64,000 nt of DNA from Sphingomonas sp. J315 (GTDB lineage Bacteria; Pseudomonadota; Alphaproteobacteria; Sphingomonadales; Sphingomonadaceae): NCBI RefSeq assembly GCF_024666595.1, contig NZ_CP088296.1, forward strand, positions 2,108,001 through 2,172,000, written 5' to 3'. Positions 1-64,000 of the stretch are shown here, one piece after another (position 1 is the first letter of the stretch; every line of letters starts with the position of its first letter). A program made the position numbers and the translations under genes. Under the pieces are notes generated by a model. That model saw only the letters and a program-made list of their open reading frames with translations, ran no database searches and was not told where the DNA came from.

Positions 1-403
1 TGACCGCGATGCCCTGGCGCTCCAGCTGGTCGAAATAGCTGGTCAGTTCGCCTGCCGGGACCGCGGTGCCGCCCTCGCCCGCGATCAGCGTGGTCACGCC
101 CATGCGCAATTTGTTGACCGCCGACCCGTCGTTGAGCAGCGCGCGCTGGCTGTGGTCGAGCATGTCGATGAACCCGGGCGCGACATAGCGGCCGCGCGCA
201 TCGACCTCCTGCTTGCCGGTGCCGGTGACGGTGCCGATCGCGACGATCTTGCCGTCCTTGATCGCCACGTCCCCGCTGACCCAGGGATTGCCCGCCCCGT
301 CGAGCACGCGCCCGCCCCGGATCACGATGTCGAACATTGGATCGGCCGGGGCGGTGGCCCCGATCAGCAAAGGCACGGCGAGCAGGGCGAGCGATCGGAT
401 CAT
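1..403 (-). CDS. Amidohydrolase, N-acyl-D-amino-acid deacylase-like (first 134 codons only; runs off the left edge)
   Basis: The visible part has a short hydrophobic export signal (MIRSLALLAVPLLIGATA) and then the beta-sandwich and first strand of a metal-dependent amidohydrolase (FDIVIRGGRVLDGAGNPW, VDARGRYVAPGFIDMLDHS). The family removes acyl groups from N-acyl-D-amino acids or cleaves related amides. The usual HxH after GFID reads MLDH, so the first metal ligand is not canonical; whether activity is kept cannot be judged from this fragment. Its ATG overlaps the stop of the preceding dgcA by 4 bp (ATGA), which implies translational coupling and places it last of the visible genes in a six-gene minus-strand operon. 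That context fits processing of N-acetyl-D-glutamate or D-amino-acid peptides, but the exact substrate is inference. Confidence 0.8.
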   Translation of the reverse strand, partial: MIRSLALLAVPLLIGATAPADPMFDIVIRGGRVLDGAGNPWVSGDVAIKDGKIVAIGTVTGTGKQEVDARGRYVAPGFIDMLDHSQRALLNDGSAVNKLRMGVTTLIAGEGGTAVPAGELTSYFDQLERQGIAV

Positions 404-1389
404 GTTTTGGGTCCCCAGACACTGTCGTCACAACTGACTTTGCCGTCGCGATAGACGATCGACGGGGTGCGATCCTGCTTCAGGAACGTCGGGCCGTCGA
501 GATCGACGATGTTGCAGCGCTGCGCGAGAATGAAGGCCGGGGCCATCGACAGGCTGGTGCCGACCATGTTGCCGACCATCACGCCCAGCCCCAGCTCCTC
601 GGCCAGATCGGCGATCCTCAGCGCCTCGGTCAGCCCGCCGCATTTGTCGAGCTTGATGTTGATCACGTCAAACCTGCCGCGCGCGCTCGCGACATCGGCG
701 AGCGTCAGGATGCTCTCGTCGCCCGCGAGCGGGATCGGGGAGGTATAGCCGTCCAGGTCCGCCTCACGCCCGCGCTTGAGCGGCTGTTCGAGCAGGTCGA
801 CATTCGCCTCCACCAGCACCGCGACCAATGCGTCGAGCCGGTCGATCGTATAGCCCTGATTGGCGTCGACGCCGAGCCACACATCGGGCCGCGCCGCGCG
901 GATCGCGCGCACGCGGGCGGCGTCGAGATCGTCGTCGCCGGTCAGCTTGACCTTGATCGCGCGCGCATCGGCCCAGCCGCGCGCTGCCGCTGCCATGGCT
1001 TCGGGGTCATCCGCGCCAAGCGTGAAGGTGGTGACCACCGGATGCGGTGCGTCGATCCCGGCGACTTGCCACACCGGCACGCCCGCGCGGTCGGCCTCCA
1101 GCTCCCACAATGCCGCGTCGACCGCGTTGCGCGCACCGCCCGCCGGCATCAGCTCGCGCAGCGCCAGCCGGTTGATCCCGGCCTCGATCCCCGGCCGCGC
1201 GGTCTCGATCGCCGCGAGCATGTGATCGACGTCATCGCCCAGATAATAGACCCCCGCCGCCTCGCCGCGACCCCGCGCGCCGTCATCCTCCAGCGTGACG
1301 ACGACGATGTCCGACGTCTCGAACACATGGCCCGAAATGCGGAACGGGGCGTTGAGCGGCAGGCTCTCGCGCGCGACGGTAAGCTTCAT
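400..1389 (-). CDS. dgcA: N-acetyl-D-glutamate racemase DgcA / dipeptide epimerase family (enolase superfamily)
   Basis: A 329-residue enolase-superfamily protein of the muconate-lactonizing/dipeptide-epimerase branch. Visible catalytic parts are the KVK acid/base lysines (about residues 146-148), metal ligands in DANQ (D175), LLEQP (E201) and GDES (D224), and the second lysine in INIKLDKCGG (K246). Older annotation would call it L-Ala-D/L-Glu epimerase. Because a DUF1611/DgcN gene sits in the same operon, the DgcA assignment (racemising N-acetyl-D-Glu to N-acetyl-L-Glu in a D-glutamate catabolic route) is preferred. It lies 9 bp downstream of a serine hydrolase gene and overlaps the next amidohydrolase. 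No signal peptide, so cytoplasmic. The family is certain; the exact substrate rests on context. Confidence 0.87.
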   Translation of the reverse strand: MKLTVARESLPLNAPFRISGHVFETSDIVVVTLEDDGARGRGEAAGVYYLGDDVDHMLAAIETARPGIEAGINRLALRELMPAGGARNAVDAALWELEADRAGVPVWQVAGIDAPHPVVTTFTLGADDPEAMAAAARGWADARAIKVKLTGDDDLDAARVRAIRAARPDVWLGVDANQGYTIDRLDALVAVLVEANVDLLEQPLKRGREADLDGYTSPIPLAGDESILTLADVASARGRFDVINIKLDKCGGLTEALRIADLAEELGLGVMVGNMVGTSLSMAPAFILAQRCNIVDLDGPTFLKQDRTPSIVYRDGKVSCDDSVWGPKT

Positions 1390-1398
1390 GGAGTCCCC

Positions 1399-3348
1399 TC
1401 AATCCTCGACATAGACATATTGGTTCTGCTGCCCGTCATTGATGGTCAGCGTGCGCTTGCCGTCCTTGACCCCGACCAGCGCGTCGACGCCGATATTGCC
1501 CGGCCCGACCGAGATGATCGAGATGGTGCCATCGGCATTCTTGCGTGTCGCGATCGGTCCCTCGACGAACCCGGCCTTGATCCACTTCGCGCCATTCTTC
1601 TCGCTGATCGCTATCTGGCCCACCGCCGGGTCGGAATAATGGCCTGCAAGGTTGCCGAGCACCGCCGGATCGCCCGGATAGGTCAGCCGCCCGCGCCGCG
1701 CCGCCGCGCCCGCCTTGATCCGCGCCGCCGCTGCCGCGACATCGCGCTCCGCCTCAGGCTGGCCGTCATACAGGATTTCGAGCAGGCGGCGCAGCGTCGG
1801 GGCGAGCAGTGCCGCGCCCGGATCGCTGTTGGTCAGGATCACCATGCCGACCCCGCTCTCGGGCAGCGCGTACCAGTTGCTGTGATAGCCGAGCAACGTG
1901 CCGCCATGGGTGACGACGTTGACGCCCTTCGCATTGGTCTGGAACAGGCCCATGCCGTACCAGCTGTCGGGGCCGACCTGGACGCCCTTCTTGCGCCGCT
2001 CTGTCAGGTTCGCCTCGCTCACCACGCGCTTGCCGTCGAGCACGCCCTTGCCCAGCTCGAGCTGGACATAGCGGATCATGTCGGCTGTCGTCGCGAACGC
2101 CGCACCTGCGGGGCGATAGGGGTAGGGCGACCAGTTGAAGTCGTTCGACATCAACGTGACCTTGCCATCGATATCGAGACCATGCGGTGCCGCCCAGTTG
2201 CCCGCCATCCCCTCGGCATAGTCGAAGGTCGCGTCCTTCATGCCGAGCGGCTTGAAGATCTTCTCTTCCATCGCGCGGTCATAGCCCGCGCCGAATTCCA
2301 TCTTGGGATGCAGGACATAGCCCGCGACATAGCCTGCCGCCGATGCCAGCTGGTTGTTGTACTGGAAGAGGTCGCCGAACTTGCTGGTCGGCATCGTCGC
2401 GGCGAGCTGCGCGAAGGTGTCCGATGCGGGCTGGCCCTTGTCGGCGAGGATGAAGGCGTAATCCTTGCGCGGCAGGCCGGTGCAGGCGCAGACCAGATGC
2501 TTGACCAGCACCGACTGGGTCACCTCGTCATTGCCGAGGCGGAACTGCGGATAGAGGTCGACGACCTTCTGGTTCCAGTCGAGCTTGCCCTCGTCGGCGA
2601 GGACCGAGAGCAGCAGCGTCGTCATCCCCTTGGTGTTCGACGCGACCATGAACTTGGTGTTCTGGTCGACCTTCTCCGGCGATCCCAGCGCGCGGACGCC
2701 GAACCCGCCCTGCCACAGGACCTTGCCGTCATCGATCAGCGCGAAGCCGATGCCCGGCACCTCCAGCGTCTGCCGCGCCTTTTCGACGAAATCGGTGAGC
2801 AGCTTGATCCGTTCGGGGGTCAGCTCGTGCGCGGTCTTGCCCGCGAAGCTCTCGGCCTGAAACCCGGCGGGCTTCAGCCCCGCCTGCACCACCGACATCG
2901 CGGCGGAGCGCTTGGCGGCCGTTCCCGCGCCGCCATCGACGATCAGCACCGTCCACGCCGTCCCCTTGCGCAGCGCCAGCGCCGAACGCACCGCGCGCTC
3001 GGTCGGTGCGACTTCATAGGCAAGACTCAACCGTTCATCCCAGCCATCGCCCGCTGGCACCGGGGTGGTCAGGCGCGGCTCCGGTCCGGCGGCGCCGCGC
3101 ACGGCGACCCATGCCTTGGCCGCAGCATCCTTGCCGTCGCTCGCCGCGCCGATGTCGATCACGGAGATGCGCAGATCGCCCTCGGGCGCGGTGAAGGTCA
3201 CCGCCTGCCCGCTGCGCGCGGCGGTCCAGTCCTTGGGCTGGACGAACTGGACGCCGCTCTGGGTCTTGCCCGGCGTGTCGGCGGCCACGCTCTGCGCGAG
3301 CGCGGCGGCGGGCAGGGTCATCAGGGCGATGGCGGTCAGGAACTTCAT
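1399..3348 (-). CDS. Serine hydrolase, beta-lactamase/D-aminopeptidase family, exported
   Basis: A 649-residue protein with a signal peptide ending at ALAQ (residues 1-20), an uncharacterised N-terminal region (about 25-160), a beta-lactamase-fold hydrolase domain (about 170-500) and a C-terminal beta-rich extension. The class C/DD-peptidase triad is visible: SNTK (SxxK), YNN (YxN) and THGG (KTG equivalent). Such enzymes cleave D-amino-acid-containing peptides, esters or amides in the periplasm. The ATG at 3348 was chosen because AGGAGA lies just upstream and the signal peptide begins there. It follows a related hydrolase gene by 20 bp and precedes dgcA by 9 bp, so it is probably co-transcribed with both. 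Confidence 0.88.
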   Translation of the reverse strand: MKFLTAIALMTLPAAALAQSVAADTPGKTQSGVQFVQPKDWTAARSGQAVTFTAPEGDLRISVIDIGAASDGKDAAAKAWVAVRGAAGPEPRLTTPVPAGDGWDERLSLAYEVAPTERAVRSALALRKGTAWTVLIVDGGAGTAAKRSAAMSVVQAGLKPAGFQAESFAGKTAHELTPERIKLLTDFVEKARQTLEVPGIGFALIDDGKVLWQGGFGVRALGSPEKVDQNTKFMVASNTKGMTTLLLSVLADEGKLDWNQKVVDLYPQFRLGNDEVTQSVLVKHLVCACTGLPRKDYAFILADKGQPASDTFAQLAATMPTSKFGDLFQYNNQLASAAGYVAGYVLHPKMEFGAGYDRAMEEKIFKPLGMKDATFDYAEGMAGNWAAPHGLDIDGKVTLMSNDFNWSPYPYRPAGAAFATTADMIRYVQLELGKGVLDGKRVVSEANLTERRKKGVQVGPDSWYGMGLFQTNAKGVNVVTHGGTLLGYHSNWYALPESGVGMVILTNSDPGAALLAPTLRRLLEILYDGQPEAERDVAAAAARIKAGAAARRGRLTYPGDPAVLGNLAGHYSDPAVGQIAISEKNGAKWIKAGFVEGPIATRKNADGTISIISVGPGNIGVDALVGVKDGKRTLTINDGQQNQYVYVED

Positions 3349-3368
3349 GCGACGTCTCCTTGGCACGA

Positions 3369-4854
3369 TCACGGCTTTACCTGGTGGAATGCGACATGCG
3401 GAAGCGAACTGAACCCCAGCCGCCATTTCCCCTCGCCGCCATAGAATTGCAGCCGCTCGAACGGCCCGCCCGCGCGCGCGCCGGTGCGGCGTTCGTACAA
3501 CTGCGGCCCGATCCGCTCCCAATGCGTCTTGGCACCCTCGACGACCAGGGTGATCGCGTCCGGCCCGGCCGCCTCGACCTTCCAGTCGCGGTCGGGGTTG
3601 GCCGGGCGCGCATAGTCGCGGCGGTTCATGCGATAGGCGCCGACCGGCACCCTCTCGCCCGCCGGGGTCGCGACCTTTGGCGCGGCATTGACCGGGAACA
3701 GCCGCCCGATCAGCGCCTCGACCAGTTCGGTGCGCCCGCCATAGCTGCCCTGCCCCCCCGGTCTCGGACACGAAGAAACCCAACCCCGCCTCGGGTGCGA
3801 GGATCATGTTCGAATGAAAGTCGCCGGTATTGCCGCCATGGCCGACGAGACGCGGCCCGGCCTTTCGCACCACCATGAAGCCATGTGCCATGCCCTGCAG
3901 GCCGGGCGCGTTGGCGCGCGAATCGCGCATCAGCAATGCGACCGATTCTGCCTTCAGGATGCGCTTGCCGTCGAGCGCGCCGCCGTTCAGCATCGCCAGC
4001 ATGAACCGGCTCATGTCCGCGCCGCTGCTGCTCGCCGAACCGGCCGGCATCACCGGGCTGAACAGCTCGAACGGCTCGGCGACCAATTTCCCGTCCTTGA
4101 CCACATAGCCATTGGCCATGCGCGGCGCGAGCGCGGGCGGCAGCGGCTCGCGGAAGGTGGTTGAGGTCATGCCGAGCGGCGCGAAGATGTTGCGCTCGAC
4201 ATAGTCGGGGAAAGGCACGCCCGACACCCGCTCGACGATGTAGCCCGCGATCGCCGATCCATAGTTGGAATAGGAAATCTCGCCATCCGCCGGCCACAGC
4301 CGTTCGGGCACGCGCTGCTTGAGCCAGGTCTGGTACGGGATCAGCTTGTCGACCGACGGCGCGGTCAGATTGCCGACATCGCTCATGCCCAGCGCGTGCG
4401 ACAACAGGTCGCGCACCCGGATCGGCTTGCCCTCGAACGGCGGAATCTTGAAGTCGAGATAGGTGTTCACGTCCGCGTCGAGATCGACCTTCCCCGCCTC
4501 GACCTGCTGCAACAGCGCGGACCAGGTGAACATCTTCCCCGTCGACCCGGGGCGGAACAGCGTGCGCATCCCGTCAACCGGTACGCCCTTGTCGATATCG
4601 GCAAAGCCGTAGCCGCGCGAGAACAGGATCTTGCCCTGATAGACCACGGTGACCACCGCGCCCGCTACCTCGCGCGTCGCAATCTGCTGCGCCATCACTC
4701 CGTCGACAAAATCGGCGAGACCGGCGATGCGGGCAGGGGGAGTGGAATAGGTCGCGACGGGCGCGGGCTCGCGACCGCCGGCGGCGGCGGGCAGCGCCGA
4801 CCCGATCAGCGCAAGCGCGGCGGTGCCGCGCAGCCAGGACGATGGACGCGGCAT
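3369..4854 (-). pseudogene. Serine hydrolase, beta-lactamase family, frameshifted at a 7-C run (probable sequence error)
   Basis: The reading frame starts at MPRPSSWLRG (ATG 4854, preceded by GGGGAGAG) with a signal peptide. It shows SxxK as STGK (about S104-K107), YSN and GHGG, then switches frame after VSETGG. The run at 3753-3759 has seven Cs (Gs on the coding strand); removing one restores a continuous 494-residue protein that ends in the other frame at 3369 (...RLGFSSLPHVAFHQVKP). Domain order is beta-lactamase fold (about 40-390) and a C-terminal lipocalin-like tail. The intact motifs and clean single-base repair argue for a base-calling error, not decay. It is the third gene of the peptide/D-amino-acid operon, 71 bp after dgcN and 20 bp before its paralogue. 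Confidence 0.85.
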
Positions 4855-4925
4855 CTTACTCTCCCCTTGAACGAAGTTCAGCGGCGGCGCGGCGCCCGGA
4901 TGCTTCCCGGTGCGCCGCGCGCCGA

Positions 4926-5987
4926 TCATGCGAGGCAGCTCGCGACGAGTGCGTCGAACGCGGGGCCGCCGCGGATCGGGTCGGCGACCGGCAATCCCAG
5001 CCGCTCGCTCTCACGCGCCATCAGTTCGGCCGCTTCTTCGGCGCTGAACGCCGATGTGTTGAACGCGAACCCGCCACAGCGGATCGCTGCATTGGTACGA
5101 CTGCCGAGGCGGATCGTCAGATCGACGATCTCGTCGATCGATGTCAGCGCATAGCCCGCCGTCCCCAGCATCTCGCGTCGCCCCGGCTCGTGGCACACCA
5201 CGAACACATCGGGCTGGCTGCCATGGAGCAGTCCCAGCGACACCGCGGCAAAGGACGGATGCGTCAGCGCGCCCTGACCCTCGATCACGTCCCAGTGATC
5301 GGGCGCGGCGTCGGGGGAGAGGATTTCGGCGGCACCGGCCTCGAAATCGGAGACGACCGCGTCCATCGGCACGCCACCGCCCGCGATCATGATCCCGGTC
5401 TGGCCGGTCGCGCGGAAATCGCTGTCGATCCCGCGCGCCTCGAACGCGCGCCACAATGCGAGCGCGGTGTATTTCTTGCCCAGCGCGCAATCGGTGCCGA
5501 CGGTCAGCAGCCGCTTGCCGGTCCGCTTGCGTCCGCTCGCCACCGGGATGTTCGCTGGCGGCACGCGCACGTCGATCAACCGGCGGCCCAGTGTCTCAGC
5601 AACATGAGCAAGCCCCGGAATGTCGGACAGCCGCGCGTGCATCCCGCTGACCAGATCCAGCCCTGCCTCAAGTGCGTCGAGCAGTGCCGCGCGCCAGCTG
5701 TCGGGAATCACCCCGCCCGGATTGGCCACACCAATCACCATCGCCCGCGCGCCGCGCGCCTGTGCCTCGGCCGGGGTCATTGCGGTCAGCCCGGTGGTGA
5801 CCTCCGCCTCGGCCAGCGCATATTCGCCGACGCAGCGCTCGGGTGCCCAGTCGCGCAGGCCGAACGCGGTCTTGGCAAAGCCCGGCTCGCGCGTGTCGCC
5901 GAGGAACAGCAGATAGGGCTGGGGCAGCGCCAGAGCATCCAGATCGGGTCCGTCGCTCGGGACGGTGAGGGTGGTAAAATTGCCCAT
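4926..5987 (-). CDS. dgcN: DUF1611 family protein, D-glutamate N-acetyltransferase DgcN
   Basis: A 353-residue protein with a Rossmann-like N-terminal domain and a C-terminal P-loop domain of the DUF1611 family. The nucleotide-binding loop is visible as VGTDCALGKKYTAL (about residues 163-176), followed by VIEGQGALTHPS and FVVCHEPGR, typical of this family. DUF1611 proteins paired with an enolase-superfamily racemase have been characterised as DgcN, which acetylates D-Glu before DgcA epimerises it; both partners are in this operon. It starts 2 bp after the dipeptidase stop codon, so the two are translationally close. Family assignment is firm. The D-Glu role is transferred from homologues and supported by gene order. 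Confidence 0.87.
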   Translation of the reverse strand: MGNFTTLTVPSDGPDLDALALPQPYLLFLGDTREPGFAKTAFGLRDWAPERCVGEYALAEAEVTTGLTAMTPAEAQARGARAMVIGVANPGGVIPDSWRAALLDALEAGLDLVSGMHARLSDIPGLAHVAETLGRRLIDVRVPPANIPVASGRKRTGKRLLTVGTDCALGKKYTALALWRAFEARGIDSDFRATGQTGIMIAGGGVPMDAVVSDFEAGAAEILSPDAAPDHWDVIEGQGALTHPSFAAVSLGLLHGSQPDVFVVCHEPGRREMLGTAGYALTSIDEIVDLTIRLGSRTNAAIRCGGFAFNTSAFSAEEAAELMARESERLGLPVADPIRGGPAFDALVASCLA

Positions 5988-5989
5988 GA

Positions 5990-7123
5990 TCAGCCGCCCC
6001 AGGTCGCGGTCAGCAGCCGCTGGAAATTGCCGCCCAGCACCGCCTTGATATTCGCATCGGAATAGTTCCGCCGGATCAGCTCGTCGGCCAGCGCGTACAT
6101 CTTGAGCGGGTGGTCGAACCCGTCGACATCGATCTTTTCGCGAAAGGCGTAACTGTCCTTGTAGGCGCCGCGCAGCATCTTGTTCATCTCCGGCGAGGTG
6201 TCGTCATAGCCGTACAGGTCGGAATCGGTGCCGATCCCGACATGCTCGATCCCGGTCAGCTTCACGACATGATCGATATGGTCGGCATAATGGCGGATGG
6301 TGGTCGGGTCGGTCTTGCTGATGAAGTTGCGCACCCCGGTGATGCCCATCACCCCGCCCTTGGCCGCCATCGCCTTGATCGCCTCGTCGGTCTTGACGCG
6401 CGGATGGTCGACCAGCGCGCGGCAATTGCTGTGGGTGATCGACAGCGGCTTGGTCGAGATGGCGATGGCGTCGAGCGTGGTGCGGTCGCCGCAATGCGAC
6501 ACATCGATCAGCATCCCGACATCGTTCATCGCCTTGATGATCTCGGCGCCGAAATCGCTCACCCCGCCATCGACCCGGTCGGTCGATCCCGACCCGATCC
6601 GGTTCTGCGAATTGTAGGTCAGCTGCGCGCAGCGCTGGCCCAGGTCGTAGAAGGTCTTGACGTCGGCCGGGCGCAGGAAATGGTCGGCATTTTGCAGCCC
6701 CATGATCACCGCGACCTTGCCGTCCTTCTTCGCGCGCAGGATGTCGGCGAACTTGCTCATCCCGGTCAGGACATGGCTGTTGCGCGCGACATAATTGCCC
6801 CAGATCGCGAAGAAATTGAACGCCGCTTCCTTGGCGTTGGGGCCGCCCAGCCCGACCGCGTGGTGAATCGCGGTAATGCCGCTCGCGCGAAAGTCCGCGA
6901 CCATCTGGTCGCTCATCGGTGCGGCATAGAATTCGGGGCTGAAGTCGATCTTGATCGGGGCGAGCATGTCGACGACCACCGACTGGCGGACCAGCTCGAT
7001 CGCGCGCTTCGAATAGCTGCGCCCGGTGACCGGATCGACCTGGAAGCTGGCGCGCGCGATGTGCGGCGCGGCAATCGCGACGACCCCCAGCCCGCCGATG
7101 GCCTGACGACGAGAAACCCGCAT
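5990..7123 (-). CDS. Membrane dipeptidase (renal dipeptidase, M19 family), Tat-exported, with unusual metal site
   Basis: A 377-residue M19-type (beta/alpha)8 protein. The N-terminus has SRRQAIGG and a hydrophobic stretch, a likely twin-arginine signal. The family blocks LIDVSHCGDRTTLDAI and ITHSNCRAL hold the two histidines of one metal site, and GIGTDSD holds the substrate-pocket aspartate. However, the N-terminal HxD of canonical members (IDGHND) reads VVDMLAPI here, and the bridging Glu of the GIEGG loop reads MGLQNAD. So the alpha-metal site appears incomplete. It is the first gene of the minus-strand operon with dgcN, two D-peptidase-like hydrolases and dgcA, suggesting a role in releasing D-Glu-containing dipeptides. 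Confidence 0.88.
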   Translation of the reverse strand: MRVSRRQAIGGLGVVAIAAPHIARASFQVDPVTGRSYSKRAIELVRQSVVVDMLAPIKIDFSPEFYAAPMSDQMVADFRASGITAIHHAVGLGGPNAKEAAFNFFAIWGNYVARNSHVLTGMSKFADILRAKKDGKVAVIMGLQNADHFLRPADVKTFYDLGQRCAQLTYNSQNRIGSGSTDRVDGGVSDFGAEIIKAMNDVGMLIDVSHCGDRTTLDAIAISTKPLSITHSNCRALVDHPRVKTDEAIKAMAAKGGVMGITGVRNFISKTDPTTIRHYADHIDHVVKLTGIEHVGIGTDSDLYGYDDTSPEMNKMLRGAYKDSYAFREKIDVDGFDHPLKMYALADELIRRNYSDANIKAVLGGNFQRLLTATWGG

Positions 7124-7305
7124 TGCCCCATCTCCCCGAATTTTCTGATGAGGACGCTATAGTCCCGAATGGAGAAGGTCAACCGGTCCCGCGCGACTTG
7201 TCGCGGCCTGCTTTGGGTGCGCGGCGACCTGTTGTGCGTCCAATCGACTCAAAATAGTGGAGAATCAGGGGGATAATTGCCCACATCTTGCACCATAGGA
7301 AATAT

Positions 7306-7325
7306 ATTGTCCTGATCGGGACAAT
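7306..7325. promoter_or_regulatory. Palindromic operator candidate between the divergent dipeptidase operon and TonB receptor gene
   Basis: ATTGTCC-TGATCG-GGACAAT is a 20-bp palindrome with 18 of 20 positions symmetric. It lies 66 bp before the receptor start in the 267-bp divergent gap (7124-7390), which otherwise holds an AT-richer stretch and no convincing gene. The position suits a repressor or activator shared by the two divergent units. The binding protein is unknown; the Crp/Fnr-type gene at 10315 is one candidate. Confidence 0.45.
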
Positions 7326-7390
7326 GTGTCACTTTTCTTTCCCTGGGAGAGGATGGCCGCCCGGGAGGCAGGCCAACAAGGGGAGAAGAC

Positions 7391-10207
7391 ATGCGCAAGC
7401 TCGTATCGAATCGGAAACTCGGCATCGCTCGCGGGAGCAGCGCCGCCGCGCTGGTCGTCGCATTGCTGTCTGCAACGCCGTCATTCGCACAAACCGCGCC
7501 TGCCGCGCCCGCGGAGGCTGTCGCCGAGGACGATACCGTCGTGGTCACCGGGTCGCGCATCGTGCGCGACGGGTTCGACCAGCCGACCCCGACCACGGTG
7601 ATCGGCGAGGCCGAACTGCGCCAGGGGCAGCGCCCGAATCTGGCTCAGGTGCTCAACGATTCGCCTGCCTTCCGCCCTAGCGTCACGCCGCAGGTGTCGG
7701 TCGGCAATACGTCGAGCGGCAGCGCGCCGGTCGACCTGCGCGGCCTGGGCACCAACCGCACCCTGACGCTGCTGGAGGGACGGCGCTTCGTCGGCAACAA
7801 CAATCTCAACTATGTCCCGATGAGCCTGGTCGAACGGGTCGAGGTGGTCACCGGCGGTGCCTCTGCGGCGTGGGGCTCGGACGCCGTCGCGGGCGTGGTC
7901 AACATCATCCTCAAGGACAGCTTCAAGGGCGTGACCGTTGGTGGCGTTGGCGGCATTTCGACGCGCGGCGACGGCGCGCGTTACGGTGGCGACATCACCG
8001 CGGGCACCTCCTTCGCCGATGGCCGGGGCCAGATCATGGTCACCGCCGAATATGTGAAGGACGAATCGATCCCCGATCGCAATTCGCGCGACCGGCTGGG
8101 CAGTGCGGGTATCGTCCGGCTCAACCCGACCTCGACCACCGACCTGCGCCAGATCCTCGTCCCCGACGTCAATTACGGCAACCAGACCCCCGGCGGCCTG
8201 ATCACCACTGGCGTGCTGGCCGGACAGATGTTCAACAGCGACGGCACGCTGCGTACCTATGGCGCGGGCACCTCGCTCAACGCCAACCCGGCGATCCGCT
8301 TTCCATCACAGGTACTGGGCGGTGCCGATGCGGTCGGGCTGTACGACGTCGTCGCCGTGACCACGCCGCTGGAGCGTATCAGCGCCTATGGCCGGGCCAC
8401 CTATGATTTCGGCGCGGTGAAGCTATGGGCGGATGTCAGCTATGGCCGGTCGCAATCGACCTATGCCTTCCTGCCCGACATCGGCATTTCGCCGGCGCTG
8501 ACGATTTCGGCGACCAACCCGTTCCTGTCGCAGACGATCCGCACCACGCTCGCCAATGCCGGCGAAACCAGCTTCACCCTCGGCCGCTTTTTCACCGGTC
8601 CCTACAGCCTGATCTATGACGGCACGCGCGAGCAGAAGGAGGGCGCGATCGGGATCGAGGCCGATCTTGGCGGCGGATGGAAGGCCAATGCGCATTTCAG
8701 CCATGGCGAAGTCGATCAGGCGCAGCGCATCCGCAACGCGCGCATCGTTTCGCGCTTCAACGCCGCGATCAACGCGGTGTCGAGCGGCGGCCAGATCGTG
8801 TGCGGGATCAATGCCGACGCCAGCACCACCAATGACGACGCGGCGTGCCGCCCGCTCAACCTGTTCGGCCTGAATGCGGCCTCGCCCGAGGCGCTCGCCT
8901 ATATCCGCGGCACGCAGCAGAACGACACGGTCAGCAAGCTCGATTCGGCGGCGGTGCAGATCCAGGGCGACCTGTTCTCGCTCTGGGCGGGGCCGGTGAC
9001 GGTCGCGTTCGGTGCGGAAAGCCGGTGGGAGGAGCAGAAGTCGGTCAGCGGCGCGCTCGACCTGGCCGGTGCGTTCGGCCCGCTCAACCTTTACGGTTCG
9101 CCGGTCAGCGGCGGGTTCGACGTGCAGGAGGGCTTTGCCGAAATCGCGCTCCCGCTGCTCGATATCGAGGGCACGGCCAAGATCGATACCACCGGCGCGG
9201 CGCGCTATTCGGATTATAGCCGCAGCGGCGGGATCTGGTCGTGGAAGGGCGGCGCCAACGTCACCCTGTTCGACACGGTGATGTTCCGCGGCACACGCTC
9301 GCGCGACATTCGCGCGCCGACCATCGGCGAGCTGTTCTCGACCCGCGCGATCAATGTCGGTCCGCTGGTCGATCGCGACACCGACGGGCGGGCTGCTGCC
9401 AACGCTGCCTACAACCCGACCCCGGCGACGGTAACCACCTACAGCGGCGGCAACCCGGACCTCATGCCGGAAATCAGCCACACCACCGCGCTGGGCGTAT
9501 CGTTCACGCCGAAGTTCATCCCGGGCTTCAAATTGTCGGTCGACTATTACGACATCAAGATCGACGGCGCGATCAGCACCCTGTCGGGCTCCAACCTGAC
9601 GCTGGCGTGCAAGAACGGCAACGCCGCCGCCTGTGCGCGGATCACCCGAGATGCGACGGGCACGGTCACCGAAGTCCGATCGAACTCCCAGAATCTGGCG
9701 ATCTTCGAAACCGGCGGTGTCGATATCGAGGCATCCTATGTCTTCCCGATGTCGGCGATCGCGAACATCCCCGGCACGATGCGCATTCGCGCGCTGGCAA
9801 CCCATGTTCGCGAATTCGTGATCGACACCGGCGTGTCGCGCGTCGACACGGCGGGCGATGTCGGTGCGGGCACCGGCAACGCGATCCCCAGCTGGCGCGG
9901 CGTCCTCAGTTTCGCCTACCAGAACGAGGTACTCGGGCTCGATGCGCGCGTCCGCTATGTCGGCGCGGGCAAGTTCAACAGCCAGCTCGACCAGTCGGTA
10001 AACCCGACCGGCTATCTGGTGAACAACGATATCGGTGCCTACACCTATCTCGATATGGGCGCGCGGGCGAAGGTGATGGACCGCGTCACTTTGTCGCTCA
10101 ACATCAACAACGTGCTCGACCAGAAGCCGCCGCTCAGCCCGGTCGGTCCGGTCTTCTACGACGCGATCGGCACCTATTTCACCTTTGGTGCGCGCCTGAA
10201 CTTCTAA
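7391..10207 (+). CDS. TonB-dependent outer-membrane receptor
   Basis: A 938-residue receptor. It has a signal peptide (cleavage after PSFAQ), a TonB-box-like DTVVVTGSR, a plug domain (about 55-180; LRGLGTNRTLTLLEGRR and VTGGASAAWGSDAVAGVVN) and a long beta-barrel ending in the typical terminal aromatic (YFTFGARLNF). It takes up a substrate across the outer membrane using TonB energy. The start has GGGGAGAAG 5 bp upstream. It is divergent from the peptide/D-amino-acid operon with a palindrome between them and is followed by a terminator and a Crp/Fnr regulator, so a peptide or amino-acid-derived ligand is plausible but unproven. Confidence 0.93.
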   Translation: MRKLVSNRKLGIARGSSAAALVVALLSATPSFAQTAPAAPAEAVAEDDTVVVTGSRIVRDGFDQPTPTTVIGEAELRQGQRPNLAQVLNDSPAFRPSVTPQVSVGNTSSGSAPVDLRGLGTNRTLTLLEGRRFVGNNNLNYVPMSLVERVEVVTGGASAAWGSDAVAGVVNIILKDSFKGVTVGGVGGISTRGDGARYGGDITAGTSFADGRGQIMVTAEYVKDESIPDRNSRDRLGSAGIVRLNPTSTTDLRQILVPDVNYGNQTPGGLITTGVLAGQMFNSDGTLRTYGAGTSLNANPAIRFPSQVLGGADAVGLYDVVAVTTPLERISAYGRATYDFGAVKLWADVSYGRSQSTYAFLPDIGISPALTISATNPFLSQTIRTTLANAGETSFTLGRFFTGPYSLIYDGTREQKEGAIGIEADLGGGWKANAHFSHGEVDQAQRIRNARIVSRFNAAINAVSSGGQIVCGINADASTTNDDAACRPLNLFGLNAASPEALAYIRGTQQNDTVSKLDSAAVQIQGDLFSLWAGPVTVAFGAESRWEEQKSVSGALDLAGAFGPLNLYGSPVSGGFDVQEGFAEIALPLLDIEGTAKIDTTGAARYSDYSRSGGIWSWKGGANVTLFDTVMFRGTRSRDIRAPTIGELFSTRAINVGPLVDRDTDGRAAANAAYNPTPATVTTYSGGNPDLMPEISHTTALGVSFTPKFIPGFKLSVDYYDIKIDGAISTLSGSNLTLACKNGNAAACARITRDATGTVTEVRSNSQNLAIFETGGVDIEASYVFPMSAIANIPGTMRIRALATHVREFVIDTGVSRVDTAGDVGAGTGNAIPSWRGVLSFAYQNEVLGLDARVRYVGAGKFNSQLDQSVNPTGYLVNNDIGAYTYLDMGARAKVMDRVTLSLNINNVLDQKPPLSPVGPVFYDAIGTYFTFGARLNF

Positions 10208-10232
10208 GCCCGACCCCTTGGGCGAACGGGGC

Positions 10233-10260
10233 GGCCCGGGCATCGCACGATGCCCGGGCC
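10233..10260 (+). terminator. Rho-independent-type terminator after the TonB receptor gene
   Basis: A perfect 13-bp GC-rich inverted repeat (GGCCCGGGCATCG / CGATGCCCGGGCC) begins 26 bp after the receptor stop and is followed by a short pyrimidine-rich tract (CTTCTGCTTT). The poor T-tract is common in high-GC genomes. Confidence 0.7.
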
Positions 10261-10314
10261 CTTCTGCTTTACGGACCCCAATCGCGGCCCACGCGTTGGC
10301 GGGGCGTGACCGAA

Positions 10315-11034
10315 ATGATCGACCGCCATTTCGCCCGCATCCGCGCGCGCCACAGCCTCGACACGGAGGAGGAGCGGGCGATTCGAGAGATCATCGGCGC
10401 TCCCCTGACCGTCCCGGCGCAGCGCACCTTTATCGAGGCGGGGACCCGGCTCGACCACAGCATCCTGATCCTCGACGGCATCGCAGCGCGCTACAAGGAC
10501 TTGAGCGACGGTCAGCGCCAGATCACCGAACTCCACGTTCCCGGCGACTTCGCCGATCTGCACAGCTTCACATTGAAGCGTCTCGATCATTCGCTGATCG
10601 CACTGACCCCGTGCCGCATCGCCGCGGTGCCCCATGCGCGGATCGAGGAACTGATCACCCGATACCCCCGCATCGGGCGGCTCTACTGGTTCTCGACCAA
10701 TCTCGACGCATCGATCCACCGCGAATGGGTGCTGTCGATGGGTATCCGCGATGCGCTCGCCCGGATCGCGCATCTGTTCTGCGAACTGCACCTACGGCTC
10801 GGCATCGTCGGGCTGGCCGATCCCGATTGCTATGCGCTCGCGCTCAGCCAGACCGATCTAGCCGAGTGCCACGGGCTCACCTCGATCCACGTCAACCGCT
10901 CGCTCCGCCGGTTGCGCGAAATGGGGGTACTCACCTTCCGCGCCGGGCGGGTCGAGATCACCGATGCGGTCGCGCTGCGTGCGATTGCCGAGTTCGATCC
11001 CGCCTATCTCTATCTCGATGCGGACCCGCTCTAA
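10315..11034 (+). CDS. Crp/Fnr family transcriptional regulator
   Basis: A 239-residue regulator with an N-terminal cyclic-nucleotide-binding-type beta-roll (about 25-130; ILDGIAARYKDLSDGQRQI, LHVPGDFADLHSF) and a C-terminal winged helix (about 165-225; SQTDLAECHGLTSIHVNRSL). No cysteine cluster of the Fnr type is seen in the sensor part. ATG 10315 is used, with GGGG about 10 bp upstream; an in-frame GTG at 10306 is an alternative. It stands alone between the TonB receptor terminator and a small gene, and could control the adjacent receptor. The ligand is unknown. Confidence 0.85.
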   Translation: MIDRHFARIRARHSLDTEEERAIREIIGAPLTVPAQRTFIEAGTRLDHSILILDGIAARYKDLSDGQRQITELHVPGDFADLHSFTLKRLDHSLIALTPCRIAAVPHARIEELITRYPRIGRLYWFSTNLDASIHREWVLSMGIRDALARIAHLFCELHLRLGIVGLADPDCYALALSQTDLAECHGLTSIHVNRSLRRLREMGVLTFRAGRVEITDAVALRAIAEFDPAYLYLDADPL

Positions 11035-11095
11035 CACGGGTTAGCCGGTCCGCCTCGCCCGACGCGCTACGCCTCCGTGAACAGGAGGACGCGCC

Positions 11096-11263
11096 ATGGA
11101 AGCTGATCTCGACTATTACCGTGCGCGGGCGGCGGAAGAGCGGGCGCGTGCGGAAGCCGCCATCGATCCCGCAGTCCGCGCCGCGCACCGGGCCATGGCC
11201 GAACGTTATGAACGCGTCGCGGCGGGCGAGAAACTCACGCTTGGCATCGTCGAGCGCGGGTAG
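11096..11263 (+). CDS. Small hypothetical protein (55 aa)
   Basis: MEADLDYYRARAAEERARAE begins a 55-residue, highly charged, probably helical protein with no signal peptide or membrane segment. A strong AGGAGG lies 8 bp before the ATG, which supports translation. It sits between the Crp/Fnr gene and the alginate operon promoter region. Similar short acidic/arginine-rich proteins are common in sphingomonads; no function is known. Confidence 0.7.
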   Translation: MEADLDYYRARAAEERARAEAAIDPAVRAAHRAMAERYERVAAGEKLTLGIVERG

Positions 11264-11317
11264 GGCCAACGTCGTCGCGACGAAATGGTATGAAGACCCC
11301 TTGAAGTGTTACGACCA

Positions 11318-11332
11318 ATTGGTTAGTCCAAT
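11318..11332. promoter_or_regulatory. GntR/FCD-type operator candidate upstream of the alginate lyase operon
   Basis: ATTGGTTAGTCCAAT is a 15-bp palindrome (ATTGG-N5-CCAAT) ending 30 bp before the PL6 lyase start. It matches the ATTGGTnnnACCAAT pattern of FadR/PdhR/UxuR-type GntR operators with one mismatch. A near-identical site lies upstream of the second TonB receptor (18609), and a GntR/FCD gene closes the locus, so this is the likely autoregulated operator set. Confidence 0.65.
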
Positions 11333-11362
11333 GGGTATAGAGAACAGATTGAGGGGATCGGG

Positions 11363-13545
11363 ATGCGGATTGGGGCACTCATTGCAGTTGCGGTGATCGC
11401 CGCGCCGATGCCCGCGTTCGCCGCAGACTATCTCGTCGCCGACCCCGCCGCCTATGCCGCTGCGGTCAAGAAAGCGAAGCCCGGCGATCGCATCATCCTG
11501 CGCGACGGGGTGTGGCGCGACTTCCAGATCGTCTTTACCGGGCGCGGCACCGCCGACAATCCGATCACGCTGACCGCACAGACCCCGGGCAGGGTCATCA
11601 TTTCCGGTCAGTCCAACCTGCGCATCGGCGGCGAACATCTCGTCGTCTCCAACCTCGTCTTCCGCAACGGCTTTTCGCCGACCAAGGAACTGATCGCGCT
11701 CCGCCGCGATCTGAAGACGCCCGCATCGCACACGCGCCTGACCGGCATCGTGGTCGATCGCTTCACCAATCCCGATCGTCGCGCGGAGGATATCTGGGTT
11801 GCGCTCTATGGCACCGACAACCGCGTCGACCACAGCTGGTTCGCGGGCAAGGGCAATGGCGGCGTCACCCTCGCGGTGATCCGGCCCAAGGGACAGGGGC
11901 AGGAGAACCGCGCACGCATCGACCATAATTTCTTCGGCCCGCGCCCCCGCTCGGCTCCAACGGTGGCGAGACGATCCGCATCGGCACCAGCGACGAATCG
12001 CTCAGCGATTCGAAGTCGATCGTCGAGAATAACTGGTTCGAACGCTGCGATGGCGAGGTCGAGATCGTCTCGGTCAAGGCCGGTGGCAACATCATCCGCG
12101 GCAACATGGTCGTCGAATCGCAGGGCGCGATCGTGCTGCGCCACGGCAACGGCAATCTGGTCGAGCGCAACATCTTCCTGGGGCGCGGCAAGCCGTCGAC
12201 CGGGGGTATCCGCGTGATCAACCGTGACCAGATCGTACGGCACAATTATCTGGAAGGCGTCACCGGCACCTCGTTCCTCAGCGCCATCGCCGTGATGCAC
12301 GGCGTGCCCAATTCGACGATCAATCGCTATCACCAGGTCGCCAATGCGGTGATCGAACGCAATACGATCGTGGACGCCGCGCGCATCACCTTCGGCGCGG
12401 GGGCGGATGCCGAACGCAGCGCGCCGCCGGTGTCGAGCAGGTTCGAGCGCAACCTGATCTACACCGCATCGGGCAAGGATATCGTCCGGGTCGAGGGCGA
12501 TGCGTCGGGCATCGCCATGGCCGGCAACGTCCAGTCCGGCCCGGCACCCAAGGGGCTGACCGGTTTCGCGCGGGCCGACATCAAGCTGGTTCGCGCGGCC
12601 AATGGCCTGCTCTATCCCGCCGACCCCGCGCTCGCGAACGTCGGCGCGCCCCGCGACCTCGTCATGCTCAAGCGCGAGGATGCCGGCCCGGCCTGGTATC
12701 CCAAGGACGCCGCCGCCGCGAGCGGTCGCACGCTCGACGCGGCCCCCGGCGCGCTGGCGCAGGCGGTGGCAGCATCCGGCCCCGGCGACACGATCCGCGT
12801 CGCCCCCGGCACGCATCGCGTCACAGCGCCGATCCCGGTCGGCCACAGCCTGACGCTCACCGGCCCGCGCGCCGCGATCCTCGAAAGCGCGTCGCCGACC
12901 CTGTTCCAGCTGCTCCCCGGCGGAAGTCTTCACTTCAGCGGCGTCACCCTCTCCGGCGTCGCTGCCTCACCGGCTGCGGCGCGCGCCGCCCTCATTCGCG
13001 CGCCGCAGTCGGTGAGCATTTTGAACTATCGCGTGTCGCTGACCGATGTCGCCGTGCGCGGCGCGGGCGATGTCATCGCGACGACTGCAGGCACCTTCGC
13101 CGAGGATATCGAAATCCGCCGCTCGAGCTTCGCCAACGTCTCCGGTGCGGTGGTCGCAGCCGCCGCCGAGACCGGCAGCAAGGGCCTGTACAGTGCCGAG
13201 CGGATCACCGTCGCCGACAGCGACTTCACCGATGTGGCGACCATCGCCGATGTCGCGCGGCTCGGAACTGATGAAAGCACCTTCGGTCCGTGGTTCGCGA
13301 TGACCGGCAACCGCGTTGCCGGCGGCGGTGCGGTGCGCCTCTCGGGGGTTCAGAATGTCACGATCAGCGGCAACCGGTTTGAGCGGGCAGGGGGCATCGC
13401 CATCGCCAACAGCGTCGGCGCGCCGGTGGTGCGGATCACCGCCAATGTCTTCGCCGCGACGCCCGAACCGGCAATCACCCGTCTCTACCCACAGGGAGCG
13501 CCCGACATTCTGGTCGCCGACAACCGCGTCGAGGCGCTGCAATGA
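11363..13545 (+). pseudogene. Alginate lyase, PL6 family (chondroitinase-B-like), frameshifted at a C run (probable sequence error)
   Basis: An exported (signal peptide ending AFAAD) right-handed beta-helix polysaccharide lyase. The first frame reads through AKPGDRIILRDGVW and RIDHNFFGPRP, then the frame is lost at the C5 run 11944-11948. Adding one C continues it as GGETIRIGTSDESLSDSKS and later VESQGAIVLRHGNGNLVERN, giving 727 residues, the size of two-domain PL6 alginate lyases. The second half has its own beta-helix start (AVAASGPGDTIRVAPGTHRV). PL6 enzymes cleave poly-mannuronate or mixed alginate by beta-elimination. It overlaps the PL17 gene by 4 bp (ATGA) and follows a GntR-type operator. 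Repair by one base argues for an assembly error. Confidence 0.85.
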
Positions 13546-15719
13546 TCCGCATCACGCTCGCCGCATTGCTGCTCGCCAGCGCCGCGCCCGCCTTCGCGCA
13601 GGACGCTGCGACCGCGCCCGTCCTCACCAGCCTCGAAGCCTATCGCGCGATGACCGCCGGCGCCGAGTCCGCCCCGCTGTTTGCGCGCGAGCTCGCCGCC
13701 GCACGCAAATCGGTCGATGCCGCCATCCGTGCGGGGATCGACGTGCCGATCCCAAAAGATCGCGGCGGCGGGCCGACGCATGAGCGGCACAAGGCGAACT
13801 ACAAGCTGATCCAGCAGGCGGGGACGCTCTACCGGGTGACCGGCGAGCGCCGCTACGCCGACTATGTCCGCGACTTGCTGCTCGCCTATGCGAAGCTGTA
13901 TCCGACGCTTGCGAACCACCCTGCCGCGTCGAATCAGGTGCCGGGCCGGCTGTTCTGGCAGAGCCTTAACGACAGCGTCTGGCTGGTCCATGCGATCCAG
14001 GGTTACGACGCGGTCCGCGCCGACCTGACCGCTGCCGAGCGCAAGACGATCGACGAGCAGGTGTTCCGTCGCATTGCCGCGTGGCTGACCAGCGAGCCCA
14101 AGACGTTCGACCGCATTCACAATCATTCGACCTGGGCCAATGCCGGGGTCGGCATGACCGGTTACGTCCTGCGCGATCCCGTATTGGTCGAGCAGGCACT
14201 CAAGGGCAGCGACCGCTCGGGCAAGGTTGGCTTCCTGCGTCAGCTCGATGAACTCTTCTCCCCCGACGGCTACTATGCCGAGGGGCCGTACTATCAGCGC
14301 TACGCGCTCCAGCCCTTCGTCGTGTTCGCGCAGGCGATCGAGGCGAACGAGCCGCAGCGAAAGATCTTCACCTACCGCGACGGGATCGTGCTCAAGGCGA
14401 TCCGTACCGCGATCCAGACCAGCTACGGCGGCTATTTCTTCCCGATCAACGACGCGATGCCCGACAAGAGCCTCAAGACCGAGGAACTCTATCAGGGTGT
14501 AGCCATCGGCTATGCCGCGACCCGCGATCCCGGCCTGCTCGGCATCGCCAAATGGCAGGACAAGGTCGCCCTCTCGCCCGAGGGCTTCGCGGTCGCGCGC
14601 GACATTGCGGCGAGAAAGGCCAAACCCTTTGCCTTCGCCTCCACCCTGCTCCGCGACGGGCCACAGGGCCGCGACGGCGCGCTCGCCATCCTGCGCTCCG
14701 GTCCGCACGACACCGCGCAGGTGGTCGTCGCCAAGAATACGGCGCAGGGCATGGGCCACGGCCATTTCGACAAGCTCAACTGGCTGCTCTACGACAATGG
14801 CCAGGCGGTGGTGACAGATTACGGCGCCGCCCGCTTCCTCAATATCGAGGCGAAGGACGGCGGTCGTTACCTTCCCGAAAACGACAGCTGGGCGCAGCAG
14901 AGCGTCGCGCACAACACGCTGGTCGTGAACGAAACCAGCCATTTCGACGCGAAGCTCGCGCCGGCTGAAAAGGTGGCGCCGGTCCAGTTGGCGTTCCAGG
15001 GCGAAGGACCGGCCCGCTATTCGATCGGCGAGATGGCGGGTGCCTATCCCGGCATCGTCTTCCGCCGCGCGCTGGTCCAGATCGACATGGGCAAGAACGC
15101 CCCGCTCGTCCTCGATCTGATGACCGTAAAGAACGCAGGCAAGGCAACCTATGACCTGCCGCTCCACTTCGCCGGGCACATCATCGATACCGACGTGAAA
15201 CTGGCATCGAACGTCACCACCCGCCCGGTGCTGGGCAAGGCGAACGGCTATCAGCATCTCTGGGTCGATGCGACGGGGCCGCTTGCGAACGGGCAGGGGC
15301 GCGTTACCTGGATCAATCAGGGGCGCTTCTACAGTTACCGCATGGCGACGCCCGGCGCGCAGCTGATCGTCGCCGAAAGCGGCGCGAACGATCCGCGCTT
15401 CAACCTGCGCCGTGAACCGGTGCTGATCCAGCGGCTGAGCGGGGCAGGGGACGCCGCGTTCCTCAGCCTGCTCGAACCGCATGGCCGCTACGACGCCGCG
15501 ACCGAGACCACGACCGGCAGCCGCAGCGCGGTGACCGGCCTGACCATGACCGAAACGGGCGGCGCGCGCGTCGCGACGATCACCCTCACCGGCGGGCGCA
15601 GCATCCTGATCGCCATCGCCACCGACACCACTGCGGGCAAGGCGCACAGCGTCACCGTGAACGGGCGCAAGCTCGACTGGAGCGGCCCGGTCGGCCGGTT
15701 CGATGGAGAGAGCAAATGA
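13542..15719 (+). CDS. Oligo-alginate lyase, PL17 family (heparinase II/III-like)
   Basis: A 725-residue exported protein (signal peptide ending AFAQ) with an N-terminal alpha/alpha-toroid (about 25-370) and a C-terminal heparinase II/III beta-sandwich (about 380-725). The PL17 active-site blocks are visible: NHSTWANAG (N194, H195), EGPYYQRYALQPF (tyrosine near 250) and GHGHFDKLNW. PL17 enzymes act exolytically on alginate oligomers to give unsaturated monouronate, which becomes DEH. It is translationally coupled to the PL6 gene before it and the MFS transporter after it. The set forms a complete depolymerisation unit. Confidence 0.92.
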   Translation: MIRITLAALLLASAAPAFAQDAATAPVLTSLEAYRAMTAGAESAPLFARELAAARKSVDAAIRAGIDVPIPKDRGGGPTHERHKANYKLIQQAGTLYRVTGERRYADYVRDLLLAYAKLYPTLANHPAASNQVPGRLFWQSLNDSVWLVHAIQGYDAVRADLTAAERKTIDEQVFRRIAAWLTSEPKTFDRIHNHSTWANAGVGMTGYVLRDPVLVEQALKGSDRSGKVGFLRQLDELFSPDGYYAEGPYYQRYALQPFVVFAQAIEANEPQRKIFTYRDGIVLKAIRTAIQTSYGGYFFPINDAMPDKSLKTEELYQGVAIGYAATRDPGLLGIAKWQDKVALSPEGFAVARDIAARKAKPFAFASTLLRDGPQGRDGALAILRSGPHDTAQVVVAKNTAQGMGHGHFDKLNWLLYDNGQAVVTDYGAARFLNIEAKDGGRYLPENDSWAQQSVAHNTLVVNETSHFDAKLAPAEKVAPVQLAFQGEGPARYSIGEMAGAYPGIVFRRALVQIDMGKNAPLVLDLMTVKNAGKATYDLPLHFAGHIIDTDVKLASNVTTRPVLGKANGYQHLWVDATGPLANGQGRVTWINQGRFYSYRMATPGAQLIVAESGANDPRFNLRREPVLIQRLSGAGDAAFLSLLEPHGRYDAATETTTGSRSAVTGLTMTETGGARVATITLTGGRSILIAIATDTTAGKAHSVTVNGRKLDWSGPVGRFDGESK

Positions 15720-16993
15720 AATCCGGGTTCCGCTGGTGGATCATCGGCCTGATCGCGATCGCGACGGTCATCAATTACATCGACCGCAATGCGCTTGCGG
15801 TGATGTGGCCTGAAGTCGCCAAGGACATCGGCGCGACCAAGGAAGATTATGCGCTGCTGGTGACCATCTTCATGGTTTTCTACGCGCTCGGCCAGTCGAT
15901 CTTCGGCAAGATTTTCGACGTGGTCGGCACCCGCATGGGCTTCGCCATCTCGATCGTCGTCTGGTCGCTGTCGATCGCCGCGCACAGTCTGGTCCGCTCG
16001 ATGCTCGTCCTGGGCGTGCTCCGCGCTGCGCTCGGCGTCAGCGAGGCGGGCAACTGGCCCGGCGCGGCCAAGGCCAACGCCACCTGGTTCCCGCGCTCCG
16101 AACGCGCCTTTGCGCAGGGGATTTTCAACGCCGGCGCGTCGATGGGCGCGATCGTGTCCGCGCCGCTGATCGCGATCCTGTTCGGCTTTGTCGGCTGGCG
16201 GACGACCTTCGTCATCATCGGCGTGTTCGGCTTCCTGTGGCTGCTGCCGTGGATCTGGGTCTACAAATCCGACCCCGACGCCCACCCCTGGCTCAGCAAG
16301 GCCGAGCGCGAACACATCCTCGGCGCGAACGAGGCGGAGGGCGGCGTAAAGAGCGCCGGCTACGCCCCCTCGATGGGCCAACTGCTGCGCCATCGTCAGG
16401 CATGGGCGGTCATGTCGGGCCGCTTCTTCCTCGATCCGATCTGGTGGCTGTTCGTCTCGTGGCTGCCGATCTACCTCAACGAAAGCTTCGGCTTCGACGT
16501 CAAGCAGATCGGCATGTTCGCCTGGGTGCCGTTCGTCGGCGCGATGGCCGGATCGCTGTCGGGCGGCTGGCTGTCGGGCAAGCTCATCCAGCGCGGCTGG
16601 AGTACCGACCGGGCGCGAAAGAGCGTGATTGCGCTCGGCTGCATCATCATGCTGCCCGCACTGCTGCTCACCGCGACCGCCGCGACGCCGCTCTATGCCG
16701 TGCTGCTGATCGCCGCGATCCTGTTCGGCTTTCAGGTCGCGATCAACAATATCCAGACGCTGCCGTCCGACTGGTTCGGCGGTGGCGCAGTCGGCTCGCT
16801 CGCCGGGATCAGCGGCACGGCGGCGGTCGCGGGCACGCTGATCACCACCTGGCTGGTCCCGTCGATGACCGCGACCAGCTTCGCACCGATCTTCATCCTC
16901 GGCGCGGCGCTCGTGCCGCTGTCGCTGATCTGCATCTTCATCGGCGGGCGCATCGAGCCCGTCCAATCGAACACTCAAGACCAAGGGGCATAA
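15716..16993 (+). CDS. MFS transporter, anion:cation symporter family, hexuronate (ExuT)-like
   Basis: A 425-residue inner-membrane transporter with about 12 hydrophobic segments. Family features include VINYIDRNALAVMWPEVAKD in the first segment and the loop GVSEAGNWPGAAKANATWFP, characteristic of the ACS/ExuT branch that imports hexuronates and related sugar acids with protons. ATGA overlap with the PL17 gene and immediate succession by an SDR gene indicate one operon. In this setting the natural cargo would be the alginate-derived unsaturated uronate (DEH) or uronate monomers. Cargo is inferred from context. Confidence 0.9.
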   Translation: MKSGFRWWIIGLIAIATVINYIDRNALAVMWPEVAKDIGATKEDYALLVTIFMVFYALGQSIFGKIFDVVGTRMGFAISIVVWSLSIAAHSLVRSMLVLGVLRAALGVSEAGNWPGAAKANATWFPRSERAFAQGIFNAGASMGAIVSAPLIAILFGFVGWRTTFVIIGVFGFLWLLPWIWVYKSDPDAHPWLSKAEREHILGANEAEGGVKSAGYAPSMGQLLRHRQAWAVMSGRFFLDPIWWLFVSWLPIYLNESFGFDVKQIGMFAWVPFVGAMAGSLSGGWLSGKLIQRGWSTDRARKSVIALGCIIMLPALLLTATAATPLYAVLLIAAILFGFQVAINNIQTLPSDWFGGGAVGSLAGISGTAAVAGTLITTWLVPSMTATSFAPIFILGAALVPLSLICIFIGGRIEPVQSNTQDQGA

Positions 16994-17746
16994 ATGCGTT
17001 TCAAGGACAAGCTCGCCATCGTCACCGGTGGCGGTCGCGACATCGGCCGTTCGATCTCGCTGCGACTCGCGGCAGAGGGCGCGAAGGTCGTCATCAACTA
17101 TCGCAGCGACGAGGCAGCGGCACAGGACACACTGGCTACGGTCGAGGCAGCAGGCGGCACCGCGTTGCTCCACCGCGCCGATGTGACGAAGTCCGACGAG
17201 GTCGCCGAGCTGATCGCTGCGGCGGCACAGTTCGGCGGCGGCGCGATCGACGTGCTCGTCAACTGCGCGGGCGGCATGGTCGCGCGCAAGACGCTGTCCG
17301 AGATGGACGAAGCGTTCTTCGACACCGTCATGGACCTGAACTTCAAGTCCGCCTTCCTCGTTACCAAGGCGGCGCTCCCGCACCTCGCCAGGGGGTCGGC
17401 GATCGTCAACCTGTCCTCGCTCGCCGCGCGCGACGGCGGCGGGCCGGGCGCGAGCATCTATGCCGCGTCGAAGGGCGCGCTGACCACGCTGACGCGCGGC
17501 TGGGCGAAGGAGCTGGGTCCGCAGGGCATCCGCGTCAACGCGCTGTGCCCGGGCCTGATCGGCACTAGCTTCCACGACATCTTCTCCAAGCCCGAGGGAC
17601 GCGCCGCGGTCGCCGGCAACACCCCGCTGCGCCGCGAAGGCCATCCCGACGAGGTCGCTGCCGCAGTGGCATTCCTCGCCTCCGACGATGCCTCCTTCCT
17701 CACCGGACTCAACATGGACATCAACGGGGGGCTCGCCTTCTCATGA
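16994..17746 (+). CDS. SDR family oxidoreductase, probable DEH (alginate monouronate) reductase
   Basis: A 250-residue classical short-chain dehydrogenase. It has the cofactor loop TGGGRDIGRS (about 11-20), NCAGG, and the catalytic YAASK with an upstream serine (NLSSLAA); the C-terminus is GLNMDINGGLAFS. In alginate utilisation loci such enzymes reduce 4-deoxy-L-erythro-5-hexoseulose uronate to 2-keto-3-deoxygluconate. The start follows the MFS stop with no gap, and the 3' end overlaps the esterase gene by 4 bp. Family is certain; the DEH role follows from the operon. No KDG kinase or aldolase gene is in the window. Confidence 0.88.
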   Translation: MRFKDKLAIVTGGGRDIGRSISLRLAAEGAKVVINYRSDEAAAQDTLATVEAAGGTALLHRADVTKSDEVAELIAAAAQFGGGAIDVLVNCAGGMVARKTLSEMDEAFFDTVMDLNFKSAFLVTKAALPHLARGSAIVNLSSLAARDGGGPGASIYAASKGALTTLTRGWAKELGPQGIRVNALCPGLIGTSFHDIFSKPEGRAAVAGNTPLRREGHPDEVAAAVAFLASDDASFLTGLNMDINGGLAFS

Positions 17747-18606
17747 CCCGCATCCTCGCCACCGCCGCGCTCGCCGCCGTCGCCCTCGCGCTGGCTCCCG
17801 CCATTGCCAGGGCGCAGACGAAGGAGCGCACCGACGCACCGCCGCTTCAGCCGTACAAGATCGTGCTGGTCGGCGATCTGACGATGGCGGTGGCGAGCGG
17901 CTGGGGGTCGATGTTCTGTGCCCGTCACGTCAAGTCCTCGGTCGCCTGCCTCAATGCGGGGCGCGGCGGGCGTTCGACGCGCAGCTATCGGCAGGAAGGC
18001 GGCTGGGACATCGCGCTGGCCGAGGCGAAGGTGCCGGGTTATCGCGCCACCTATGTGCTGATCCAGTTCGGCCATAACGACCAGTCGAGTGTCCCCGAGC
18101 GCTGGACCGACCGCACCACCGAATTCCCCGCGAATTTGACGAAGATGGTCGAGGAGGTCCGCGCCGCTGGGGGAATTCCCGTCCTCGTCACCCCATTGAC
18201 CCGCCGCGTGTTCAAGAGCGGCAAGCTCGACAACAATCTCGACGAATGGTCGGAAGAGGTGCGCAAGGTCGCGACCGCGACCAAGACCCCACTGGTCGAC
18301 CTCAATCGCCGGAGCGCCGCAGTGGTGCAGAAGCTGGGCGCGGAAGACTCGATGGCGCTCGCCCAGGCCGAACCGACGGCCGAGGAACGCGCCGCCGCCA
18401 AGGCCGGCACGACGCTCAGGCAGCGCTCGACCGAGGAAGCGCGCGAGCCCGATCTGCCGACCCGGCCCGGCGGCGCGCGCGGCCAGCACACGCGCAAGTT
18501 CGACTACACCCATCTCGGGGAAACCGGGGCGGGCGTATTCGCGCGCCTGGTCGCCGACGACCTCGCCCGCGCGGTCCCGGCGCTCGCATCGCAATTGGTG
18601 CCCTGA
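17743..18606 (+). CDS. SGNH/GDSL hydrolase, rhamnogalacturonan acetylesterase-like, lacking the nucleophilic serine
   Basis: A 287-residue exported protein (signal peptide ending ARAQ) with the SGNH blocks of rhamnogalacturonan acetylesterases: block II glycine in NAGRGGRSTRSY, block III IQFGHNDQ, and block V DYTHLGETGA with the catalytic Asp-x-x-His. Block I, normally GDSTM, reads GDLTMA: leucine at about residue 46 replaces the catalytic serine (codon CTG). All other motifs are intact, so it is either a non-hydrolytic binding protein or uses another nucleophile. It is the last gene of the alginate operon; the family would remove O-acetyl groups, which fits acetylated bacterial alginate. Confidence 0.85.
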   Translation: MTRILATAALAAVALALAPAIARAQTKERTDAPPLQPYKIVLVGDLTMAVASGWGSMFCARHVKSSVACLNAGRGGRSTRSYRQEGGWDIALAEAKVPGYRATYVLIQFGHNDQSSVPERWTDRTTEFPANLTKMVEEVRAAGGIPVLVTPLTRRVFKSGKLDNNLDEWSEEVRKVATATKTPLVDLNRRSAAVVQKLGAEDSMALAQAEPTAEERAAAKAGTTLRQRSTEEAREPDLPTRPGGARGQHTRKFDYTHLGETGAGVFARLVADDLARAVPALASQLVP

Positions 18607-18608
18607 CA

Positions 18609-18625
18609 AATTGGTAGGACCAATT
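18609..18625. promoter_or_regulatory. GntR/FCD-type operator candidate upstream of the second TonB receptor
   Basis: AATTGGTAGGACCAATT is a perfect 17-bp palindrome around a 3-bp centre and matches the AATTGGTnnnACCAATT consensus of PdhR/LldR-type GntR repressors. It starts 3 bp after the esterase stop codon and 87 bp before the receptor ATG. A TTGACA hexamer at 18650 may be the -35 element, though no good -10 partner was seen. It shares the ATTGG-N5-CCAAT core with the site at 11318. Confidence 0.7.
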
Positions 18626-18711
18626 GCGATAATAGGACTAAATAACAGGTTGACAGAATCGCCCTGACCGGCGACCAAGCTGGCATAACATGAACTTTGG
18701 GGAGAGGGCCG

Positions 18712-21597
18712 ATGGCCATGCTCGATCAGGCCGCACGCACGCCGCGCGCACTTCGTAACATTCTGCTGGCCGGAGCCGCGCTCCCGCTGTTCGCCGCTGC
18801 ACCCGCTTTGGCGCAGGACGCCGATGCCGCGGCGGAGGACGAGGTCGTCGTTACCGGCATCCGCGAAACGCTGCGCACCTCGATCGACGTCAAGAAGCGC
18901 GAGACCGCGATCGTCGATGCGCTGTCGACCGAGGAAATCGGCGACCTTCCCGCGCTGTCGGTCGGTGAGGCGATCCAGACGATCACCGGCGCGACCACGC
19001 ACCGCGAAAAGGGCGGTGCATCGGAAATCGCGCTGCGCGGCCTTGGCCCATTCCTCAGCAACACGACCTTCAACGGCCGCGACGCCACCAACGGGTCGGG
19101 CGACCGCGCCGTCAACTTCAACCAGTTCCCGTCGGAACTGGTCAACAACATCAAGATCTACAAGTCCCAGCAGGCCGACCTGGTCGAAGGCGGCGTCGCC
19201 GGCACGATCGACATCGGCACGCTGCGCCCGCTCGACTTCGGCAAGATGCGCGTGCAGGGCGAGATCAAGGCAAACTACAGCCCCTATCAGGACAAGGTCA
19301 CCGGTTCGTCGGCCTGGGGCTGGCGCGGTACCCTGTCCTATGTCGACCAGTATCAGCTGGGCGGCCTCGGCGAGGTCGGCATCGCGATCGGCGTCCAGCG
19401 CAATTCGACCAACAACCCCGAGGAAACCGTCGCGGGCAGCTCGACCTGGACCGCATGCAACGCGACCATCGTCGTCGCCAACAACAATTGCACCCCGGTC
19501 ACCCGCCCCCAGGCAGCGGCCGGCACGCCCTTCTACCTTGCGCCCAACGCGATGGCATGGCGGCAGATCAGCGAAGTCGACACGCGCGACGCGGTGTTCG
19601 GCGCGCTGCAATGGCAATTTTCGGACCGGGTCGAACTCAACCTCGACGCACAATGGTCGGACCGGACGTTCGTCGAGAACCGCCGCGACCTCAACATTTC
19701 GGAAATGCGCTACGGCCTCACCAACGTCGTCTATGACGAAAATGGCGTGATTCAGCGGATGAACGGCCTCAGCGCGGTCGAATCCACCGCCTCCAACCTG
19801 TCGCGCGCCGAGGAATATCTGGGCGCAGGTGCTAACCTGCGCTGGAGCGGCGACCGTCTCACTGTCGCACTCGACGGCGCCTATTCGCGAACCATCCGCA
19901 CCGAAATCGAGCGTCAGGTCCGCCTGCGCACCGACCCGTTCGACATGAACGGCACCCGCAATTTCTTCGCGACCGCGCCATTTGCCACCAACAGCATGCG
20001 CGTCCCCTACACCTATGAAGTGCTGCCGGGGAACTTCGCGCCGACGGTGACCTTCGATCCGCGCTTCGACCCCAACAACCACGCATTGTTCTGGGACGAC
20101 GCCCGCGCCCGCCGCGACGAAAGCCGCCGCCATAACGAGATCTGGGGCGCGCGCCTCGACCTCGACTACCGGCTCGACGGCTTCATCACCAACATCGCCG
20201 TCGGCGGTCGCTGGGCGCAGCAGACCTTCACCGATTACGATGTCCGGAACGAAGTCACGCTCAACCCGTTGGGTCCGCCCGCTGCGGGGCGTGAGGATGC
20301 GCGCATCAACACGCTGTGCCGCACCGCCTTCCCGCAGACTGGCTTCCTCGAGCGTGCGGAGGGCAACAGCATCACCAGCTGGGCGACCTTCGACCCGCTG
20401 TGCCTGATGCGCGAATATACCGGGTCGGAAGACCCCGGGCGCCCGGCGGACCTGCGCTCGCCCGCCAATCGCGACGTCACCGAAACCACGCTCGCCGGCT
20501 ATGTGATGGCCGATTATGCGGGCGACCTTGGCGACATGCCGGTGCGCGGCAATGTCGGCGTGCGCGTGGTCAACACGCAGCTGACCTCGGTCGGGCTGCG
20601 CAGCGCGTTCACGGTGGTCAACAATCCCGACGGCACGGTCACGCTGACCCCGACGCCGGGGACGTTCGACACGGTGACGCTGGAAGCGCAGACCACCCGG
20701 GTCCTGCCGAGCGTCAATGCGATCTTCGAGCTTCAGCCCAACCGGCTGCTGCTCCGCGCCGCTGCATATCGTGCCCTTTCGCGCCCCGCACCCAGCGCGC
20801 TCGGTGCCGGCCGCACCTTCGTCCTCGACGCGAGCGGCACCAGCGTCGCCGACGCGATCAATGAAATCCGCGCCAATGGCAGCCCGGCGTTGAAGCCGCT
20901 GATGTCGTGGAACGGTGACATCGCGCTCGAATACTATCCGAACCGCGACTCGCTCTTCTCCGCGACGCTCTATTTCAAGGAATTCAGCGGCGGCTTCATC
21001 CCGTTCGTCACCAACGAAGACTTTGTGATCGGCGGCCAGAATGTAAGCGTCCCGGTGATCCAGACCGCGAACAGCGACCGCAAGAGCCAGCTCTGGGGCG
21101 TCGAGGTCACGCTCGCCAACCGCTTCTCCTGGCTGCCCAAGCCGCTCGACGGGTTTGGCGGCAAGCTCAGCTACAACTATGCCGACACCGATTTCGAGAA
21201 TGAGGATGTCAGCCTCGGCGACATTCTCGATCCGCTGACCGGCAATGTCAGCGAGGGGATCATCCCGCCGGCTGGCCTCAGCGGCTTCTCCAAGCACGTC
21301 GTCTCGGCGCAGCTCTATTACGAGATTGGCGGTTTCTCGCTCCAGGGCATCTACAACTATCGGTCGAGCTATTATCAGGACTTTGTCGGCGGCAACACGC
21401 AGCTGCGCTATGTGCGCGGCAACGAGACATTCGACCTGCGCGCCTCGTTCAACGTCAACCGCAACATCTCGCTGCGCGCCGAAGCGACCAACATCTTCGA
21501 TTCGCCCAAGGTTACCGATATGCCGGTCGTCGGCAGCATCCGGCAGTACCATTATTACGGCCCGCGCTACTTCATCGGCGCGCGGTTCCGGATTTAG
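18712..21597 (+). CDS. TonB-dependent receptor, Xanthomonas/Caulobacter carbohydrate type
   Basis: A 961-residue outer-membrane receptor: signal peptide ending PALAQ, TonB-box-like DEVVVTGIRETL, plug domain (about 50-190; EIALRGLGPFLSNTTFNGRD, QADLVEGGVAGTIDIGTLRP) and a beta-barrel ending RYFIGARFRI. The plug signature is that of the TonB-Xanth-Caul subfamily usually linked to glycan utilisation loci. The ATG at 18712 has GGGGAGAGG upstream. Its place after the lyase operon, behind a GntR-type operator and before the GntR gene, points to uptake of alginate oligosaccharides. Confidence 0.93.
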   Translation: MAMLDQAARTPRALRNILLAGAALPLFAAAPALAQDADAAAEDEVVVTGIRETLRTSIDVKKRETAIVDALSTEEIGDLPALSVGEAIQTITGATTHREKGGASEIALRGLGPFLSNTTFNGRDATNGSGDRAVNFNQFPSELVNNIKIYKSQQADLVEGGVAGTIDIGTLRPLDFGKMRVQGEIKANYSPYQDKVTGSSAWGWRGTLSYVDQYQLGGLGEVGIAIGVQRNSTNNPEETVAGSSTWTACNATIVVANNNCTPVTRPQAAAGTPFYLAPNAMAWRQISEVDTRDAVFGALQWQFSDRVELNLDAQWSDRTFVENRRDLNISEMRYGLTNVVYDENGVIQRMNGLSAVESTASNLSRAEEYLGAGANLRWSGDRLTVALDGAYSRTIRTEIERQVRLRTDPFDMNGTRNFFATAPFATNSMRVPYTYEVLPGNFAPTVTFDPRFDPNNHALFWDDARARRDESRRHNEIWGARLDLDYRLDGFITNIAVGGRWAQQTFTDYDVRNEVTLNPLGPPAAGREDARINTLCRTAFPQTGFLERAEGNSITSWATFDPLCLMREYTGSEDPGRPADLRSPANRDVTETTLAGYVMADYAGDLGDMPVRGNVGVRVVNTQLTSVGLRSAFTVVNNPDGTVTLTPTPGTFDTVTLEAQTTRVLPSVNAIFELQPNRLLLRAAAYRALSRPAPSALGAGRTFVLDASGTSVADAINEIRANGSPALKPLMSWNGDIALEYYPNRDSLFSATLYFKEFSGGFIPFVTNEDFVIGGQNVSVPVIQTANSDRKSQLWGVEVTLANRFSWLPKPLDGFGGKLSYNYADTDFENEDVSLGDILDPLTGNVSEGIIPPAGLSGFSKHVVSAQLYYEIGGFSLQGIYNYRSSYYQDFVGGNTQLRYVRGNETFDLRASFNVNRNISLRAEATNIFDSPKVTDMPVVGSIRQYHYYGPRYFIGARFRI

Positions 21598-21716
21598 GGG
21601 CTTGGGGGAGCCGATCGGCACCGCACGCATGGCAAAGCGATGCTCGGAACCCTCTTCGCTTGCGCTTTGGTGCGAAGGCAATAAGGATCGGGCCATGCGA
21701 ATTGGTGAGGAGCGCA

Positions 21717-22460
21717 ATGGCTGACCGGCTATACCAGGGGATCGCCGACCAGATCACCGCGCTGATCGATCAGGGGGTGTTCCCCCCGGCACCCGTTTGC
21801 CCGGCGAGCGAGAGCTGGCCGAACGGTTCGGGGTCAGCCGCGTGACGATCCGGGAGGCGGAGATCGCGCTCCAGGCGATCGGTCGGATCGTCATCAAGAC
21901 GGGATCGGGCGTCTATGTCACCGACGGCAAGTCCGCGCCGACCGACACGCCCCCTTCGGTCAGCGCGTTCGAACTGACCGAGGCGCGCTCGCTGTTCGAA
22001 AGCGAGGCGGCGGCGCTTGCTGCGTCCACCGTCACTCCGGAAATGCTCGCCCGGCTCGACGAGCTGCTCGAAATCATGGGTCGCGACGACAGCGACGACG
22101 CTGCGTCGACCGAGGCGGATCAGGAATTCCACCTGCTGATCGCTTCGGCATCGGGCAATCAGGCTGTGATCCACGTCATCAAGCAATTGTGGCGGATGCG
22201 CACCGAAATGCCCGAAGTGCGGACCACCTATGCCAGCGTGTGTCAGCATGACGGACGCACCCGCCAGCGCGAGCACGCCGCGATCGTCGATGCGCTGCGC
22301 GCCGGGGGATTCGGGTGGCGCGCGCATCGCGATGCGCCAGCATTTCAACCGCCTGCTCGAAGCGATGCTGGACGCGACCGAAGAGCGCGAGATCAGCGAA
22401 TTGCGCCGCAAGGCCGCCGAAAGCCGCGAACGCTTCCTGATGACCGCGCGTCTGCGCTAA
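21717..22460 (+). pseudogene. GntR family regulator with FCD domain (UxuR/PdhR-like), two compensating frameshifts (probable sequence errors)
   Basis: The gene starts MADRLYQGIADQ (GGAG upstream). It needs one extra base near 21782-21789 to read on into PGERELAERFGVSRVTIREA, the GntR winged helix. A second break at the G5 run 22304-22308 needs one base removed to finish through ARIAMRQHFNRLLEAM. Repaired, it is a 247-residue protein: DNA-binding domain 1-75 and an all-helical FCD ligand domain (about 95-235) with DQEFHLLIA. It closes the alginate locus and is the natural reader of the two ATTGG-N5-CCAAT palindromes. It probably represses until an alginate-derived acid binds. Intact motifs in all three frames favour sequence error. 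Confidence 0.82.
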
Positions 22461-22469
22461 GGCGCGCAG

Positions 22470-23111
22470 ATGCTTCGCCAGTTCCTGTTTGCCGCGCTCG
22501 CGCTCGCGATCCCGCTCTCCACCGCAGCGCAGGACGAGGGCGTGTCCGAATCCGGCGACACCCGCCGCCGTGCGGCCGCCGAGGCGATCCGCGAAAAGAT
22601 CCGCAACGACGTGCTCGCCCCGACGATCGCGCCGCGCGGTTATGACGTCACACTCGTCGTCTTCTCCGACTATCAATGCGGCTATTGCCGTCGGTTCAGC
22701 CCGACGCTCGACGCGTTGATGGCGGAGGACCGAAAGGTTCGCGTCGTCTATCGCGACTGGCCGATCCTTGGCGGCGGCTCCGGCCCCGCTGCGCGCGCCG
22801 CGATTGCCGCCAGCTTCCAGAAGAAGCATCTCGCGTTCCACCGCGCGCTGATCGCGCAATCGGGCCGGATCGACGCGGCAAAGATCCGCGCCGCGGCCGA
22901 TGCCTCCGGCGTCGACTGGAAGCGGCTCGACAGCGACCTGGTCAAACGCAAGGGTGAGATCGACGCCTTGCTCGCGCGGACCAACGACTATGCCCGGTTG
23001 CTCGGCTTGACCGGCACCCCCGGCATGATGGTCGGCCCCTATCTCGTCCCCGGTCTGGTCGATCTCCCCACGCTCAAGCGCGCCGTCGCACAGGCGCGCG
23101 AGCGGCGCTAG
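22470..23111 (+). CDS. DsbA family thiol:disulfide oxidoreductase
   Basis: A 213-residue exported thioredoxin-fold protein (signal peptide ending TAAQ). The active site is CGYC in FSDYQCGYCRRF (about 69-72), with the cis-proline loop GTPGMMVG (about 185-192) and the helical insertion between. Such proteins oxidise or isomerise disulfides in the periplasm. It starts 9 bp after the GntR gene and its stop codon overlaps the convergent DUF2721 gene's stop. It is probably not functionally linked to the alginate locus. Confidence 0.9.
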   Translation: MLRQFLFAALALAIPLSTAAQDEGVSESGDTRRRAAAEAIREKIRNDVLAPTIAPRGYDVTLVVFSDYQCGYCRRFSPTLDALMAEDRKVRVVYRDWPILGGGSGPAARAAIAASFQKKHLAFHRALIAQSGRIDAAKIRAAADASGVDWKRLDSDLVKRKGEIDALLARTNDYARLLGLTGTPGMMVGPYLVPGLVDLPTLKRAVAQARERR

Positions 23112-23569
23112 CCGACCCGATCCCGCTCCAGCAATTCCTCTCGGACGTGCACCGCCTGCACCGACAGTCGTACCTCGACCAGAAACGCGACCAGTCCCGC
23201 CGTCAGCAACAGCATCGACGCGATGAACGCCACCGCGACCACCACGCCGATGTCGAGATGGACGATCTCCGCCCCGAACAGCAACGCGACCACCAGGCAG
23301 ATCGCGATCGCGCTCGCCACGCACAGCCAGATCGACGTGTTGATGATCGACAGTCGCCGGTCGATCAGCCGCAGCTCCCACACCTGCCGCTCATGCTCCG
23401 CGCCGGTCGACACCGGGTGGAGTTGCTCCAGCTTGCGCGCGCGATCCACCACCCGCGCCATCCGCCCGACAAGCACGTTGAGGATGCCGGCGATGCCCGC
23501 CAGCAGGAACACGGGGGCGATCGATATCTGGATCGTCGCGGCGACGGTGGAGATCATCGGGGCCTGCAT
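23108..23569 (-). CDS. DUF2721 domain-containing membrane protein
   Basis: A 153-residue protein with three hydrophobic helices (about 8-28, 75-97, 105-130) and a charged loop GRMARVVDRARKLEQLH, the hallmark of DUF2721. It is an inner-membrane protein of unknown function. The ATG at 23569 starts the first transmembrane segment (MQAPMISTVAATIQISIAPV); a longer upstream frame has no comparable start. Its stop overlaps that of the convergent DsbA gene. A very strong hairpin lies in its 5' region. Confidence 0.8.
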   Translation of the reverse strand: MQAPMISTVAATIQISIAPVFLLAGIAGILNVLVGRMARVVDRARKLEQLHPVSTGAEHERQVWELRLIDRRLSIINTSIWLCVASAIAICLVVALLFGAEIVHLDIGVVVAVAFIASMLLLTAGLVAFLVEVRLSVQAVHVREELLERDRVG

Positions 23570-23610
23570 CGAAAGCCTTTGCTTGGGTTCAGACAAGCTG
23601 AACCCGTGGC

Positions 23611-23690
23611 GGCACCGGCCCGCTCCCCCACCCGGCCACCCATAGAATACACTGTCGTTGGGTGGCCGGGTGGGGGAGCGGGCCGGTGCC
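23611..23690. repeat. Long perfect inverted repeat (32-bp arms) in a divergent intergenic region
   Basis: The arms at 23611-23642 and 23659-23690 are exact reverse complements of 32 bp around a 16-base loop. A smaller hairpin (GGGTTCAG/CTGAACCC) lies at 23585-23605. The element sits upstream of both DUF2721 (minus) and the acetyltransferase gene (plus), so it is not a normal terminator. It is probably a REP- or MITE-like element. Confidence 0.85.
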
Positions 23691-23783
23691 GTTGCTGAGC
23701 GCAGCGAAGCAAACACTAGGAGCGCCGCGCGCGAGTGCAAGCACTTCCACCCATTCGTAACGACTTGCCGGTAGAGCGGAGCT

Positions 23784-24887
23784 ATGACGAAGCCGATGCC
23801 GCTTGCCGACTTCACGCGCCTGCCGCCCGTGCTGACCGCCAGCATCGGGGACGGGTTGGCGAGCGCGATCGACAGCGTTGCCGCATCCGCCGCGCCAACC
23901 CACCGCTTTCTGCGCTATGGATGGTTTGCCGCCGCGCTCCACGTCTATGGCGGTGAAGCGCGCACGCTGACCATATTGCGCGAAGGCGTGCCGGTGCTCG
24001 CGCTGCCGCTGATCCCCACTGGCCCCGCGCCACTGCGTCTCGCGCAAGTCCCCGGCTGCTACTGGCCGTTTCGAAGTTTCCCGGTTGCGCAGGAGGCGGG
24101 GACCGAGGCGTTCGAGGTCGCGCTCGACCTGCTCGCGCGGCACGCCAACGCGCTGCGCATCGGCCCCGTTTATGACGGCGACCCGGCGCTGGAGGGGCTG
24201 CGCGCCGCCGCCGCGACGCGCGGCTGGGTCGCGCTCGACCGCTTCGTCGCCGAAAGCTTCCTGCTCGACATGGCCGCATTGCAGGCCGAAGGCACCTGGC
24301 CCCGCAATTCGACCCTGCGCAAGAACCGCTTCCACGAAAAGCATCTCGCCGAACATGGCGAACCCGACTGGAGCTTCGTCAGCGGCGGGGACTGGACCGC
24401 GCAGGCGTTCGACGCCCTGGCGGAAATCGAACGCAAGAGCTGGATCGCCGACCGCACCGACGGGCGCGATGCGAAGTTCACCGACACCGGCCACGGCGCA
24501 TTCTGGCGCGCGGCGGCGCAGGACCCGGTGGTTGCGCAGATGCTGTGGGCCGCAGTGCTGCGCATCGATGGCGAACCCACCGCCTTCTCCTTCGATCTCA
24601 ACGCCGGGACGCTCAAATACGCGATCGCCAACAGCTATGACCCGCGCGTTGCCAAGCATTCGCCGGGGAAATTGCTCTATTACCGCAACCTCGTCCGTGC
24701 GCTCGAGGACGGCATTACCGATGTCGACTGGGGTGCAGGGGACAGCGGTTACAAGCGTGTCATCGGCGCGGACACCGGTCCTGCGATTCGCGACTGGCTG
24801 TTTGTGCGGCCGGGACTGCCTGGCGTCGCGGCGCGGCTGCTGCGCCGCCGCTGGCGCGCGAGCGGGGCTGTGGAGCCGAATGGATAG
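23784..24887 (+). CDS. GNAT family N-acetyltransferase (BioF2-like/FemAB-type)
   Basis: A 367-residue cytoplasmic protein with a degenerate N-terminal GNAT half and a C-terminal BioF2-like acetyltransferase domain (about 165-330; TLRKNRFHEKHLAEHG, FSFDLNAGTLKYAIANSYDP, GKLLYYRNLVRAL). Members transfer acyl or aminoacyl groups, often in envelope or capsule metabolism. The substrate here is unknown. It precedes the convergent egtD gene by 30 bp with no shared operon. The ATG at 23784 follows a weak purine stretch (GGAGC). Confidence 0.8.
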   Translation: MTKPMPLADFTRLPPVLTASIGDGLASAIDSVAASAAPTHRFLRYGWFAAALHVYGGEARTLTILREGVPVLALPLIPTGPAPLRLAQVPGCYWPFRSFPVAQEAGTEAFEVALDLLARHANALRIGPVYDGDPALEGLRAAAATRGWVALDRFVAESFLLDMAALQAEGTWPRNSTLRKNRFHEKHLAEHGEPDWSFVSGGDWTAQAFDALAEIERKSWIADRTDGRDAKFTDTGHGAFWRAAAQDPVVAQMLWAAVLRIDGEPTAFSFDLNAGTLKYAIANSYDPRVAKHSPGKLLYYRNLVRALEDGITDVDWGAGDSGYKRVIGADTGPAIRDWLFVRPGLPGVAARLLRRRWRASGAVEPNG

Positions 24888-24917
24888 CCTCAGCGCTCCG
24901 GTCGCAGGAGCGCATCG

Positions 24918-25895
24918 CTACGGCGCAACCTCCGCCGCCCGCGCCTGCGCCAGATACAGCGCGAACAGCCCGGCATCATCGGTCCATGCGCGCGTCACGC
25001 TCCACCCGCCTGCCGCGAGCAGCAGCCGTGCGTCGCGATCCCCATATTTGTGGCTGTTCTCGGTATGGATCGTCTCGCCCGCCGCGATTGCAAAGCCGCG
25101 TCCATCCACTTCGAACGCCACCGCGCGTTTCGCCTCCAGATGCATCTCGATCCGCGCAAGGTCATCGTTCCACTTCGCCACATGCGCAAACGCATCGACC
25201 GGGATCGTGCCCGACAGCTCGGCATTGATCCGCTCGATCAGGTTGAGGTTGAACGCCGCCGTCACGCCAGCCGCATCGTCATAGGCGGGAACCAGCACTG
25301 CGGGATCCTTGATCCGGTCGATCCCGATCAACAGCGCCGACCCTTCGCCCAGCGACGCCCGCATCGCGCGCAGCAGGTCGACTGCGGCGACAGGCGTCAT
25401 GTTGCCGATCGTCGATCCGGGAAAAAAGCCCAGCCGCGCCAATCCGCCAATTCCTGCGGGCAGCTTGAGCGGCTTCAGGAAATCCCCCTCCACCGGCTCG
25501 ACCGCCATCACCGGAAACTGTGCCGCGATTTCCCGCGCGGACGCGCGCAGGAATTCGCCCGAAATGTCGATCGGGACATAGGCGGCCGGGCGCACCGCGC
25601 GCAGCAGGATCGGCGTCTTGGCCGACGAACCCGACCCAAACTCGACCACCGCACCGCCCAGGCCCACTTCGCGTGCTACCTCCGGGCACACACGCTCGAG
25701 CAGCGCCGTTTCGGTCCGCGTCGGATAATATTCCGGCAACCGCGTGATCGCCTCAAACAGCTCCGACCCGCGCCGGTCGTAAAACCAGCGCGCCGGAATC
25801 GCGCGTGGCCGCGCTGCCAGCCCGTTCAGCACATCCGCGCGAAACGCCGGATCGGCCAGACCCGCCTGACCATCCTCGATTTCCCGCTTCAGCAT
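24918..25895 (-). CDS. egtD: L-histidine N-alpha-methyltransferase EgtD (ergothioneine biosynthesis)
   Basis: A 325-residue SAM-dependent methyltransferase that trimethylates histidine to hercynine. Visible features are the substrate-binding N-terminal RWFYDRRGSELFEAITRLPE, the SAM loop VVEFGSGSSAKT (about 83-94), YVPIDIS, and the C-terminal TENSHKY motif that lines the histidine pocket. Its start codon overlaps the stop of egtB by one base (TAATG), so the pair is a two-gene operon giving hercynine sulfoxide, the route to ergothioneine. The downstream lyase egtE is not in the window. Confidence 0.95.
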   Translation of the reverse strand: MLKREIEDGQAGLADPAFRADVLNGLAARPRAIPARWFYDRRGSELFEAITRLPEYYPTRTETALLERVCPEVAREVGLGGAVVEFGSGSSAKTPILLRAVRPAAYVPIDISGEFLRASAREIAAQFPVMAVEPVEGDFLKPLKLPAGIGGLARLGFFPGSTIGNMTPVAAVDLLRAMRASLGEGSALLIGIDRIKDPAVLVPAYDDAAGVTAAFNLNLIERINAELSGTIPVDAFAHVAKWNDDLARIEMHLEAKRAVAFEVDGRGFAIAAGETIHTENSHKYGDRDARLLLAAGGWSVTRAWTDDAGLFALYLAQARAAEVAP

Positions 25896-27154
25896 TACAG
25901 ATCCTTCGCCAGCCGCACCCCGGTGAACTGCCAGCGCTGGTGCGGATAAAAGAAGTTGCGATAGCTGGCGCGCGCATGGCCGCGCGGCGTTGCGCAGCTT
26001 CCGCCGCGCAGGGCGAACTGCCCGCTCATGAATTTACCATTATACTCGCCGACCGCGCCCTCGGCGGCGGCAAAGCCGGGATAGGGGCGATAGGCGCTCC
26101 CGGTCCATTCCCACACATCGCCGAAGAAGGCAGGGCCGGTGGGGGAGGGGCGCGGCTCGACCGGCCCGGCGCGGTCGAGCTGGTTGCCGCCCACCGGGTC
26201 ATGTCCCGTCGCCGCGACCTCCCACTCCGCCTCGGTCGGCAATCGCGCGCCTGCCCAGCTGGCATAGGCGTCGGCCTCAAAGAAACTCACATGCGTCACG
26301 GGCGCGGCGGGGTCGATCGGCCGCCGCCCGTCCAGCCCGAACCGCGTCCAACCGCCGTCGCGCATCTCCCAATAAAGCGGTGCCTCGATCCGCTGCGCCT
26401 GCACCCATGCCCAACCATCGGACAGCCAGTGGCGCGGATCGCGATAACCGCCATCGGCGATGAACGCCGCCCATTCGCCGTTGGTCACCGTCCGGTCGGC
26501 AATCGCATGCGGATGCAGCAGCACGCGATGGCGCGGTCCTTCGCAATCGAACGCAAAGCCATCGCCGGTCGCGCCGATCTCGGCGACACCCTCGGCACCT
26601 TCGATCCAGCCCATCGGCCCCGGCATCGCCACCGGCACCTTCGGATCGCCCGGCCACACCGCCGGCTCGACCGGATTGCATGAAAACAGATGAAGCAAGT
26701 CGGTCAGCAGCAACTCCTGATGCTGCTCCTCATGGTGACAGCCAAGCTCGACCAGCGCCAACACCGCCTCGGGCAAATCCGGCAGCGCGTCGATCACCGC
26801 CGCTTCCACCGCCGCGCGGTACGCCAGCACCTCGTCCAGCGTCGGCCGCGTCACCATCCCCCGCCGCGCCCGCGCATGGCGCTGTCCCTCGGCCTCGTAA
26901 TAGCTGTTGAACAGGAACGGGAAGCGGTCGTCGTGCAGCCGATAGTCTGGCACATGATCGCGCAATACGAACGTCTCGAAGAACCAGGTCGTATGCGCCA
27001 GATGCCATTTGGCGGGGGAGGCGTCGTCCATCGACTGGACGCACGCATCGGCGTCGGACAGCGAGGCGGCGAGATTGGCGGTCAGCGCGCGAACCTTGCG
27101 GAACCGCGTTTCAAGCGTTGAACTGCACGCGACGGGACTCGCACTCGTTCGCAT
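25895..27154 (-). CDS. egtB: Ergothioneine biosynthesis sulfoxide synthase EgtB
   Basis: A 419-residue non-heme iron enzyme joining hercynine to a cysteine or gamma-Glu-Cys thiol. It has an N-terminal DinB-like domain (about 20-160; KWHLAHTTWFFETFVL and the iron-binding ELGCHHEEQHQELLLTD) and a C-terminal FGE-sulfatase domain (about 180-415; SFFEADAYASWAGARLPTEA, GDVWEWTGSAY, LRGGSCATP). The start at 27154 was chosen for AGGAAC just upstream and a normal family length; a longer frame begins at 27190. Co-transcribed with egtD. Confidence 0.95.
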   Translation of the reverse strand: MRTSASPVACSSTLETRFRKVRALTANLAASLSDADACVQSMDDASPAKWHLAHTTWFFETFVLRDHVPDYRLHDDRFPFLFNSYYEAEGQRHARARRGMVTRPTLDEVLAYRAAVEAAVIDALPDLPEAVLALVELGCHHEEQHQELLLTDLLHLFSCNPVEPAVWPGDPKVPVAMPGPMGWIEGAEGVAEIGATGDGFAFDCEGPRHRVLLHPHAIADRTVTNGEWAAFIADGGYRDPRHWLSDGWAWVQAQRIEAPLYWEMRDGGWTRFGLDGRRPIDPAAPVTHVSFFEADAYASWAGARLPTEAEWEVAATGHDPVGGNQLDRAGPVEPRPSPTGPAFFGDVWEWTGSAYRPYPGFAAAEGAVGEYNGKFMSGQFALRGGSCATPRGHARASYRNFFYPHQRWQFTGVRLAKDL

Positions 27155-27200
27155 TTTGTTCCTGTAACCCGAAACCGGGGCGCGGGTCAAATGCCGGAAA

Positions 27201-27770
27201 TCAGCGATGCGCCCCTGGAGTCCACAAAACGTCGCCCGACGCCGATTGGTTCATTTCGCGCGCCAGCACAAAAAGCAGGTCCGACAACCGGTTGAGGTAC
27301 GCGATCGCCTGCGGATTGATCGCAACCTGTGCTGCTGCCGCGGTCGCGCTGCGCTCCGCCCGCCGCACGATCGCGCGTGCGAGATGCACCGCAGCCGCGC
27401 CCGCCGATCCGCCGGGCAGGATGAAGCTGGTCAGCGGGGACAGCGATTCATTCGCTGCGTCGATCGCGACCTCCAGCCGCGCGACCTGCGCGGGGACGAT
27501 GCGCAAGCTCATCTCGCCCGGCTCGAAATCCTCGCTCGGTGTGGCCAGGTCCGCACCCAGGTCGAACAAGTCGTTCTGGATCGTGGTCAGCAACCGCGCC
27601 GGATAGTCCTCGCCGATTGCCGCAATCGCGACCCCGATCGCGCTGTTCGCCTCATCGACATCGCCGATCGCGGCCATGCGAGCGTCATGCTTCGCCACCC
27701 GCGACCCGTCGACCAGACCGGTGGTGCCGTCATCGCCGGTGCGCGTATAAATCTTATTGAGCTTGACCAC
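27201..27770 (-). CDS. Cob(I)yrinic acid a,c-diamide adenosyltransferase, PduO type
   Basis: A 189-residue ATP:cob(I)alamin adenosyltransferase making adenosylcobalamin. Family signatures are KIYTRTGDDGTTGL (ATP-binding N-terminus, residues 5-18), DVDEANSAIGVA, FILPGGSAGAAAVHLARAI and RRAERSATA, with LNRLSDLLFVLAR near the C-terminus. It forms a cytoplasmic trimer in homologues. A HIG1-like membrane protein gene lies 15 bp downstream, a pairing that may form a small operon. egtB lies in the same orientation 47 bp beyond. Confidence 0.94.
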   Translation of the reverse strand: MVKLNKIYTRTGDDGTTGLVDGSRVAKHDARMAAIGDVDEANSAIGVAIAAIGEDYPARLLTTIQNDLFDLGADLATPSEDFEPGEMSLRIVPAQVARLEVAIDAANESLSPLTSFILPGGSAGAAAVHLARAIVRRAERSATAAAAQVAINPQAIAYLNRLSDLLFVLAREMNQSASGDVLWTPGAHR

Positions 27771-27785
27771 CGCTCAGGCAGCGCC

Positions 27786-28016
27786 TCAGCCGTTGCTGGC
27801 GAGCAACAGCAACAGCGCGACGATGGCAATCGCGATGCCCTGGAACAGGATGCGCTGCTGCATCGCCTTGTTCGACTTCAGCGCCGACGCGCTCGGCCCC
27901 TCGCCCGATTTCAGCTCCGCCTCGGTCGTGCGCAGGAATGCGACGATTCCCTTGATGAGGGCGAAGACGGTCGCAAGCATCGCGGCGACGAGGAGCAGGA
28001 CGAGGAAGAGTTGCAT
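27786..28016 (-). CDS. HIG1-domain family small membrane protein
   Basis: A 76-residue protein with two hydrophobic helices (about 1-25 and 52-73) joined by a charged loop. The second helix begins SNKAMQQRILFQGIAIAIV, resembling the QRRxxxQ-type core of alphaproteobacterial HIG1/twin-transmembrane proteins. Mitochondrial relatives assist respiratory supercomplexes; the bacterial role is not settled. Located 15 bp upstream of the adenosyltransferase gene on the same strand. Confidence 0.7.
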   Translation of the reverse strand: MQLFLVLLLVAAMLATVFALIKGIVAFLRTTEAELKSGEGPSASALKSNKAMQQRILFQGIAIAIVALLLLLASNG

Positions 28017-28097
28017 GGGCGTAATCTAGGGGTTGTTGGCACGCGATGAAAGCCCCGCACCGATCTCAATCGGCGCTGACCATCCGAACAAACAATC

Positions 28098-28175
28098 GTC
28101 ACCCCGGGCTTGGCCCGGGGCCCAGCTGCCTTGAGCGCCCGAAGAAGCTGGGCCCCGGGTCAAGCCCGGGGTGAC
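28098..28175. repeat. REP-like inverted repeat (GTCACCCCGG type, 30-bp arms)
   Basis: The arms 28098-28127 and 28146-28175 are reverse complements with a single mismatch, around an 18-base loop. The outer end GTCACCCCGG recurs at 33261, 61472 and, inverted, at 61874, so it belongs to a dispersed palindromic family. The right arm also encodes the last codons and stop of gluQ. Confidence 0.85.
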
Positions 28176-29040
28176 GTCAGGGTGAAAATTTCGCCCCGCC
28201 GCAGTGCATCCGCCAGTGCCCGCCCATCAGCACCGGTTTCGCGCAGCGCCGCCAGCGTCGGCGCGCCATGCCGCTTGGCCAGCCGCTCGCCATCCGGCCC
28301 GGTCAGCAACCCATGGTGGTGGTAGCGCGGCACCGGAAGTCCTAGCAGTTCCTGCAACAGCCGGTGGACATGCGTCGCGGGCAACAAATCCTCGCCGCGC
28401 ACGACATCGGTGGCGCCCTGCGCCGCATCGTCGATGGTGACGGCAAGATGGTAGGACGCCGGCGCATCCTTGCGTGCAAGGACGACATCGCCATGCGCTG
28501 CGGGGTCGGCGATGACCGGGCCGAAGCGCGAGTCGGTGAAGGTCAGAGCCTGGACGCTCCCCCGAGCGCCGCCGCCATATTCAGCCGCCAGCAATGCGGC
28601 GCACTCAAATCCGGTGCCTCAAGCCCGCGACATGTCCCCGGATACACCAGCCCCTCCGGCCCATGCGGCGCACTCGCGCTCGCCGCGATATCGGCGCGGG
28701 TGCAGAAACACGGATAGATCAGGCCCCGCGCCCGCAGATCGTCCAGCGCCGCCTGATACGCATCCAGCCGTGACGACTGGAACAACACCTCCCCATCCCA
28801 GTCCAGCCCCAGCCAGCGCAGATCGTCCAATATCGTCGCGACATGCTCCGCCCGGCTGCGCGTCCCGTCGATATCCTCGATCCGCAGCAAAAACCGGCCG
28901 TCGCGTTCGCGCGCGAAATCATGCGCGGCAATCGCGGAAACGGCATGGCCCATGTGCAGCCGGCCCGTCGGACTCGGCGCAAAGCGGGTGACGATGGTCT
29001 GGCTGTCGGACGGCACCTTTTCCATGTAGAGCCGCACCAT
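28160..29040 (-). pseudogene. gluQ: Glutamyl-Q tRNA(Asp) synthetase GluQ, frameshifted at a C run (probable sequence error)
   Basis: A truncated glutamyl-tRNA synthetase paralogue lacking the anticodon-binding domain, which attaches glutamate to queuosine-34 of tRNA(Asp). The HIGH-like RFAPSPTGRLHMGHA (about 19-33), the acidic RIEDIDGTRSR and the zinc-type YPCFCTR...YPGTCR are visible. The frame breaks at 28559-28563 (five Cs, six needed) inside AALGG. It continues as SVQALTFTDSRFGPV, VVRGEDLLPATHVHRL and the KMSKS-like ERLAKRHGA, giving 293 residues. The stop codon and last residues (TSPRA) fall inside the REP-like repeat. GAGGA before ATG 29040 supports that start, which is divergent from and overlaps the hydroxylase gene by 2 bp. 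Confidence 0.88.
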
Positions 29041-29830
29041 GTTCCTCGCCATCCTCTTGTCGGCGCTCGCGATGACCCTGATCGTCGGGGTCCGCTACCT
29101 GATCGTCTCGGGCGCCTTCGCCTGGGCGACGCGGGTGCGACATCCCGGCCTGTACGCCGGGCTCGACGGCCAGATGCGGCGCGAAGTGATCTGGAGCCTC
29201 GCCAGCGCCGCCATCTACGGCATCCCGGCCGGCATCGTTGCGTGGGGCTGGCAGAATCACGGCTGGACACGGATCTACACCGATGTCGCCGACTATCCGC
29301 TCTGGTACCTTCCGCTCTCGGTCTTCCTCTACCTCTTCGCCCACGACACCTGGTTCTACTGGACGCATCGCTGGATGCACCGCCCCCGACTGTTCCGCAT
29401 CGCGCACGCCGTCCATCACGACAGCCGTCCGCCAACCGCCTGGGCGGCAATGAGTTTTCACCCCGTAGAGGCGCTGACCGGGGCCGTGGTAATTCCGTCA
29501 CTGGTCTTCGTGATTCCGGTTCATGTCGGCGCATTGGGCTTTGTGCTTGGAATCATGACGGTTATGGGTGTGACCAATCACATGGGGTGGGAGGTGTTCC
29601 CGCGGGTGATGTGGCGGGGGCCACTTGGGGCGTGGCTGATCACCGCGAGCCATCATCAGCGGCACCATGAGCAATATGGGTGCAACTATGGTCTCTATTT
29701 CCGTTTCTGGGACCGGCTGTGCGGCACCGACCGGGGGATTGGCGATTTCGAAAAAGCACATGCGCGCGCTGCTGCCCGCAGCCCTTCTGCTCCTCCCGGC
29801 GGCCTCGCCGGTCAGCAGCATCGACGTTGA
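29039..29830 (+). CDS. Sterol desaturase / fatty acid hydroxylase family protein
   Basis: A 263-residue integral membrane di-iron enzyme with the family's histidine clusters: HDTWFYWTHRWMH (about 100-112), HAVHH (about 121-125) and HHQRHHEQYG (about 207-216), among four hydrophobic segments. Such enzymes hydroxylate or desaturate lipids, for example carotenoids, sphingolipids or hopanoid-linked chains. The substrate is not evident here. Its ATG overlaps the divergent gluQ start. The last 24 codons overlap the next gene in another frame, so the true C-terminus may be shorter in homologues. Confidence 0.88.
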   Translation: MFLAILLSALAMTLIVGVRYLIVSGAFAWATRVRHPGLYAGLDGQMRREVIWSLASAAIYGIPAGIVAWGWQNHGWTRIYTDVADYPLWYLPLSVFLYLFAHDTWFYWTHRWMHRPRLFRIAHAVHHDSRPPTAWAAMSFHPVEALTGAVVIPSLVFVIPVHVGALGFVLGIMTVMGVTNHMGWEVFPRVMWRGPLGAWLITASHHQRHHEQYGCNYGLYFRFWDRLCGTDRGIGDFEKAHARAAARSPSAPPGGLAGQQHRR

Positions 29831-30173
29831 GTTCACCGGGCTGCGCGATGCGAAGGGGGTGCTGCAGATCTGCCTGACCGCGCGCCCGGACAGCTTCCCC
29901 GATTGCAAGGACGACCCCCGCGCCGTCTCGCGCACCATTTCCGCCGCGCACCCGGCGACCCGCTTCGAAGGACTGGCCACCGCCACCTATGCCGTCGCGG
30001 TGATCCACGACGCGAACTCGAACAAGAAACTCGACACGATGATGGGCATCCCGCGCGAAGGCTTCGGCTTCAGCCGCAACCCCGTCATCACCTTCGGCCC
30101 GCCCAAGTTCAAGGCAGCCAGCTTCCCGCTCGACGGCGCGAAGCAGCAGGTGAAGATGAAGTATATGCTTTAG
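29760..30173 (+). CDS. DUF2141 domain-containing exported protein
   Basis: A 137-residue protein: signal peptide (MRALLPAALLLLPAASPVSS) then the DUF2141 beta-sandwich with its hallmarks GVLQICLTA, YAVAVIHDANSNKKLD and GIPREGFGFSRNP. Calcium-binding-like NSNKKLD and a small-domain transthyretin-like fold are typical. Function unknown. The ATG at 29760 fits the signal peptide, although an upstream in-frame extension exists. It overlaps the 3' end of the hydroxylase gene by 71 bp, so they are probably co-expressed. Confidence 0.82.
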   Translation: MRALLPAALLLLPAASPVSSIDVEFTGLRDAKGVLQICLTARPDSFPDCKDDPRAVSRTISAAHPATRFEGLATATYAVAVIHDANSNKKLDTMMGIPREGFGFSRNPVITFGPPKFKAASFPLDGAKQQVKMKYML

Positions 30174-30260
30174 GGCGGACGCCGACCTGCCCCCTTTCCA
30201 TTAACCAGACTGAAACCGGAATGGGCGCACGCATCCATTTGTGCGCTGCGGCGTTGCGCA

Positions 30261-30277
30261 CCTGAAACCGTTTCAGG
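30261..30277 (+). promoter_or_regulatory. Perfect 17-bp palindrome covering the ribosome-binding site of the MipA/OmpV gene
   Basis: CCTGAAACCGTTTCAGG has 7-bp perfect arms around CCG and ends 11 bp before the ATG, so it includes the AGGA ribosome-binding sequence. It could be a DNA operator (it resembles LacI-type TGAAAC...GTTTCA sites) or an RNA hairpin hiding the start. A half-site TGAAACCGG lies at 30211. Confidence 0.5.
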
Positions 30278-30288
30278 ATACAACCCGT

Positions 30289-31143
30289 ATGCGTCTCCTC
30301 GTCCCCGCGCTCCTCGCTTCAGCCTTCGCCACTCCCGCCGTCGCGCAGGACGGGGCGCCCCCCGCCGAACAGGCCGAGGTCGCGAATGAGGCGCGCGCGC
30401 GGCTCAGCATCGGTGGCGGCGCGGCGTGGATCCCCGACTATGAGGGGTCGGACGACAGTCGCTGGACGCCCCTGCCTGCCGCCAACGGCACCGTCGCGGG
30501 GATGAGCTTCACCGTGCTCGGCAACCGCGCCAGCCTCGACGTCATTCCAGATGTTGCGGACAAGGACTGGAACCTCCAGCTCGGCCCCGTCGCGGTCATC
30601 AATCTCAACCGCACCAACCGCGACGCGATCGCCGACCCGCGCGTGCGCGCGCTGGGAGAGGTCGACACCGCAGTCGAGGTCGGCGGATATGCCGGCATCG
30701 CCAAGACCGGGATCCTCCACGACTATGACACGCTCTCGGCCAGCCTCAGCTACCGCCACGACGTGACCAAAATCCACCGCAGCGGCATCTTCACCCCCTC
30801 GGTCACCTACACCACCCCGCTCAGCACCAAGGCGCTGGTATCGCTCTTCGCCACGGCGGAGATCGTCGAAGACCGCTACGCCCGCACCTATTTCGGCGTC
30901 ACCCCCACGGGCAGCGTGCTCAGCGGCCTGCCCGCCTTCACGCCGGAAGGCGGACAGAAGGACATCACCTTTGGCGGCATGTTCACCCATTCGCTCACCG
31001 GCAACCTGACCAAGGGTCTCGCGCTGGTCGCGGGCGGCACCTACAAGAAGCTGATCGGCGACTTCGCGGACAGCCCCCTCGTCGCCATCGCCGGCTCGCG
31101 CCATCAATGGACCGGCGGCGCGGGGCTGGCGCTGACCTTCTGA
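30289..31143 (+). CDS. MipA/OmpV family outer-membrane protein
   Basis: A 284-residue protein with a signal peptide (cleavage after AVAQD) and a predicted 12-stranded barrel of the MipA/OmpV family: GGGAAWIPDYEGSDDSRWTP near the N-terminus and a C-terminal QWTGGAGLALTF ending in phenylalanine. Family members act as outer-membrane scaffolds for murein enzymes or as small-molecule channels. The start fits the signal peptide; a palindrome overlaps its ribosome-binding site. It is followed by the TPP riboswitch of thiC with no shared operon. Confidence 0.88.
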   Translation: MRLLVPALLASAFATPAVAQDGAPPAEQAEVANEARARLSIGGGAAWIPDYEGSDDSRWTPLPAANGTVAGMSFTVLGNRASLDVIPDVADKDWNLQLGPVAVINLNRTNRDAIADPRVRALGEVDTAVEVGGYAGIAKTGILHDYDTLSASLSYRHDVTKIHRSGIFTPSVTYTTPLSTKALVSLFATAEIVEDRYARTYFGVTPTGSVLSGLPAFTPEGGQKDITFGGMFTHSLTGNLTKGLALVAGGTYKKLIGDFADSPLVAIAGSRHQWTGGAGLALTF

Positions 31144-31160
31144 CCCGGCTACAAGACCGC

Positions 31161-33175
<2,015 letters not shown>

Positions 33176-33260
33176 AGGGATGGCGCCGCCGATACCCCAT
33201 CGCCCCGGCGCAGGCCGGGGCCGCCAAAGGCGTGCCCCACGCCCCACCTCGACTCCCATC

Positions 33261-33291
33261 GTCACCCCGGCTGCCGTGCCGGGGTCAATCC
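33261..33291. repeat. REP-like palindrome (GTCACCCCGG type)
   Basis: A single copy of the dispersed GTCACCCCGG...CCGGGGTC hairpin lies between thiC and the SIR2-like gene. A second GC-rich hairpin (CCCCGGCGCAGGCCGGGG) is at about 33202-33219. The 199-bp gap 33176-33374 contains no convincing gene. Confidence 0.6.
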
Positions 33292-33374
33292 ATCTCCGCG
33301 CTTAACGGTCGAGCCAACTAAGTGTTATGTCCCCGGAATTGGTGCCTCTGGGTCGGCGCGTGATGTAGAGCGAG

Positions 33375-34427
33375 TCACGCGCGGGTCAGTTGACGCCAGT
33401 TATTCTGGAACAGGTCGGCGCAGGTATCTCGTTCCTCGAACGCGCGACACGGCGCGCCTTGCTCGTGGAGCACGCGCTTTTGCAACAGATGAGCCAGATC
33501 CGCGCGAACCGTTTCTCTGTCTGTTTGGCTCACGCCGCGAGACGTAAAGAAGACACGTTTCGCATTTGAAACCTGTCCGGTATCAAGGATATCGAGATTC
33601 TGGGGGAGCCAGCCGAACCCGAGGAACACCAGTGTTTCTGCCGCTACAATACGGTTGCGGATCGTCTCAACGGTGGCGCTGTCGGCTGACTCGGTGAAGG
33701 TCTTTATTCCTTCGGCAAGCGCAGGAAAATCGGCACCATAATCTAGGCCAAACGGCACATCTCCTCCCTTCCAAGGCGGCGATCCAACGGAACCGTAGAC
33801 GTGCAGAACCTCCAGCTTCGATGCTATTTCGGCCGCTCTGTTTTCTGGCAAACCAAAAGTCTGCTTCAGCCATTCGAAAGCAAAAGTCTCGATACAGCGG
33901 TCATAGTTGAAAGTGATAAAGCTTACGTTGTCGAATATCGAATCGACGTTCTCCAGCGTGACATTCTGAGTCAGTAAGCGACCGAAGTGGACGTACCACG
34001 ACGCATCATATTTCTCATTTCCGCCAAAGCTGAATACGATATCGTCGCGCGTTTGTGTTGGAAGCTTAAATTTTGAGAAAAATGCCGAGTTACGTTCAGC
34101 TTCCAAGATTGCGATTACTATCGCCATTTTTCCTACCGCAATCATCGCTTCATTACCGCGATGAATATCAAGATAGGTGTCTATTGAGGCGACGTTGACG
34201 AGGCCCAGACGAAGCTGCTGTAGGGCGATGTGCACATGCTGCCACAGGGACTGATTGTTCTCACACTTTCGGTGAACCGCAAGTTCAAAGTTGCGATTTG
34301 AGAACCCCGAGTTGCGATCAAAGTAAGTCATTTCGATGATGCGGTCGCGAAGTGCGTTTCCTATCGGGAGGCCGATTTCACAGCTTGCGCCAGCGCCAAC
34401 AACGAAAACAGTTTTAGGTGAGAACAT
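33375..34427 (-). CDS. SIR2-like domain protein, possible anti-phage NADase
   Basis: A 350-residue single-gene SIR2-like protein. The NAD-binding start is VVGAGASCEIGLPIGNALRD (about 10-29), with FITFNYDRCIE (about 170-180), the catalytic-type histidine in VLHVYGS (H209) and LGFGW near 275. No zinc cysteines of deacetylase sirtuins are seen, which matches the SIR2-like family used as NAD-consuming effectors in phage defence. There is no transmembrane segment. The DNA is clearly less GC-rich than its neighbours, suggesting horizontal acquisition. Flanking genes are a toxin remnant and a DUF6891 gene. The defence role is inference. Confidence 0.78.
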   Translation of the reverse strand: MFSPKTVFVVGAGASCEIGLPIGNALRDRIIEMTYFDRNSGFSNRNFELAVHRKCENNQSLWQHVHIALQQLRLGLVNVASIDTYLDIHRGNEAMIAVGKMAIVIAILEAERNSAFFSKFKLPTQTRDDIVFSFGGNEKYDASWYVHFGRLLTQNVTLENVDSIFDNVSFITFNYDRCIETFAFEWLKQTFGLPENRAAEIASKLEVLHVYGSVGSPPWKGGDVPFGLDYGADFPALAEGIKTFTESADSATVETIRNRIVAAETLVFLGFGWLPQNLDILDTGQVSNAKRVFFTSRGVSQTDRETVRADLAHLLQKRVLHEQGAPCRAFEERDTCADLFQNNWRQLTRA

Positions 34428-34546
34428 GGGGCTTCTTCCGCACGACTAACTCGCAGACGGTAGGGCATGGGCACTAACAGCACCAGAGCCGACTCGAATT
34501 CGGGGTGAATTCCGGAAACACAAATTCCGGCGACACAATACCTGTC

Positions 34547-34684
34547 TCAATAATGATACCGACACTGCGCCACCTGCAGCGTCTGATCCTTCCCGTTCCC
34601 GGCCACGCGGTACACCAGCCGATGCGCCTGATTGATCCGCCGCGACCACCAGCCTGACAATTGCCGCCCGTCCCCGACGCGCCG
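34547..34684 (-). pseudogene. Txe/YoeB toxin C-terminal remnant
   Basis: The minus frame after the DUF6891 stop reads LSGWWSRRINQAHRLVYRV and ends CRYHY, the diagnostic C-terminus of YoeB mRNA interferases, including the conserved W-S-R-R-I, H-R-L-V-Y and terminal H-Y. Only about 44 residues remain: no N-terminal half, no start codon with a ribosome-binding site and no YefM antitoxin gene upstream. The DUF6891 gene abuts the break, so the toxin was probably cut by rearrangement. Alternatively it is a translational extension, but a stop codon intervenes. Confidence 0.75.
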
Positions 34685-35335
34685 TTATCCGGCCGCCGTC
34701 CGCCGCTTCTTCCAGTCCAGCGACACGCCAATCCGCTCGCTGATGCTCCCGCTCCAGTCGGTTTGCAGGCCATGGGCGTTCAGCTTGGCGACGATTTCAT
34801 GCCCGATCGCGACTGCCGCCGGTGCGCCTTCTTCGATCGACCCATAGTTCAGGTACAGGCCATCGCCCTCCACCGCAGACTCGGTGTCCTGCTGGTGAAA
34901 GAAGGCATATCCCCTTGCCGACAAACCAGCGCCTTCCGCCGCCTGAACATGATCCCAGATTTCCGCCGCGCCGCAGCTGCCGCAGCACGTGAAATCCTGT
35001 CGTGAGATAATCCCGTCCGCATCGAGAGCGGCAAAGGCGGCATCGAGCCGGTCGCAATCGGTGGTCTCCGGCCATTGCGCCTGTGCCGATGCATGCGCTT
35101 TCAGCGCGGCGTCGGTCGCGCGTTCGGCCTCGGCGCGCTGCGCATCGCCATCCGCCTCGACATAGGCAAGCGCGGTGTCGATGATCTCGTCTCGCGGCAT
35201 AAAACCCGCAGCGACCAGTCGTTCGACATAGTCTTGAATATCCGCTGTCGCGTCCGCGCTGAAAGTGACGGGGGCGGGGATCGACGGGGCGGGTTTCGTG
35301 CCCCCAAAGATTCTCGACAACCACGACTGGGACAT
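34685..35335 (-). CDS. DUF6891 domain-containing protein
   Basis: A 216-residue soluble protein. The central and C-terminal part (about 105-205) shows TCCGSCGAAEIWDH, GYAFFHQQDTE and LYLNYG, the features of the DUF6891 family, whose function is unknown. The N-terminal helical part (about 25-90) is charged. The start MSQSWLSRIFGG is the first plausible ATG. It is followed directly by the YoeB remnant. Confidence 0.72.
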   Translation of the reverse strand: MSQSWLSRIFGGTKPAPSIPAPVTFSADATADIQDYVERLVAAGFMPRDEIIDTALAYVEADGDAQRAEAERATDAALKAHASAQAQWPETTDCDRLDAAFAALDADGIISRQDFTCCGSCGAAEIWDHVQAAEGAGLSARGYAFFHQQDTESAVEGDGLYLNYGSIEEGAPAAVAIGHEIVAKLNAHGLQTDWSGSISERIGVSLDWKKRRTAAG

Positions 35336-35506
35336 AGCTACTCCTCGGATCGAAACGCGACGCTATCACGTCCCAAACCAACCGGAAATCGGGTCTGTAG
35401 CATGCGCGCCTGACGGATGCCCCCACGCCACACCCCACCCAAAATCCATCCAACACGCCCCGCCACCCGCTGTCCTACACGCCCGCAATCCGCTTCATCC
35501 TGCCGG

Positions 35507-35815
35507 ATGACTCAGCAACCCCCACTCGCCCGTGCGCACTGGACCCCGGCCAAACAGCGCATCTTCCTCGCCGCCCTTGTCGAAACCGGCAGCATCGCCC
35601 GCGCCGCCCGTGCCGCGGGCATGTCGCGGTCCAGCGCGCATGCGCTGCGCAACCGCCTCACCGGCACGCCCTTCGACCATGCATGGGCCCGCGCGCTCAG
35701 GCTCCACGCCGCGCGGCTCGCCGATCCCTTCGGCCCTGATCCACTCGCCCCGCGTGATCCCGTTGCGCCGCGTGCGCCCAGACCCGCACCCGTCGCGCCG
35801 TCGTCGCTTCGCTGA
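35507..35815 (+). CDS. Small helix-turn-helix protein, copy 1 of a paralogous pair
   Basis: A 102-residue protein with one helix-turn-helix (about 27-50; ARAAGMSRSSAHALRNRL), a short helical extension (FDHAWARALRLHAARLADPF) and a Pro/Ala-rich tail. No sensor domain, signal or membrane segment. Its core (HWTPA to DPLAPR) matches copy 2 at 62536 in 66 of 73 residues. The 3' end of the gene runs into an 11-bp periodic GTCGC array that continues for about 140 bp past the stop, as it does for copy 2. It may bind that array; this is untested. Likely called a hypothetical or LysR-like protein by similarity. Confidence 0.8.
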   Translation: MTQQPPLARAHWTPAKQRIFLAALVETGSIARAARAAGMSRSSAHALRNRLTGTPFDHAWARALRLHAARLADPFGPDPLAPRDPVAPRAPRPAPVAPSSLR

Positions 35816-35956
35816 TGCCGCGCCGTCGCGTCCTGTCGCCAAAGCGTCGCGTGCCCGTCGCCCGATGTTCAGATCGCGTCGCGACACAGTCGGGCATGCG
35901 TCGCGCAATCGTCGCGCACCCGTCGCGCCCGTGTCGCGCACCTGTCGCGTCGCGGG
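35781..35956 (+). repeat. 11-bp periodic tandem array (GTCGCGCACCC-like), copy 1
   Basis: GTCGC or close variants start at 35792, 35803, 35825, 35835, 35846, 35857, 35878, 35889 (GTCGG), 35900, 35911, 35922, 35933 and 35944. Spacings are 11, 22, 10, 11, 11, 21, 11, 11, 11, 11, 11 and 11. About 15 degenerate units therefore sit on one face of the helix. The period is not a codon multiple and the array continues beyond the stop codon. The rest of the 290-bp gap to 36105 holds no gene I can support. Confidence 0.85.
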
Positions 35957-36105
35957 CGCTTCGTGGGTGCCATCCCGTCCTGTCGGCCCGCAACCCGCAT
36001 GTTTTCGTCAGCTTCGCCGGGCGGTGTCAGGCGCAAATCCCTGTCCCCGGAAGCGAAGCGCCGCCGCGCTGCCGCGATCTGCGGCGCGCGCGACGGCGTT
36101 GCGGG

Positions 36106-36852
36106 TCACGCCCCGCCGCTGACCCCGATCACCTCGCCGGTGATCCAGCGCGCCTCGTCCGACGCCAGGAACACCGCCGCCACCGCGATGTCGTCGACAT
36201 GACCGACCCGGCCCAGCGGCGTCTGCGCGACGATCTGGTTGGCGAAGTCCGATCCCTCGACGATGCCCGCCGCGTCGGTGCCCTCGGTCATCGTCATGCC
36301 GGGCGAGATCGCGTTGACCCGGATCTGGCGGGGGCCCAGCTCGCTCGACAGGACGCGGGTGATCGCGTCCACCGCCGCCTTGGTCGCGGTATAGAGCGAT
36401 GCGCCGGGCATCTTCATGCGGGTGATGTTGGACGAGATGTTGATGACGCTCGCCCCCGCGCCCAGATGCGGCACCGCCGCCTTGGTCACGTTGAGCAGGC
36501 CCAGCACGTTGATCCCGAACATGCGGTGATATTCGACCGGGTCGAAGTCGTCGATCGGGGCAAAGGCATAGACGCCGCTATTGTTGACCACGATGTCCAG
36601 CCGCCCGAATTCGCGCGTCGCCGCGTCGATCAGCGCCGCGGCCTGTGCGGCGTCGGCGACATCGCCCTGGACCGCCAGTGCCTTGCCGCCGGCGCTCTCG
36701 ATCGCCGCGACAGTGGCGTCCGCGCCCGCGCGGCTGCTCGAATAGTTGACGACGACCGCCGCGCCCTCGGCGGCCAGCGACCGTGCGATCGCCGCGCCAA
36801 TCCCCTTGGACGCGCCGGTGACGACCGCGACCTTGCCCTGCAAGCGACTCAT
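36106..36852 (-). CDS. SDR family oxidoreductase
   Basis: A 248-residue classical short-chain dehydrogenase: cofactor loop TGASKGIGAA (about 12-21), NNSGVY, catalytic serine in NISSN and YTATK, and C-terminal WITGEVIGVSGG. NADP preference is suggested by NYSSSRAGAD after strand 2. Substrate unknown; the family often reduces 3-oxoacyl or keto compounds. It is divergent from an ArsR-type regulator at 36964 with 111 bp between, so it is probably the regulator's target. Confidence 0.88.
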   Translation of the reverse strand: MSRLQGKVAVVTGASKGIGAAIARSLAAEGAAVVVNYSSSRAGADATVAAIESAGGKALAVQGDVADAAQAAALIDAATREFGRLDIVVNNSGVYAFAPIDDFDPVEYHRMFGINVLGLLNVTKAAVPHLGAGASVINISSNITRMKMPGASLYTATKAAVDAITRVLSSELGPRQIRVNAISPGMTMTEGTDAAGIVEGSDFANQIVAQTPLGRVGHVDDIAVAAVFLASDEARWITGEVIGVSGGA

Positions 36853-36905
36853 GATTTCAATCCCTTACTTCTCGCCCGCCGCCGGAATGGCCGCGTTAGT
36901 GCGAT

Positions 36906-36931
36906 AGTTCAGGAATATGGAACTGTTGAAC
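36906..36931. promoter_or_regulatory. Inverted-repeat operator candidate between the SDR and ArsR-type genes
   Basis: AGTTC and GAACT (36906-36910 and 36920-36924) form an inverted pair, followed by TTGAAC ending at 36931. They lie in the AT-richer middle of the divergent gap, 33 bp before the regulator's ATG. ArsR-type repressors bind such imperfect palindromes. Weak evidence by itself. Confidence 0.35.
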
Positions 36932-36963
36932 CATGCGGCAAGGGGGCCTATCTGAATTTTATC

Positions 36964-37302
36964 ATGCGCCCTCTTGTCCATCCGTCCGTCGACAGCGTGA
37001 CCCCACAGGCGATCCTGCACGCGCTGTCCGATCCGGAGCGCGCGCGCATCTATGCCGAGATCGCCGGGCTGGGCTGTGTTCGGGGTTGCGCGACGCTTGC
37101 CGACACCGGGGAGCGGGTGATCCCCAAATCCTCGCTGTCCCAGCATTTCCGCATCCTGCGCGAAGCCGGGCTGATCCGGTCGGAGCGGCACGGCGTGGAG
37201 ATGCGCAACTATGCCCGTTGTCAGGAGATCGACGGCCGCTTCCCGGGGCTGCTCAAGGCGATCATGGGCGCCTATGCGGAGGCTGGCGAGACGGCGCGCT
37301 GA
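36964..37302 (+). CDS. ArsR-type winged-helix transcriptional regulator
   Basis: A 112-residue single-domain regulator. The winged helix spans about 12-90, with the recognition region SSLSQHFRILREAGLIRSER and the wing RHGVEMRNYARC. No paired metal-binding cysteines of the ArsR sensor type are obvious, though C38, C42 and C86 are present. It probably represses the divergent SDR gene in response to an unknown small molecule. Confidence 0.85.
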   Translation: MRPLVHPSVDSVTPQAILHALSDPERARIYAEIAGLGCVRGCATLADTGERVIPKSSLSQHFRILREAGLIRSERHGVEMRNYARCQEIDGRFPGLLKAIMGAYAEAGETAR

Positions 37303-37397
37303 GGCGGTCGCCCGGTCACGCTTGCCTTCCCCCCGATTGCGCGACTCGCGCGACAGGCGCATGATCGGCGCGGCTGGTCCTGAACAGGGGAAGCAGG

Positions 37398-38568
37398 ATG
37401 CGCAAAACGCCGTCGTTGCCGCGTCACCGGGTTCCGTTGCTGGCGCTTGTCCTCATCGCGCCGCTGATGCTGGGGGCCGCCCCCGACCTCACCCCGGCGC
37501 AGGAGGCAGAGGTCGCCGCCGCCGAACGCGATCCGGTGGTCGGCGCGTCGCTGGGGGAGGCGATGCGGCTGCGCTTCGAAGGGGCGTGCCAGGCGCGCAC
37601 CGCCGCGATCGCCCGGGGCCAGCGCGACCTGCGCCCGGCGCGGCGCGAGCGTCCCGAACGGCTCACCGCCGCGGAATGGCGCACCGCGTTCGACCGCGCC
37701 CGCACCAGCTTCGACGCGGAGGCAGCGCGAACCTGCACCCCCGCCACCGACGATGCCCGGCTCGCCGATGCCGCCGCCCGCCTCCCACGCCTGTCGCCGA
37801 TCACAGCGGAGGTGCCACCCCCAGATCGCCGATGCGATCCGCCACGGCACCTATGAAGTGGGCGAGCATGGCTATGCGCCAAAGCTTGCGACGATCTTCG
37901 CCGATACCCGCCGCTGCGAGGTGCCAGTGGCGCAGGCCTATATGTCGGTATGGCGCGCGATCGTTACGATGCTGGGGCAAAGCGCCGATCGCGCGCGGAT
38001 GAAGGGTGCCTTTGCCCAGGTCGATCCCGAGACGGCGGAGCGCGTGTTCCGCGCCGAACAACGCGATTTCGACGCCGCCGAGCTCGATTTCCTCCGCTAC
38101 CGCGCGGCCTGTGCAAAGCTGCTCGGCCCCGCGCCGCCGCCGCGCGCCACAGTCGCAGCCCCGGTCACCGCTGCGCCGGCCCCCGCCCTGGCCGGCTGGG
38201 GGCTGCTGCTCGGTCGCTGGCGCAATGTGCAGCAGGGCAACGAGATCGAGCTGCGGCTGGAGGCCGACGGGACCATGTCGGGCATCATCGTCACCGCCGG
38301 ACCGCGTGCAATGGCTCAGGGCTATGCACCGGGGCTGGTGATCCTCCGCGGGTTCAAGCTCGGCGCACCGTTCGGGTCGCGACGCGCAATGGCGACCGGG
38401 GGCAGCTACTTCCTGCCCCCGATGCCCGGCCGCCGCGCGCACGAACTCTATGGCACCCCCAGCTGGGATGAGGGCGTCGTCTATCTGCTCAAGGGCGACC
38501 CCGACCAGCTCGAGCTGCCCACCCCGATGGAATCGCGGATGAATGCCTATGGCGGCATGCGGCGCTAG
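37398..38568 (+). pseudogene. Exported hypothetical protein, frameshifted at a C run (probable sequence error)
   Basis: It starts MRKTPSLPRHRVPLLALVLI, a signal peptide, and reads through EAMRLRFEGACQARTAAIA. The frame is lost at the C5 run 37818-37822 (four expected) and resumes as QIADAIRHGTYEVGEHGYAP. Repaired length is 389 residues. The second half contains a lipocalin-like beta stretch (WGLLLGRWRNVQQGNEIELR) and ends MNAYGGMRR. I recognise no named family. The single-base repair suggests a base-calling error. It lies 9 bp before the SRAP gene on the same strand. Confidence 0.7.
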
Positions 38569-38577
38569 GGTCGCCGG

Positions 38578-39216
38578 ATGTGCAATGAAGCCTATCGCAA
38601 GCGCGAGCTCGCCAAGCTGCTCGCCGACTGGCCGACCCAGTATGTGCCGCTGCGCTTTCCGGAGGGGCGACCCAATTTCGCCCCGCTCGACGGCTTTCGC
38701 ATCACCGACCGGGTCGAGATCATACGTCCCGCCACCGCCGAAGCGGGGGTGGCGGAAATGGTGACGCGCCGCTGGAGCTGGCCCGCCGCCAATGGCAAGC
38801 CGGTGTATAATGTCCGCTCCGATGGCCGCGCGATCGCGCATGCCAGCCGCTGCCTGATCCCGGTCGACGGCTTTTACGAATATGGCGATGCTCCGGACGA
38901 CGCGCCCCCCACCGACCTGTTCGGCGCCTCGGTGCCGGTGCGGCGGGGCAAACCGCTCAAGGCCAAATGGGCCTTCACCCTGTCGGGGGCAGAGGGGTTC
39001 GCGATCGCCGGGGTGTGGCGCGCCGACCCGGTGGTGGGGGAGGCATGGGCGATGCTCACCTGTCCGCCCGGCCCCGATGTCGCGCCGATCCACGACCGCC
39101 AGCCGGTGGTGCTGCCCCCCGCCGACTGGGCGCGCTGGCTCGACCCGGCGACGCCCAGTTCAGAGCTGTGCCGCCCCTTGCCCGGCGGCAGCCTCACCGC
39201 GACGCGGGAGCGCTGA
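38578..39216 (+). CDS. SOS response-associated peptidase (SRAP/HMCES/YedK family)
   Basis: A 212-residue SRAP protein. Catalytic Cys2 is present (MCNEAYRKRE), which crosslinks to abasic sites in single-stranded DNA. The family's YNVRSDG, PVDGFYEY glutamate block and the histidine motif PIHDRQPVVL are visible. It protects cells from abasic-site damage by forming and reversing a DNA-protein crosslink. Start codon preceded by a weak purine tract. Neighbours give no functional clue. Confidence 0.9.
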   Translation: MCNEAYRKRELAKLLADWPTQYVPLRFPEGRPNFAPLDGFRITDRVEIIRPATAEAGVAEMVTRRWSWPAANGKPVYNVRSDGRAIAHASRCLIPVDGFYEYGDAPDDAPPTDLFGASVPVRRGKPLKAKWAFTLSGAEGFAIAGVWRADPVVGEAWAMLTCPPGPDVAPIHDRQPVVLPPADWARWLDPATPSSELCRPLPGGSLTATRER

Positions 39217-39311
39217 CCGAAAGGAAGACAGAAACTGACCGTTGCGTGAAATTTGTTTCGGATTAGCAATGATGGTCCGCGCCGAGACGCAGATGGATTG
39301 GAGAGAGAGCG

Positions 39312-40259
39312 ATGGCCCGATATCGGTTGACCCCAGCGTTGGCCGCCACCGCGCTAGCCTTCGCCCCGCTCACCGCCACGGCCCATGCCGCCGCCGCATT
39401 GCCGGTCACCCGGACCACCGACGCCGCCCTCGTCCATCCCGATCACGCCGCAATCGTCGCGCGGATGGAAGCGATGTACGCAATCCATTTCCTCCCCATC
39501 CCGGTGCTTCAGCAGCGCGCCGCGACGGGGGATCTGCGTGCGATCTACGCATTGTCGCTGAAGTATCAGAACGGTCTCGGCGTCAAGCAGAGCTGGCCCG
39601 AATATGAGCGGCTGAGCAAACGCATCCTTCAGATCGCCCCCGCGCTTGCGGAGCAGGGCGATCCCTATGCGATGTACCAGCTGGCGTTTCAGCGATGGCT
39701 CGCCGAACAATGGACCGACGACCGCAAATTCGCGGCCTATCTCGCGGCGGCGGAAGCGGGTGACCCCGAAGCGGCGGCGGGCGTCGGCCAGGCCTATGAT
39801 CTGGGTCGCGGCGTTCGTGCCGACCGGGCGGAGGCGCTGCGCTGGTATGTGCGCGCGGCGACCGCGGGGCATTGCGATTCGATGACCAAGATCGGTTATC
39901 TGCTCTCCGATCCGAAGACCGGAGCGGTCGATGTGGCAGAGGCGGTGCGCTGGTACCGGATGGCGGCGGAGAACCCCGTTGCCTGCGGCAACGGCGCGAA
40001 CTACGCGCTCGCGCTGCTCTTCTCCGAAGGGCGCGGCAACCTCCCCCGCGACTATGGCCAGGCGCTGCGCTGGTTTCTCGAAACCGCCAGGCGCGGCAAC
40101 CCGGTCGGCGCGATGCAGATCGGCTTTTACTATGAAAAGGGGCTAGGCACCCCGGTGAATCGGGCCGAGGCGCTGAGATGGTTCAAGATCGCCGGCTTCC
40201 CCTCGGTCGCCGCCGCGCGCGCAGAAATGGCGCGGCTGCGGATCAAGGAGCCCGGATGA
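39312..40259 (+). CDS. Exported Sel1-like repeat (tetratricopeptide) protein
   Basis: A 315-residue protein with a signal peptide (residues 1-28) and at least four Sel1-like repeats between about 110 and 300, recognisable by AYDLGRGVRADRAEALRWY and YYEKGLGTPVNRAEALRWF. Sel1 solenoids mediate protein-protein contacts in the periplasm. The binding partner is unknown. ATG 39312 follows AGAGAGAGCG. Single gene, flanked downstream by a 150-bp gap with no feature. Confidence 0.85.
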   Translation: MARYRLTPALAATALAFAPLTATAHAAAALPVTRTTDAALVHPDHAAIVARMEAMYAIHFLPIPVLQQRAATGDLRAIYALSLKYQNGLGVKQSWPEYERLSKRILQIAPALAEQGDPYAMYQLAFQRWLAEQWTDDRKFAAYLAAAEAGDPEAAAGVGQAYDLGRGVRADRAEALRWYVRAATAGHCDSMTKIGYLLSDPKTGAVDVAEAVRWYRMAAENPVACGNGANYALALLFSEGRGNLPRDYGQALRWFLETARRGNPVGAMQIGFYYEKGLGTPVNRAEALRWFKIAGFPSVAAARAEMARLRIKEPG

Positions 40260-40409
40260 TCCGCATGTCGCCCACTTGGGCTGACCGCATCGGATCTGCG
40301 GCGATGCGGACGCTGATCCTGGCCACACACACCCGCTTTTTCCACAGCTTCGCCGGACAGCCTCTCCCCCGTCGCGACAGCCATAGCGGCGGGGGAGGGG
40401 GCGTTGCCC

Positions 40410-40537
40410 TCATCCCTTGATCGTCACCATCGCGACCGGCTTGTCCTTGGTCGATGGGTTGGAAGCATTCGCCTTGGGCGGGGCTTCCTTTTGGGTTTTC
40501 GGAGTTCGCGGTTCGATTTCTTCTGGCTCTTGGCCAT
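40410..40537 (-). pseudogene. Small basic protein (about 42 aa), frameshifted at a short T run (probable sequence error)
   Basis: The minus strand encodes MAKSQKKSNRELRKPK and then, one frame over, EAPPKANASNPSTKDKPV ending VTIKG. The break is at 40489-40492 (four Ts; five As needed on the coding strand). The 128-bp span is one base short of a whole number of codons, consistent with one missing base. Lysine-rich proteins beginning MAKSQK are common in sphingomonads. Function unknown. Confidence 0.65.
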
Positions 40538-40636
40538 GACCTGTTCCTTCGCGGGCGTTGCGCCCGGCGCACAGCCTACGCGCTTGGCGGGGCGCTGGCT
40601 TGCGAATTCGCGTTCCGGTCCGCTCGGCGCGCTGGG

Positions 40637-41170
40637 TCAGTGGATCGCGCGTTCGGTCAACAGCGCCGCCTTGCCGTCCTTCCACGCGATCTCCATCGCC
40701 GGTTCCTTCGGCTTGCCCGGCGCGAACAGCTCATAGATCGTCCGCCCGTCCTCGACCTGGCGGCTCTCGATCACCCGCTCGGGGGTAAAGGCGTCGGCGG
40801 TCGCGGCGGCGGCGGCGCGCACCGGTGCCGGGGCGTCAGCCCAGGCGATGTCGCGCTGCACCTCGACCGCCTTCAGCGACCCGTCGGGCTGGACCAGCAT
40901 GTCGATCTCGACGTCGCTCCCGTCGGGTCGCGTCCCCTCGACATCATAATAGGTACGCCCCTCGCGGTCCTTCCGCTCCGCCTCCGCGATCCGCATCCCC
41001 GGCACCGTCGCCTCGGCCAGTTCGGCGACTCCGGCGGGCAGATCGACCGCCGCGACATTGCTGATCACCGCCTCCGGACCTTCGGGCAGCGTGCCATTGG
41101 CCGGAGCGGCCTCGTCGCCAGCCGGGGAGCAGGCGGCGAGCGCGAAAAGGGGAAGGGCGAGAAAGCGCAT
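40637..41170 (-). CDS. Lipoprotein with PepSY-like region, hypothetical
   Basis: A 177-residue protein with a lipobox LAACS (lipidated Cys about 14), then two similar alpha/beta halves (about 40-105 and 110-170; RTYYDVEGTRPDGSDVEID and GRTIYELFAPGKPKEPAMEI) reminiscent of PepSY-like folds that inhibit or sense proteases. Membrane-anchored in the periplasm. Function unknown. Same strand as the next small lipoprotein gene, with an 87-bp gap. Confidence 0.75.
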   Translation of the reverse strand: MRFLALPLFALAACSPAGDEAAPANGTLPEGPEAVISNVAAVDLPAGVAELAEATVPGMRIAEAERKDREGRTYYDVEGTRPDGSDVEIDMLVQPDGSLKAVEVQRDIAWADAPAPVRAAAAATADAFTPERVIESRQVEDGRTIYELFAPGKPKEPAMEIAWKDGKAALLTERAIH

Positions 41171-41257
41171 GACGAAACTCCGGTTCTGGATACCGGTGTC
41201 ATGGTGCGCCCGGACGCGCGCCGACGCAACCCGCCGGCGCGCGCCCTGTCCAGTCGA

Positions 41258-41527
41258 TCAGCGCCGGTTTTCGATCCGGGCGTCGTCCGCGTCGTCGATG
41301 GCGTCGGCCTTGGCCTCGCCCGCGTCGCGAACATTGTCGGCCTGCTGCTCCAACGCCTCTTCCATCGTCTCGTTGGGGGCCATGTCGGCCTGTTCCTCCA
41401 GATTGTCGGCCTGCGCCTCTGCCGCCGCCTCGACATTGTCCGCCGCGCGGTCATCGGCATCGCCGCCACACGCTGCCAGCGCGAACAGCCCGGCTCCGGC
41501 CAGCGCGGCCTTGAAAATGATTTTCAT
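41258..41527 (-). CDS. Small acidic lipoprotein, hypothetical
   Basis: An 89-residue protein beginning MKIIFKAALAGAGLFALAAC with a clear lipobox. The mature part is strongly acidic and alanine-rich with coiled-coil-like heptads (NVEAAAEAQADNLEEQADM). ATG 41527 is chosen for GGAGGAAA upstream; a longer frame to 41584 lacks this. Similar short acidic lipoproteins occur widely in sphingomonads, with no known role. Confidence 0.8.
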   Translation of the reverse strand: MKIIFKAALAGAGLFALAACGGDADDRAADNVEAAAEAQADNLEEQADMAPNETMEEALEQQADNVRDAGEAKADAIDDADDARIENRR

Positions 41528-41633
41528 TGGATTTTCCTCCTGTTGATGCCGCGCATCAATGAGTGGAGGGCAAAGCGGTTCCACGCGAACCGCACGCGCG
41601 ACCCCGCACGCTGCGGGCAGGGTTAGGAAAAAA

Positions 41634-41708
<75 letters not shown>

Positions 41709-41806
41709 ACTCGGCGCGGGCGGAAGGTCCGTTCCACGCGGGAGCGGCCCTTTCGCGCGGCAACGCCCGGTTGTCAAGGCGCAGCACCCCGGTTTATCGC
41801 GGCGGA

Positions 41807-41938
41807 ATGACCGATGCCGACAAAAAGGCCCGCCTCGCTGCCGCGCTGCGCGAAAATCTGCGCAAGCGGAAGGCACAGGCGCGGGAAGCCGCGGACCTGC
41901 CCGGCCCGCCGCCGGCCGATTCTACCGCGCCGCGATAG
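41807..41938 (+). CDS. Small basic protein (43 aa), hypothetical
   Basis: MTDADKKARLAAALRENLRK begins a 43-residue, probably helical, arginine/lysine-rich protein with a Pro-rich end. A GGCGGA stretch lies upstream. Its 3' end overlaps the convergent aminopeptidase P gene by 17 bp. Highly similar short ORFs are recurrent in sphingomonad genomes. Function unknown. Confidence 0.6.
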   Translation: MTDADKKARLAAALRENLRKRKAQAREAADLPGPPPADSTAPR

Positions 41939-43724
41939 GCCGGCACTTGCCCTCCAGCCACGCCCGCTCGTCGGGCGACAGCTGCGGGCCGAGGATCTCG
42001 AGCACGCGCGCATGATAGGCGTCGAGCCAGCGGCGCTCTTCTTCGGTCAGCAATCCCGGTTCGATCAGCGTCCGCTCGATCGGCGCAAAGGTCAGCGTCT
42101 CGAACCCGAGCATCACCGATTCGGCGCCCGGAATGTCCTTCTCGACCACCAGCACCAGATTCTCGATGCGGATGCCGAATTCGCCCGCCTTGTAGTATCC
42201 CGGCTCGTTCGACAGGAACATGCCGGCGCGTAAGGGTTCGGCCGGGCCGCCGCCGGGATAGTTGGGCGCGGCGATGCGCTGCGGCCCCTCATGCACCGAC
42301 AGATACGCCCCGACCCCATGACCGGTGCCATGCCCATAGTCGCAGCCGACTTCCCACAGCGGGCGGCGGGCGAACGCGTCGATCTGGCCGCCGGTGGTGC
42401 CCTCGGGGAACACGGCGGTTGCAATCGCGATATGGCCCTTGAGCACGCGGGTGAAGCGATCGCGCATCTCCTGCGTCGGCTCGCCGACCGGGATCACGCG
42501 GGTCACGTCGGTGGTGCCATCCTCATATTGCCCGCCCGAATCGACCAGATAGAGATGGCCCTGCTCGATGGGCAGGCTCGACTCTTCGGTGACCTTGTAA
42601 TGCGGGATCGCGCCATTGGGCCCGGTGCCCGAAATCGTGTCGAAGCTCAGGTCGCGCAGCACGCCGGTTTCCTCGCGAAACGCCTGCAGCCGCTCGGCGG
42701 CCGACATCTCGGTTACCCCGCCCTTGGGCATCTCCGCCTCGGCCCATTTGAGGAACCGGGCCAGCGCCGCGCCGTCACGGGCCTGCGCCGCCTTGTGGCC
42801 CGAAATCTCGGCGTCGTTCTTGATCGCCTTGGCCAGCACCACCGGATCGCGCGTCGCCAGGATCGTCGCGCCGCCCGCATCGAGCGCGTCAAAGATCGCC
42901 GCGACCGACCCCATCGGATCGGCGGCGACGCGCTTGCCCGCAAACTGCTTGAGCGCCGGGGCAAAGGCGCCGCGGTCATGCAGGCGCACGGCATTGCCCA
43001 GATGCTGGGCGACGTCGTCACCCACCTTGTCCTTCGCCACGAACAGATCGGCGGTGCCGTCGGCATTGACGATGGCATAGGCGAGCGCGACCGGCGTGTG
43101 GCTGACATCGGCCCCGCGGACGTTGAAGACCCATGCGATCGAATCGAGTGCGGAGAGCACCACCGCATCCGCCTTGCGCTCGGCCAGCCAGTCGGCGATC
43201 TCGGCGCGCTTGGACGCGCTGGTTCGCCCCGCCGCATCGTCACTCTGCACCGCAAGTTTCGCGTCGGACGGCGCGGGCTGGTCGTCCCACACCGCGTCGA
43301 TGGGGTTGCGACTGACCGCGACCAGCTCGGCACCGCGCTCGGCCAGCGCCTTGCGCGCCTCCTCGACCCAGCCGCGCGTGTGCAGCCACGGGTCGTACCC
43401 GATCCGCCCGCCCTGCGGCGCATGATCGCGCAGCCAGTCGGCGATGCTCACCTGCGGCACCGGGACATAGTCCCAATGCGTGCCATCGACCTGCTGGCGC
43501 ACCTGAATCGTGTAGCGCCCATCGGTGAAGATCGCCGCGGCCTCGGGCAGCACCACCGCGCTCCCCGCGCTCCCCTGAAACCCGGTCAGCCACGCCAGCC
43601 GCTGCGCATAGGCACCGACATATTCGCTCATATGCTCGTCGGTCAGCGGCACGACGAACCCGTCGAGCTGGTCGCGCTGGAGCTGGTCACGCAGGGCCTG
43701 AAGGCGGGCGGCATGGGTCGACAT
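41922..43724 (-). CDS. Xaa-Pro aminopeptidase (aminopeptidase P family, M24)
   Basis: A 600-residue three-domain M24 peptidase like eukaryotic cytosolic APP1: two creatinase-type N-terminal domains (about 5-305) and a pita-bread catalytic domain (about 310-540). The metal ligands are visible in VDSGGQYEDGTTDVTRV (two Asp), GHGTGHGVGAYLSVHEGP (His) and NEPGYYKAGEFGIRIENL (two Glu). It removes the first residue from peptides with proline second. No signal peptide, so cytoplasmic. Monocistronic, convergent with the small protein at 41807. Confidence 0.94.
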   Translation of the reverse strand: MSTHAARLQALRDQLQRDQLDGFVVPLTDEHMSEYVGAYAQRLAWLTGFQGSAGSAVVLPEAAAIFTDGRYTIQVRQQVDGTHWDYVPVPQVSIADWLRDHAPQGGRIGYDPWLHTRGWVEEARKALAERGAELVAVSRNPIDAVWDDQPAPSDAKLAVQSDDAAGRTSASKRAEIADWLAERKADAVVLSALDSIAWVFNVRGADVSHTPVALAYAIVNADGTADLFVAKDKVGDDVAQHLGNAVRLHDRGAFAPALKQFAGKRVAADPMGSVAAIFDALDAGGATILATRDPVVLAKAIKNDAEISGHKAAQARDGAALARFLKWAEAEMPKGGVTEMSAAERLQAFREETGVLRDLSFDTISGTGPNGAIPHYKVTEESSLPIEQGHLYLVDSGGQYEDGTTDVTRVIPVGEPTQEMRDRFTRVLKGHIAIATAVFPEGTTGGQIDAFARRPLWEVGCDYGHGTGHGVGAYLSVHEGPQRIAAPNYPGGGPAEPLRAGMFLSNEPGYYKAGEFGIRIENLVLVVEKDIPGAESVMLGFETLTFAPIERTLIEPGLLTEEERRWLDAYHARVLEILGPQLSPDERAWLEGKCRPIAAR

Positions 43725-43947
43725 GGGATCGGTCCTTGAATGCGGTGTGGGCTGCGACTCCGCCCGATATGGGGAGCGGATCGCGCGCCGTTAAGGCGCT
43801 CTGGTGGCCCAAGCGACGCGGGTTGAAAAGGGGTGACGACGCAGAGGTTAACACCCCCGCGCCCTGTCCCACGGCGATACGCGCGCAAATCGGGGGGTGG
43901 TCAGGCGCACCCCGATGGACGATCTGGCGTTGATGGACTGGAGGAGA

Positions 43948-44634
43948 ATGATGCGCGCGGGTGGATGGATGGTGCGGACGGGGATCGTGGCGGCGCTTGG
44001 CGTCGGCGCGATGGCTGCCGCTGCGCTGATCCCCCCGCCCGAACCGGCCCGCAGCGCCCCGCCGGTCAGGGCCGTCGCCCCCGCACCAAAGCCGGTGGTT
44101 GCTGCTCCCGCACCGGCCCCTGCGCCGCCTGCCACAGCCGCACTGCCGCCCGCCGCCCCGGCACTGGAGGCGATGACGGTCAAGCGCATTCTCGATATCC
44201 CCGGCCCGATCAGCTTCGGCACCTATTACTGGGACACCGACGGCGTCCCCGCCAACGGCCCGCTCGTCATCACCGTCGACCTCGAAGCGCAGACCATGTC
44301 GGTGTTCCGCGACGGGTACGAGATCGGCGCGACCGCGATCCTCTATGGCATGGATGGCAAGCCGACCCCGCTCGGCGTGCATGAGATCAAGCAGAAAAAG
44401 GTGCACCACATCTCGAACCTCTACGGCGCGCCGATGCCGTACATGATGCGCCTGACCTGGGACGGGATCGCGATCCACGGGTCCGAGGTGGAAGAGGGGC
44501 GCGCGACCCATGGCTGCATCGGCGTGCCCACCCCCTTCGCGAAACTGGTGTTCGCCCAGGCCAAGCTCGGCGACAAGGTCATCATCACCCGCGGCAAGCG
44601 GCTGGGATTGGGCGGCGTCGTCACCCCGGACTGA
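43948..44634 (+). CDS. L,D-transpeptidase (YkuD family)
   Basis: An exported or membrane-anchored L,D-transpeptidase. After a short basic N-terminus it has a hydrophobic anchor (about 8-28), a Pro/Ala-rich linker and the YkuD domain (about 100-225) with the catalytic signature IAIHGSEVEEGRATHGCIG (His and Cys). It forms 3-3 peptidoglycan crosslinks or attaches proteins to peptidoglycan. The start is uncertain: in-frame starts occur at 43897, 43915, 43948 and 43951. GGAGGAGA directly before 43948/43951 favours these. Confidence 0.85.
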   Translation: MMRAGGWMVRTGIVAALGVGAMAAAALIPPPEPARSAPPVRAVAPAPKPVVAAPAPAPAPPATAALPPAAPALEAMTVKRILDIPGPISFGTYYWDTDGVPANGPLVITVDLEAQTMSVFRDGYEIGATAILYGMDGKPTPLGVHEIKQKKVHHISNLYGAPMPYMMRLTWDGIAIHGSEVEEGRATHGCIGVPTPFAKLVFAQAKLGDKVIITRGKRLGLGGVVTPD

Positions 44635-44650
44635 GCCTTCGACGCTCAAC

Positions 44651-44815
44651 CTTGCTCCCCTCCCGGAAAAGGAGGGGTCGGGGGTGGGTGCGCGCGTCTG
44701 CGCGCTCAAAAAGACTCTCGACCCCCTGTAAGGAAGCGCTAGGCGAGGCATCGAGCCTCGCCCAGCGCTAAACCCACCCCTAGCCCCTCCCTCCCAGGGA
44801 GGGGGATTGTTGGGC
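44651..44815. repeat. Nested intergenic inverted repeats (cruciform-like)
   Basis: The 185-bp gap contains nested palindromes: an outer pair GGGGTCGGGGGTGGGT / ACCCACCCCTAGCCCCT, an inner pair AGCGCT-GGCGAGGC / GCCTCGCC-AGCGCT around 44736-44770, and small hairpins at each end (CCCTCCCGGAAAAGGAGGGG). It lies between two convergent genes and may also terminate both. Confidence 0.75.
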
Positions 44816-44819
44816 CGTC

Positions 44820-45489
44820 TTACTCCTGCCCCAGATAATGCCGCTGCGCCGCGTCGGAGGCATTGACCGCCAGCAGCGCATGCCGCTCCACCGGTCGCGG
44901 CCGTCCCTGCCGGTCGCTCGCGGCATCCAGCACGCGATCGAGCATCCGCTGACCCTCGGCCCACCAGCCTAGGTCACTGTCGGCGTTGAGGTGCCCCTGC
45001 GGCCCGGCATCGACGAACACGCTGCCCCAATTGGCGGCCAGATTGCGCGAATGGTCGATATGCGCCCAGGGATCGTCGCTGCTCGCGACCAGGATCGACG
45101 GGAAGGGCAGCGGCTTGGACGGCGACGGCGCAAAGGCGCTCAGCGCCGCGTGATTGCCGCTATCGACATCGGCCGGCGCGACCAGCAGCGCACCCGCGAC
45201 CGGCGTGCCATAGATCTGCCCGGCCAGCTCCGCCCACCAGGCGACGGCAAGGCAGCCCAGGCTGTGCGCGGCGAGCACCACAGGCCCCCTGCACCGCGCG
45301 GATCGCCTGATCCAGCTTGGTGACCCAGGCATTGCGATGCGGCGTGTTCCACATCCCCAGCTCGACCCGGCGGGTGTCGGGGCGCGACACTTCCCACAGG
45401 GTCTGCCAGTGCGACGGCCCCGATCCGCCAAGGCCGGGGACGGTCAAAACGACGGGCTCGCGCGCGTCGTGCGGTGAGAAAATGGACAT
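44820..45489 (-). pseudogene. RBBP9/YdeN-family alpha/beta hydrolase, frameshifted at a C run (probable sequence error)
   Basis: It starts MSIFSPHDAREPVVLTVPGL and reads GGSGPSHWQTLW; the frame breaks at the C5 run 45285-45289 (four needed) just before the nucleophile elbow. The other frame continues GPVVLAAHSLGCLAVAWW (GHSLG-type serine as AHSLG), VASSDDPWAHIDH (acidic residue) and AGPQGHLNADS (His). Repaired length is 222 residues, normal for this serine hydrolase family of unknown substrate. Probably a sequence error. Confidence 0.82.
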
Positions 45490-45593
45490 GCATAGTCTCC
45501 TGCGAAAGGCGGCTCCCTTGCAGGTGAATTTATTCCTACTGATTTAGTATGCAATAGACTTGCGCCGAAGCGATGGCGGCGTGCGCCCGACCG

Positions 45594-47856
45594 CTATTCG
45601 CGGATCGTCACCGCCTCCCCGACCTTCGCTGCCGCGATCTGCGCCGGGCTGAAAGGGAATCGCACCCATTTCTTCTCCGAATAGAGCCGCGTCTGATCGC
45701 CATGCCAGGGCGATTGCGGGTCGGGCGACTGGGAGTAGGTCAGGATCGTCTCCGCGACCGGCCCGGCGTCATCGAACCCCACCACCTGGACATAGCTCGA
45801 CCCGTGGCGCGGCGTGACCCCGCCCTGCGTCGGCACCATGATCTGGACGTTGAGCACGCCCAGCACTCCGTCGCCGCCATGCACCGGGATCCGGTCGGTG
45901 AGCCGCCGCGCAAAGGCGACGTCGCCCCAGCGCGCATCGAGCGCGATCCCCGCCTTGGCGACCTCCTCCGTCGCAGCCTTGAGCGCCGCGATCAGCTTGT
46001 CGCCCACCTCACCGCTGGTGACCAGATCGCGTGGGGTATGCACCGGGTCCTTCACATCGAACGGCACCGCCCATAGCCCCGGCACGCTCCGCGCCTTCAT
46101 CCAGAACCGGTCGAACAGCCACGCCGCGCGACTGTCATTGTCAAAGCGCCCGTCCCATTTGCCCAGCGCTGCGCACGCCTCCGCCACCTCGGCCCGGCCC
46201 GCGCACAAAGCGAGTAGGGGTTTGAGCGCCAGCTCGCCCGCATGGCTCTTGTTGGCAAAGGCCATCGCCTTGGCGCGGTCATGATCGACCTTGCCCCCGC
46301 GATCAGCGCGCGGGTCTCGATGAACCCCGATCGCGTGCGCAGGCTGACCGGCTTCTCCGCCTCGCCCAGCATCGGCGACAGCACCCGGTGCGGATGGTCG
46401 GCATTGCTCAGCCAATAGCTGTCGTTCATGTTCGCGACGTAATCGCGCCGCGCCTGCACCGCCTGATCGCTGGCGGGCATCAGCCCCGGCACCGGCGTGC
46501 CCGCCGCCGCGTCCCACGTACAGTCCGATTTCGACCCGTCGAGCAGGATCGCGGTCCGCGCCACCACCGCCGACAGCGGCGTCGCGCATGCCTTGGCCTT
46601 CTCCGCCGATACGTTGGGCACGGCGGTCACATCGGCGTGCAGCGCGTCGCCATGCCGGTCGGCGACGATGGTGTTGACCCACGGAATGCCCAGCGTCTCG
46701 CTCACCGCCGCGCGCACCTCGCCGACGTTCTTGGCCGTCGCGATCCGTACCCAGGTGCCGATCCCGCGCTGATTGCCGGCATTGGCGTCGCGCATCGCAA
46801 AGGCGGCGGTCTTGGTCCAGTTCGCCATCGCCTGCGGGATCACGATCACCGCCCCGAAGCGCGTCGAATACAGCGTGCGCGTCACCGGAGCCGCGCCATC
46901 GGGCATCGGCACGGTCACGGTCTTCGCGACCATCTTCTCCGACTTGCCGTCGACCAGATAGGCGGTGGGATCGTTCGGATCGAGCGTCAGCTGATACAGC
47001 GTAAAATGCCGCGCCGCAGTCACCGTATGCGTCCAGGCAATGTCCTTGTTGAAGCCAAGGGTAGGGAAGGGCGACCCCGCAATCCCGACACCCGCCACAT
47101 CCATCTTTCCCGGAATCGTCACATGCATCTGCCAGAAGCGGCTCGGCCCGTGCCACGGGAAGTGCGGGTTGCCGATCACCATCCCCTTGCCGTTGGCGGT
47201 GACATCGCCGCCGAAGGCCCAGCCATTGCTGGCGATCTCGAACTGCGCCGGATCAGGCAGCGCCATGCCCACCTTCGCCGCCGGTTCGCCCCCGGCGGCA
47301 CCGCATTGGCGATGGCGGGCGCGAAGTTGAGCGAGCTGGCAAGCAGCATCTGCTTCTCGTTCAGCCGCAGCATGTCGTCGGCGGTGATCGCCCGCACCCA
47401 CGCCTTGCCGCGACACTCGCTCGGCACGCGCTCCGGCCCCAGATCCTTGAGATAGCGATTATACCCCGCGACCCAGCCCGCCGTCAGCGCCAGCGCCGCC
47501 GCCCCCTGCGCCTTCGCCCCGCGCCGCAACGCCGGCAGGTCGATCGCGGAGCGGAAGAACAGGTCCGACGACAGATTGTCGACGCTCTGGAACCCCAGGG
47601 TCGCGCTGCCCTTCGCCCCGAAATGCAGCGACCGCTCGCCTGCCACCGTCGCGAACTCCTCAGCGATCATGCAGAGGTTGTCCTGCGCATAGGCGTACCC
47701 CACGCCATAGCCCGCCCCGCGCCAGTCCTGCGCGACGATATGCGGCACGCCATGCGCGGTACGGGTGATCGTCGCGGCATAGCGATACTTCGCCTCGGCG
47801 GCCCCGCCCCAAAGCAACGCGACACCCGCCGCCGCCAACACCACCGCCTTGCCCAT
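45594..47856 (-). pseudogene. Penicillin/acyl-homoserine-lactone acylase family, two frameshifts at C runs (probable sequence errors)
   Basis: An Ntn-hydrolase precursor: signal peptide (MGKAVVLAAAGVALLWGGAA), alpha chain (RTAHGVPHIVAQDWRGAGYG), spacer and beta chain starting at the nucleophile serine in SNGWAFGGDVTANGKGM. Breaks lie at 47289-47293 (one G missing on the coding strand) and 46294-46298 (one missing). Adding both gives 754 residues ending VGEAVTIRE. Conserved blocks GNPHFPWHGPSRFWQMHV and GFNKDIAWTHTVT fit the AHL/penicillin acylase family that cleaves amide-linked acyl chains in the periplasm, for example quorum signals. Substrate is not proven. Confidence 0.85.
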
Positions 47857-47885
47857 CCGATCCGCTCCCGTTGCAGTCCCATCTA

Positions 47886-48012
47886 TCCTCCCCCGCCAGG
47901 GGGAGGTGGCGCCAAAGGCGACGGAGGGGGAGGACGGCTGTGTCCTCTCGACCGTCGTGCTTCCGTCCCCTCCGTCAGGCTACGCCTGCCACCTCCCCCT
48001 TGCGGGGGAGGA
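47886..48012. repeat. Inverted repeat (25-bp arms) in the divergent gap between the acylase and S9 peptidase genes
   Basis: The arms 47886-47910 and 47988-48012 are reverse complements with one mismatch; each arm is itself partly palindromic (CCCCC...GGGGG). They belong to the CTCCCCC/GGGGGAG type of intergenic repeat. The element occupies most of the 252-bp gap. Confidence 0.8.
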
Positions 48013-48108
48013 TTGGAGTGGCTTTCCGCCAAGTATCGAATCACCCTAGCGCGGCTTACGTTTACGGCAACCGTTTGCGGTCGCGCGTGGCTGCGCTAGA
48101 GCGGCGGA

Positions 48109-50169
48109 ATGAGCCAGACCACGCCCCCCGTCGCCGCCACCCGCCCCTTCTCCTACGAACGCCACGGCGCGACGATCGAAGACCCGTGGAACTGGCTGCG
48201 CGACCCCGGCTATCCCGATGTGAAGGACAAGGACGTCCTCGCCTATCTCGAGGCCGAAAACGCCTATTATGAGGGCGTGATCGAACCGCTCAAGCCGCTC
48301 TCCGAAACGCTGTTTCAGGAGATGCGCGGCCGGATCAAGGAGGACGACGCCACCGTTCCGCAAAAGGACGGTGCGTATCTCTACTGGACCGACCACGAGA
48401 CCGGCGGCGAATATCGCCGCTGGTGGCGGAGGCCCGTCGCGGGTGGTCCGGACGAACTGATCCTCGACGAACCCAAGCTCGCCGAGGGCAAGGAGTATTT
48501 CGTCCTCGGCGGCTTCTCGATCAGCCCCGACGACCGCTATCTCGCTTACGCGTTCGACGACAACGGCTCGGAACGGTTCGAGGTGCGGGTCAAGGGCCTC
48601 ACCACCGGCGACCTCCTCCCCGACACCATCCCCGGCGTCCTGTCCGACCTCGTCTGGACCTCGGACTCAAAGGGCTTTCTCTACGGCGTCGCCAACGACC
48701 AGTGGCGCACCGACAATGCCCGCTGGCACAAGCTCGGCGATCCGGTCGACCAGGACATCGAACTCTATCACGAGGATGACGAGGGCTATCGCGTCGGCGT
48801 CGGCGAGACCCAGTCGCGCCGCTTCCTCGTCATCTCGACCGGCGATCACGTCACCAGCGAAGTCCGCCTGCTCCCCGCCGACAATCCGCTCGCCGAACCG
48901 ATCCTCGTCGCCCCGCGCCAGACCGGGCGCGAGTACGATGTCGAGGAGCATGACGGCACGCTCTACATCCACACCAACGACACCCACACCAACTGGCGGC
49001 TCGTCACCGCCAGCCTCGATGCACCCGGCGCGTGGCACGAGCGGATCGCCCCGTCCGAAACCTTCTACATGACCGGCGTCACCACCTTTGCCGACTATTT
49101 CGTGGTCGAGGGGCGCGAGGCCGGCCTCGATCAGATCGAGATCCACCAGTATGAAGGCGGTCCGGGCAAGCGCATCGCCTTCCCGGAAGCCAGCTATGTC
49201 GCCAGCCTCGGCGACAATCCCGAATATGCGATGGCAAAGCTGCGCATCGGCTATGAATCGATGGTCACGCCCGGCACCGTCTATGACTATGACGTCGCGA
49301 CGGGCGAACTAGAGACACTCAAGGTCCAGATCATCCCATCGGGCTATGACGCGAGCAAATACGCGACCGAACGGCTGCACATCGCCGCGCGCGACGGCAC
49401 CGACATCCCCTGCTCGATCGTCTACCCCAAGGACTTCCCGCGCGACGGCACCGGCAAGCTCTATCTCTACGCCTATGGCGCGTACGGCTATGCCATCCCG
49501 CCCGGCTTCTCGACCGCGCGCATGTCGTTCCTCGACCGCGGCGTCGCCTTCGCCATCGCGCATATCCGCGGCGGCGACGATCTCGGCCAGCAATGGTATC
49601 TCGACGGCAAGCTCGAAAAGCGCACCAACACCTTCTACGACTTCGTCGATGTCGCAAAGGGGCTGATCGATCGCGGCTACACCCACAAGGGCGGCATCGC
49701 CATCGCCGGGCGCAGCGCGGGCGGCGAGCTGATGGGCGCGGTGGTCAACTCCGACCCGGACCTGTGGGGCGTGGTCGTCGCCGACGTGCCCTTCGTCGAC
49801 GTGCTCAACACCATGCTCGACGACAGCCTGCCGCTGACCCCGGGCGAATGGCCCGAATGGGGCAACCCGATCACCGACAAGGCCGCGTTCGACCTGATCC
49901 GCAGCTACAGTCCATATGACAATGTGAAGGCACAGGATTACCCGCCGCTGTTCATTTCGGGCGGTCTCAACGACCCCCGCGTCACCTATTGGGAACCCGC
50001 CAAATGGGCGGCGAAACTGCGCGCGACCAAGACCGACGACAATGTGCTGGTCCTCAAGACCAATATGGGCGCGGGCCATGGCGGCAAGTCCGGCCGCTGG
50101 GAAAGCCTGCGCGAGGCGGCGGACGAAAACGCCTTCATTCTGTGGCAGCTGGGGCTGGCGAATGCGTGA
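48109..50169 (+). CDS. S9 family serine peptidase, oligopeptidase B-like
   Basis: A 686-residue prolyl-oligopeptidase-family enzyme: N-terminal beta-propeller (about 70-400) and C-terminal alpha/beta-hydrolase (about 415-686). The nucleophile is in IAGRSAGGELMG (about S534), the aspartate in SGGLNDPRVTYWEP and the histidine in MGAGHGGKSGR. Oligopeptidase B cleaves peptides after basic residues. No signal peptide. The next gene starts 8 bp before its stop, so the two are coupled. Confidence 0.93.
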   Translation: MSQTTPPVAATRPFSYERHGATIEDPWNWLRDPGYPDVKDKDVLAYLEAENAYYEGVIEPLKPLSETLFQEMRGRIKEDDATVPQKDGAYLYWTDHETGGEYRRWWRRPVAGGPDELILDEPKLAEGKEYFVLGGFSISPDDRYLAYAFDDNGSERFEVRVKGLTTGDLLPDTIPGVLSDLVWTSDSKGFLYGVANDQWRTDNARWHKLGDPVDQDIELYHEDDEGYRVGVGETQSRRFLVISTGDHVTSEVRLLPADNPLAEPILVAPRQTGREYDVEEHDGTLYIHTNDTHTNWRLVTASLDAPGAWHERIAPSETFYMTGVTTFADYFVVEGREAGLDQIEIHQYEGGPGKRIAFPEASYVASLGDNPEYAMAKLRIGYESMVTPGTVYDYDVATGELETLKVQIIPSGYDASKYATERLHIAARDGTDIPCSIVYPKDFPRDGTGKLYLYAYGAYGYAIPPGFSTARMSFLDRGVAFAIAHIRGGDDLGQQWYLDGKLEKRTNTFYDFVDVAKGLIDRGYTHKGGIAIAGRSAGGELMGAVVNSDPDLWGVVVADVPFVDVLNTMLDDSLPLTPGEWPEWGNPITDKAAFDLIRSYSPYDNVKAQDYPPLFISGGLNDPRVTYWEPAKWAAKLRATKTDDNVLVLKTNMGAGHGGKSGRWESLREAADENAFILWQLGLANA

Positions 50170-51376
50170 TGCCATTCGGGCATCGGCGGCCCTGCTGCTC
50201 GCGTTTGCAGCGCTGGTGCTCGGCACGCCCGCCGTGCGGGCCGACAGCTGGGGGCCACCTCAACCAGCCAGCTACAGCTCGGCCAATGGCAGCTTCCGCC
50301 TGAACGTCACCCCGCGCAAGCTCCGCGGACAACTCGGCTATTTCGAGGACAAGGTTGCGGGCAAGGAACCCGCCGGTCAGGCGAAGGGCGAGACCGCGAC
50401 CACTGCCAGCGCGGTGCTCGAACGCCGCGACGCTGCGGGCAAATGGACCCGCGTCTGGGCCGCGCCGCTGGTGAACGAGGTGGCGCCAACGCACGCGCTG
50501 GTGGCCGATGACGGTCGCCATGTCGTGACCTTCGACAATTGGCATTCGGTCGGCTTCGGCCCCGATGTCGTCGTGATCTATGGCGCGGACGGGCGGCGCA
50601 TCCGCTCACTCGGGCTCACCGACTTGCTCCCGCCCGCCTATATTCGCGCGCTCCCGCACTCGGTCAGTTCGATCTGGTGGGGTGGAACGCATCGCCTGTC
50701 GCCGGACGGCGCGCGCGCGATCCTCGCCATCGTCGTCCCCGAACAAGAGCCGTTCGCCGGCGCGAAGGAGCATGTCGAGATCGAGATCGACCTCGCCTCC
50801 GGCACCCCCGTCGAGCCGTCCGGCGCGGCATGGGAACGCGCGCTCGCCAAGGCGCTGGCTGTGGCCAAGGCCTATGATGCGGCCGATGCGGAGCGCCGGG
50901 CGGCGTTCCTCGCACCGCTTGTCGGGCCAGCGAACCCCGACGAGCAAGACTGGCATGACTATTTGCGGGAGGCCTATTATCGCATCGATCCCGATTGGGA
51001 GGAGGGATTTCCTGCGACTGCTGTCCTGCAAGATCCGCGTGCAAGGGACTATAAGCAGTCCGTGAAATGGCTCCACGACGAGCTTAAGGGGCAGGCGCTT
51101 CTCGCCTCGGGGCTCTCGCTCGCAACGCTCGCGCCACCCGAACATTTCCTGCTCGAACTCGAAAAGGCCGCGCGCGCAATCAAGGCCGGAGCGGCGGCAG
51201 GCGCCCGCATCTATGTCGCGATCTCCGCCGCATGGAAGGACCGCGTCGCCGCCGCGTTGGCCCCGACCGGCGCAATCTTCATCCATCTCGACCCCGCTGT
51301 CCCGATCCCCCAGCGCCCGGAACGGCTCGAAAAGCTGCGGAAAGCCGAGGCCGAGGCCGCCGCCGAGGGCGCGTAG
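50162..51376 (+). CDS. Exported hypothetical protein (404 aa)
   Basis: It begins MRDAIRASAALLLAFAALVL, a signal peptide, overlapping the S9 peptidase stop by 8 bp. The N-terminal half is beta-rich and WD/propeller-like (VAPTHALVADDGRHVVTFDN, YGADGRRIRSLGLTDLLPP); the C-terminal part is helical and charged. I recognise no named domain. Translational coupling suggests co-expression with the peptidase, but no functional link is evident. Confidence 0.75.
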   Translation: MRDAIRASAALLLAFAALVLGTPAVRADSWGPPQPASYSSANGSFRLNVTPRKLRGQLGYFEDKVAGKEPAGQAKGETATTASAVLERRDAAGKWTRVWAAPLVNEVAPTHALVADDGRHVVTFDNWHSVGFGPDVVVIYGADGRRIRSLGLTDLLPPAYIRALPHSVSSIWWGGTHRLSPDGARAILAIVVPEQEPFAGAKEHVEIEIDLASGTPVEPSGAAWERALAKALAVAKAYDAADAERRAAFLAPLVGPANPDEQDWHDYLREAYYRIDPDWEEGFPATAVLQDPRARDYKQSVKWLHDELKGQALLASGLSLATLAPPEHFLLELEKAARAIKAGAAAGARIYVAISAAWKDRVAAALAPTGAIFIHLDPAVPIPQRPERLEKLRKAEAEAAAEGA

Positions 51377-51476
51377 CCTTCCTCCGTAATGGCGGGACTC
51401 CCCGCCATCGCGGACCCGTCGTTTAAGGAATTGGTGAGCCCTGCGCCTTACCCTCGCCTCCCATGGAGGCGTTGGC

Positions 51477-52031
51477 GTGAAGCACCCGTTGGATTTGCAC
51501 CGCTCTCGGCGCAGTTGGTACGGCTGGAACCAGGAGGGCGCGCTGCTGCGCCGCCGCAGCGCGCGCTTCAGCTTCGGGCGCAACGAACTGGCCGGGATGC
51601 TGCTCGCCGGGATCGTCGGCGGGCTGGCGTGGACGATGCTCCCCGCCGCGATGCCCGGGCCCGTCGATCCCGCGCCAGTGCCGCGCGCCAATTTCGGCTT
51701 CTGCCATAGCGGCGGCGGCACCAATTGCGTCGTCGATGGCGACACCTTCTGGATTGCGGGGGTCAAGATCCGCATCGCCGATATCGACACCCCCGAAACC
51801 CACCCCGCACGTTGCCCTGAAGAAGCCCGGCTCGGCGCGGCGGCGACCCAGCGGCTTCAGGCGCTGCTCAACAGCGGCGCGGTCACCCTCCACGCAATCG
51901 ATCGTGACACCGACCGCTATGGCCGCAAACTGCGTCTGGTCGAAGTCGATGGCCGCGGCGTCGGCGATACGCTCGTCGCGGAGGGGCTTGCCCGTCCCTA
52001 TCGCGGTCGCCGCACGGGGTGGTGCGGGTAG
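51477..52031 (+). CDS. Thermonuclease (staphylococcal nuclease-like) family protein, membrane-anchored
   Basis: A 184-residue protein with a GTG start (GGAGG 9 bp upstream), an N-terminal transmembrane anchor (about 38-57) and a staphylococcal-nuclease OB fold (about 80-178). Catalytic-type residues are visible in CVVDGDTFWIAGVKIRIADI (Asp and Arg), DTPETH (Glu region) and DRYGRKLRLVEV (Arg). It would be a Ca-dependent nuclease facing the periplasm. Single gene. Confidence 0.85.
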   Translation: MKHPLDLHRSRRSWYGWNQEGALLRRRSARFSFGRNELAGMLLAGIVGGLAWTMLPAAMPGPVDPAPVPRANFGFCHSGGGTNCVVDGDTFWIAGVKIRIADIDTPETHPARCPEEARLGAAATQRLQALLNSGAVTLHAIDRDTDRYGRKLRLVEVDGRGVGDTLVAEGLARPYRGRRTGWCG

Positions 52032-52133
52032 GGCCACGCACATAAAGAGCGGGAGAACCGCTCGCTACGCTGTCCGCGCGAACGATCCTCCCGCCCTCCC
52101 GAACCCCAGGTCCGGGCCGTCGAGCTGGTCAGC

Positions 52134-52460
52134 TTATTGCGGGAAGACCGCTACATCCTCCTCGACGATCACGCTGCCCTTGGGCAGCACCACGCCGCGC
52201 TCGGCCATCTCCTTGCGGAAGTCCTTTTCGGCATCGGCGATCTCCGCCTCATATTCGGCGATTGCGTCGATCCGGTCGGCCTCGTCATTGGCGCGGGCAA
52301 GGTCCTTGCGCAGCTCGCGCTTCGCCTCGCTGATCGACGTCTTGTAATCCAGATAGTGCGAATTGCTGTCGGTAAAGACCTCCGCATGCGCCACGTCGCG
52401 CGCCAGCGCCGGGCTGGCAAGCAGCGTCATCGCGGTCGCGATGATCAGGGGGGTACGCAT
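52134..52460 (-). CDS. Exported hypothetical protein (108 aa)
   Basis: Signal peptide MRTPLIIATAMTLLASPALA, then a charged helical stretch (TSISEAKRELRKDLARAND) and a short tail VIVEEDVAVFPQ. ATG 52460 has GAGGAG upstream. A coiled-coil-like periplasmic protein of unknown function. The 102-bp gap to the nuclease gene has no feature. Confidence 0.75.
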   Translation of the reverse strand: MRTPLIIATAMTLLASPALARDVAHAEVFTDSNSHYLDYKTSISEAKRELRKDLARANDEADRIDAIAEYEAEIADAEKDFRKEMAERGVVLPKGSVIVEEDVAVFPQ

Positions 52461-52609
52461 CGTGTTACTCCTCATGTTGCCATGAACCTGACGCCAGGAA
52501 CGGCTGACCGGGCGCACGGGTTTCGAGGAGAGAACGGCTGACTCGCGCGCGTTCATGCGTTGGGGCGGGACGGGTCGTGGCGGATAAGCGACGGCCCGAA
52601 CCGGGATTT

Positions 52610-54121
52610 TCAGGCAGTCGCGGCGACCTGATACAGGAAATCGGCAAAGGCGAACGCCGCGCCGTCCAGCCCCGCGACCTTCGGATTGCTGCTGTCGATC
52701 ACGAAGAACTCGTTCGGGGCATGCGCGCCATAGCCGCGTCCCACGCCGAACTGTCCGGCGGGCAGGTTGAGCGGCGGCCCGGTGAAGATCACTCCCGGCC
52801 AGCTGCCCGGGCTGCGCGGATACAGCGTCACCGGCAGCCCCAGCCGCTTGAGCGTCGCAATCTCCGCGCGCACCAGCGGGCTATTCTCGTCGGTCTCCGT
52901 CGGCCCGTACCCGCCCGACACATTGACCTCGATATCGCCGAACCCGCGCTTGGCGAGATGCGCCTTCAGCTTGGCGACGGTGTCGTCATAGGTCATGTCG
53001 GGGACCTGGCGGATTTCCAGCTTCGCGGTGGCCTTGTTGGGCAGGATCGTCTTGCCGCCCGGCCCGGTATAGCCCGCCACCAGCCCCTGGATATTCACCG
53101 TCGGCGCCTGCGCCAGCCGCACGAGCGACGCCTCCCAGTCGAGATCGTCGATGAACTTCTCGACGCCATAGGCTTTCTTGAACGCCGCCTCGCTCGTCGC
53201 GCGCGCGTTGATCGCGATCAGCTCCTTCTGCCGCGCGGTCAGCGGCTTCACCTTGTCGGCGATCCCGTCGATCAGCACCGTATTGCCGTCGGCCGAGACA
53301 AGGGTAGAGAGTGCGGCGACGAGCCGCCACACCGGGCTGTCCAGCCGCGCCTTCTGGCTCGAATGGATATCGACCTTTGCGCCGCGCCCCCACTTCTCGG
53401 CGCTCGCGATCAGCTCGAACTCGATCGCGCCCTTTGCGCCCAGCGTCAGCGTCACCCCGCCATCTTCGCCCTGTCCGGCCGATGGGATGATGACGCCCAC
53501 GCACTTCTTCATCGCCACCATCACCTGCGGCCTGGTCACGATCTCGTGGAAATTGGGGGAGGCGATCTCCTCCTCGCCCTCGGCGACCAGCACCAGATTG
53601 ACCGGCAGCTTGCGCCCCGCCGCCTTGAAGGCGTGCAGCGCGGCGAGGAACGCCGCCTGTGGCCCCTTCTGGTTCACCGTCCCCCGGCCCATCATCACCG
53701 TGCCGAATCCCGGCTTGTCGACCAGCTTCGCGTCGAGTGGCGGATGCTCCCATTCCGCCGCATCGAATTGTTTGACATCGTACATGAAATAGATGCCCAG
53801 CGTCTTCTTCGCGCCCGCGTCCAGCGTCGCGAACACCCCCGGCTTGCCCTTGGACGGCACGATCTCGGCATGCTGGAACCCGGCATCGAGCGCGAGCCGC
53901 TTCATGAACTCCGGCCCCTCGGGATAGCCGCGATCCTCCGCCGCAATCGACGGCAGCCGGATCCAGTCCTGCAACCGCTTGACCGACGCATCATGCCCTG
54001 CCGCGATCGCCGCCTTGACCGTCGCCAGCGGATCCGCCGCCATTGCCGCGCCCGGCGCGGTCAGCGCCGCCCCTGCCGCCGCCGCCTTCAGCATCGTGCG
54101 CCGCCCGATCGCTCTGTCCAT
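52610..54121 (-). CDS. M20 family metallopeptidase-like protein, Tat-exported, with altered metal ligands
   Basis: A 503-residue M20 dipeptidase-type protein with a twin-arginine signal (GRRTMLKAAAAGAALT). It has the catalytic domain (about 45-215 and 400-503) and an inserted dimerisation domain. VAEGEEEI (catalytic and metal-binding Glu) and GVGRGYGAHAPNEFFVIDS (C-terminal His) are intact. The first zinc-ligand motif, normally GHxD, reads YFMYDV (M113 in place of His). The bridging-Asp motif GRGxxDDKG reads GRGTVNQKG (N149/Q150). So metal binding or activity may be lost or changed. Same strand and 36 bp downstream of the amidase gene, probably an operon. Confidence 0.87.
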   Translation of the reverse strand: MDRAIGRRTMLKAAAAGAALTAPGAAMAADPLATVKAAIAAGHDASVKRLQDWIRLPSIAAEDRGYPEGPEFMKRLALDAGFQHAEIVPSKGKPGVFATLDAGAKKTLGIYFMYDVKQFDAAEWEHPPLDAKLVDKPGFGTVMMGRGTVNQKGPQAAFLAALHAFKAAGRKLPVNLVLVAEGEEEIASPNFHEIVTRPQVMVAMKKCVGVIIPSAGQGEDGGVTLTLGAKGAIEFELIASAEKWGRGAKVDIHSSQKARLDSPVWRLVAALSTLVSADGNTVLIDGIADKVKPLTARQKELIAINARATSEAAFKKAYGVEKFIDDLDWEASLVRLAQAPTVNIQGLVAGYTGPGGKTILPNKATAKLEIRQVPDMTYDDTVAKLKAHLAKRGFGDIEVNVSGGYGPTETDENSPLVRAEIATLKRLGLPVTLYPRSPGSWPGVIFTGPPLNLPAGQFGVGRGYGAHAPNEFFVIDSSNPKVAGLDGAAFAFADFLYQVAATA

Positions 54122-54157
54122 TGTCGCCCCCTGTTCCTGATCCCGATGTTCGCGCGC

Positions 54158-55756
54158 TCAGCGCACCCCGTCCAGCCCCGGCCCGGCATCCGCACTGGGC
54201 AGGTAGTGTGGCGCGACCCGCGCGCGCGCCTGCTGCTCAAAGGCATAGCCCGCCTTCAGCACCTCGGCATCGCGCCATGCGGTGGAGAAGAAGCTGAGCC
54301 CAACCGGCAACCCATCGACCAGCCCCATCGGCACGGTCAGATGCGGATAGCCCGCGACCGCCGGCAACCGGCTCGCCGACGGCCCGCTCGCCTGATCGCC
54401 ATGCACCGGATCGGACAGCCACGCCGCCCCGCGCGTCGGCGCGACGATCAGCGCGACCTCCGCCTTGGCAAGCATCGCGTCGATCCCCTCCTTGCCCGCC
54501 AGCCGCAGCGACGTCGCCCGCGCCGCGCGATAGTCGGGATCGTCGAGCCCCTTGGTCTTCGCGGCGTCGAGGAAGATTTCCTGCGCAAAGAACGGCATCT
54601 CCGCCGCAGCATTGGCGCTGTTGAACGCGATCACCGCGTCCAGCGTCCGCGCGGTCACCGCCGGCGGCGTGGTCGCGAGATAGGCGTCGAGATCGGCCTT
54701 GAGTTCGGTCAGCAGCACCTTGAACTCCGCCCCGCCCAATTCGGGCGCGGGCGGAATCTCGACCGGCACCAGCACCGCCCCCGCCGCCTTCATCTGCTCC
54801 AGCGCGGCGTCATATACCTTGGCCAGATCGGGCGACATGTTCCCCGGCCGCACCACGCCGACGCGGACCCCGCGCAGGCCGGTGCCGTCCAGCCCCGCCG
54901 CATAATCGACCCGCTTCGCATCCGCCTGCGCCGTCGCCGGATCGGCGGCATCGCTCCCCGCCATCGCGGTCAGCATCAGCGCGGCGTCGCGGACATTGCG
55001 CGTCATCGGCCCCGCCGTGTCCTGGCTATGGCTGATCGGGACGACATGGGTGCGGCTGACCAGCCCCACGGTCGGCTTCATCCCCACCACGCCGTTGCTC
55101 GACGCCGGGCACACGATCGACCCGTCGGTCTCGGTTCCCACCGTCGCGGCAGCCAGGCTTGCCGCCGTCGCCGCGCCCGACCCGCTCGACGATCCGCACG
55201 CGGTGCGGTCGAGCGCATAGGGGTTGCGGACCAGCCCGCCGACCGCGCTCCACCCGCTCATCGACCGGGACGACCGGATATTGGCCCATTCGGACAGGTT
55301 CGCCTTGCCCAGGATAATCGCCCCCGCCGCGCGCAGCCGGGCCACCAGCGGCGCATCGCGATTGGTCATATTGTCCTTTAGCGCCAGACTGCCCGCCGTG
55401 GTCGCCATCCCGACCGTGTCGATATTGTCCTTCACCAGCACCGGAATGCCATGCAGCGGCCCGCGCAGCTTGCCCGCGCGCCGCTCGGCATCCAGCAACC
55501 GCGCCTCCGCAATCGCCTGCGGGTTGGTCGCAATCACCGCCCGCAATGTCGGTCCCTTGCGGTCGATCGCGGCGATCCGCGTGAGGTAAGCGCGCACCAG
55601 CTTTTCGCTGCTCGTCCGCCCCGCCGCGAGATCGGCGGACAGGTCGTCGATCGATCGCTCGACGATCCGCGCATCCGTTGCCGCCGGTACCGGCTCGGAC
55701 GGCGATGCTGCGACAGCAGGAGCGGCGAGGGCGAGGGACAGGAACAACAGCGACAT
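54158..55756 (-). CDS. Amidase (amidase signature family), exported
   Basis: A 532-residue amidase-signature enzyme with an N-terminal signal peptide (MSLLFLSLALAAPAVAAS). The Ser-cisSer-Lys triad is visible: the lysine in GIPVLVKDNIDT, and the Gly/Ser-rich block with both serines in CGSSSGSGAATAASLAAATV and GTETDGSIVCPAS. It hydrolyses amide bonds of peptides or small amides. The M20-type gene 36 bp downstream suggests joint degradation of an external amide or peptide. Confidence 0.9.
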   Translation of the reverse strand: MSLLFLSLALAAPAVAASPSEPVPAATDARIVERSIDDLSADLAAGRTSSEKLVRAYLTRIAAIDRKGPTLRAVIATNPQAIAEARLLDAERRAGKLRGPLHGIPVLVKDNIDTVGMATTAGSLALKDNMTNRDAPLVARLRAAGAIILGKANLSEWANIRSSRSMSGWSAVGGLVRNPYALDRTACGSSSGSGAATAASLAAATVGTETDGSIVCPASSNGVVGMKPTVGLVSRTHVVPISHSQDTAGPMTRNVRDAALMLTAMAGSDAADPATAQADAKRVDYAAGLDGTGLRGVRVGVVRPGNMSPDLAKVYDAALEQMKAAGAVLVPVEIPPAPELGGAEFKVLLTELKADLDAYLATTPPAVTARTLDAVIAFNSANAAAEMPFFAQEIFLDAAKTKGLDDPDYRAARATSLRLAGKEGIDAMLAKAEVALIVAPTRGAAWLSDPVHGDQASGPSASRLPAVAGYPHLTVPMGLVDGLPVGLSFFSTAWRDAEVLKAGYAFEQQARARVAPHYLPSADAGPGLDGVR

Positions 55757-55834
55757 CGCATTCTCCGAAGGGCGTCTTCGAAGGCGAGGCTAGCCGTGCA
55801 CCAACGCCCCCTCAAGCGGTGTCGTGTGCAACGA

Positions 55835-56170
55835 TCATGGCTTGGCCCGCGCGCTCGCCACGCTGCGCAGCGCCGCGATCCGCGCCTGCAACCCCGCACG
55901 CTCGGATTCGCTCAGCCCGTCACGGGCATAGCGTTCCTCCAGCGCCGCGATCCGCCGGCTCTCGCGCCGCAATTCCCGCGCCTCGCGCCGCGAAAGCTCC
56001 TCCGCGTCTCGCGCGTCGCGGATCGACCGGTCGACCTGATCCAGTTCGCGCGCCACCCCGGGCAGCGCCGGGCGCGGCGCGGGCCACCCGGCATTGCTCC
56101 CCGCCGGATCGCGAATCTGCGCGGCGGCGGGGGCGGTGGCGAGCAGAATCGGGATCAACAGCTTGCGCAT
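55835..56170 (-). CDS. Exported coiled-coil hypothetical protein (111 aa)
   Basis: Signal peptide MRKLLIPILLATAPAAAQ, then an Arg/Glu/Ala-rich helical region (ELSRREARELRRESRRI) likely to form a coiled coil. The start at 56170 has GAGGAG upstream; a longer frame to 56356 lacks a plausible start. Function unknown. Confidence 0.65.
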   Translation of the reverse strand: MRKLLIPILLATAPAAAQIRDPAGSNAGWPAPRPALPGVARELDQVDRSIRDARDAEELSRREARELRRESRRIAALEERYARDGLSESERAGLQARIAALRSVASARAKP

Positions 56171-56434
56171 CGGGCATCTCCTCTGCCCTGATCGTCGCAT
56201 GCGAACCCTGTCTGATCGCTGACCGGTCGCTCTGGGGTCAGAAATCTGTGGATGAACCTGTGCGCGAAAAAAATCCCATGTTCGCCCGTCGTTCTCTTGC
56301 ATTCTGAAAAGGCGAGGAAGGTCCGCGCGTCGCACCGCATCGGCGCTGGTAAACATGCCATGAACCGAGTCATATCAGCGACGAACCGAGTCGCTTAACT
56401 GTCATTTACGCTATTGCCTCCCGCGCCGGATTGG

Positions 56435-56480
56435 CACAATCTCTAGTGGTCACACAGGGGGACAAGCCCAAGCACTGGTG
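56435..56480 (+). promoter_or_regulatory. Tandem NrdR-box-like sites upstream of nrdA
   Basis: CACAATCTCTAGTG (56435-56448) closely resembles the alphaproteobacterial NrdR box. A weaker copy, CCCAAGCACTGGTG, is at 56467-56480, starting 32 bp later, which is three helical turns and typical of paired NrdR boxes. They lie about 155-200 bp before the nrdA ATG in a 463-bp gap (56171-56633) with no gene. NrdR represses ribonucleotide reductase genes when dATP is high. Confidence 0.65.
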
Positions 56481-56633
56481 GAGCATGGCTCGCGATCCTA
56501 TATCGCGGGGCGCTTTGCCGTCGCCTGGGCAGGAGGGGGTGGACATGTTTTGTTCTCTCCGTTCCGGATGCTAAGGTGCTACGATCGGCACCGCCCCCGA
56601 GTCGTGACGATTGGACGTGGCAGGGGACGACCG

Positions 56634-58569
56634 ATGGACTTCAGAGAAAGCCAGGAAACGAGCGTGAGTGAAACCGTGACCGATACCGTAGAGACGCTCG
56701 TCGAGCCCAAAACTGCTGCGCCGGAAAAGGCTGCCAAGACGAAGAAGAAGATCGACACCAAGTCGGTCGCCCCGCGCATCTACCCGGTCGAGGTCGATCA
56801 TTCGCGCGACGCGCTGCTGACAGAATTCGGCAAGGACACGCTCAACGACCGCTATCTGCTGCCGGGCGAGAATTATCAGGACCTGTTCGTCCGCGTCGCG
56901 TCCGCATATGCCGATGACGCCGCGCACGCCCAGCGCATCTACGACTATATCTCGCGCCTGTGGTTCATGCCCGCCACCCCCGTGCTGTCGAACGGCGGCA
57001 CCGGGCGCGGCCTGCCGATCAGCTGCTTCCTCAACTCCGTCCCCGACAGCCTCAACGGCATCGTCGACACCTGGAACGAGAATGTGTGGCTCGCCTCGCG
57101 CGGCGGCGGCATCGGCACCTATTGGGGCAATGTCCGCGGCATTGGCGAACCGGTCGGCCTCAACGGCAAGACGTCGGGCATCATCCCTTTCGTCCGCGTG
57201 ATGGATTCGCTGACCCTCGCGATCAGCCAGGGCAGCCTGCGTCGCGGTTCGGCCGCCTGCTATCTCGACATCAGCCACCCGGAGATCGAGGAGTTCCTCG
57301 AAATCCGCAAGCCCAGCGGCGACTTCAACCGCAAGGCGCTGAACCTCCACCACGGCGTGCTGATCCCCGACGCGTTCATGGAAGCGGTGCGCGCCGGCGC
57401 CGACTGGGACCTCAAATCGCCCAAGGACGGCAGCGTCCGTGGGTCGGTCAACGCCCGCGCGCTGTTCCAGAAGCTGGTCGAAACCCGCCTCGCGACCGGT
57501 GAGCCGTACATCGTGTTCGCCGATCACGTGAACAACAACATGCCCAAGCATCACCGCGATCTGGGCCTCAAGGTCTCGACCTCGAACCTCTGCTCGGAAA
57601 TCACCCTGCCGACCGGCAAGGACCATCTGGGGAACGAGCGCACCGCGGTCTGCTGCCTCTCCAGCCTCAACCTCGAAACCTGGGACGAGTGGAAGGGCGA
57701 GAAGGGGTTCATCGAGGACGTGATGCGCTTCCTCGACAACGTCCTTCAGGACTATATCGACCGCGCCGAGCCGGGCATGGAAAAGGCCGCCTATTCGGCC
57801 AGCCGCGAACGCAGCGTGGGCCTCGGCGTGATGGGCTTCCACAGCTTCCTCCAGGCGCGCGGCCTGCCGTTCGAGGGCGCGATGGCGAAGACCTGGAACA
57901 GCAAGATCTTCAAGCACATCAAGGCGCAGGTCGACGAAGCATCGATGCAGCTCGCGGTCGAGCGTGGCCCGTGCCCCGACGCCGCCGATATGGGCGTGAT
58001 GGAGCGCTTCAGCTGCAAGATGGCGATCGCGCCGACCGCGTCGATCAGCATCATCTGCGGCGGCACCAGCGCGTGCATCGAACCGATCCCGGCCAACATC
58101 TACACGCACAAGACGCTGTCGGGCAGCTTCTCGGTCAAGAACCCGTATCTTGAGAAGATTCTGATCGAAAAGTCGAAGAACAGCGACAATGTCTGGAACT
58201 CGATCCTCGAGCGTGGCGGCTCGGTCCAGCATCTCGACTTCCTGACCCAGGAGGAAAAGGACGTGTTCAAGACGTCGTTCGAGATCGACCAGCGCTGGCT
58301 GCTCGAACTCGCCGGCGACCGCGCGCCCTATATCGATCAGGCCCAGTCGCTGAACCTGTTCATCCCGGCCGATGTCGAGAAATGGGACCTGCTGATGCTC
58401 CACTTCCGCGCGTGGGAGCTCGGCATCAAGTCGCTCTATTATCTCCGCAGCAAATCGGTGCAGCGCGCCGGGTTCGCGGGCGGGGTCGAGGCCGACAACA
58501 CGATCGACGCGCCGCAGTTCAACCTGGGCAGAATCGACCGATTACGACGAGTGCCTGGCTTGCCAGTGA
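56634..58569 (+). CDS. nrdA: Class I ribonucleoside-diphosphate reductase alpha subunit, frameshift near the 3' end (probable sequence error)
   Basis: A 644-residue (after repair) catalytic subunit. Visible: the redox cysteine in PISCFLNS, the thiyl-radical cysteine and Glu in SNLCSEITLPT, CCLSSLNL, and PTASISIICGGTSACIEPIP. The N-terminal ATP-cone of E. coli NrdA is absent, so overall dATP inhibition by that domain is not expected. Removing one A at 58532-58533 restores the C-terminal TDYDECLACQ with its redox CxxC and a stop at 58567-58569. As called, the frame instead ends at 58574 without those cysteines, which would be inactive. ATG 56634 is chosen by family start; a longer frame begins at 56478. 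nrdB lies about 1.3 kb downstream. Confidence 0.93.
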
Positions 58570-58572
58570 GCT

Positions 58573-58633
58573 AAATTCCCTCTCCCCTTGGGAGAGGGAG
58601 GGAGCCGCCGCAGGCGGCGGAAGGGTGAGGGTG
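58573..58633. repeat. Intergenic repeat A (TTCCCTCTCC...GGAGAGGGAGGGA type)
   Basis: A hairpin CTCTCCCCTTGGGAGAG is followed by a second hairpin GCCGCCGCAGGCGGC and the tail GGAAGGGTGAGGGTGA. It starts 3 bp after the nrdA stop and runs up to the start codon of the DUF559 gene. A direct copy is at 58969. Confidence 0.85.
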
Positions 58634-59425
58634 ATGCGTCTGTATCAGGACCAGCCATCTGGAACGGTGGATCAGCTCCGCACCCTGCGCCGCCACGCAA
58701 CCGAGGCGGAGAAACATCTCCGCCGCGCGCTGCGGGAAGCCTTCCCCGAAGCCAAATGGCGCTTTCAGGCTCCGGTCGGCCCGTTCCGCGTCGATTTCCT
58801 GTGGTTCGCGGCGCGACTGGTGATCGAGGTCGATGGCGGCCAGCACGCGGAGGACGCCGAATGCGACGCCCGCCGCACCCGCTTCATCGAAGGTGAAGGC
58901 TATCGCGTGATCCGCTTCTGGAACAATGATGTGCTGAACAACACCGACGGCGTGATCGCGACAATCGCAAATTCCCTCTCCCATTGGGAGAGGGAGGGAG
59001 CGCCAAAGGCGCGGAAGGGTGAGGGTGACACACCTCAAGGCCATTCCCGCTCACCCTCACCCCGCGCCGCTGCGGCTTGCCCCTCTCCCAATGGGAGAGG
59101 GGATGAAGGAGCACCGCCCATGATCCGTCTCCTCCCCCTGCTGGGCCTCACCCTCCTCGCCGCCTGCGCACAGCAGGTCGCGACCGGTGTCGAGCCCGGC
59201 GCGCCCGGCTTCCTGCTCGGGCTGTGGCACGGCTTCATCTTCCCGGTCGCCTGGGTGCTCTCGCTCTTCGTCCCCGACGTCGCGGTCTATGCCGTGCCCA
59301 ACAATGGCGGCTGGTATGATTTCGGCTATTTCCTCGGCATCTGCGTGTTCGGCGTCGGCGCGCATCGCGGGAAAAAGGTCGTGGTCAAGGAGCGCGTCGT
59401 GGTGCGCGACCGCGATCCCCTGTGA
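58634..59425 (+). CDS. DUF559 endonuclease-like protein reading through a repeat into the next small membrane gene
   Basis: The first about 115 codons encode a DUF559 domain (PD-(D/E)xK-type, Vsr-like). It has RTLRRHATEAEKHLRRALRE, the core VDFLWFAARLVIEVDGGQHA (Asp, then ExD), and RTRFIEGEGYRVIRFWNNDV. Normal members end soon after. Here the frame continues without a stop through repeats B and C (58969-59102) and into the lipoprotein gene at 59120, giving 263 residues. It lies between nrdA and nrdB, and its start codon touches repeat A. The fusion may be accidental. It may be a mobile or repeat-associated nuclease. Confidence 0.75.
   Translation: MRLYQDQPSGTVDQLRTLRRHATEAEKHLRRALREAFPEAKWRFQAPVGPFRVDFLWFAARLVIEVDGGQHAEDAECDARRTRFIEGEGYRVIRFWNNDVLNNTDGVIATIANSLSHWEREGAPKARKGEGDTPQGHSRSPSPRAAAACPSPNGRGDEGAPPMIRLLPLLGLTLLAACAQQVATGVEPGAPGFLLGLWHGFIFPVAWVLSLFVPDVAVYAVPNNGGWYDFGYFLGICVFGVGAHRGKKVVVKERVVVRDRDPL
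58969..59102. repeat. Intergenic repeat copies B (direct) and C (inverted)
   Basis: Copy B (58969-59029) has the same order of elements as copy A: CTCTCCCATTGGGAGAG, GCGCCAAAGGCGC, then GGAAGGGTGAGGGTGA. Copy C (59050-59102) is its inverted partner (CTCACCCTCACCCC...CTCTCCCAATGGGAGAG). B and C form a large hairpin immediately before the small lipoprotein gene. Confidence 0.85.
59120..59425 (+). CDS. Small lipoprotein with a hydrophobic segment, hypothetical
   Basis: A 101-residue protein beginning MIRLLPLLGLTLLAACAQ, a clear lipobox, then two hydrophobic stretches (FLLGLWHGFIFPVAWVLSLF; YFLGICVFGVGA) and a basic tail KKVVVKERVVVRDRDPL. AAGGAG lies 9 bp before the ATG, supporting independent translation even though the DUF559 frame runs through. 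First of three short membrane genes before nrdB. Function unknown. Confidence 0.75.
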   Translation: MIRLLPLLGLTLLAACAQQVATGVEPGAPGFLLGLWHGFIFPVAWVLSLFVPDVAVYAVPNNGGWYDFGYFLGICVFGVGAHRGKKVVVKERVVVRDRDPL

Positions 59426-59438
59426 CGAGCCTTCTGCC

Positions 59439-59630
59439 ATGAATAGGGCCCTCGCCATTCAGGCCGGGATCGGCATCGCGTCGGGCGCGGCGGGCATCGC
59501 CCTGCTGCGCCGCCGCGCCGCATCGCGTGAGGGCGCCTATGCCCTGCGCATTGGCGGCACGATGCTGGTCGCGCTCTGTCTGTTCCTCACCGGCTTCGCG
59601 CTGGTCGCCAGCATGGCGGGTGGGGTATGA
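59439..59630 (+). CDS. Small membrane protein (63 aa), hypothetical
   Basis: MNRALAIQAGIGIASGAAGI starts a 63-residue protein with two hydrophobic helices separated by LLRRRAASREGAYALRIG. It overlaps the next gene by 4 bp (ATGA), so they are coupled. Located in the nrdA-nrdB interval. No family recognised. Confidence 0.65.
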   Translation: MNRALAIQAGIGIASGAAGIALLRRRAASREGAYALRIGGTMLVALCLFLTGFALVASMAGGV

Positions 59631-59833
59631 CTAGGGGACTCGCGACCGGCTGGGCTTTGTTCTGGCTGAGCTTCCTGCTCGTGCTGTTCCCGCATCTCGC
59701 TGCGCGTATCGATGACCGCAATCTGGTGCGCTGGATCGCGGTTCCCGTTCTCATCGTGTCGGCAATCGGGCTGGCCGATCATTATTTCGGCCTCGGCCTG
59801 TCGACCCTTCCCCCGCCGTCCAGGGCGGGTTGA
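59627..59833 (+). CDS. Small membrane protein (68 aa), hypothetical
   Basis: A 68-residue protein with two hydrophobic segments (GWALFWLSFLLVLFPHL; WIAVPVLIVSAIGLADHYF) around RIDDRNLVR. Coupled to the preceding gene by ATGA and ends 21 bp before nrdB. No function known. Confidence 0.65.
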   Translation: MTRGLATGWALFWLSFLLVLFPHLAARIDDRNLVRWIAVPVLIVSAIGLADHYFGLGLSTLPPPSRAG

Positions 59834-59854
59834 ATCCAGTTTAGGAGTAATCCC

Positions 59855-60904
59855 ATGCCTCTTCTCGAAGCCCGCAAGACCTACAAGCCGTTCGAATATC
59901 CCTGGGCGTTCGACTTCTGGAAGCGTCAGCAGCAGATCCACTGGCTCCCCGAAGAGGTGCCGCTGGGTGAGGATTGCCGCGACTGGGCGCAAAAGCTCAC
60001 CGATCACGAACGCAATCTGCTGACCCAGATTTTCCGCTTCTTCACCCAGGCGGATGTCGAGGTGCAGGATTGCTACCACGAAAAATACGGCCGCGTGTTC
60101 AAGCCGACAGAGATCAAGATGATGCTCGCCGCCTTCTCCAACATGGAAACGGTGCACATCGCGGCGTACAGCCACCTGCTCGACACGATCGGCATGCCCG
60201 AAAGCGAATATGGCATGTTCCTCGAATATGCCGAGATGAAGGACAAGCACGATTACCTTCAGAAGTTCGGCGTCGATAATGACGAGGATATCGCCAAGAC
60301 CCTCGCGATGTTCGGCGGCTTTACGGAGGGGCTTCAGCTGTTCGCGTCCTTCGCGATGCTGATGAACTTCCCGCGCTTCAACAAGATGAAGGGCATGGGC
60401 CAGATCGTCAGCTGGTCGGTGCGCGATGAATCGCTGCACTGCGAAGGCATCACCCGCCTGTTCCACGCCTTCACCAAGGAACGCGACTGCCTGACCAAGG
60501 CGGTGAAGGACGACATCATGGACGTCTGCCAGACGACCGTGCGGCTGGAGGATGCGTTCATCGACCTGGCGTTCGAACAGGGCCCGGTCCCCGGCATGAC
60601 GCCCAAGGAGATCAAGAAGTATATCCGCTTCATCGCCGACTGGCGCCTCAACCAGCTGGGGCTGAAGCCGATCTACATGATCGACGAACACCCCCTGCCG
60701 TGGCTCACCCCGCTGCTCAACGGCGTCGAACACGCCAATTTCTTCGAAACCCGCGCGACCGAATATTCGAAGGGCGCGACCAAGGGCAACTGGAACGAAG
60801 TGTGGGATTCGTTCGACAAGCGCCAGAAGGCCAAGGCGGCTCCGGCAGCGAACGAGGATGCCGCTGAGGGCGGGTTGTTCGATGGGACGGTCGCGGCGGA
60901 GTAG
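59855..60904 (+). CDS. nrdB: Class I ribonucleoside-diphosphate reductase beta subunit
   Basis: A 349-residue ferritin-like R2 protein housing the di-iron/tyrosyl-radical site. Visible: the Glu-x-x-His ligands in MLAAFSNMETVHIAAYSHLL and WSVRDESLHCEGI, the radical-tyrosine neighbourhood after them, and the C-terminal region DAAEGGLFDGTVAAE that docks to NrdA. AGGAG lies 9 bp before the ATG. It completes the nrdA-nrdB operon, probably under the NrdR-type sites at 56435. Confidence 0.95.
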   Translation: MPLLEARKTYKPFEYPWAFDFWKRQQQIHWLPEEVPLGEDCRDWAQKLTDHERNLLTQIFRFFTQADVEVQDCYHEKYGRVFKPTEIKMMLAAFSNMETVHIAAYSHLLDTIGMPESEYGMFLEYAEMKDKHDYLQKFGVDNDEDIAKTLAMFGGFTEGLQLFASFAMLMNFPRFNKMKGMGQIVSWSVRDESLHCEGITRLFHAFTKERDCLTKAVKDDIMDVCQTTVRLEDAFIDLAFEQGPVPGMTPKEIKKYIRFIADWRLNQLGLKPIYMIDEHPLPWLTPLLNGVEHANFFETRATEYSKGATKGNWNEVWDSFDKRQKAKAAPAANEDAAEGGLFDGTVAAE

Positions 60905-60907
60905 AAG

Positions 60908-61468
60908 TTGGGTAGCCTTGCAGCCTTCTTCGCAACAGACGCCGGATTTGCGGCTGCATTTTCTGCGGTCGCAACTCTGTCGGCGACCTTTCTCGGTCAG
61001 GCTATTCGAGGAAGGGTGCGGCTGATTTGGTTTAGCCCAAATTCAACTCATTTTACTCTGCATTCCAACGAGCCAGGCGTTCAGCCCGTCCACATCAATT
61101 CAGGTCAGATCATTATTCAGAACCTCGGGCGGCAAGCTGCCGAGGGCGTGCAAGTTACTTCGATCCCGGGCGCTCCGCCCGCTGGTTACGTATTAATCCC
61201 TTCACTTGTGCATGAGACACGTTCTGGACCACGGGGCGAGTGGATTGTCGAGATACCCTTCATCTCGCCCGGGGAGGTCGTGACGCTCCAAATCCTGAAT
61301 GGGCCGCCTATCGACTCCGTAAGGTCTGCTGGCGGAAGTGGTCGGCTTGTTCCGGTTATCCATCAGAGGCTCTATCCGAAGTGGCTTCAAGCCTCAGCGG
61401 GCGCTCTCATGTTTGTGGGTGTTGTCGCTCTCTTCTTCGCTTTGGGTTGGCTGATTTCAAGGCTTTGA
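60908..61468 (+). CDS. Membrane protein of unknown function (186 aa, TTG start)
   Basis: LGSLAAFFATDAGFAAAFSA opens the protein from a TTG codon 3 bp after the nrdB stop (GGAG upstream). It has an N-terminal hydrophobic helix, a soluble beta-rich domain (about 40-145) and a C-terminal transmembrane helix (SAGALMFVGVVALFFALGWL). The DNA is less GC-rich than nrdB and looks recently acquired. No family recognised. A REP-like palindrome starts 3 bp after its stop. Confidence 0.6.
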   Translation: MGSLAAFFATDAGFAAAFSAVATLSATFLGQAIRGRVRLIWFSPNSTHFTLHSNEPGVQPVHINSGQIIIQNLGRQAAEGVQVTSIPGAPPAGYVLIPSLVHETRSGPRGEWIVEIPFISPGEVVTLQILNGPPIDSVRSAGGSGRLVPVIHQRLYPKWLQASAGALMFVGVVALFFALGWLISRL

Positions 61469-61470
61469 TT

Positions 61471-61499
61471 CGTCACCCCGGCCTTGTGCCGGGGTCCAC
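61471..61499. repeat. REP-like palindrome left of the GIY-YIG gene
   Basis: A 29-bp GTCACCCCGG-type hairpin (CCCCGG-CCTTGTG-CCGGGG core) ends 1 bp before the GIY-YIG stop codon. Its inverted copy, with two mismatches, is at 61846-61874. Confidence 0.85.
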
Positions 61500-61832
61500 T
61501 CATCCGCGCGCTATCGCCGTCAGCGGTTCCAGCCCCAAACCCACCGCCAGATCGTTCCACATGGGGTTCTCGCGTTCGATCAGGTTGCGCTTCCACTCCC
61601 GGCGATACCGCTTGACCTGCTTCTCGCGCCGGATCGCGGACTCCATCGTCCCGCCGACCTCGTAATAGACCAGCCGGTGAATGCCGTGGCGCTTGGTGAA
61701 CCCATCGAACGTACCTGCGCGATGCTGGACGATCCGGCCAATCAGGTCGGAGGTCACCCCGACATAAAGCGTGCCGTTAAACGCGCTGGCGAGGATATAG
61801 ACGCAGGGTAGGCGCTCGATCATTGGAGACAT
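61500..61832 (-). CDS. GIY-YIG nuclease family protein
   Basis: A 110-residue single-domain GIY-YIG nuclease of the UvrC-like short family. PCVYILASAFNGTLYVGVTS holds the degenerate GIY (VYI) and YIG (YVG) strands. The catalytic-type Arg and Glu blocks follow in DLIGRIVQHRAGTFDGF and GGTMESAIRREKQVK. Start MSPMIERL. The gene is tightly bracketed by inverted REP-like repeats (1 bp and 13 bp away). Such short genes recur in sphingomonads; cellular role unknown. Confidence 0.85.
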   Translation of the reverse strand: MSPMIERLPCVYILASAFNGTLYVGVTSDLIGRIVQHRAGTFDGFTKRHGIHRLVYYEVGGTMESAIRREKQVKRYRREWKRNLIERENPMWNDLAVGLGLEPLTAIARG

Positions 61833-61845
61833 TGTCGGCCTTCCG

Positions 61846-61874
61846 GTGGACCCCGGAACAAGTCCGGGGTGACG
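61846..61874. repeat. REP-like palindrome right of the GIY-YIG gene
   Basis: Inverted copy of the 61471 element (CCCCGG-AACAAGT-CCGGGG core), 13 bp upstream of the GIY-YIG start. Confidence 0.85.
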
Positions 61875-61953
61875 GTGGACTTAGGACGTAGTGCTTGGCC
61901 TCTTTCGCCACCCGCGGGGGCCACGGTTTCGCAGGCGATGCGCTCGCGATTCC

Positions 61954-62190
61954 TCAACCGATCAGTCGATATGTCCCCCGATCGTCCACGAACTCTAATG
62001 AACCGCGATCTCGCATATCCTGCAACTCGCGGCTCAGTGTCATTTCTGGTGTTGCGCCCGTCGATCCGGTTTCAAAAACGATTGTACTCAACTCGTTCTC
62101 GATCAGCGACTGGCGGGTGAACTCTCCATTACCCGAGTGCGCCGCATGGCGTCGCACAGCTGCTTCGACAGCCTCGGTCCAGCTTGTCAT
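61954..62190 (-). CDS. Small winged-helix protein resembling the DpnI C-terminal domain (orphan)
   Basis: A 78-residue protein: N-terminal helix (TSWTEAVEAAVRRHAAH), FTRQSLIENELSTIV, and a winged-helix end SRELQDMRDRGSLEFVDDRG-TYRLIG. The last part matches the winged helix fused to Dam-replacing/DpnI-type endonucleases. No endonuclease half is present in or next to this ORF, so it is an orphan DNA-reading domain or a remnant. Start MTSWTE has a weak purine tract. Lower GC than neighbours. Confidence 0.55.
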   Translation of the reverse strand: MTSWTEAVEAAVRRHAAHSGNGEFTRQSLIENELSTIVFETGSTGATPEMTLSRELQDMRDRGSLEFVDDRGTYRLIG

Positions 62191-62296
62191 TCATTCACTC
62201 CAGAACGCAGGAAACTTGATCCAAAACGAAGGAAACTCACCGATATCACGGAGCGAGCAGGCTATTCTGGCCTCTCGATCAAAATGTGAGTCATCC

Positions 62297-62497
62297 ATGG
62301 CGCATGTTACCTTCACTTGTGAAGCCTGCGGAAGCAAGCTCGTTACCCGGGACGCTTGGGCGGAGTGGAACGAGGACACACAGAATTGGGTGTTGGGCGC
62401 TGCCTTTGACTACACGTTCTGCCACACGTGCGAAAAAGAGACTCGCCTTGTCGAGCAGAAACTTCCTAAACCCCCCTTTCCTACACGAACCAAATAG
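62297..62497 (+). CDS. Small zinc-ribbon-like protein (66 aa)
   Basis: A 66-residue protein with two CxxC pairs (CEACG near 9-12 and CHTCEKE near 42-45), the usual spacing of a four-cysteine zinc ribbon, around WAEWNEDTQNWVLGAAFDYT. Function unknown. It starts 107 bp after the divergent winged-helix gene and is followed by a 7-bp stem hairpin (CGACTCC/GGAGTCG, 62509-62530) that may terminate it. Confidence 0.65.
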   Translation: MAHVTFTCEACGSKLVTRDAWAEWNEDTQNWVLGAAFDYTFCHTCEKETRLVEQKLPKPPFPTRTK

Positions 62498-62535
62498 GTC
62501 AACTGAATCGACTCCAACCAACCGGAGTCGAGTCG

Positions 62536-62847
62536 ATGCGCGACCAACCCACACCCGCCGCGCCGCCAGCGCGCAACCACTGGACCCCCGCGCGTCAGCG
62601 CATCTTCCTCACCGCGCTCGTCGAAACCGGCAGCATCGCCCGCGCCGCGCGCGCCGCCGGCATGTCGCGCTCCAGCGCCCATGCGCTGCGCAACCGCCTG
62701 ACCGGCACGCCGTTCGACCATCACTGGAGCCACGCACTCAAACTCCACGCCGCACGGCTCGCCGATCCCTTCGCCCCCGATCCGCTCGCCCCGCGCGAAC
62801 CCGCCACAGCCCGTAGCGCCCCCGTCGCCCCGGCGTCGCGTCCATGA
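62536..62847 (+). CDS. Small helix-turn-helix protein, copy 2 of a paralogous pair
   Basis: A 103-residue single-HTH protein, paralogue of the one at 35507: the HTH ARAAGMSRSSAHALRNRL is identical, and 66 of 73 core residues match. The N-terminal lead and Pro/Ala tail differ. As in copy 1, the gene's 3' end merges into an 11-bp periodic GTCGC array. Start MRDQPTPAAP follows the hairpin CGACTCC/GGAGTCG. Likely DNA-binding; target unproven. Confidence 0.8.
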   Translation: MRDQPTPAAPPARNHWTPARQRIFLTALVETGSIARAARAAGMSRSSAHALRNRLTGTPFDHHWSHALKLHAARLADPFAPDPLAPREPATARSAPVAPASRP

Positions 62848-62965
62848 CGCGGCGCGGTCGCCAACCCGTCCAGACCCGGTGTCAGCCCGTCGCGCCGCTG
62901 TCGCGCACCTGTCACGTCGGAGTCGCGCCACCGTCACCCCACGGGTGTCAGCGTGTCGCAAACCC
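62813..62965 (+). repeat. 11-bp periodic tandem array (GTCGC type), copy 2
   Basis: GTCGC or close variants begin at 62813 (GTAGC), 62824, 62835, 62846 (GACGC), 62857, 62868 (GTCCA), 62889, 62900, 62911 (GTCAC), 62922, 62933 (GTCAC) and 62955. Spacings are 11 or a multiple within 1 bp. Same period, unit and position as the array after copy 1. The 536-bp gap 62848-63383 contains this array and a possible promoter, with no other gene I can support. Confidence 0.85.
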
Positions 62966-63247
62966 GCCCGCTTGCCGTCCCGAACCGGTCGCTTCTCCCG
63001 TACATACCCCCATGTTTGTCAGCATCGTCGGACAGCGCCCGTCGCCGAAGTCGAATGGTCATTCACCTTTTCGCGACCGCCCCATACCACGCCCTGGCGG
63101 GGTGGTTCGATCGGCTATGGCGGATGACGTTACGGAAACCGGCTTCCTTTCGCTCGCAGCACAATATGGTGTCCGCGACGACCCACGACCCGCCCCGCAC
63201 GTGCGACAGACCGCGTGGTTAATTGGCCGATCCGCAAAAGCCCCGGC

Positions 63248-63276
63248 TTGTACCCCTGCACAAATCGCGCATAATC
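63248..63276 (+). promoter_or_regulatory. Possible sigma70-type promoter of the DUF6916 gene
   Basis: TTGTAC (63248) and ATAATC (63271) are separated by 17 bp, in an AT-richer stretch 107 bp before the DUF6916 ATG. Sequence match only. Confidence 0.35.
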
Positions 63277-63383
63277 CTGCCCATGTCCGGAGGGGTGTGT
63301 CCGGGCTTCAACACTTTATGGAGCCTCCGGGTGATGACACGCGTATCGTCCTCACATCCCGTTCGTTCGGGATTCAGCCGCTG

Positions 63384-63707
63384 ATGTCGAACACCCGCCC
63401 CCTGTTCTCGCTGCCCAGTTCGCAGGACGCCTGTGCGGCGATCGGCGACGAATTTCTCGTCGGCGGGATCGTCGGTTCGGCGCATGTCCTGACGCTCGAA
63501 GAGGTCCGGGCCGAGCGTCCGCGCACCTCGTCGACCGCGTGGCGCATGCCCTATTCGATGTTCCTGCGCGGCGCCCCCGGCGCATCGCTGCCCCAGGGCC
63601 TCTACTGGGTCTCGCACCATCATTTCGGCCGGATGTGCCTGTTCCTCATCCCCCGCAGCCGCGAACCCCGCACCGGCGCGGTGCGCTACGAGGCTGTGTT
63701 CGACTGA
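63384..63707 (+). CDS. DUF6916 family protein (107 aa)
   Basis: MSNTRPLFSLPSSQDACAAI opens a 107-residue protein with a compact beta-rich fold (RMPYSMFLRGAPGASLPQGL; GLYWVSHHHFGRMCLFLIP) that matches the DUF6916 family, of unknown function. The ATG at 63384 is preferred; a longer frame extends upstream through the 11-bp array but is non-homologous and repeat-derived. It ends 5 bp before the convergent oxidoreductase stop. Confidence 0.7.
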   Translation: MSNTRPLFSLPSSQDACAAIGDEFLVGGIVGSAHVLTLEEVRAERPRTSSTAWRMPYSMFLRGAPGASLPQGLYWVSHHHFGRMCLFLIPRSREPRTGAVRYEAVFD

Positions 63708-63712
63708 CAACG

Positions 63713-64000
63713 CTAGCGGCGCAAAAGACGCCCGAACACGCTTCGGTCCTTCAGGATTTCCCGCGCGGCATTATGCCCCGGCGCACCGGTCACCCCGCCG
63801 CCCGGATGGGTGCCAGCGCCGCAAAGGTACAGGCCGCCGATCGGCCCGCGATAATCGCCATGCCCCAGCACCGGCCGCGCCGCCCAGAGCTGGTCGAGCG
63901 ACATGCGGCCGTGGAAGATGTCGCCATCGACCAGCCCGAACTTGCGTTCGAGGTCGGTGGGGGAGTGGATCTGGCGGGCGATGATGGCGTCGCGGAAATT
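63713..64000 (-). CDS. FAD-dependent oxidoreductase, phytoene desaturase/PYROXD2-like (C-terminal end only)
   Basis: Only the last 95 residues are in the window; the gene continues past the right edge. The C-terminal FAD-binding motif GLYLCGAGTHPGGGVTGAPG and NAAREIL are typical of the carotenoid-desaturase-like NAD(P)/FAD oxidoreductases. RQIHSPTDLERKFGLVDGDI precedes it. Substrate unknown. Confidence 0.85.
   Translation of the reverse strand, partial: NFRDAIIARQIHSPTDLERKFGLVDGDIFHGRMSLDQLWAARPVLGHGDYRGPIGGLYLCGAGTHPGGGVTGAPGHNAAREILKDRSVFGRLLRR

Follow-up and report, generated by a model that had tools for sequence, protein, structure and literature searches.

The window, by which we mean the whole 64-kb stretch of DNA analysed (G000:C1:2108001-2172000, in a genome of 3.93 Mb assembled as a single contig), carries on its plus strand a gene for a 102-residue protein with a single HTH (HTH gene A, 35507..35815), followed by an array of GTCGC units in 11-bp phase on the same strand (array A, 35792..35953). 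Exact units start at 35792, 35803, 35825, 35835, 35846, 35857, 35878, 35900, 35911, 35922, 35933, 35944, and 35949, which gives spacings of 11, 22, 10, 11, 11, 21, 22, 11, 11, 11, 11, and 5 bp. The first two overlap the last codons of the gene, and the remaining ones lie 3' of the stop codon. A 14th exact copy, at 35623, is located within the gene, away from the array, and 35507-35956 contains a single copy of GCGAC, the corresponding word of the opposite strand. These data bear out the initial annotation, which had described such a gene directly before phased units; its count of about 15 takes in degenerate units, and 13 are exact. The direct neighbours of HTH gene A encode a DUF6891 protein and a short-chain dehydrogenase, with an SRAP gene and one gene without a match further out; no ParM or terminase was found among these four neighbours.

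Autocorrelation at 11 bp, which had been suggested as a check, gave an identity of 0.544 over 35781-35960, compared to 0.310 +/- 0.039 (maximum 0.450) in 5000 dinucleotide shuffles (z about 6). Across the 64 kb, lag-11 identity peaked at array A (0.562), the best value outside loci A and B being 0.42, and no other lag from 10 to 15 exceeded this peak anywhere in the window (runner-up: lag 12, 0.485). The genome is GC-rich and has many ORFs, and some other stretches of the window show lag-12 or lag-15 peaks of the coding type, as an artefact of coding bias or composition would. However, 11 is not a codon multiple, the period continues past the stop codon, as the annotation had pointed out, and neither the shuffles nor the reversed-pattern controls described below reproduce it. 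The artefact reading is already refuted, and its remaining probability is negligible.

Architecture of the element

Two features go beyond the initial annotation: boxes on both sides of the array and gene-less copies elsewhere in the chromosome. Upstream of HTH gene A lies 5' box A (35470..35479, plus strand; CTGTCCTACA, class 1), regarded here as a putative upstream promoter element; the same kind of box stands 31-39 bp before the start codon in other copies. A -10-like CATCCT (35496..35501, plus strand) ends five bases upstream of the ATG, other copies have TATCCT or CATCCT in the corresponding position, and we propose a putative leaderless start for the gene. Downstream of the array, 3' box A (TTTTCGTCAGCTTCGCCGGG; 36002..36021, plus strand) was located by a genome pattern search allowing 2 mismatches, with a per-genome consensus.

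A second locus in the window (62476-63032, plus strand) has the same layout. It comprises 5' box B (CTTTCCTACA; 62476..62485), placed 60 bp upstream of the ATG compared to 37 at element A, HTH gene B (62536..62847; 103 aa, 82% identical to protein A), GTCGC array B in 11-bp phase (62824..62992), and 3' box B (TGTTTGTCAGCATCGTCGGA; 63013..63032; same search, 2 mismatches).

In order, the element comprises a promoter-like 5' box, a start codon, in some copies the HTH gene, a strand-polar array, and a 3' box. When the array loci of four genomes (G000, G162, G176, and G191) were compared, a 5' box was found at 42 of 43, L142 being the one without. Class 1 boxes resemble CTTTCCTACA, and class 2 boxes (cCTTCCAATGTWGGAttT..TCTGaTCTATCCTg...GATG) were represented by 35 distinct sequences from both genera, 29 of them with a purine-TG at offset 38. 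In copies with an HTH gene, the ATG downstream of the 5' box is the start of that gene; most gene-less copies retain a purine-TG there. The elements beside the uvrB-like gene (L132 and L158) have a 5' box of the GTTC-N7-GTTC type (GTTCTTTATTTGTTC), which we take to be a LexA-type box, and so differ in promoter class but retain both array and 3' box. At L049, L063, and L151, the 5' box is followed by GCTCTTTGA, which resembles an rRNA boxA.

Lineages differ in their 3' box and, through slower change, in their array core. The 3' box consensus was TCGTCAGCTTCGTCGGA in G000 and G162, CTGTCAACTTCGTCAACCG in G176, and cgTGAACTTCGTgAacCgg in G191, each obtained as the best fit to a hand-typed consensus and so biased toward it; the Sphingobium box reads ACAACGGTGTGAACTTCG. 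The last exact unit was found exactly 30 or 41 bp upstream of the 3' box at 27 of the 43 loci, a count that treats orthologous loci separately and has no chance control.

Helical phase and unit spacing

In the 43 arrays (10 loci only for G176), neighbouring exact units were mostly 11 bp apart (191 cases), followed by 22 (54) and 33 bp (14), with a best-fit period of 10.92. One-base spacing errors comprised 24 shortenings, spread over 18 loci or 14 locus groups, and 0 lengthenings. Half-phase spacings were of 5 bp (33) or 6 bp (23), and a few other spacings occurred. This pattern is consistent with sites lined up along a single face of B-DNA, and the occurrence of shortenings alone is what helix phasing predicts. 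Six-base spacers were non-random, GCAGGT, GCCGGT, GTCGGT, GAACCC, and GCACCT being recurrent. Near-identical tandem GTCGCGCGGGG units were seen at L140 in G197, whose array looks freshly expanded through duplication.

A conserved peptide was rejected as a general explanation of the array: although ORFs often cross it, they reach the 3' box in varying frames, and several ORFs close early, before the array (L046, L138, L144, and L151). We also considered that the array might act in a transcript, with a short unit running from the 5' box to the 3' box and a GUCGC leader controlling termination or translation, for example as a Rho-type or coupling device. At the 42 loci mentioned, the array is found downstream of the 5' box, GTCGC is always on the same strand, and the purine-TG of the class 2 boxes would suit such a unit. 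In addition, an ATGA overlap with the next gene is present at all six ispD/thiD-type loci, and elements precede a rho-like gene (L049) and an rhlE-like gene (L063, without an array); the names uvrB, thiD, ispD, rho, and rhlE were assigned by eye from sequence, not by family search. The polarity of the array downstream of a promoter-like box, together with the ATGA overlaps where ispD- and thiD-like genes follow, leaves some probability to a transcript-level role. However, RNA folding of the 43 arrays gave no signal (median z about -0.2; four below -2, nine above +1), and the Rfam search found no family on the elements, returning for 11 of the 13 array loci taken together one tRNA and below-threshold chance matches, and nothing at the two window loci. 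The downward-only phase slips fit B-DNA, the ORFs listed above close before the array, and a tie to one HTH family (see below) would be left unexplained. Taken together, we regard action in the transcript as unlikely.

Dispersal of gene-less arrays over the chromosome

At least 13 array loci (L046-L056 and the two window loci) were found in the G000 chromosome by a search for three phased units, reading of the places found, and a 3'-box search with its extra matches. A close HTH homologue was present at the two window loci only, the other 11 arrays being without the gene. The initial annotation had offered a ParR/parC-like system or an operator array, neither of which foresaw that most arrays are gene-less. 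All 13 loci have a 5' box upstream of the array and 11 have a clear 3' box; L049 fits poorly, and the array at L056 runs into the ispD-like gene. Both boxes without an array were found at L060, L062, and L063, whereas L061, before the uvrB-like gene, retains the 3' box alone, behind other genes. L057-L059 were dropped as chance matches, and the genome pattern AATGTTGGATTTNNTTCTGATCTAC gave 0 matches in the genome, probably because the spacing varies.

At L061:1100-2600 (G000:C1, about 3374900-3376400), the array found before the uvrB-like gene in G191 and G162 is absent from G000. Its place is taken by an ORF with LysM and Endonuclea_NS_2 domains and a second ORF without a Pfam match, with the 3' box at the end; these ORFs stand behind a GTTC-N7-GTTC box, presumably LexA-like.

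Association of the arrays with one HTH family

The initial annotation had made its claim depend on an 11-bp period downstream of homologous HTH genes. When a 260-bp region (30 bp before to 230 bp after the HTH stop codon) was examined, 11 came out as the best period for all 18 close homologues that were parsed (20 tried), with z > 3 in 16 (L166, 3.0; L167, 2.2); L206 and L215 encode the same protein. The two unparsed loci showed near-11 units in a fit that assumes that spacing. Distant relatives behaved differently: of 50 tried, 30 were parsed, a number that includes four entries for loci fetched twice, and 11 was best at 2 of these 30, with z > 3 at one.

Sphingobium, a set that partly repeats species of the first, gave the same result: period 11 was best at 28 of 29 parsed loci (30 fetched; L244 was the exception), 25 of them with z > 3. 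HTH matches at E <= 1e-13 occurred in 41 of 94 Sphingobium genomes, the weakest belonging to the wider superfamily. The Sphingobium 3' box, allowing up to 2 mismatches, was present in 11-19 copies in five of six genomes (control 0), and G480 had 0 (control 1). Of 74 such places, 30 were read, and 25 had period 11 as the best upstream; an HTH gene was present at five, and among the 25 without one, period 11 was best at 20. The match at L285 apparently lies inside a coding gene, so not every match is an element.

Exact triplets in the genus search numbered 25 in G000, 25 in G162, 52 in G176, and 29 in G191 (reversed control 0 in each). The 8 of 61 genus genomes with a close homologue (E < 1e-28) had 146 exact triplets (control 1), one of them in G153 and two in G174, compared to 15 (control 15) in the other 53. 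Five of these 15 belong to G202, which has an array and no close homologue. These genomes are related and the co-occurrence counts are not independent; judged by one gene, G000, G191, G162, G176, and G202 form a close group (89-96%), with every other genome at <= 82%.

Conservation, gain, and loss of arrays

Comparison of flanks revealed shared array positions (L056/L124/L156, L051/L127/L159, L053/L126/L148, and L050/L128/L160); some arrays had no partner in other species among the loci fetched. In 17 orthologous pairs, GTCGC cores were identical at 660 of 731 positions (90%), compared to 1768 of 2660 (67%) in spacers and 2492 of 3566 in flanks; gaps were left out of these counts, some loci were used twice, and the aligner can favour repeats. 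The five pairs with gap-free array alignments gave 220 of 245 versus 407 of 572. One gap between convergent genes holds the element in a single orientation in G000, G191, G162, and G176; in G174, the element in this gap is inverted and has GGCGC/GTCGC units (orientation and units by eye), and in G201, which has no HTH gene, the gap is about 20 bp long and empty. Reading of 30 loci showed the partner gene within 1500 bp in eight HTH-less genomes, and a phased array in none of these eight.

The inverted G174 copy and the empty G201 gap imply that old movement happened, while many positions are inherited in close species. Both observations, together with the many gene-less derivatives, the variable copy number, and the arrays not common to species among the loci fetched, could be expected of ancient mobile or selfish repeats that derive, like MITEs, from an HTH-bearing copy and are kept through inertia. 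REP/BIME and MITEs likewise have many copies in intergenic gaps, but the elements described here differ from them in their phased head-to-tail array, their HTH-bearing copies, and their many conserved positions. The HTH elements read contain one ORF family only and no transposase, many orthologous positions are shared, cores are held at 90% while spacers drift, and one query found no plasmid or phage homologue at E <= 1e-3, which makes inert repeats a quite unlikely explanation.

Predicted fold of the HTH protein and comparison with known systems

The predicted model of the HTH protein contained no strand; its helices spanned residues 14-27, 30-36, 41-50, and 55-72, and the block pLDDT for residues 11-70 was 93-96. 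The ordered part ends near residue 72-80, the tail having a block pLDDT of 45-57. The model suggests a Myb/small-terminase-like fold. No Pfam or NCBIfam model matched at its cutoff, the best hit in a PDB sequence search had E 0.36, and Foldseek gave no match at E <= 0.001. At E <= 1e-5, 778 relatives, close and distant together, were found among 7994 scored. Several homologues are named 'LysR family transcriptional regulator' in the database; this assignment was rejected for the HTH protein, as PF00126 scored 20.7 bits (cutoff 26.6) and 102 aa are too short for an effector domain.

PhoB-type operators have head-to-tail sites one helical turn apart, in two or a few units, bound by a winged-HTH response regulator. 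The arrays share the head-to-tail order and helical-turn spacing, but their units number at least a dozen.

ParR/parC of plasmid R1 and its relatives resembles the HTH loci in that a small DNA-binding protein gene adjoins head-to-tail repeats of 10-11 bp. According to PMC9426499, ParR of R1 requires two or more 11-bp repeats, and ParR/parC repeats of 10-11 bp, arranged head to tail, differ between plasmid families; PMC4737164 and PMC11331095 were also consulted. The resemblance stood as an analogy of layout only. The model is all-helical rather than ribbon-helix-helix, the ParM partner has no counterpart among the four neighbours of locus A, and a dozen chromosomal sites, mostly gene-less, take the place of one plasmid site. 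In addition, a single tblastn query against 72,556 plasmid records gave no match at E <= 1e-3. A ParR/parC-type partition locus is therefore very improbable. As for SPP1/SF6 small terminases and pac, the ordered part of the HTH protein appears too short for the ring-forming core, there is no terminase among the four neighbours, and one query of phage records found no homologue at E <= 1e-3. The SF6 domain is reported to bind DNA irrespective of sequence.

A putative chromosomal protein-DNA array system

Phase, core conservation, and linkage to the HTH gene favour the array as a DNA site for the HTH protein. We consider it somewhat probable that the elements constitute a protein-DNA array system in the chromosomes of Sphingomonas, Sphingobium, and related bacteria, in which the HTH protein is the putative binder at its own gene and at dispersed arrays. 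The small protein would be expressed from a conserved, probably leaderless promoter and would bind the 11-bp units head to tail, one per helical turn, stacking on one face of the DNA. Binding directly 3' of its own gene would probably limit its own transcription, and the self-limiting operator proposed in the initial annotation is a possible, putative function of the HTH-bearing copies. Elsewhere in the chromosome, the same protein may also bind a dozen or so gene-less arrays located in intergenic gaps, with the 3' box, often at a fixed distance from the array, as a second site that would close or anchor the complex. The gene-less arrays may then be distributed nucleoprotein sites serving as a local roadblock or insulator, or in chromosome organisation.

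A bolder version, which we put forward tentatively and hold to be doubtful, is chromosome marking: a small-terminase- or Myb-like HTH protein would coat the helically phased arrays at a dozen inherited positions per chromosome, and each lineage would have recoded its protein, array core, and 3' box together into a private code, comparable to a centromere or heterochromatin nucleator that is distributed along the chromosome.

If the HTH protein binds the arrays, sphingomonads have an undescribed chromosomal protein-DNA array system; among the sphingomonad papers listed by literature searches, none describes these arrays. Such a system would be a natural experiment in which the helical-phase rule stays constant but each lineage alters the sequence code. 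It would offer a test bed for tandem HTH stacking on DNA and for protein/site co-evolution, as well as for the effects of a dozen conserved gene-less arrays on transcription or chromosome shape, and would give meaning to a protein family now named by default.

Other observations on the window and the genome

A 350-aa gene on the minus strand of the window (33375-34427; start MFSPKTVFVVGAGASCEIGLP) has no Pfam match at E <= 0.01 and lies in a stretch that looks less GC-rich; we take it to be SIR2-like. The contig ends (G000:C1:1-20000 and 3902000-3929032; L064-L066) are 99.8-99.9% identical over the approximately 10 kb and 6 kb compared, at nearly the same offset. About 34 kb at the ends is probably an untrimmed circular overlap, as suggested by this identity, and a repeat of about 0.84 kb lies inside it.
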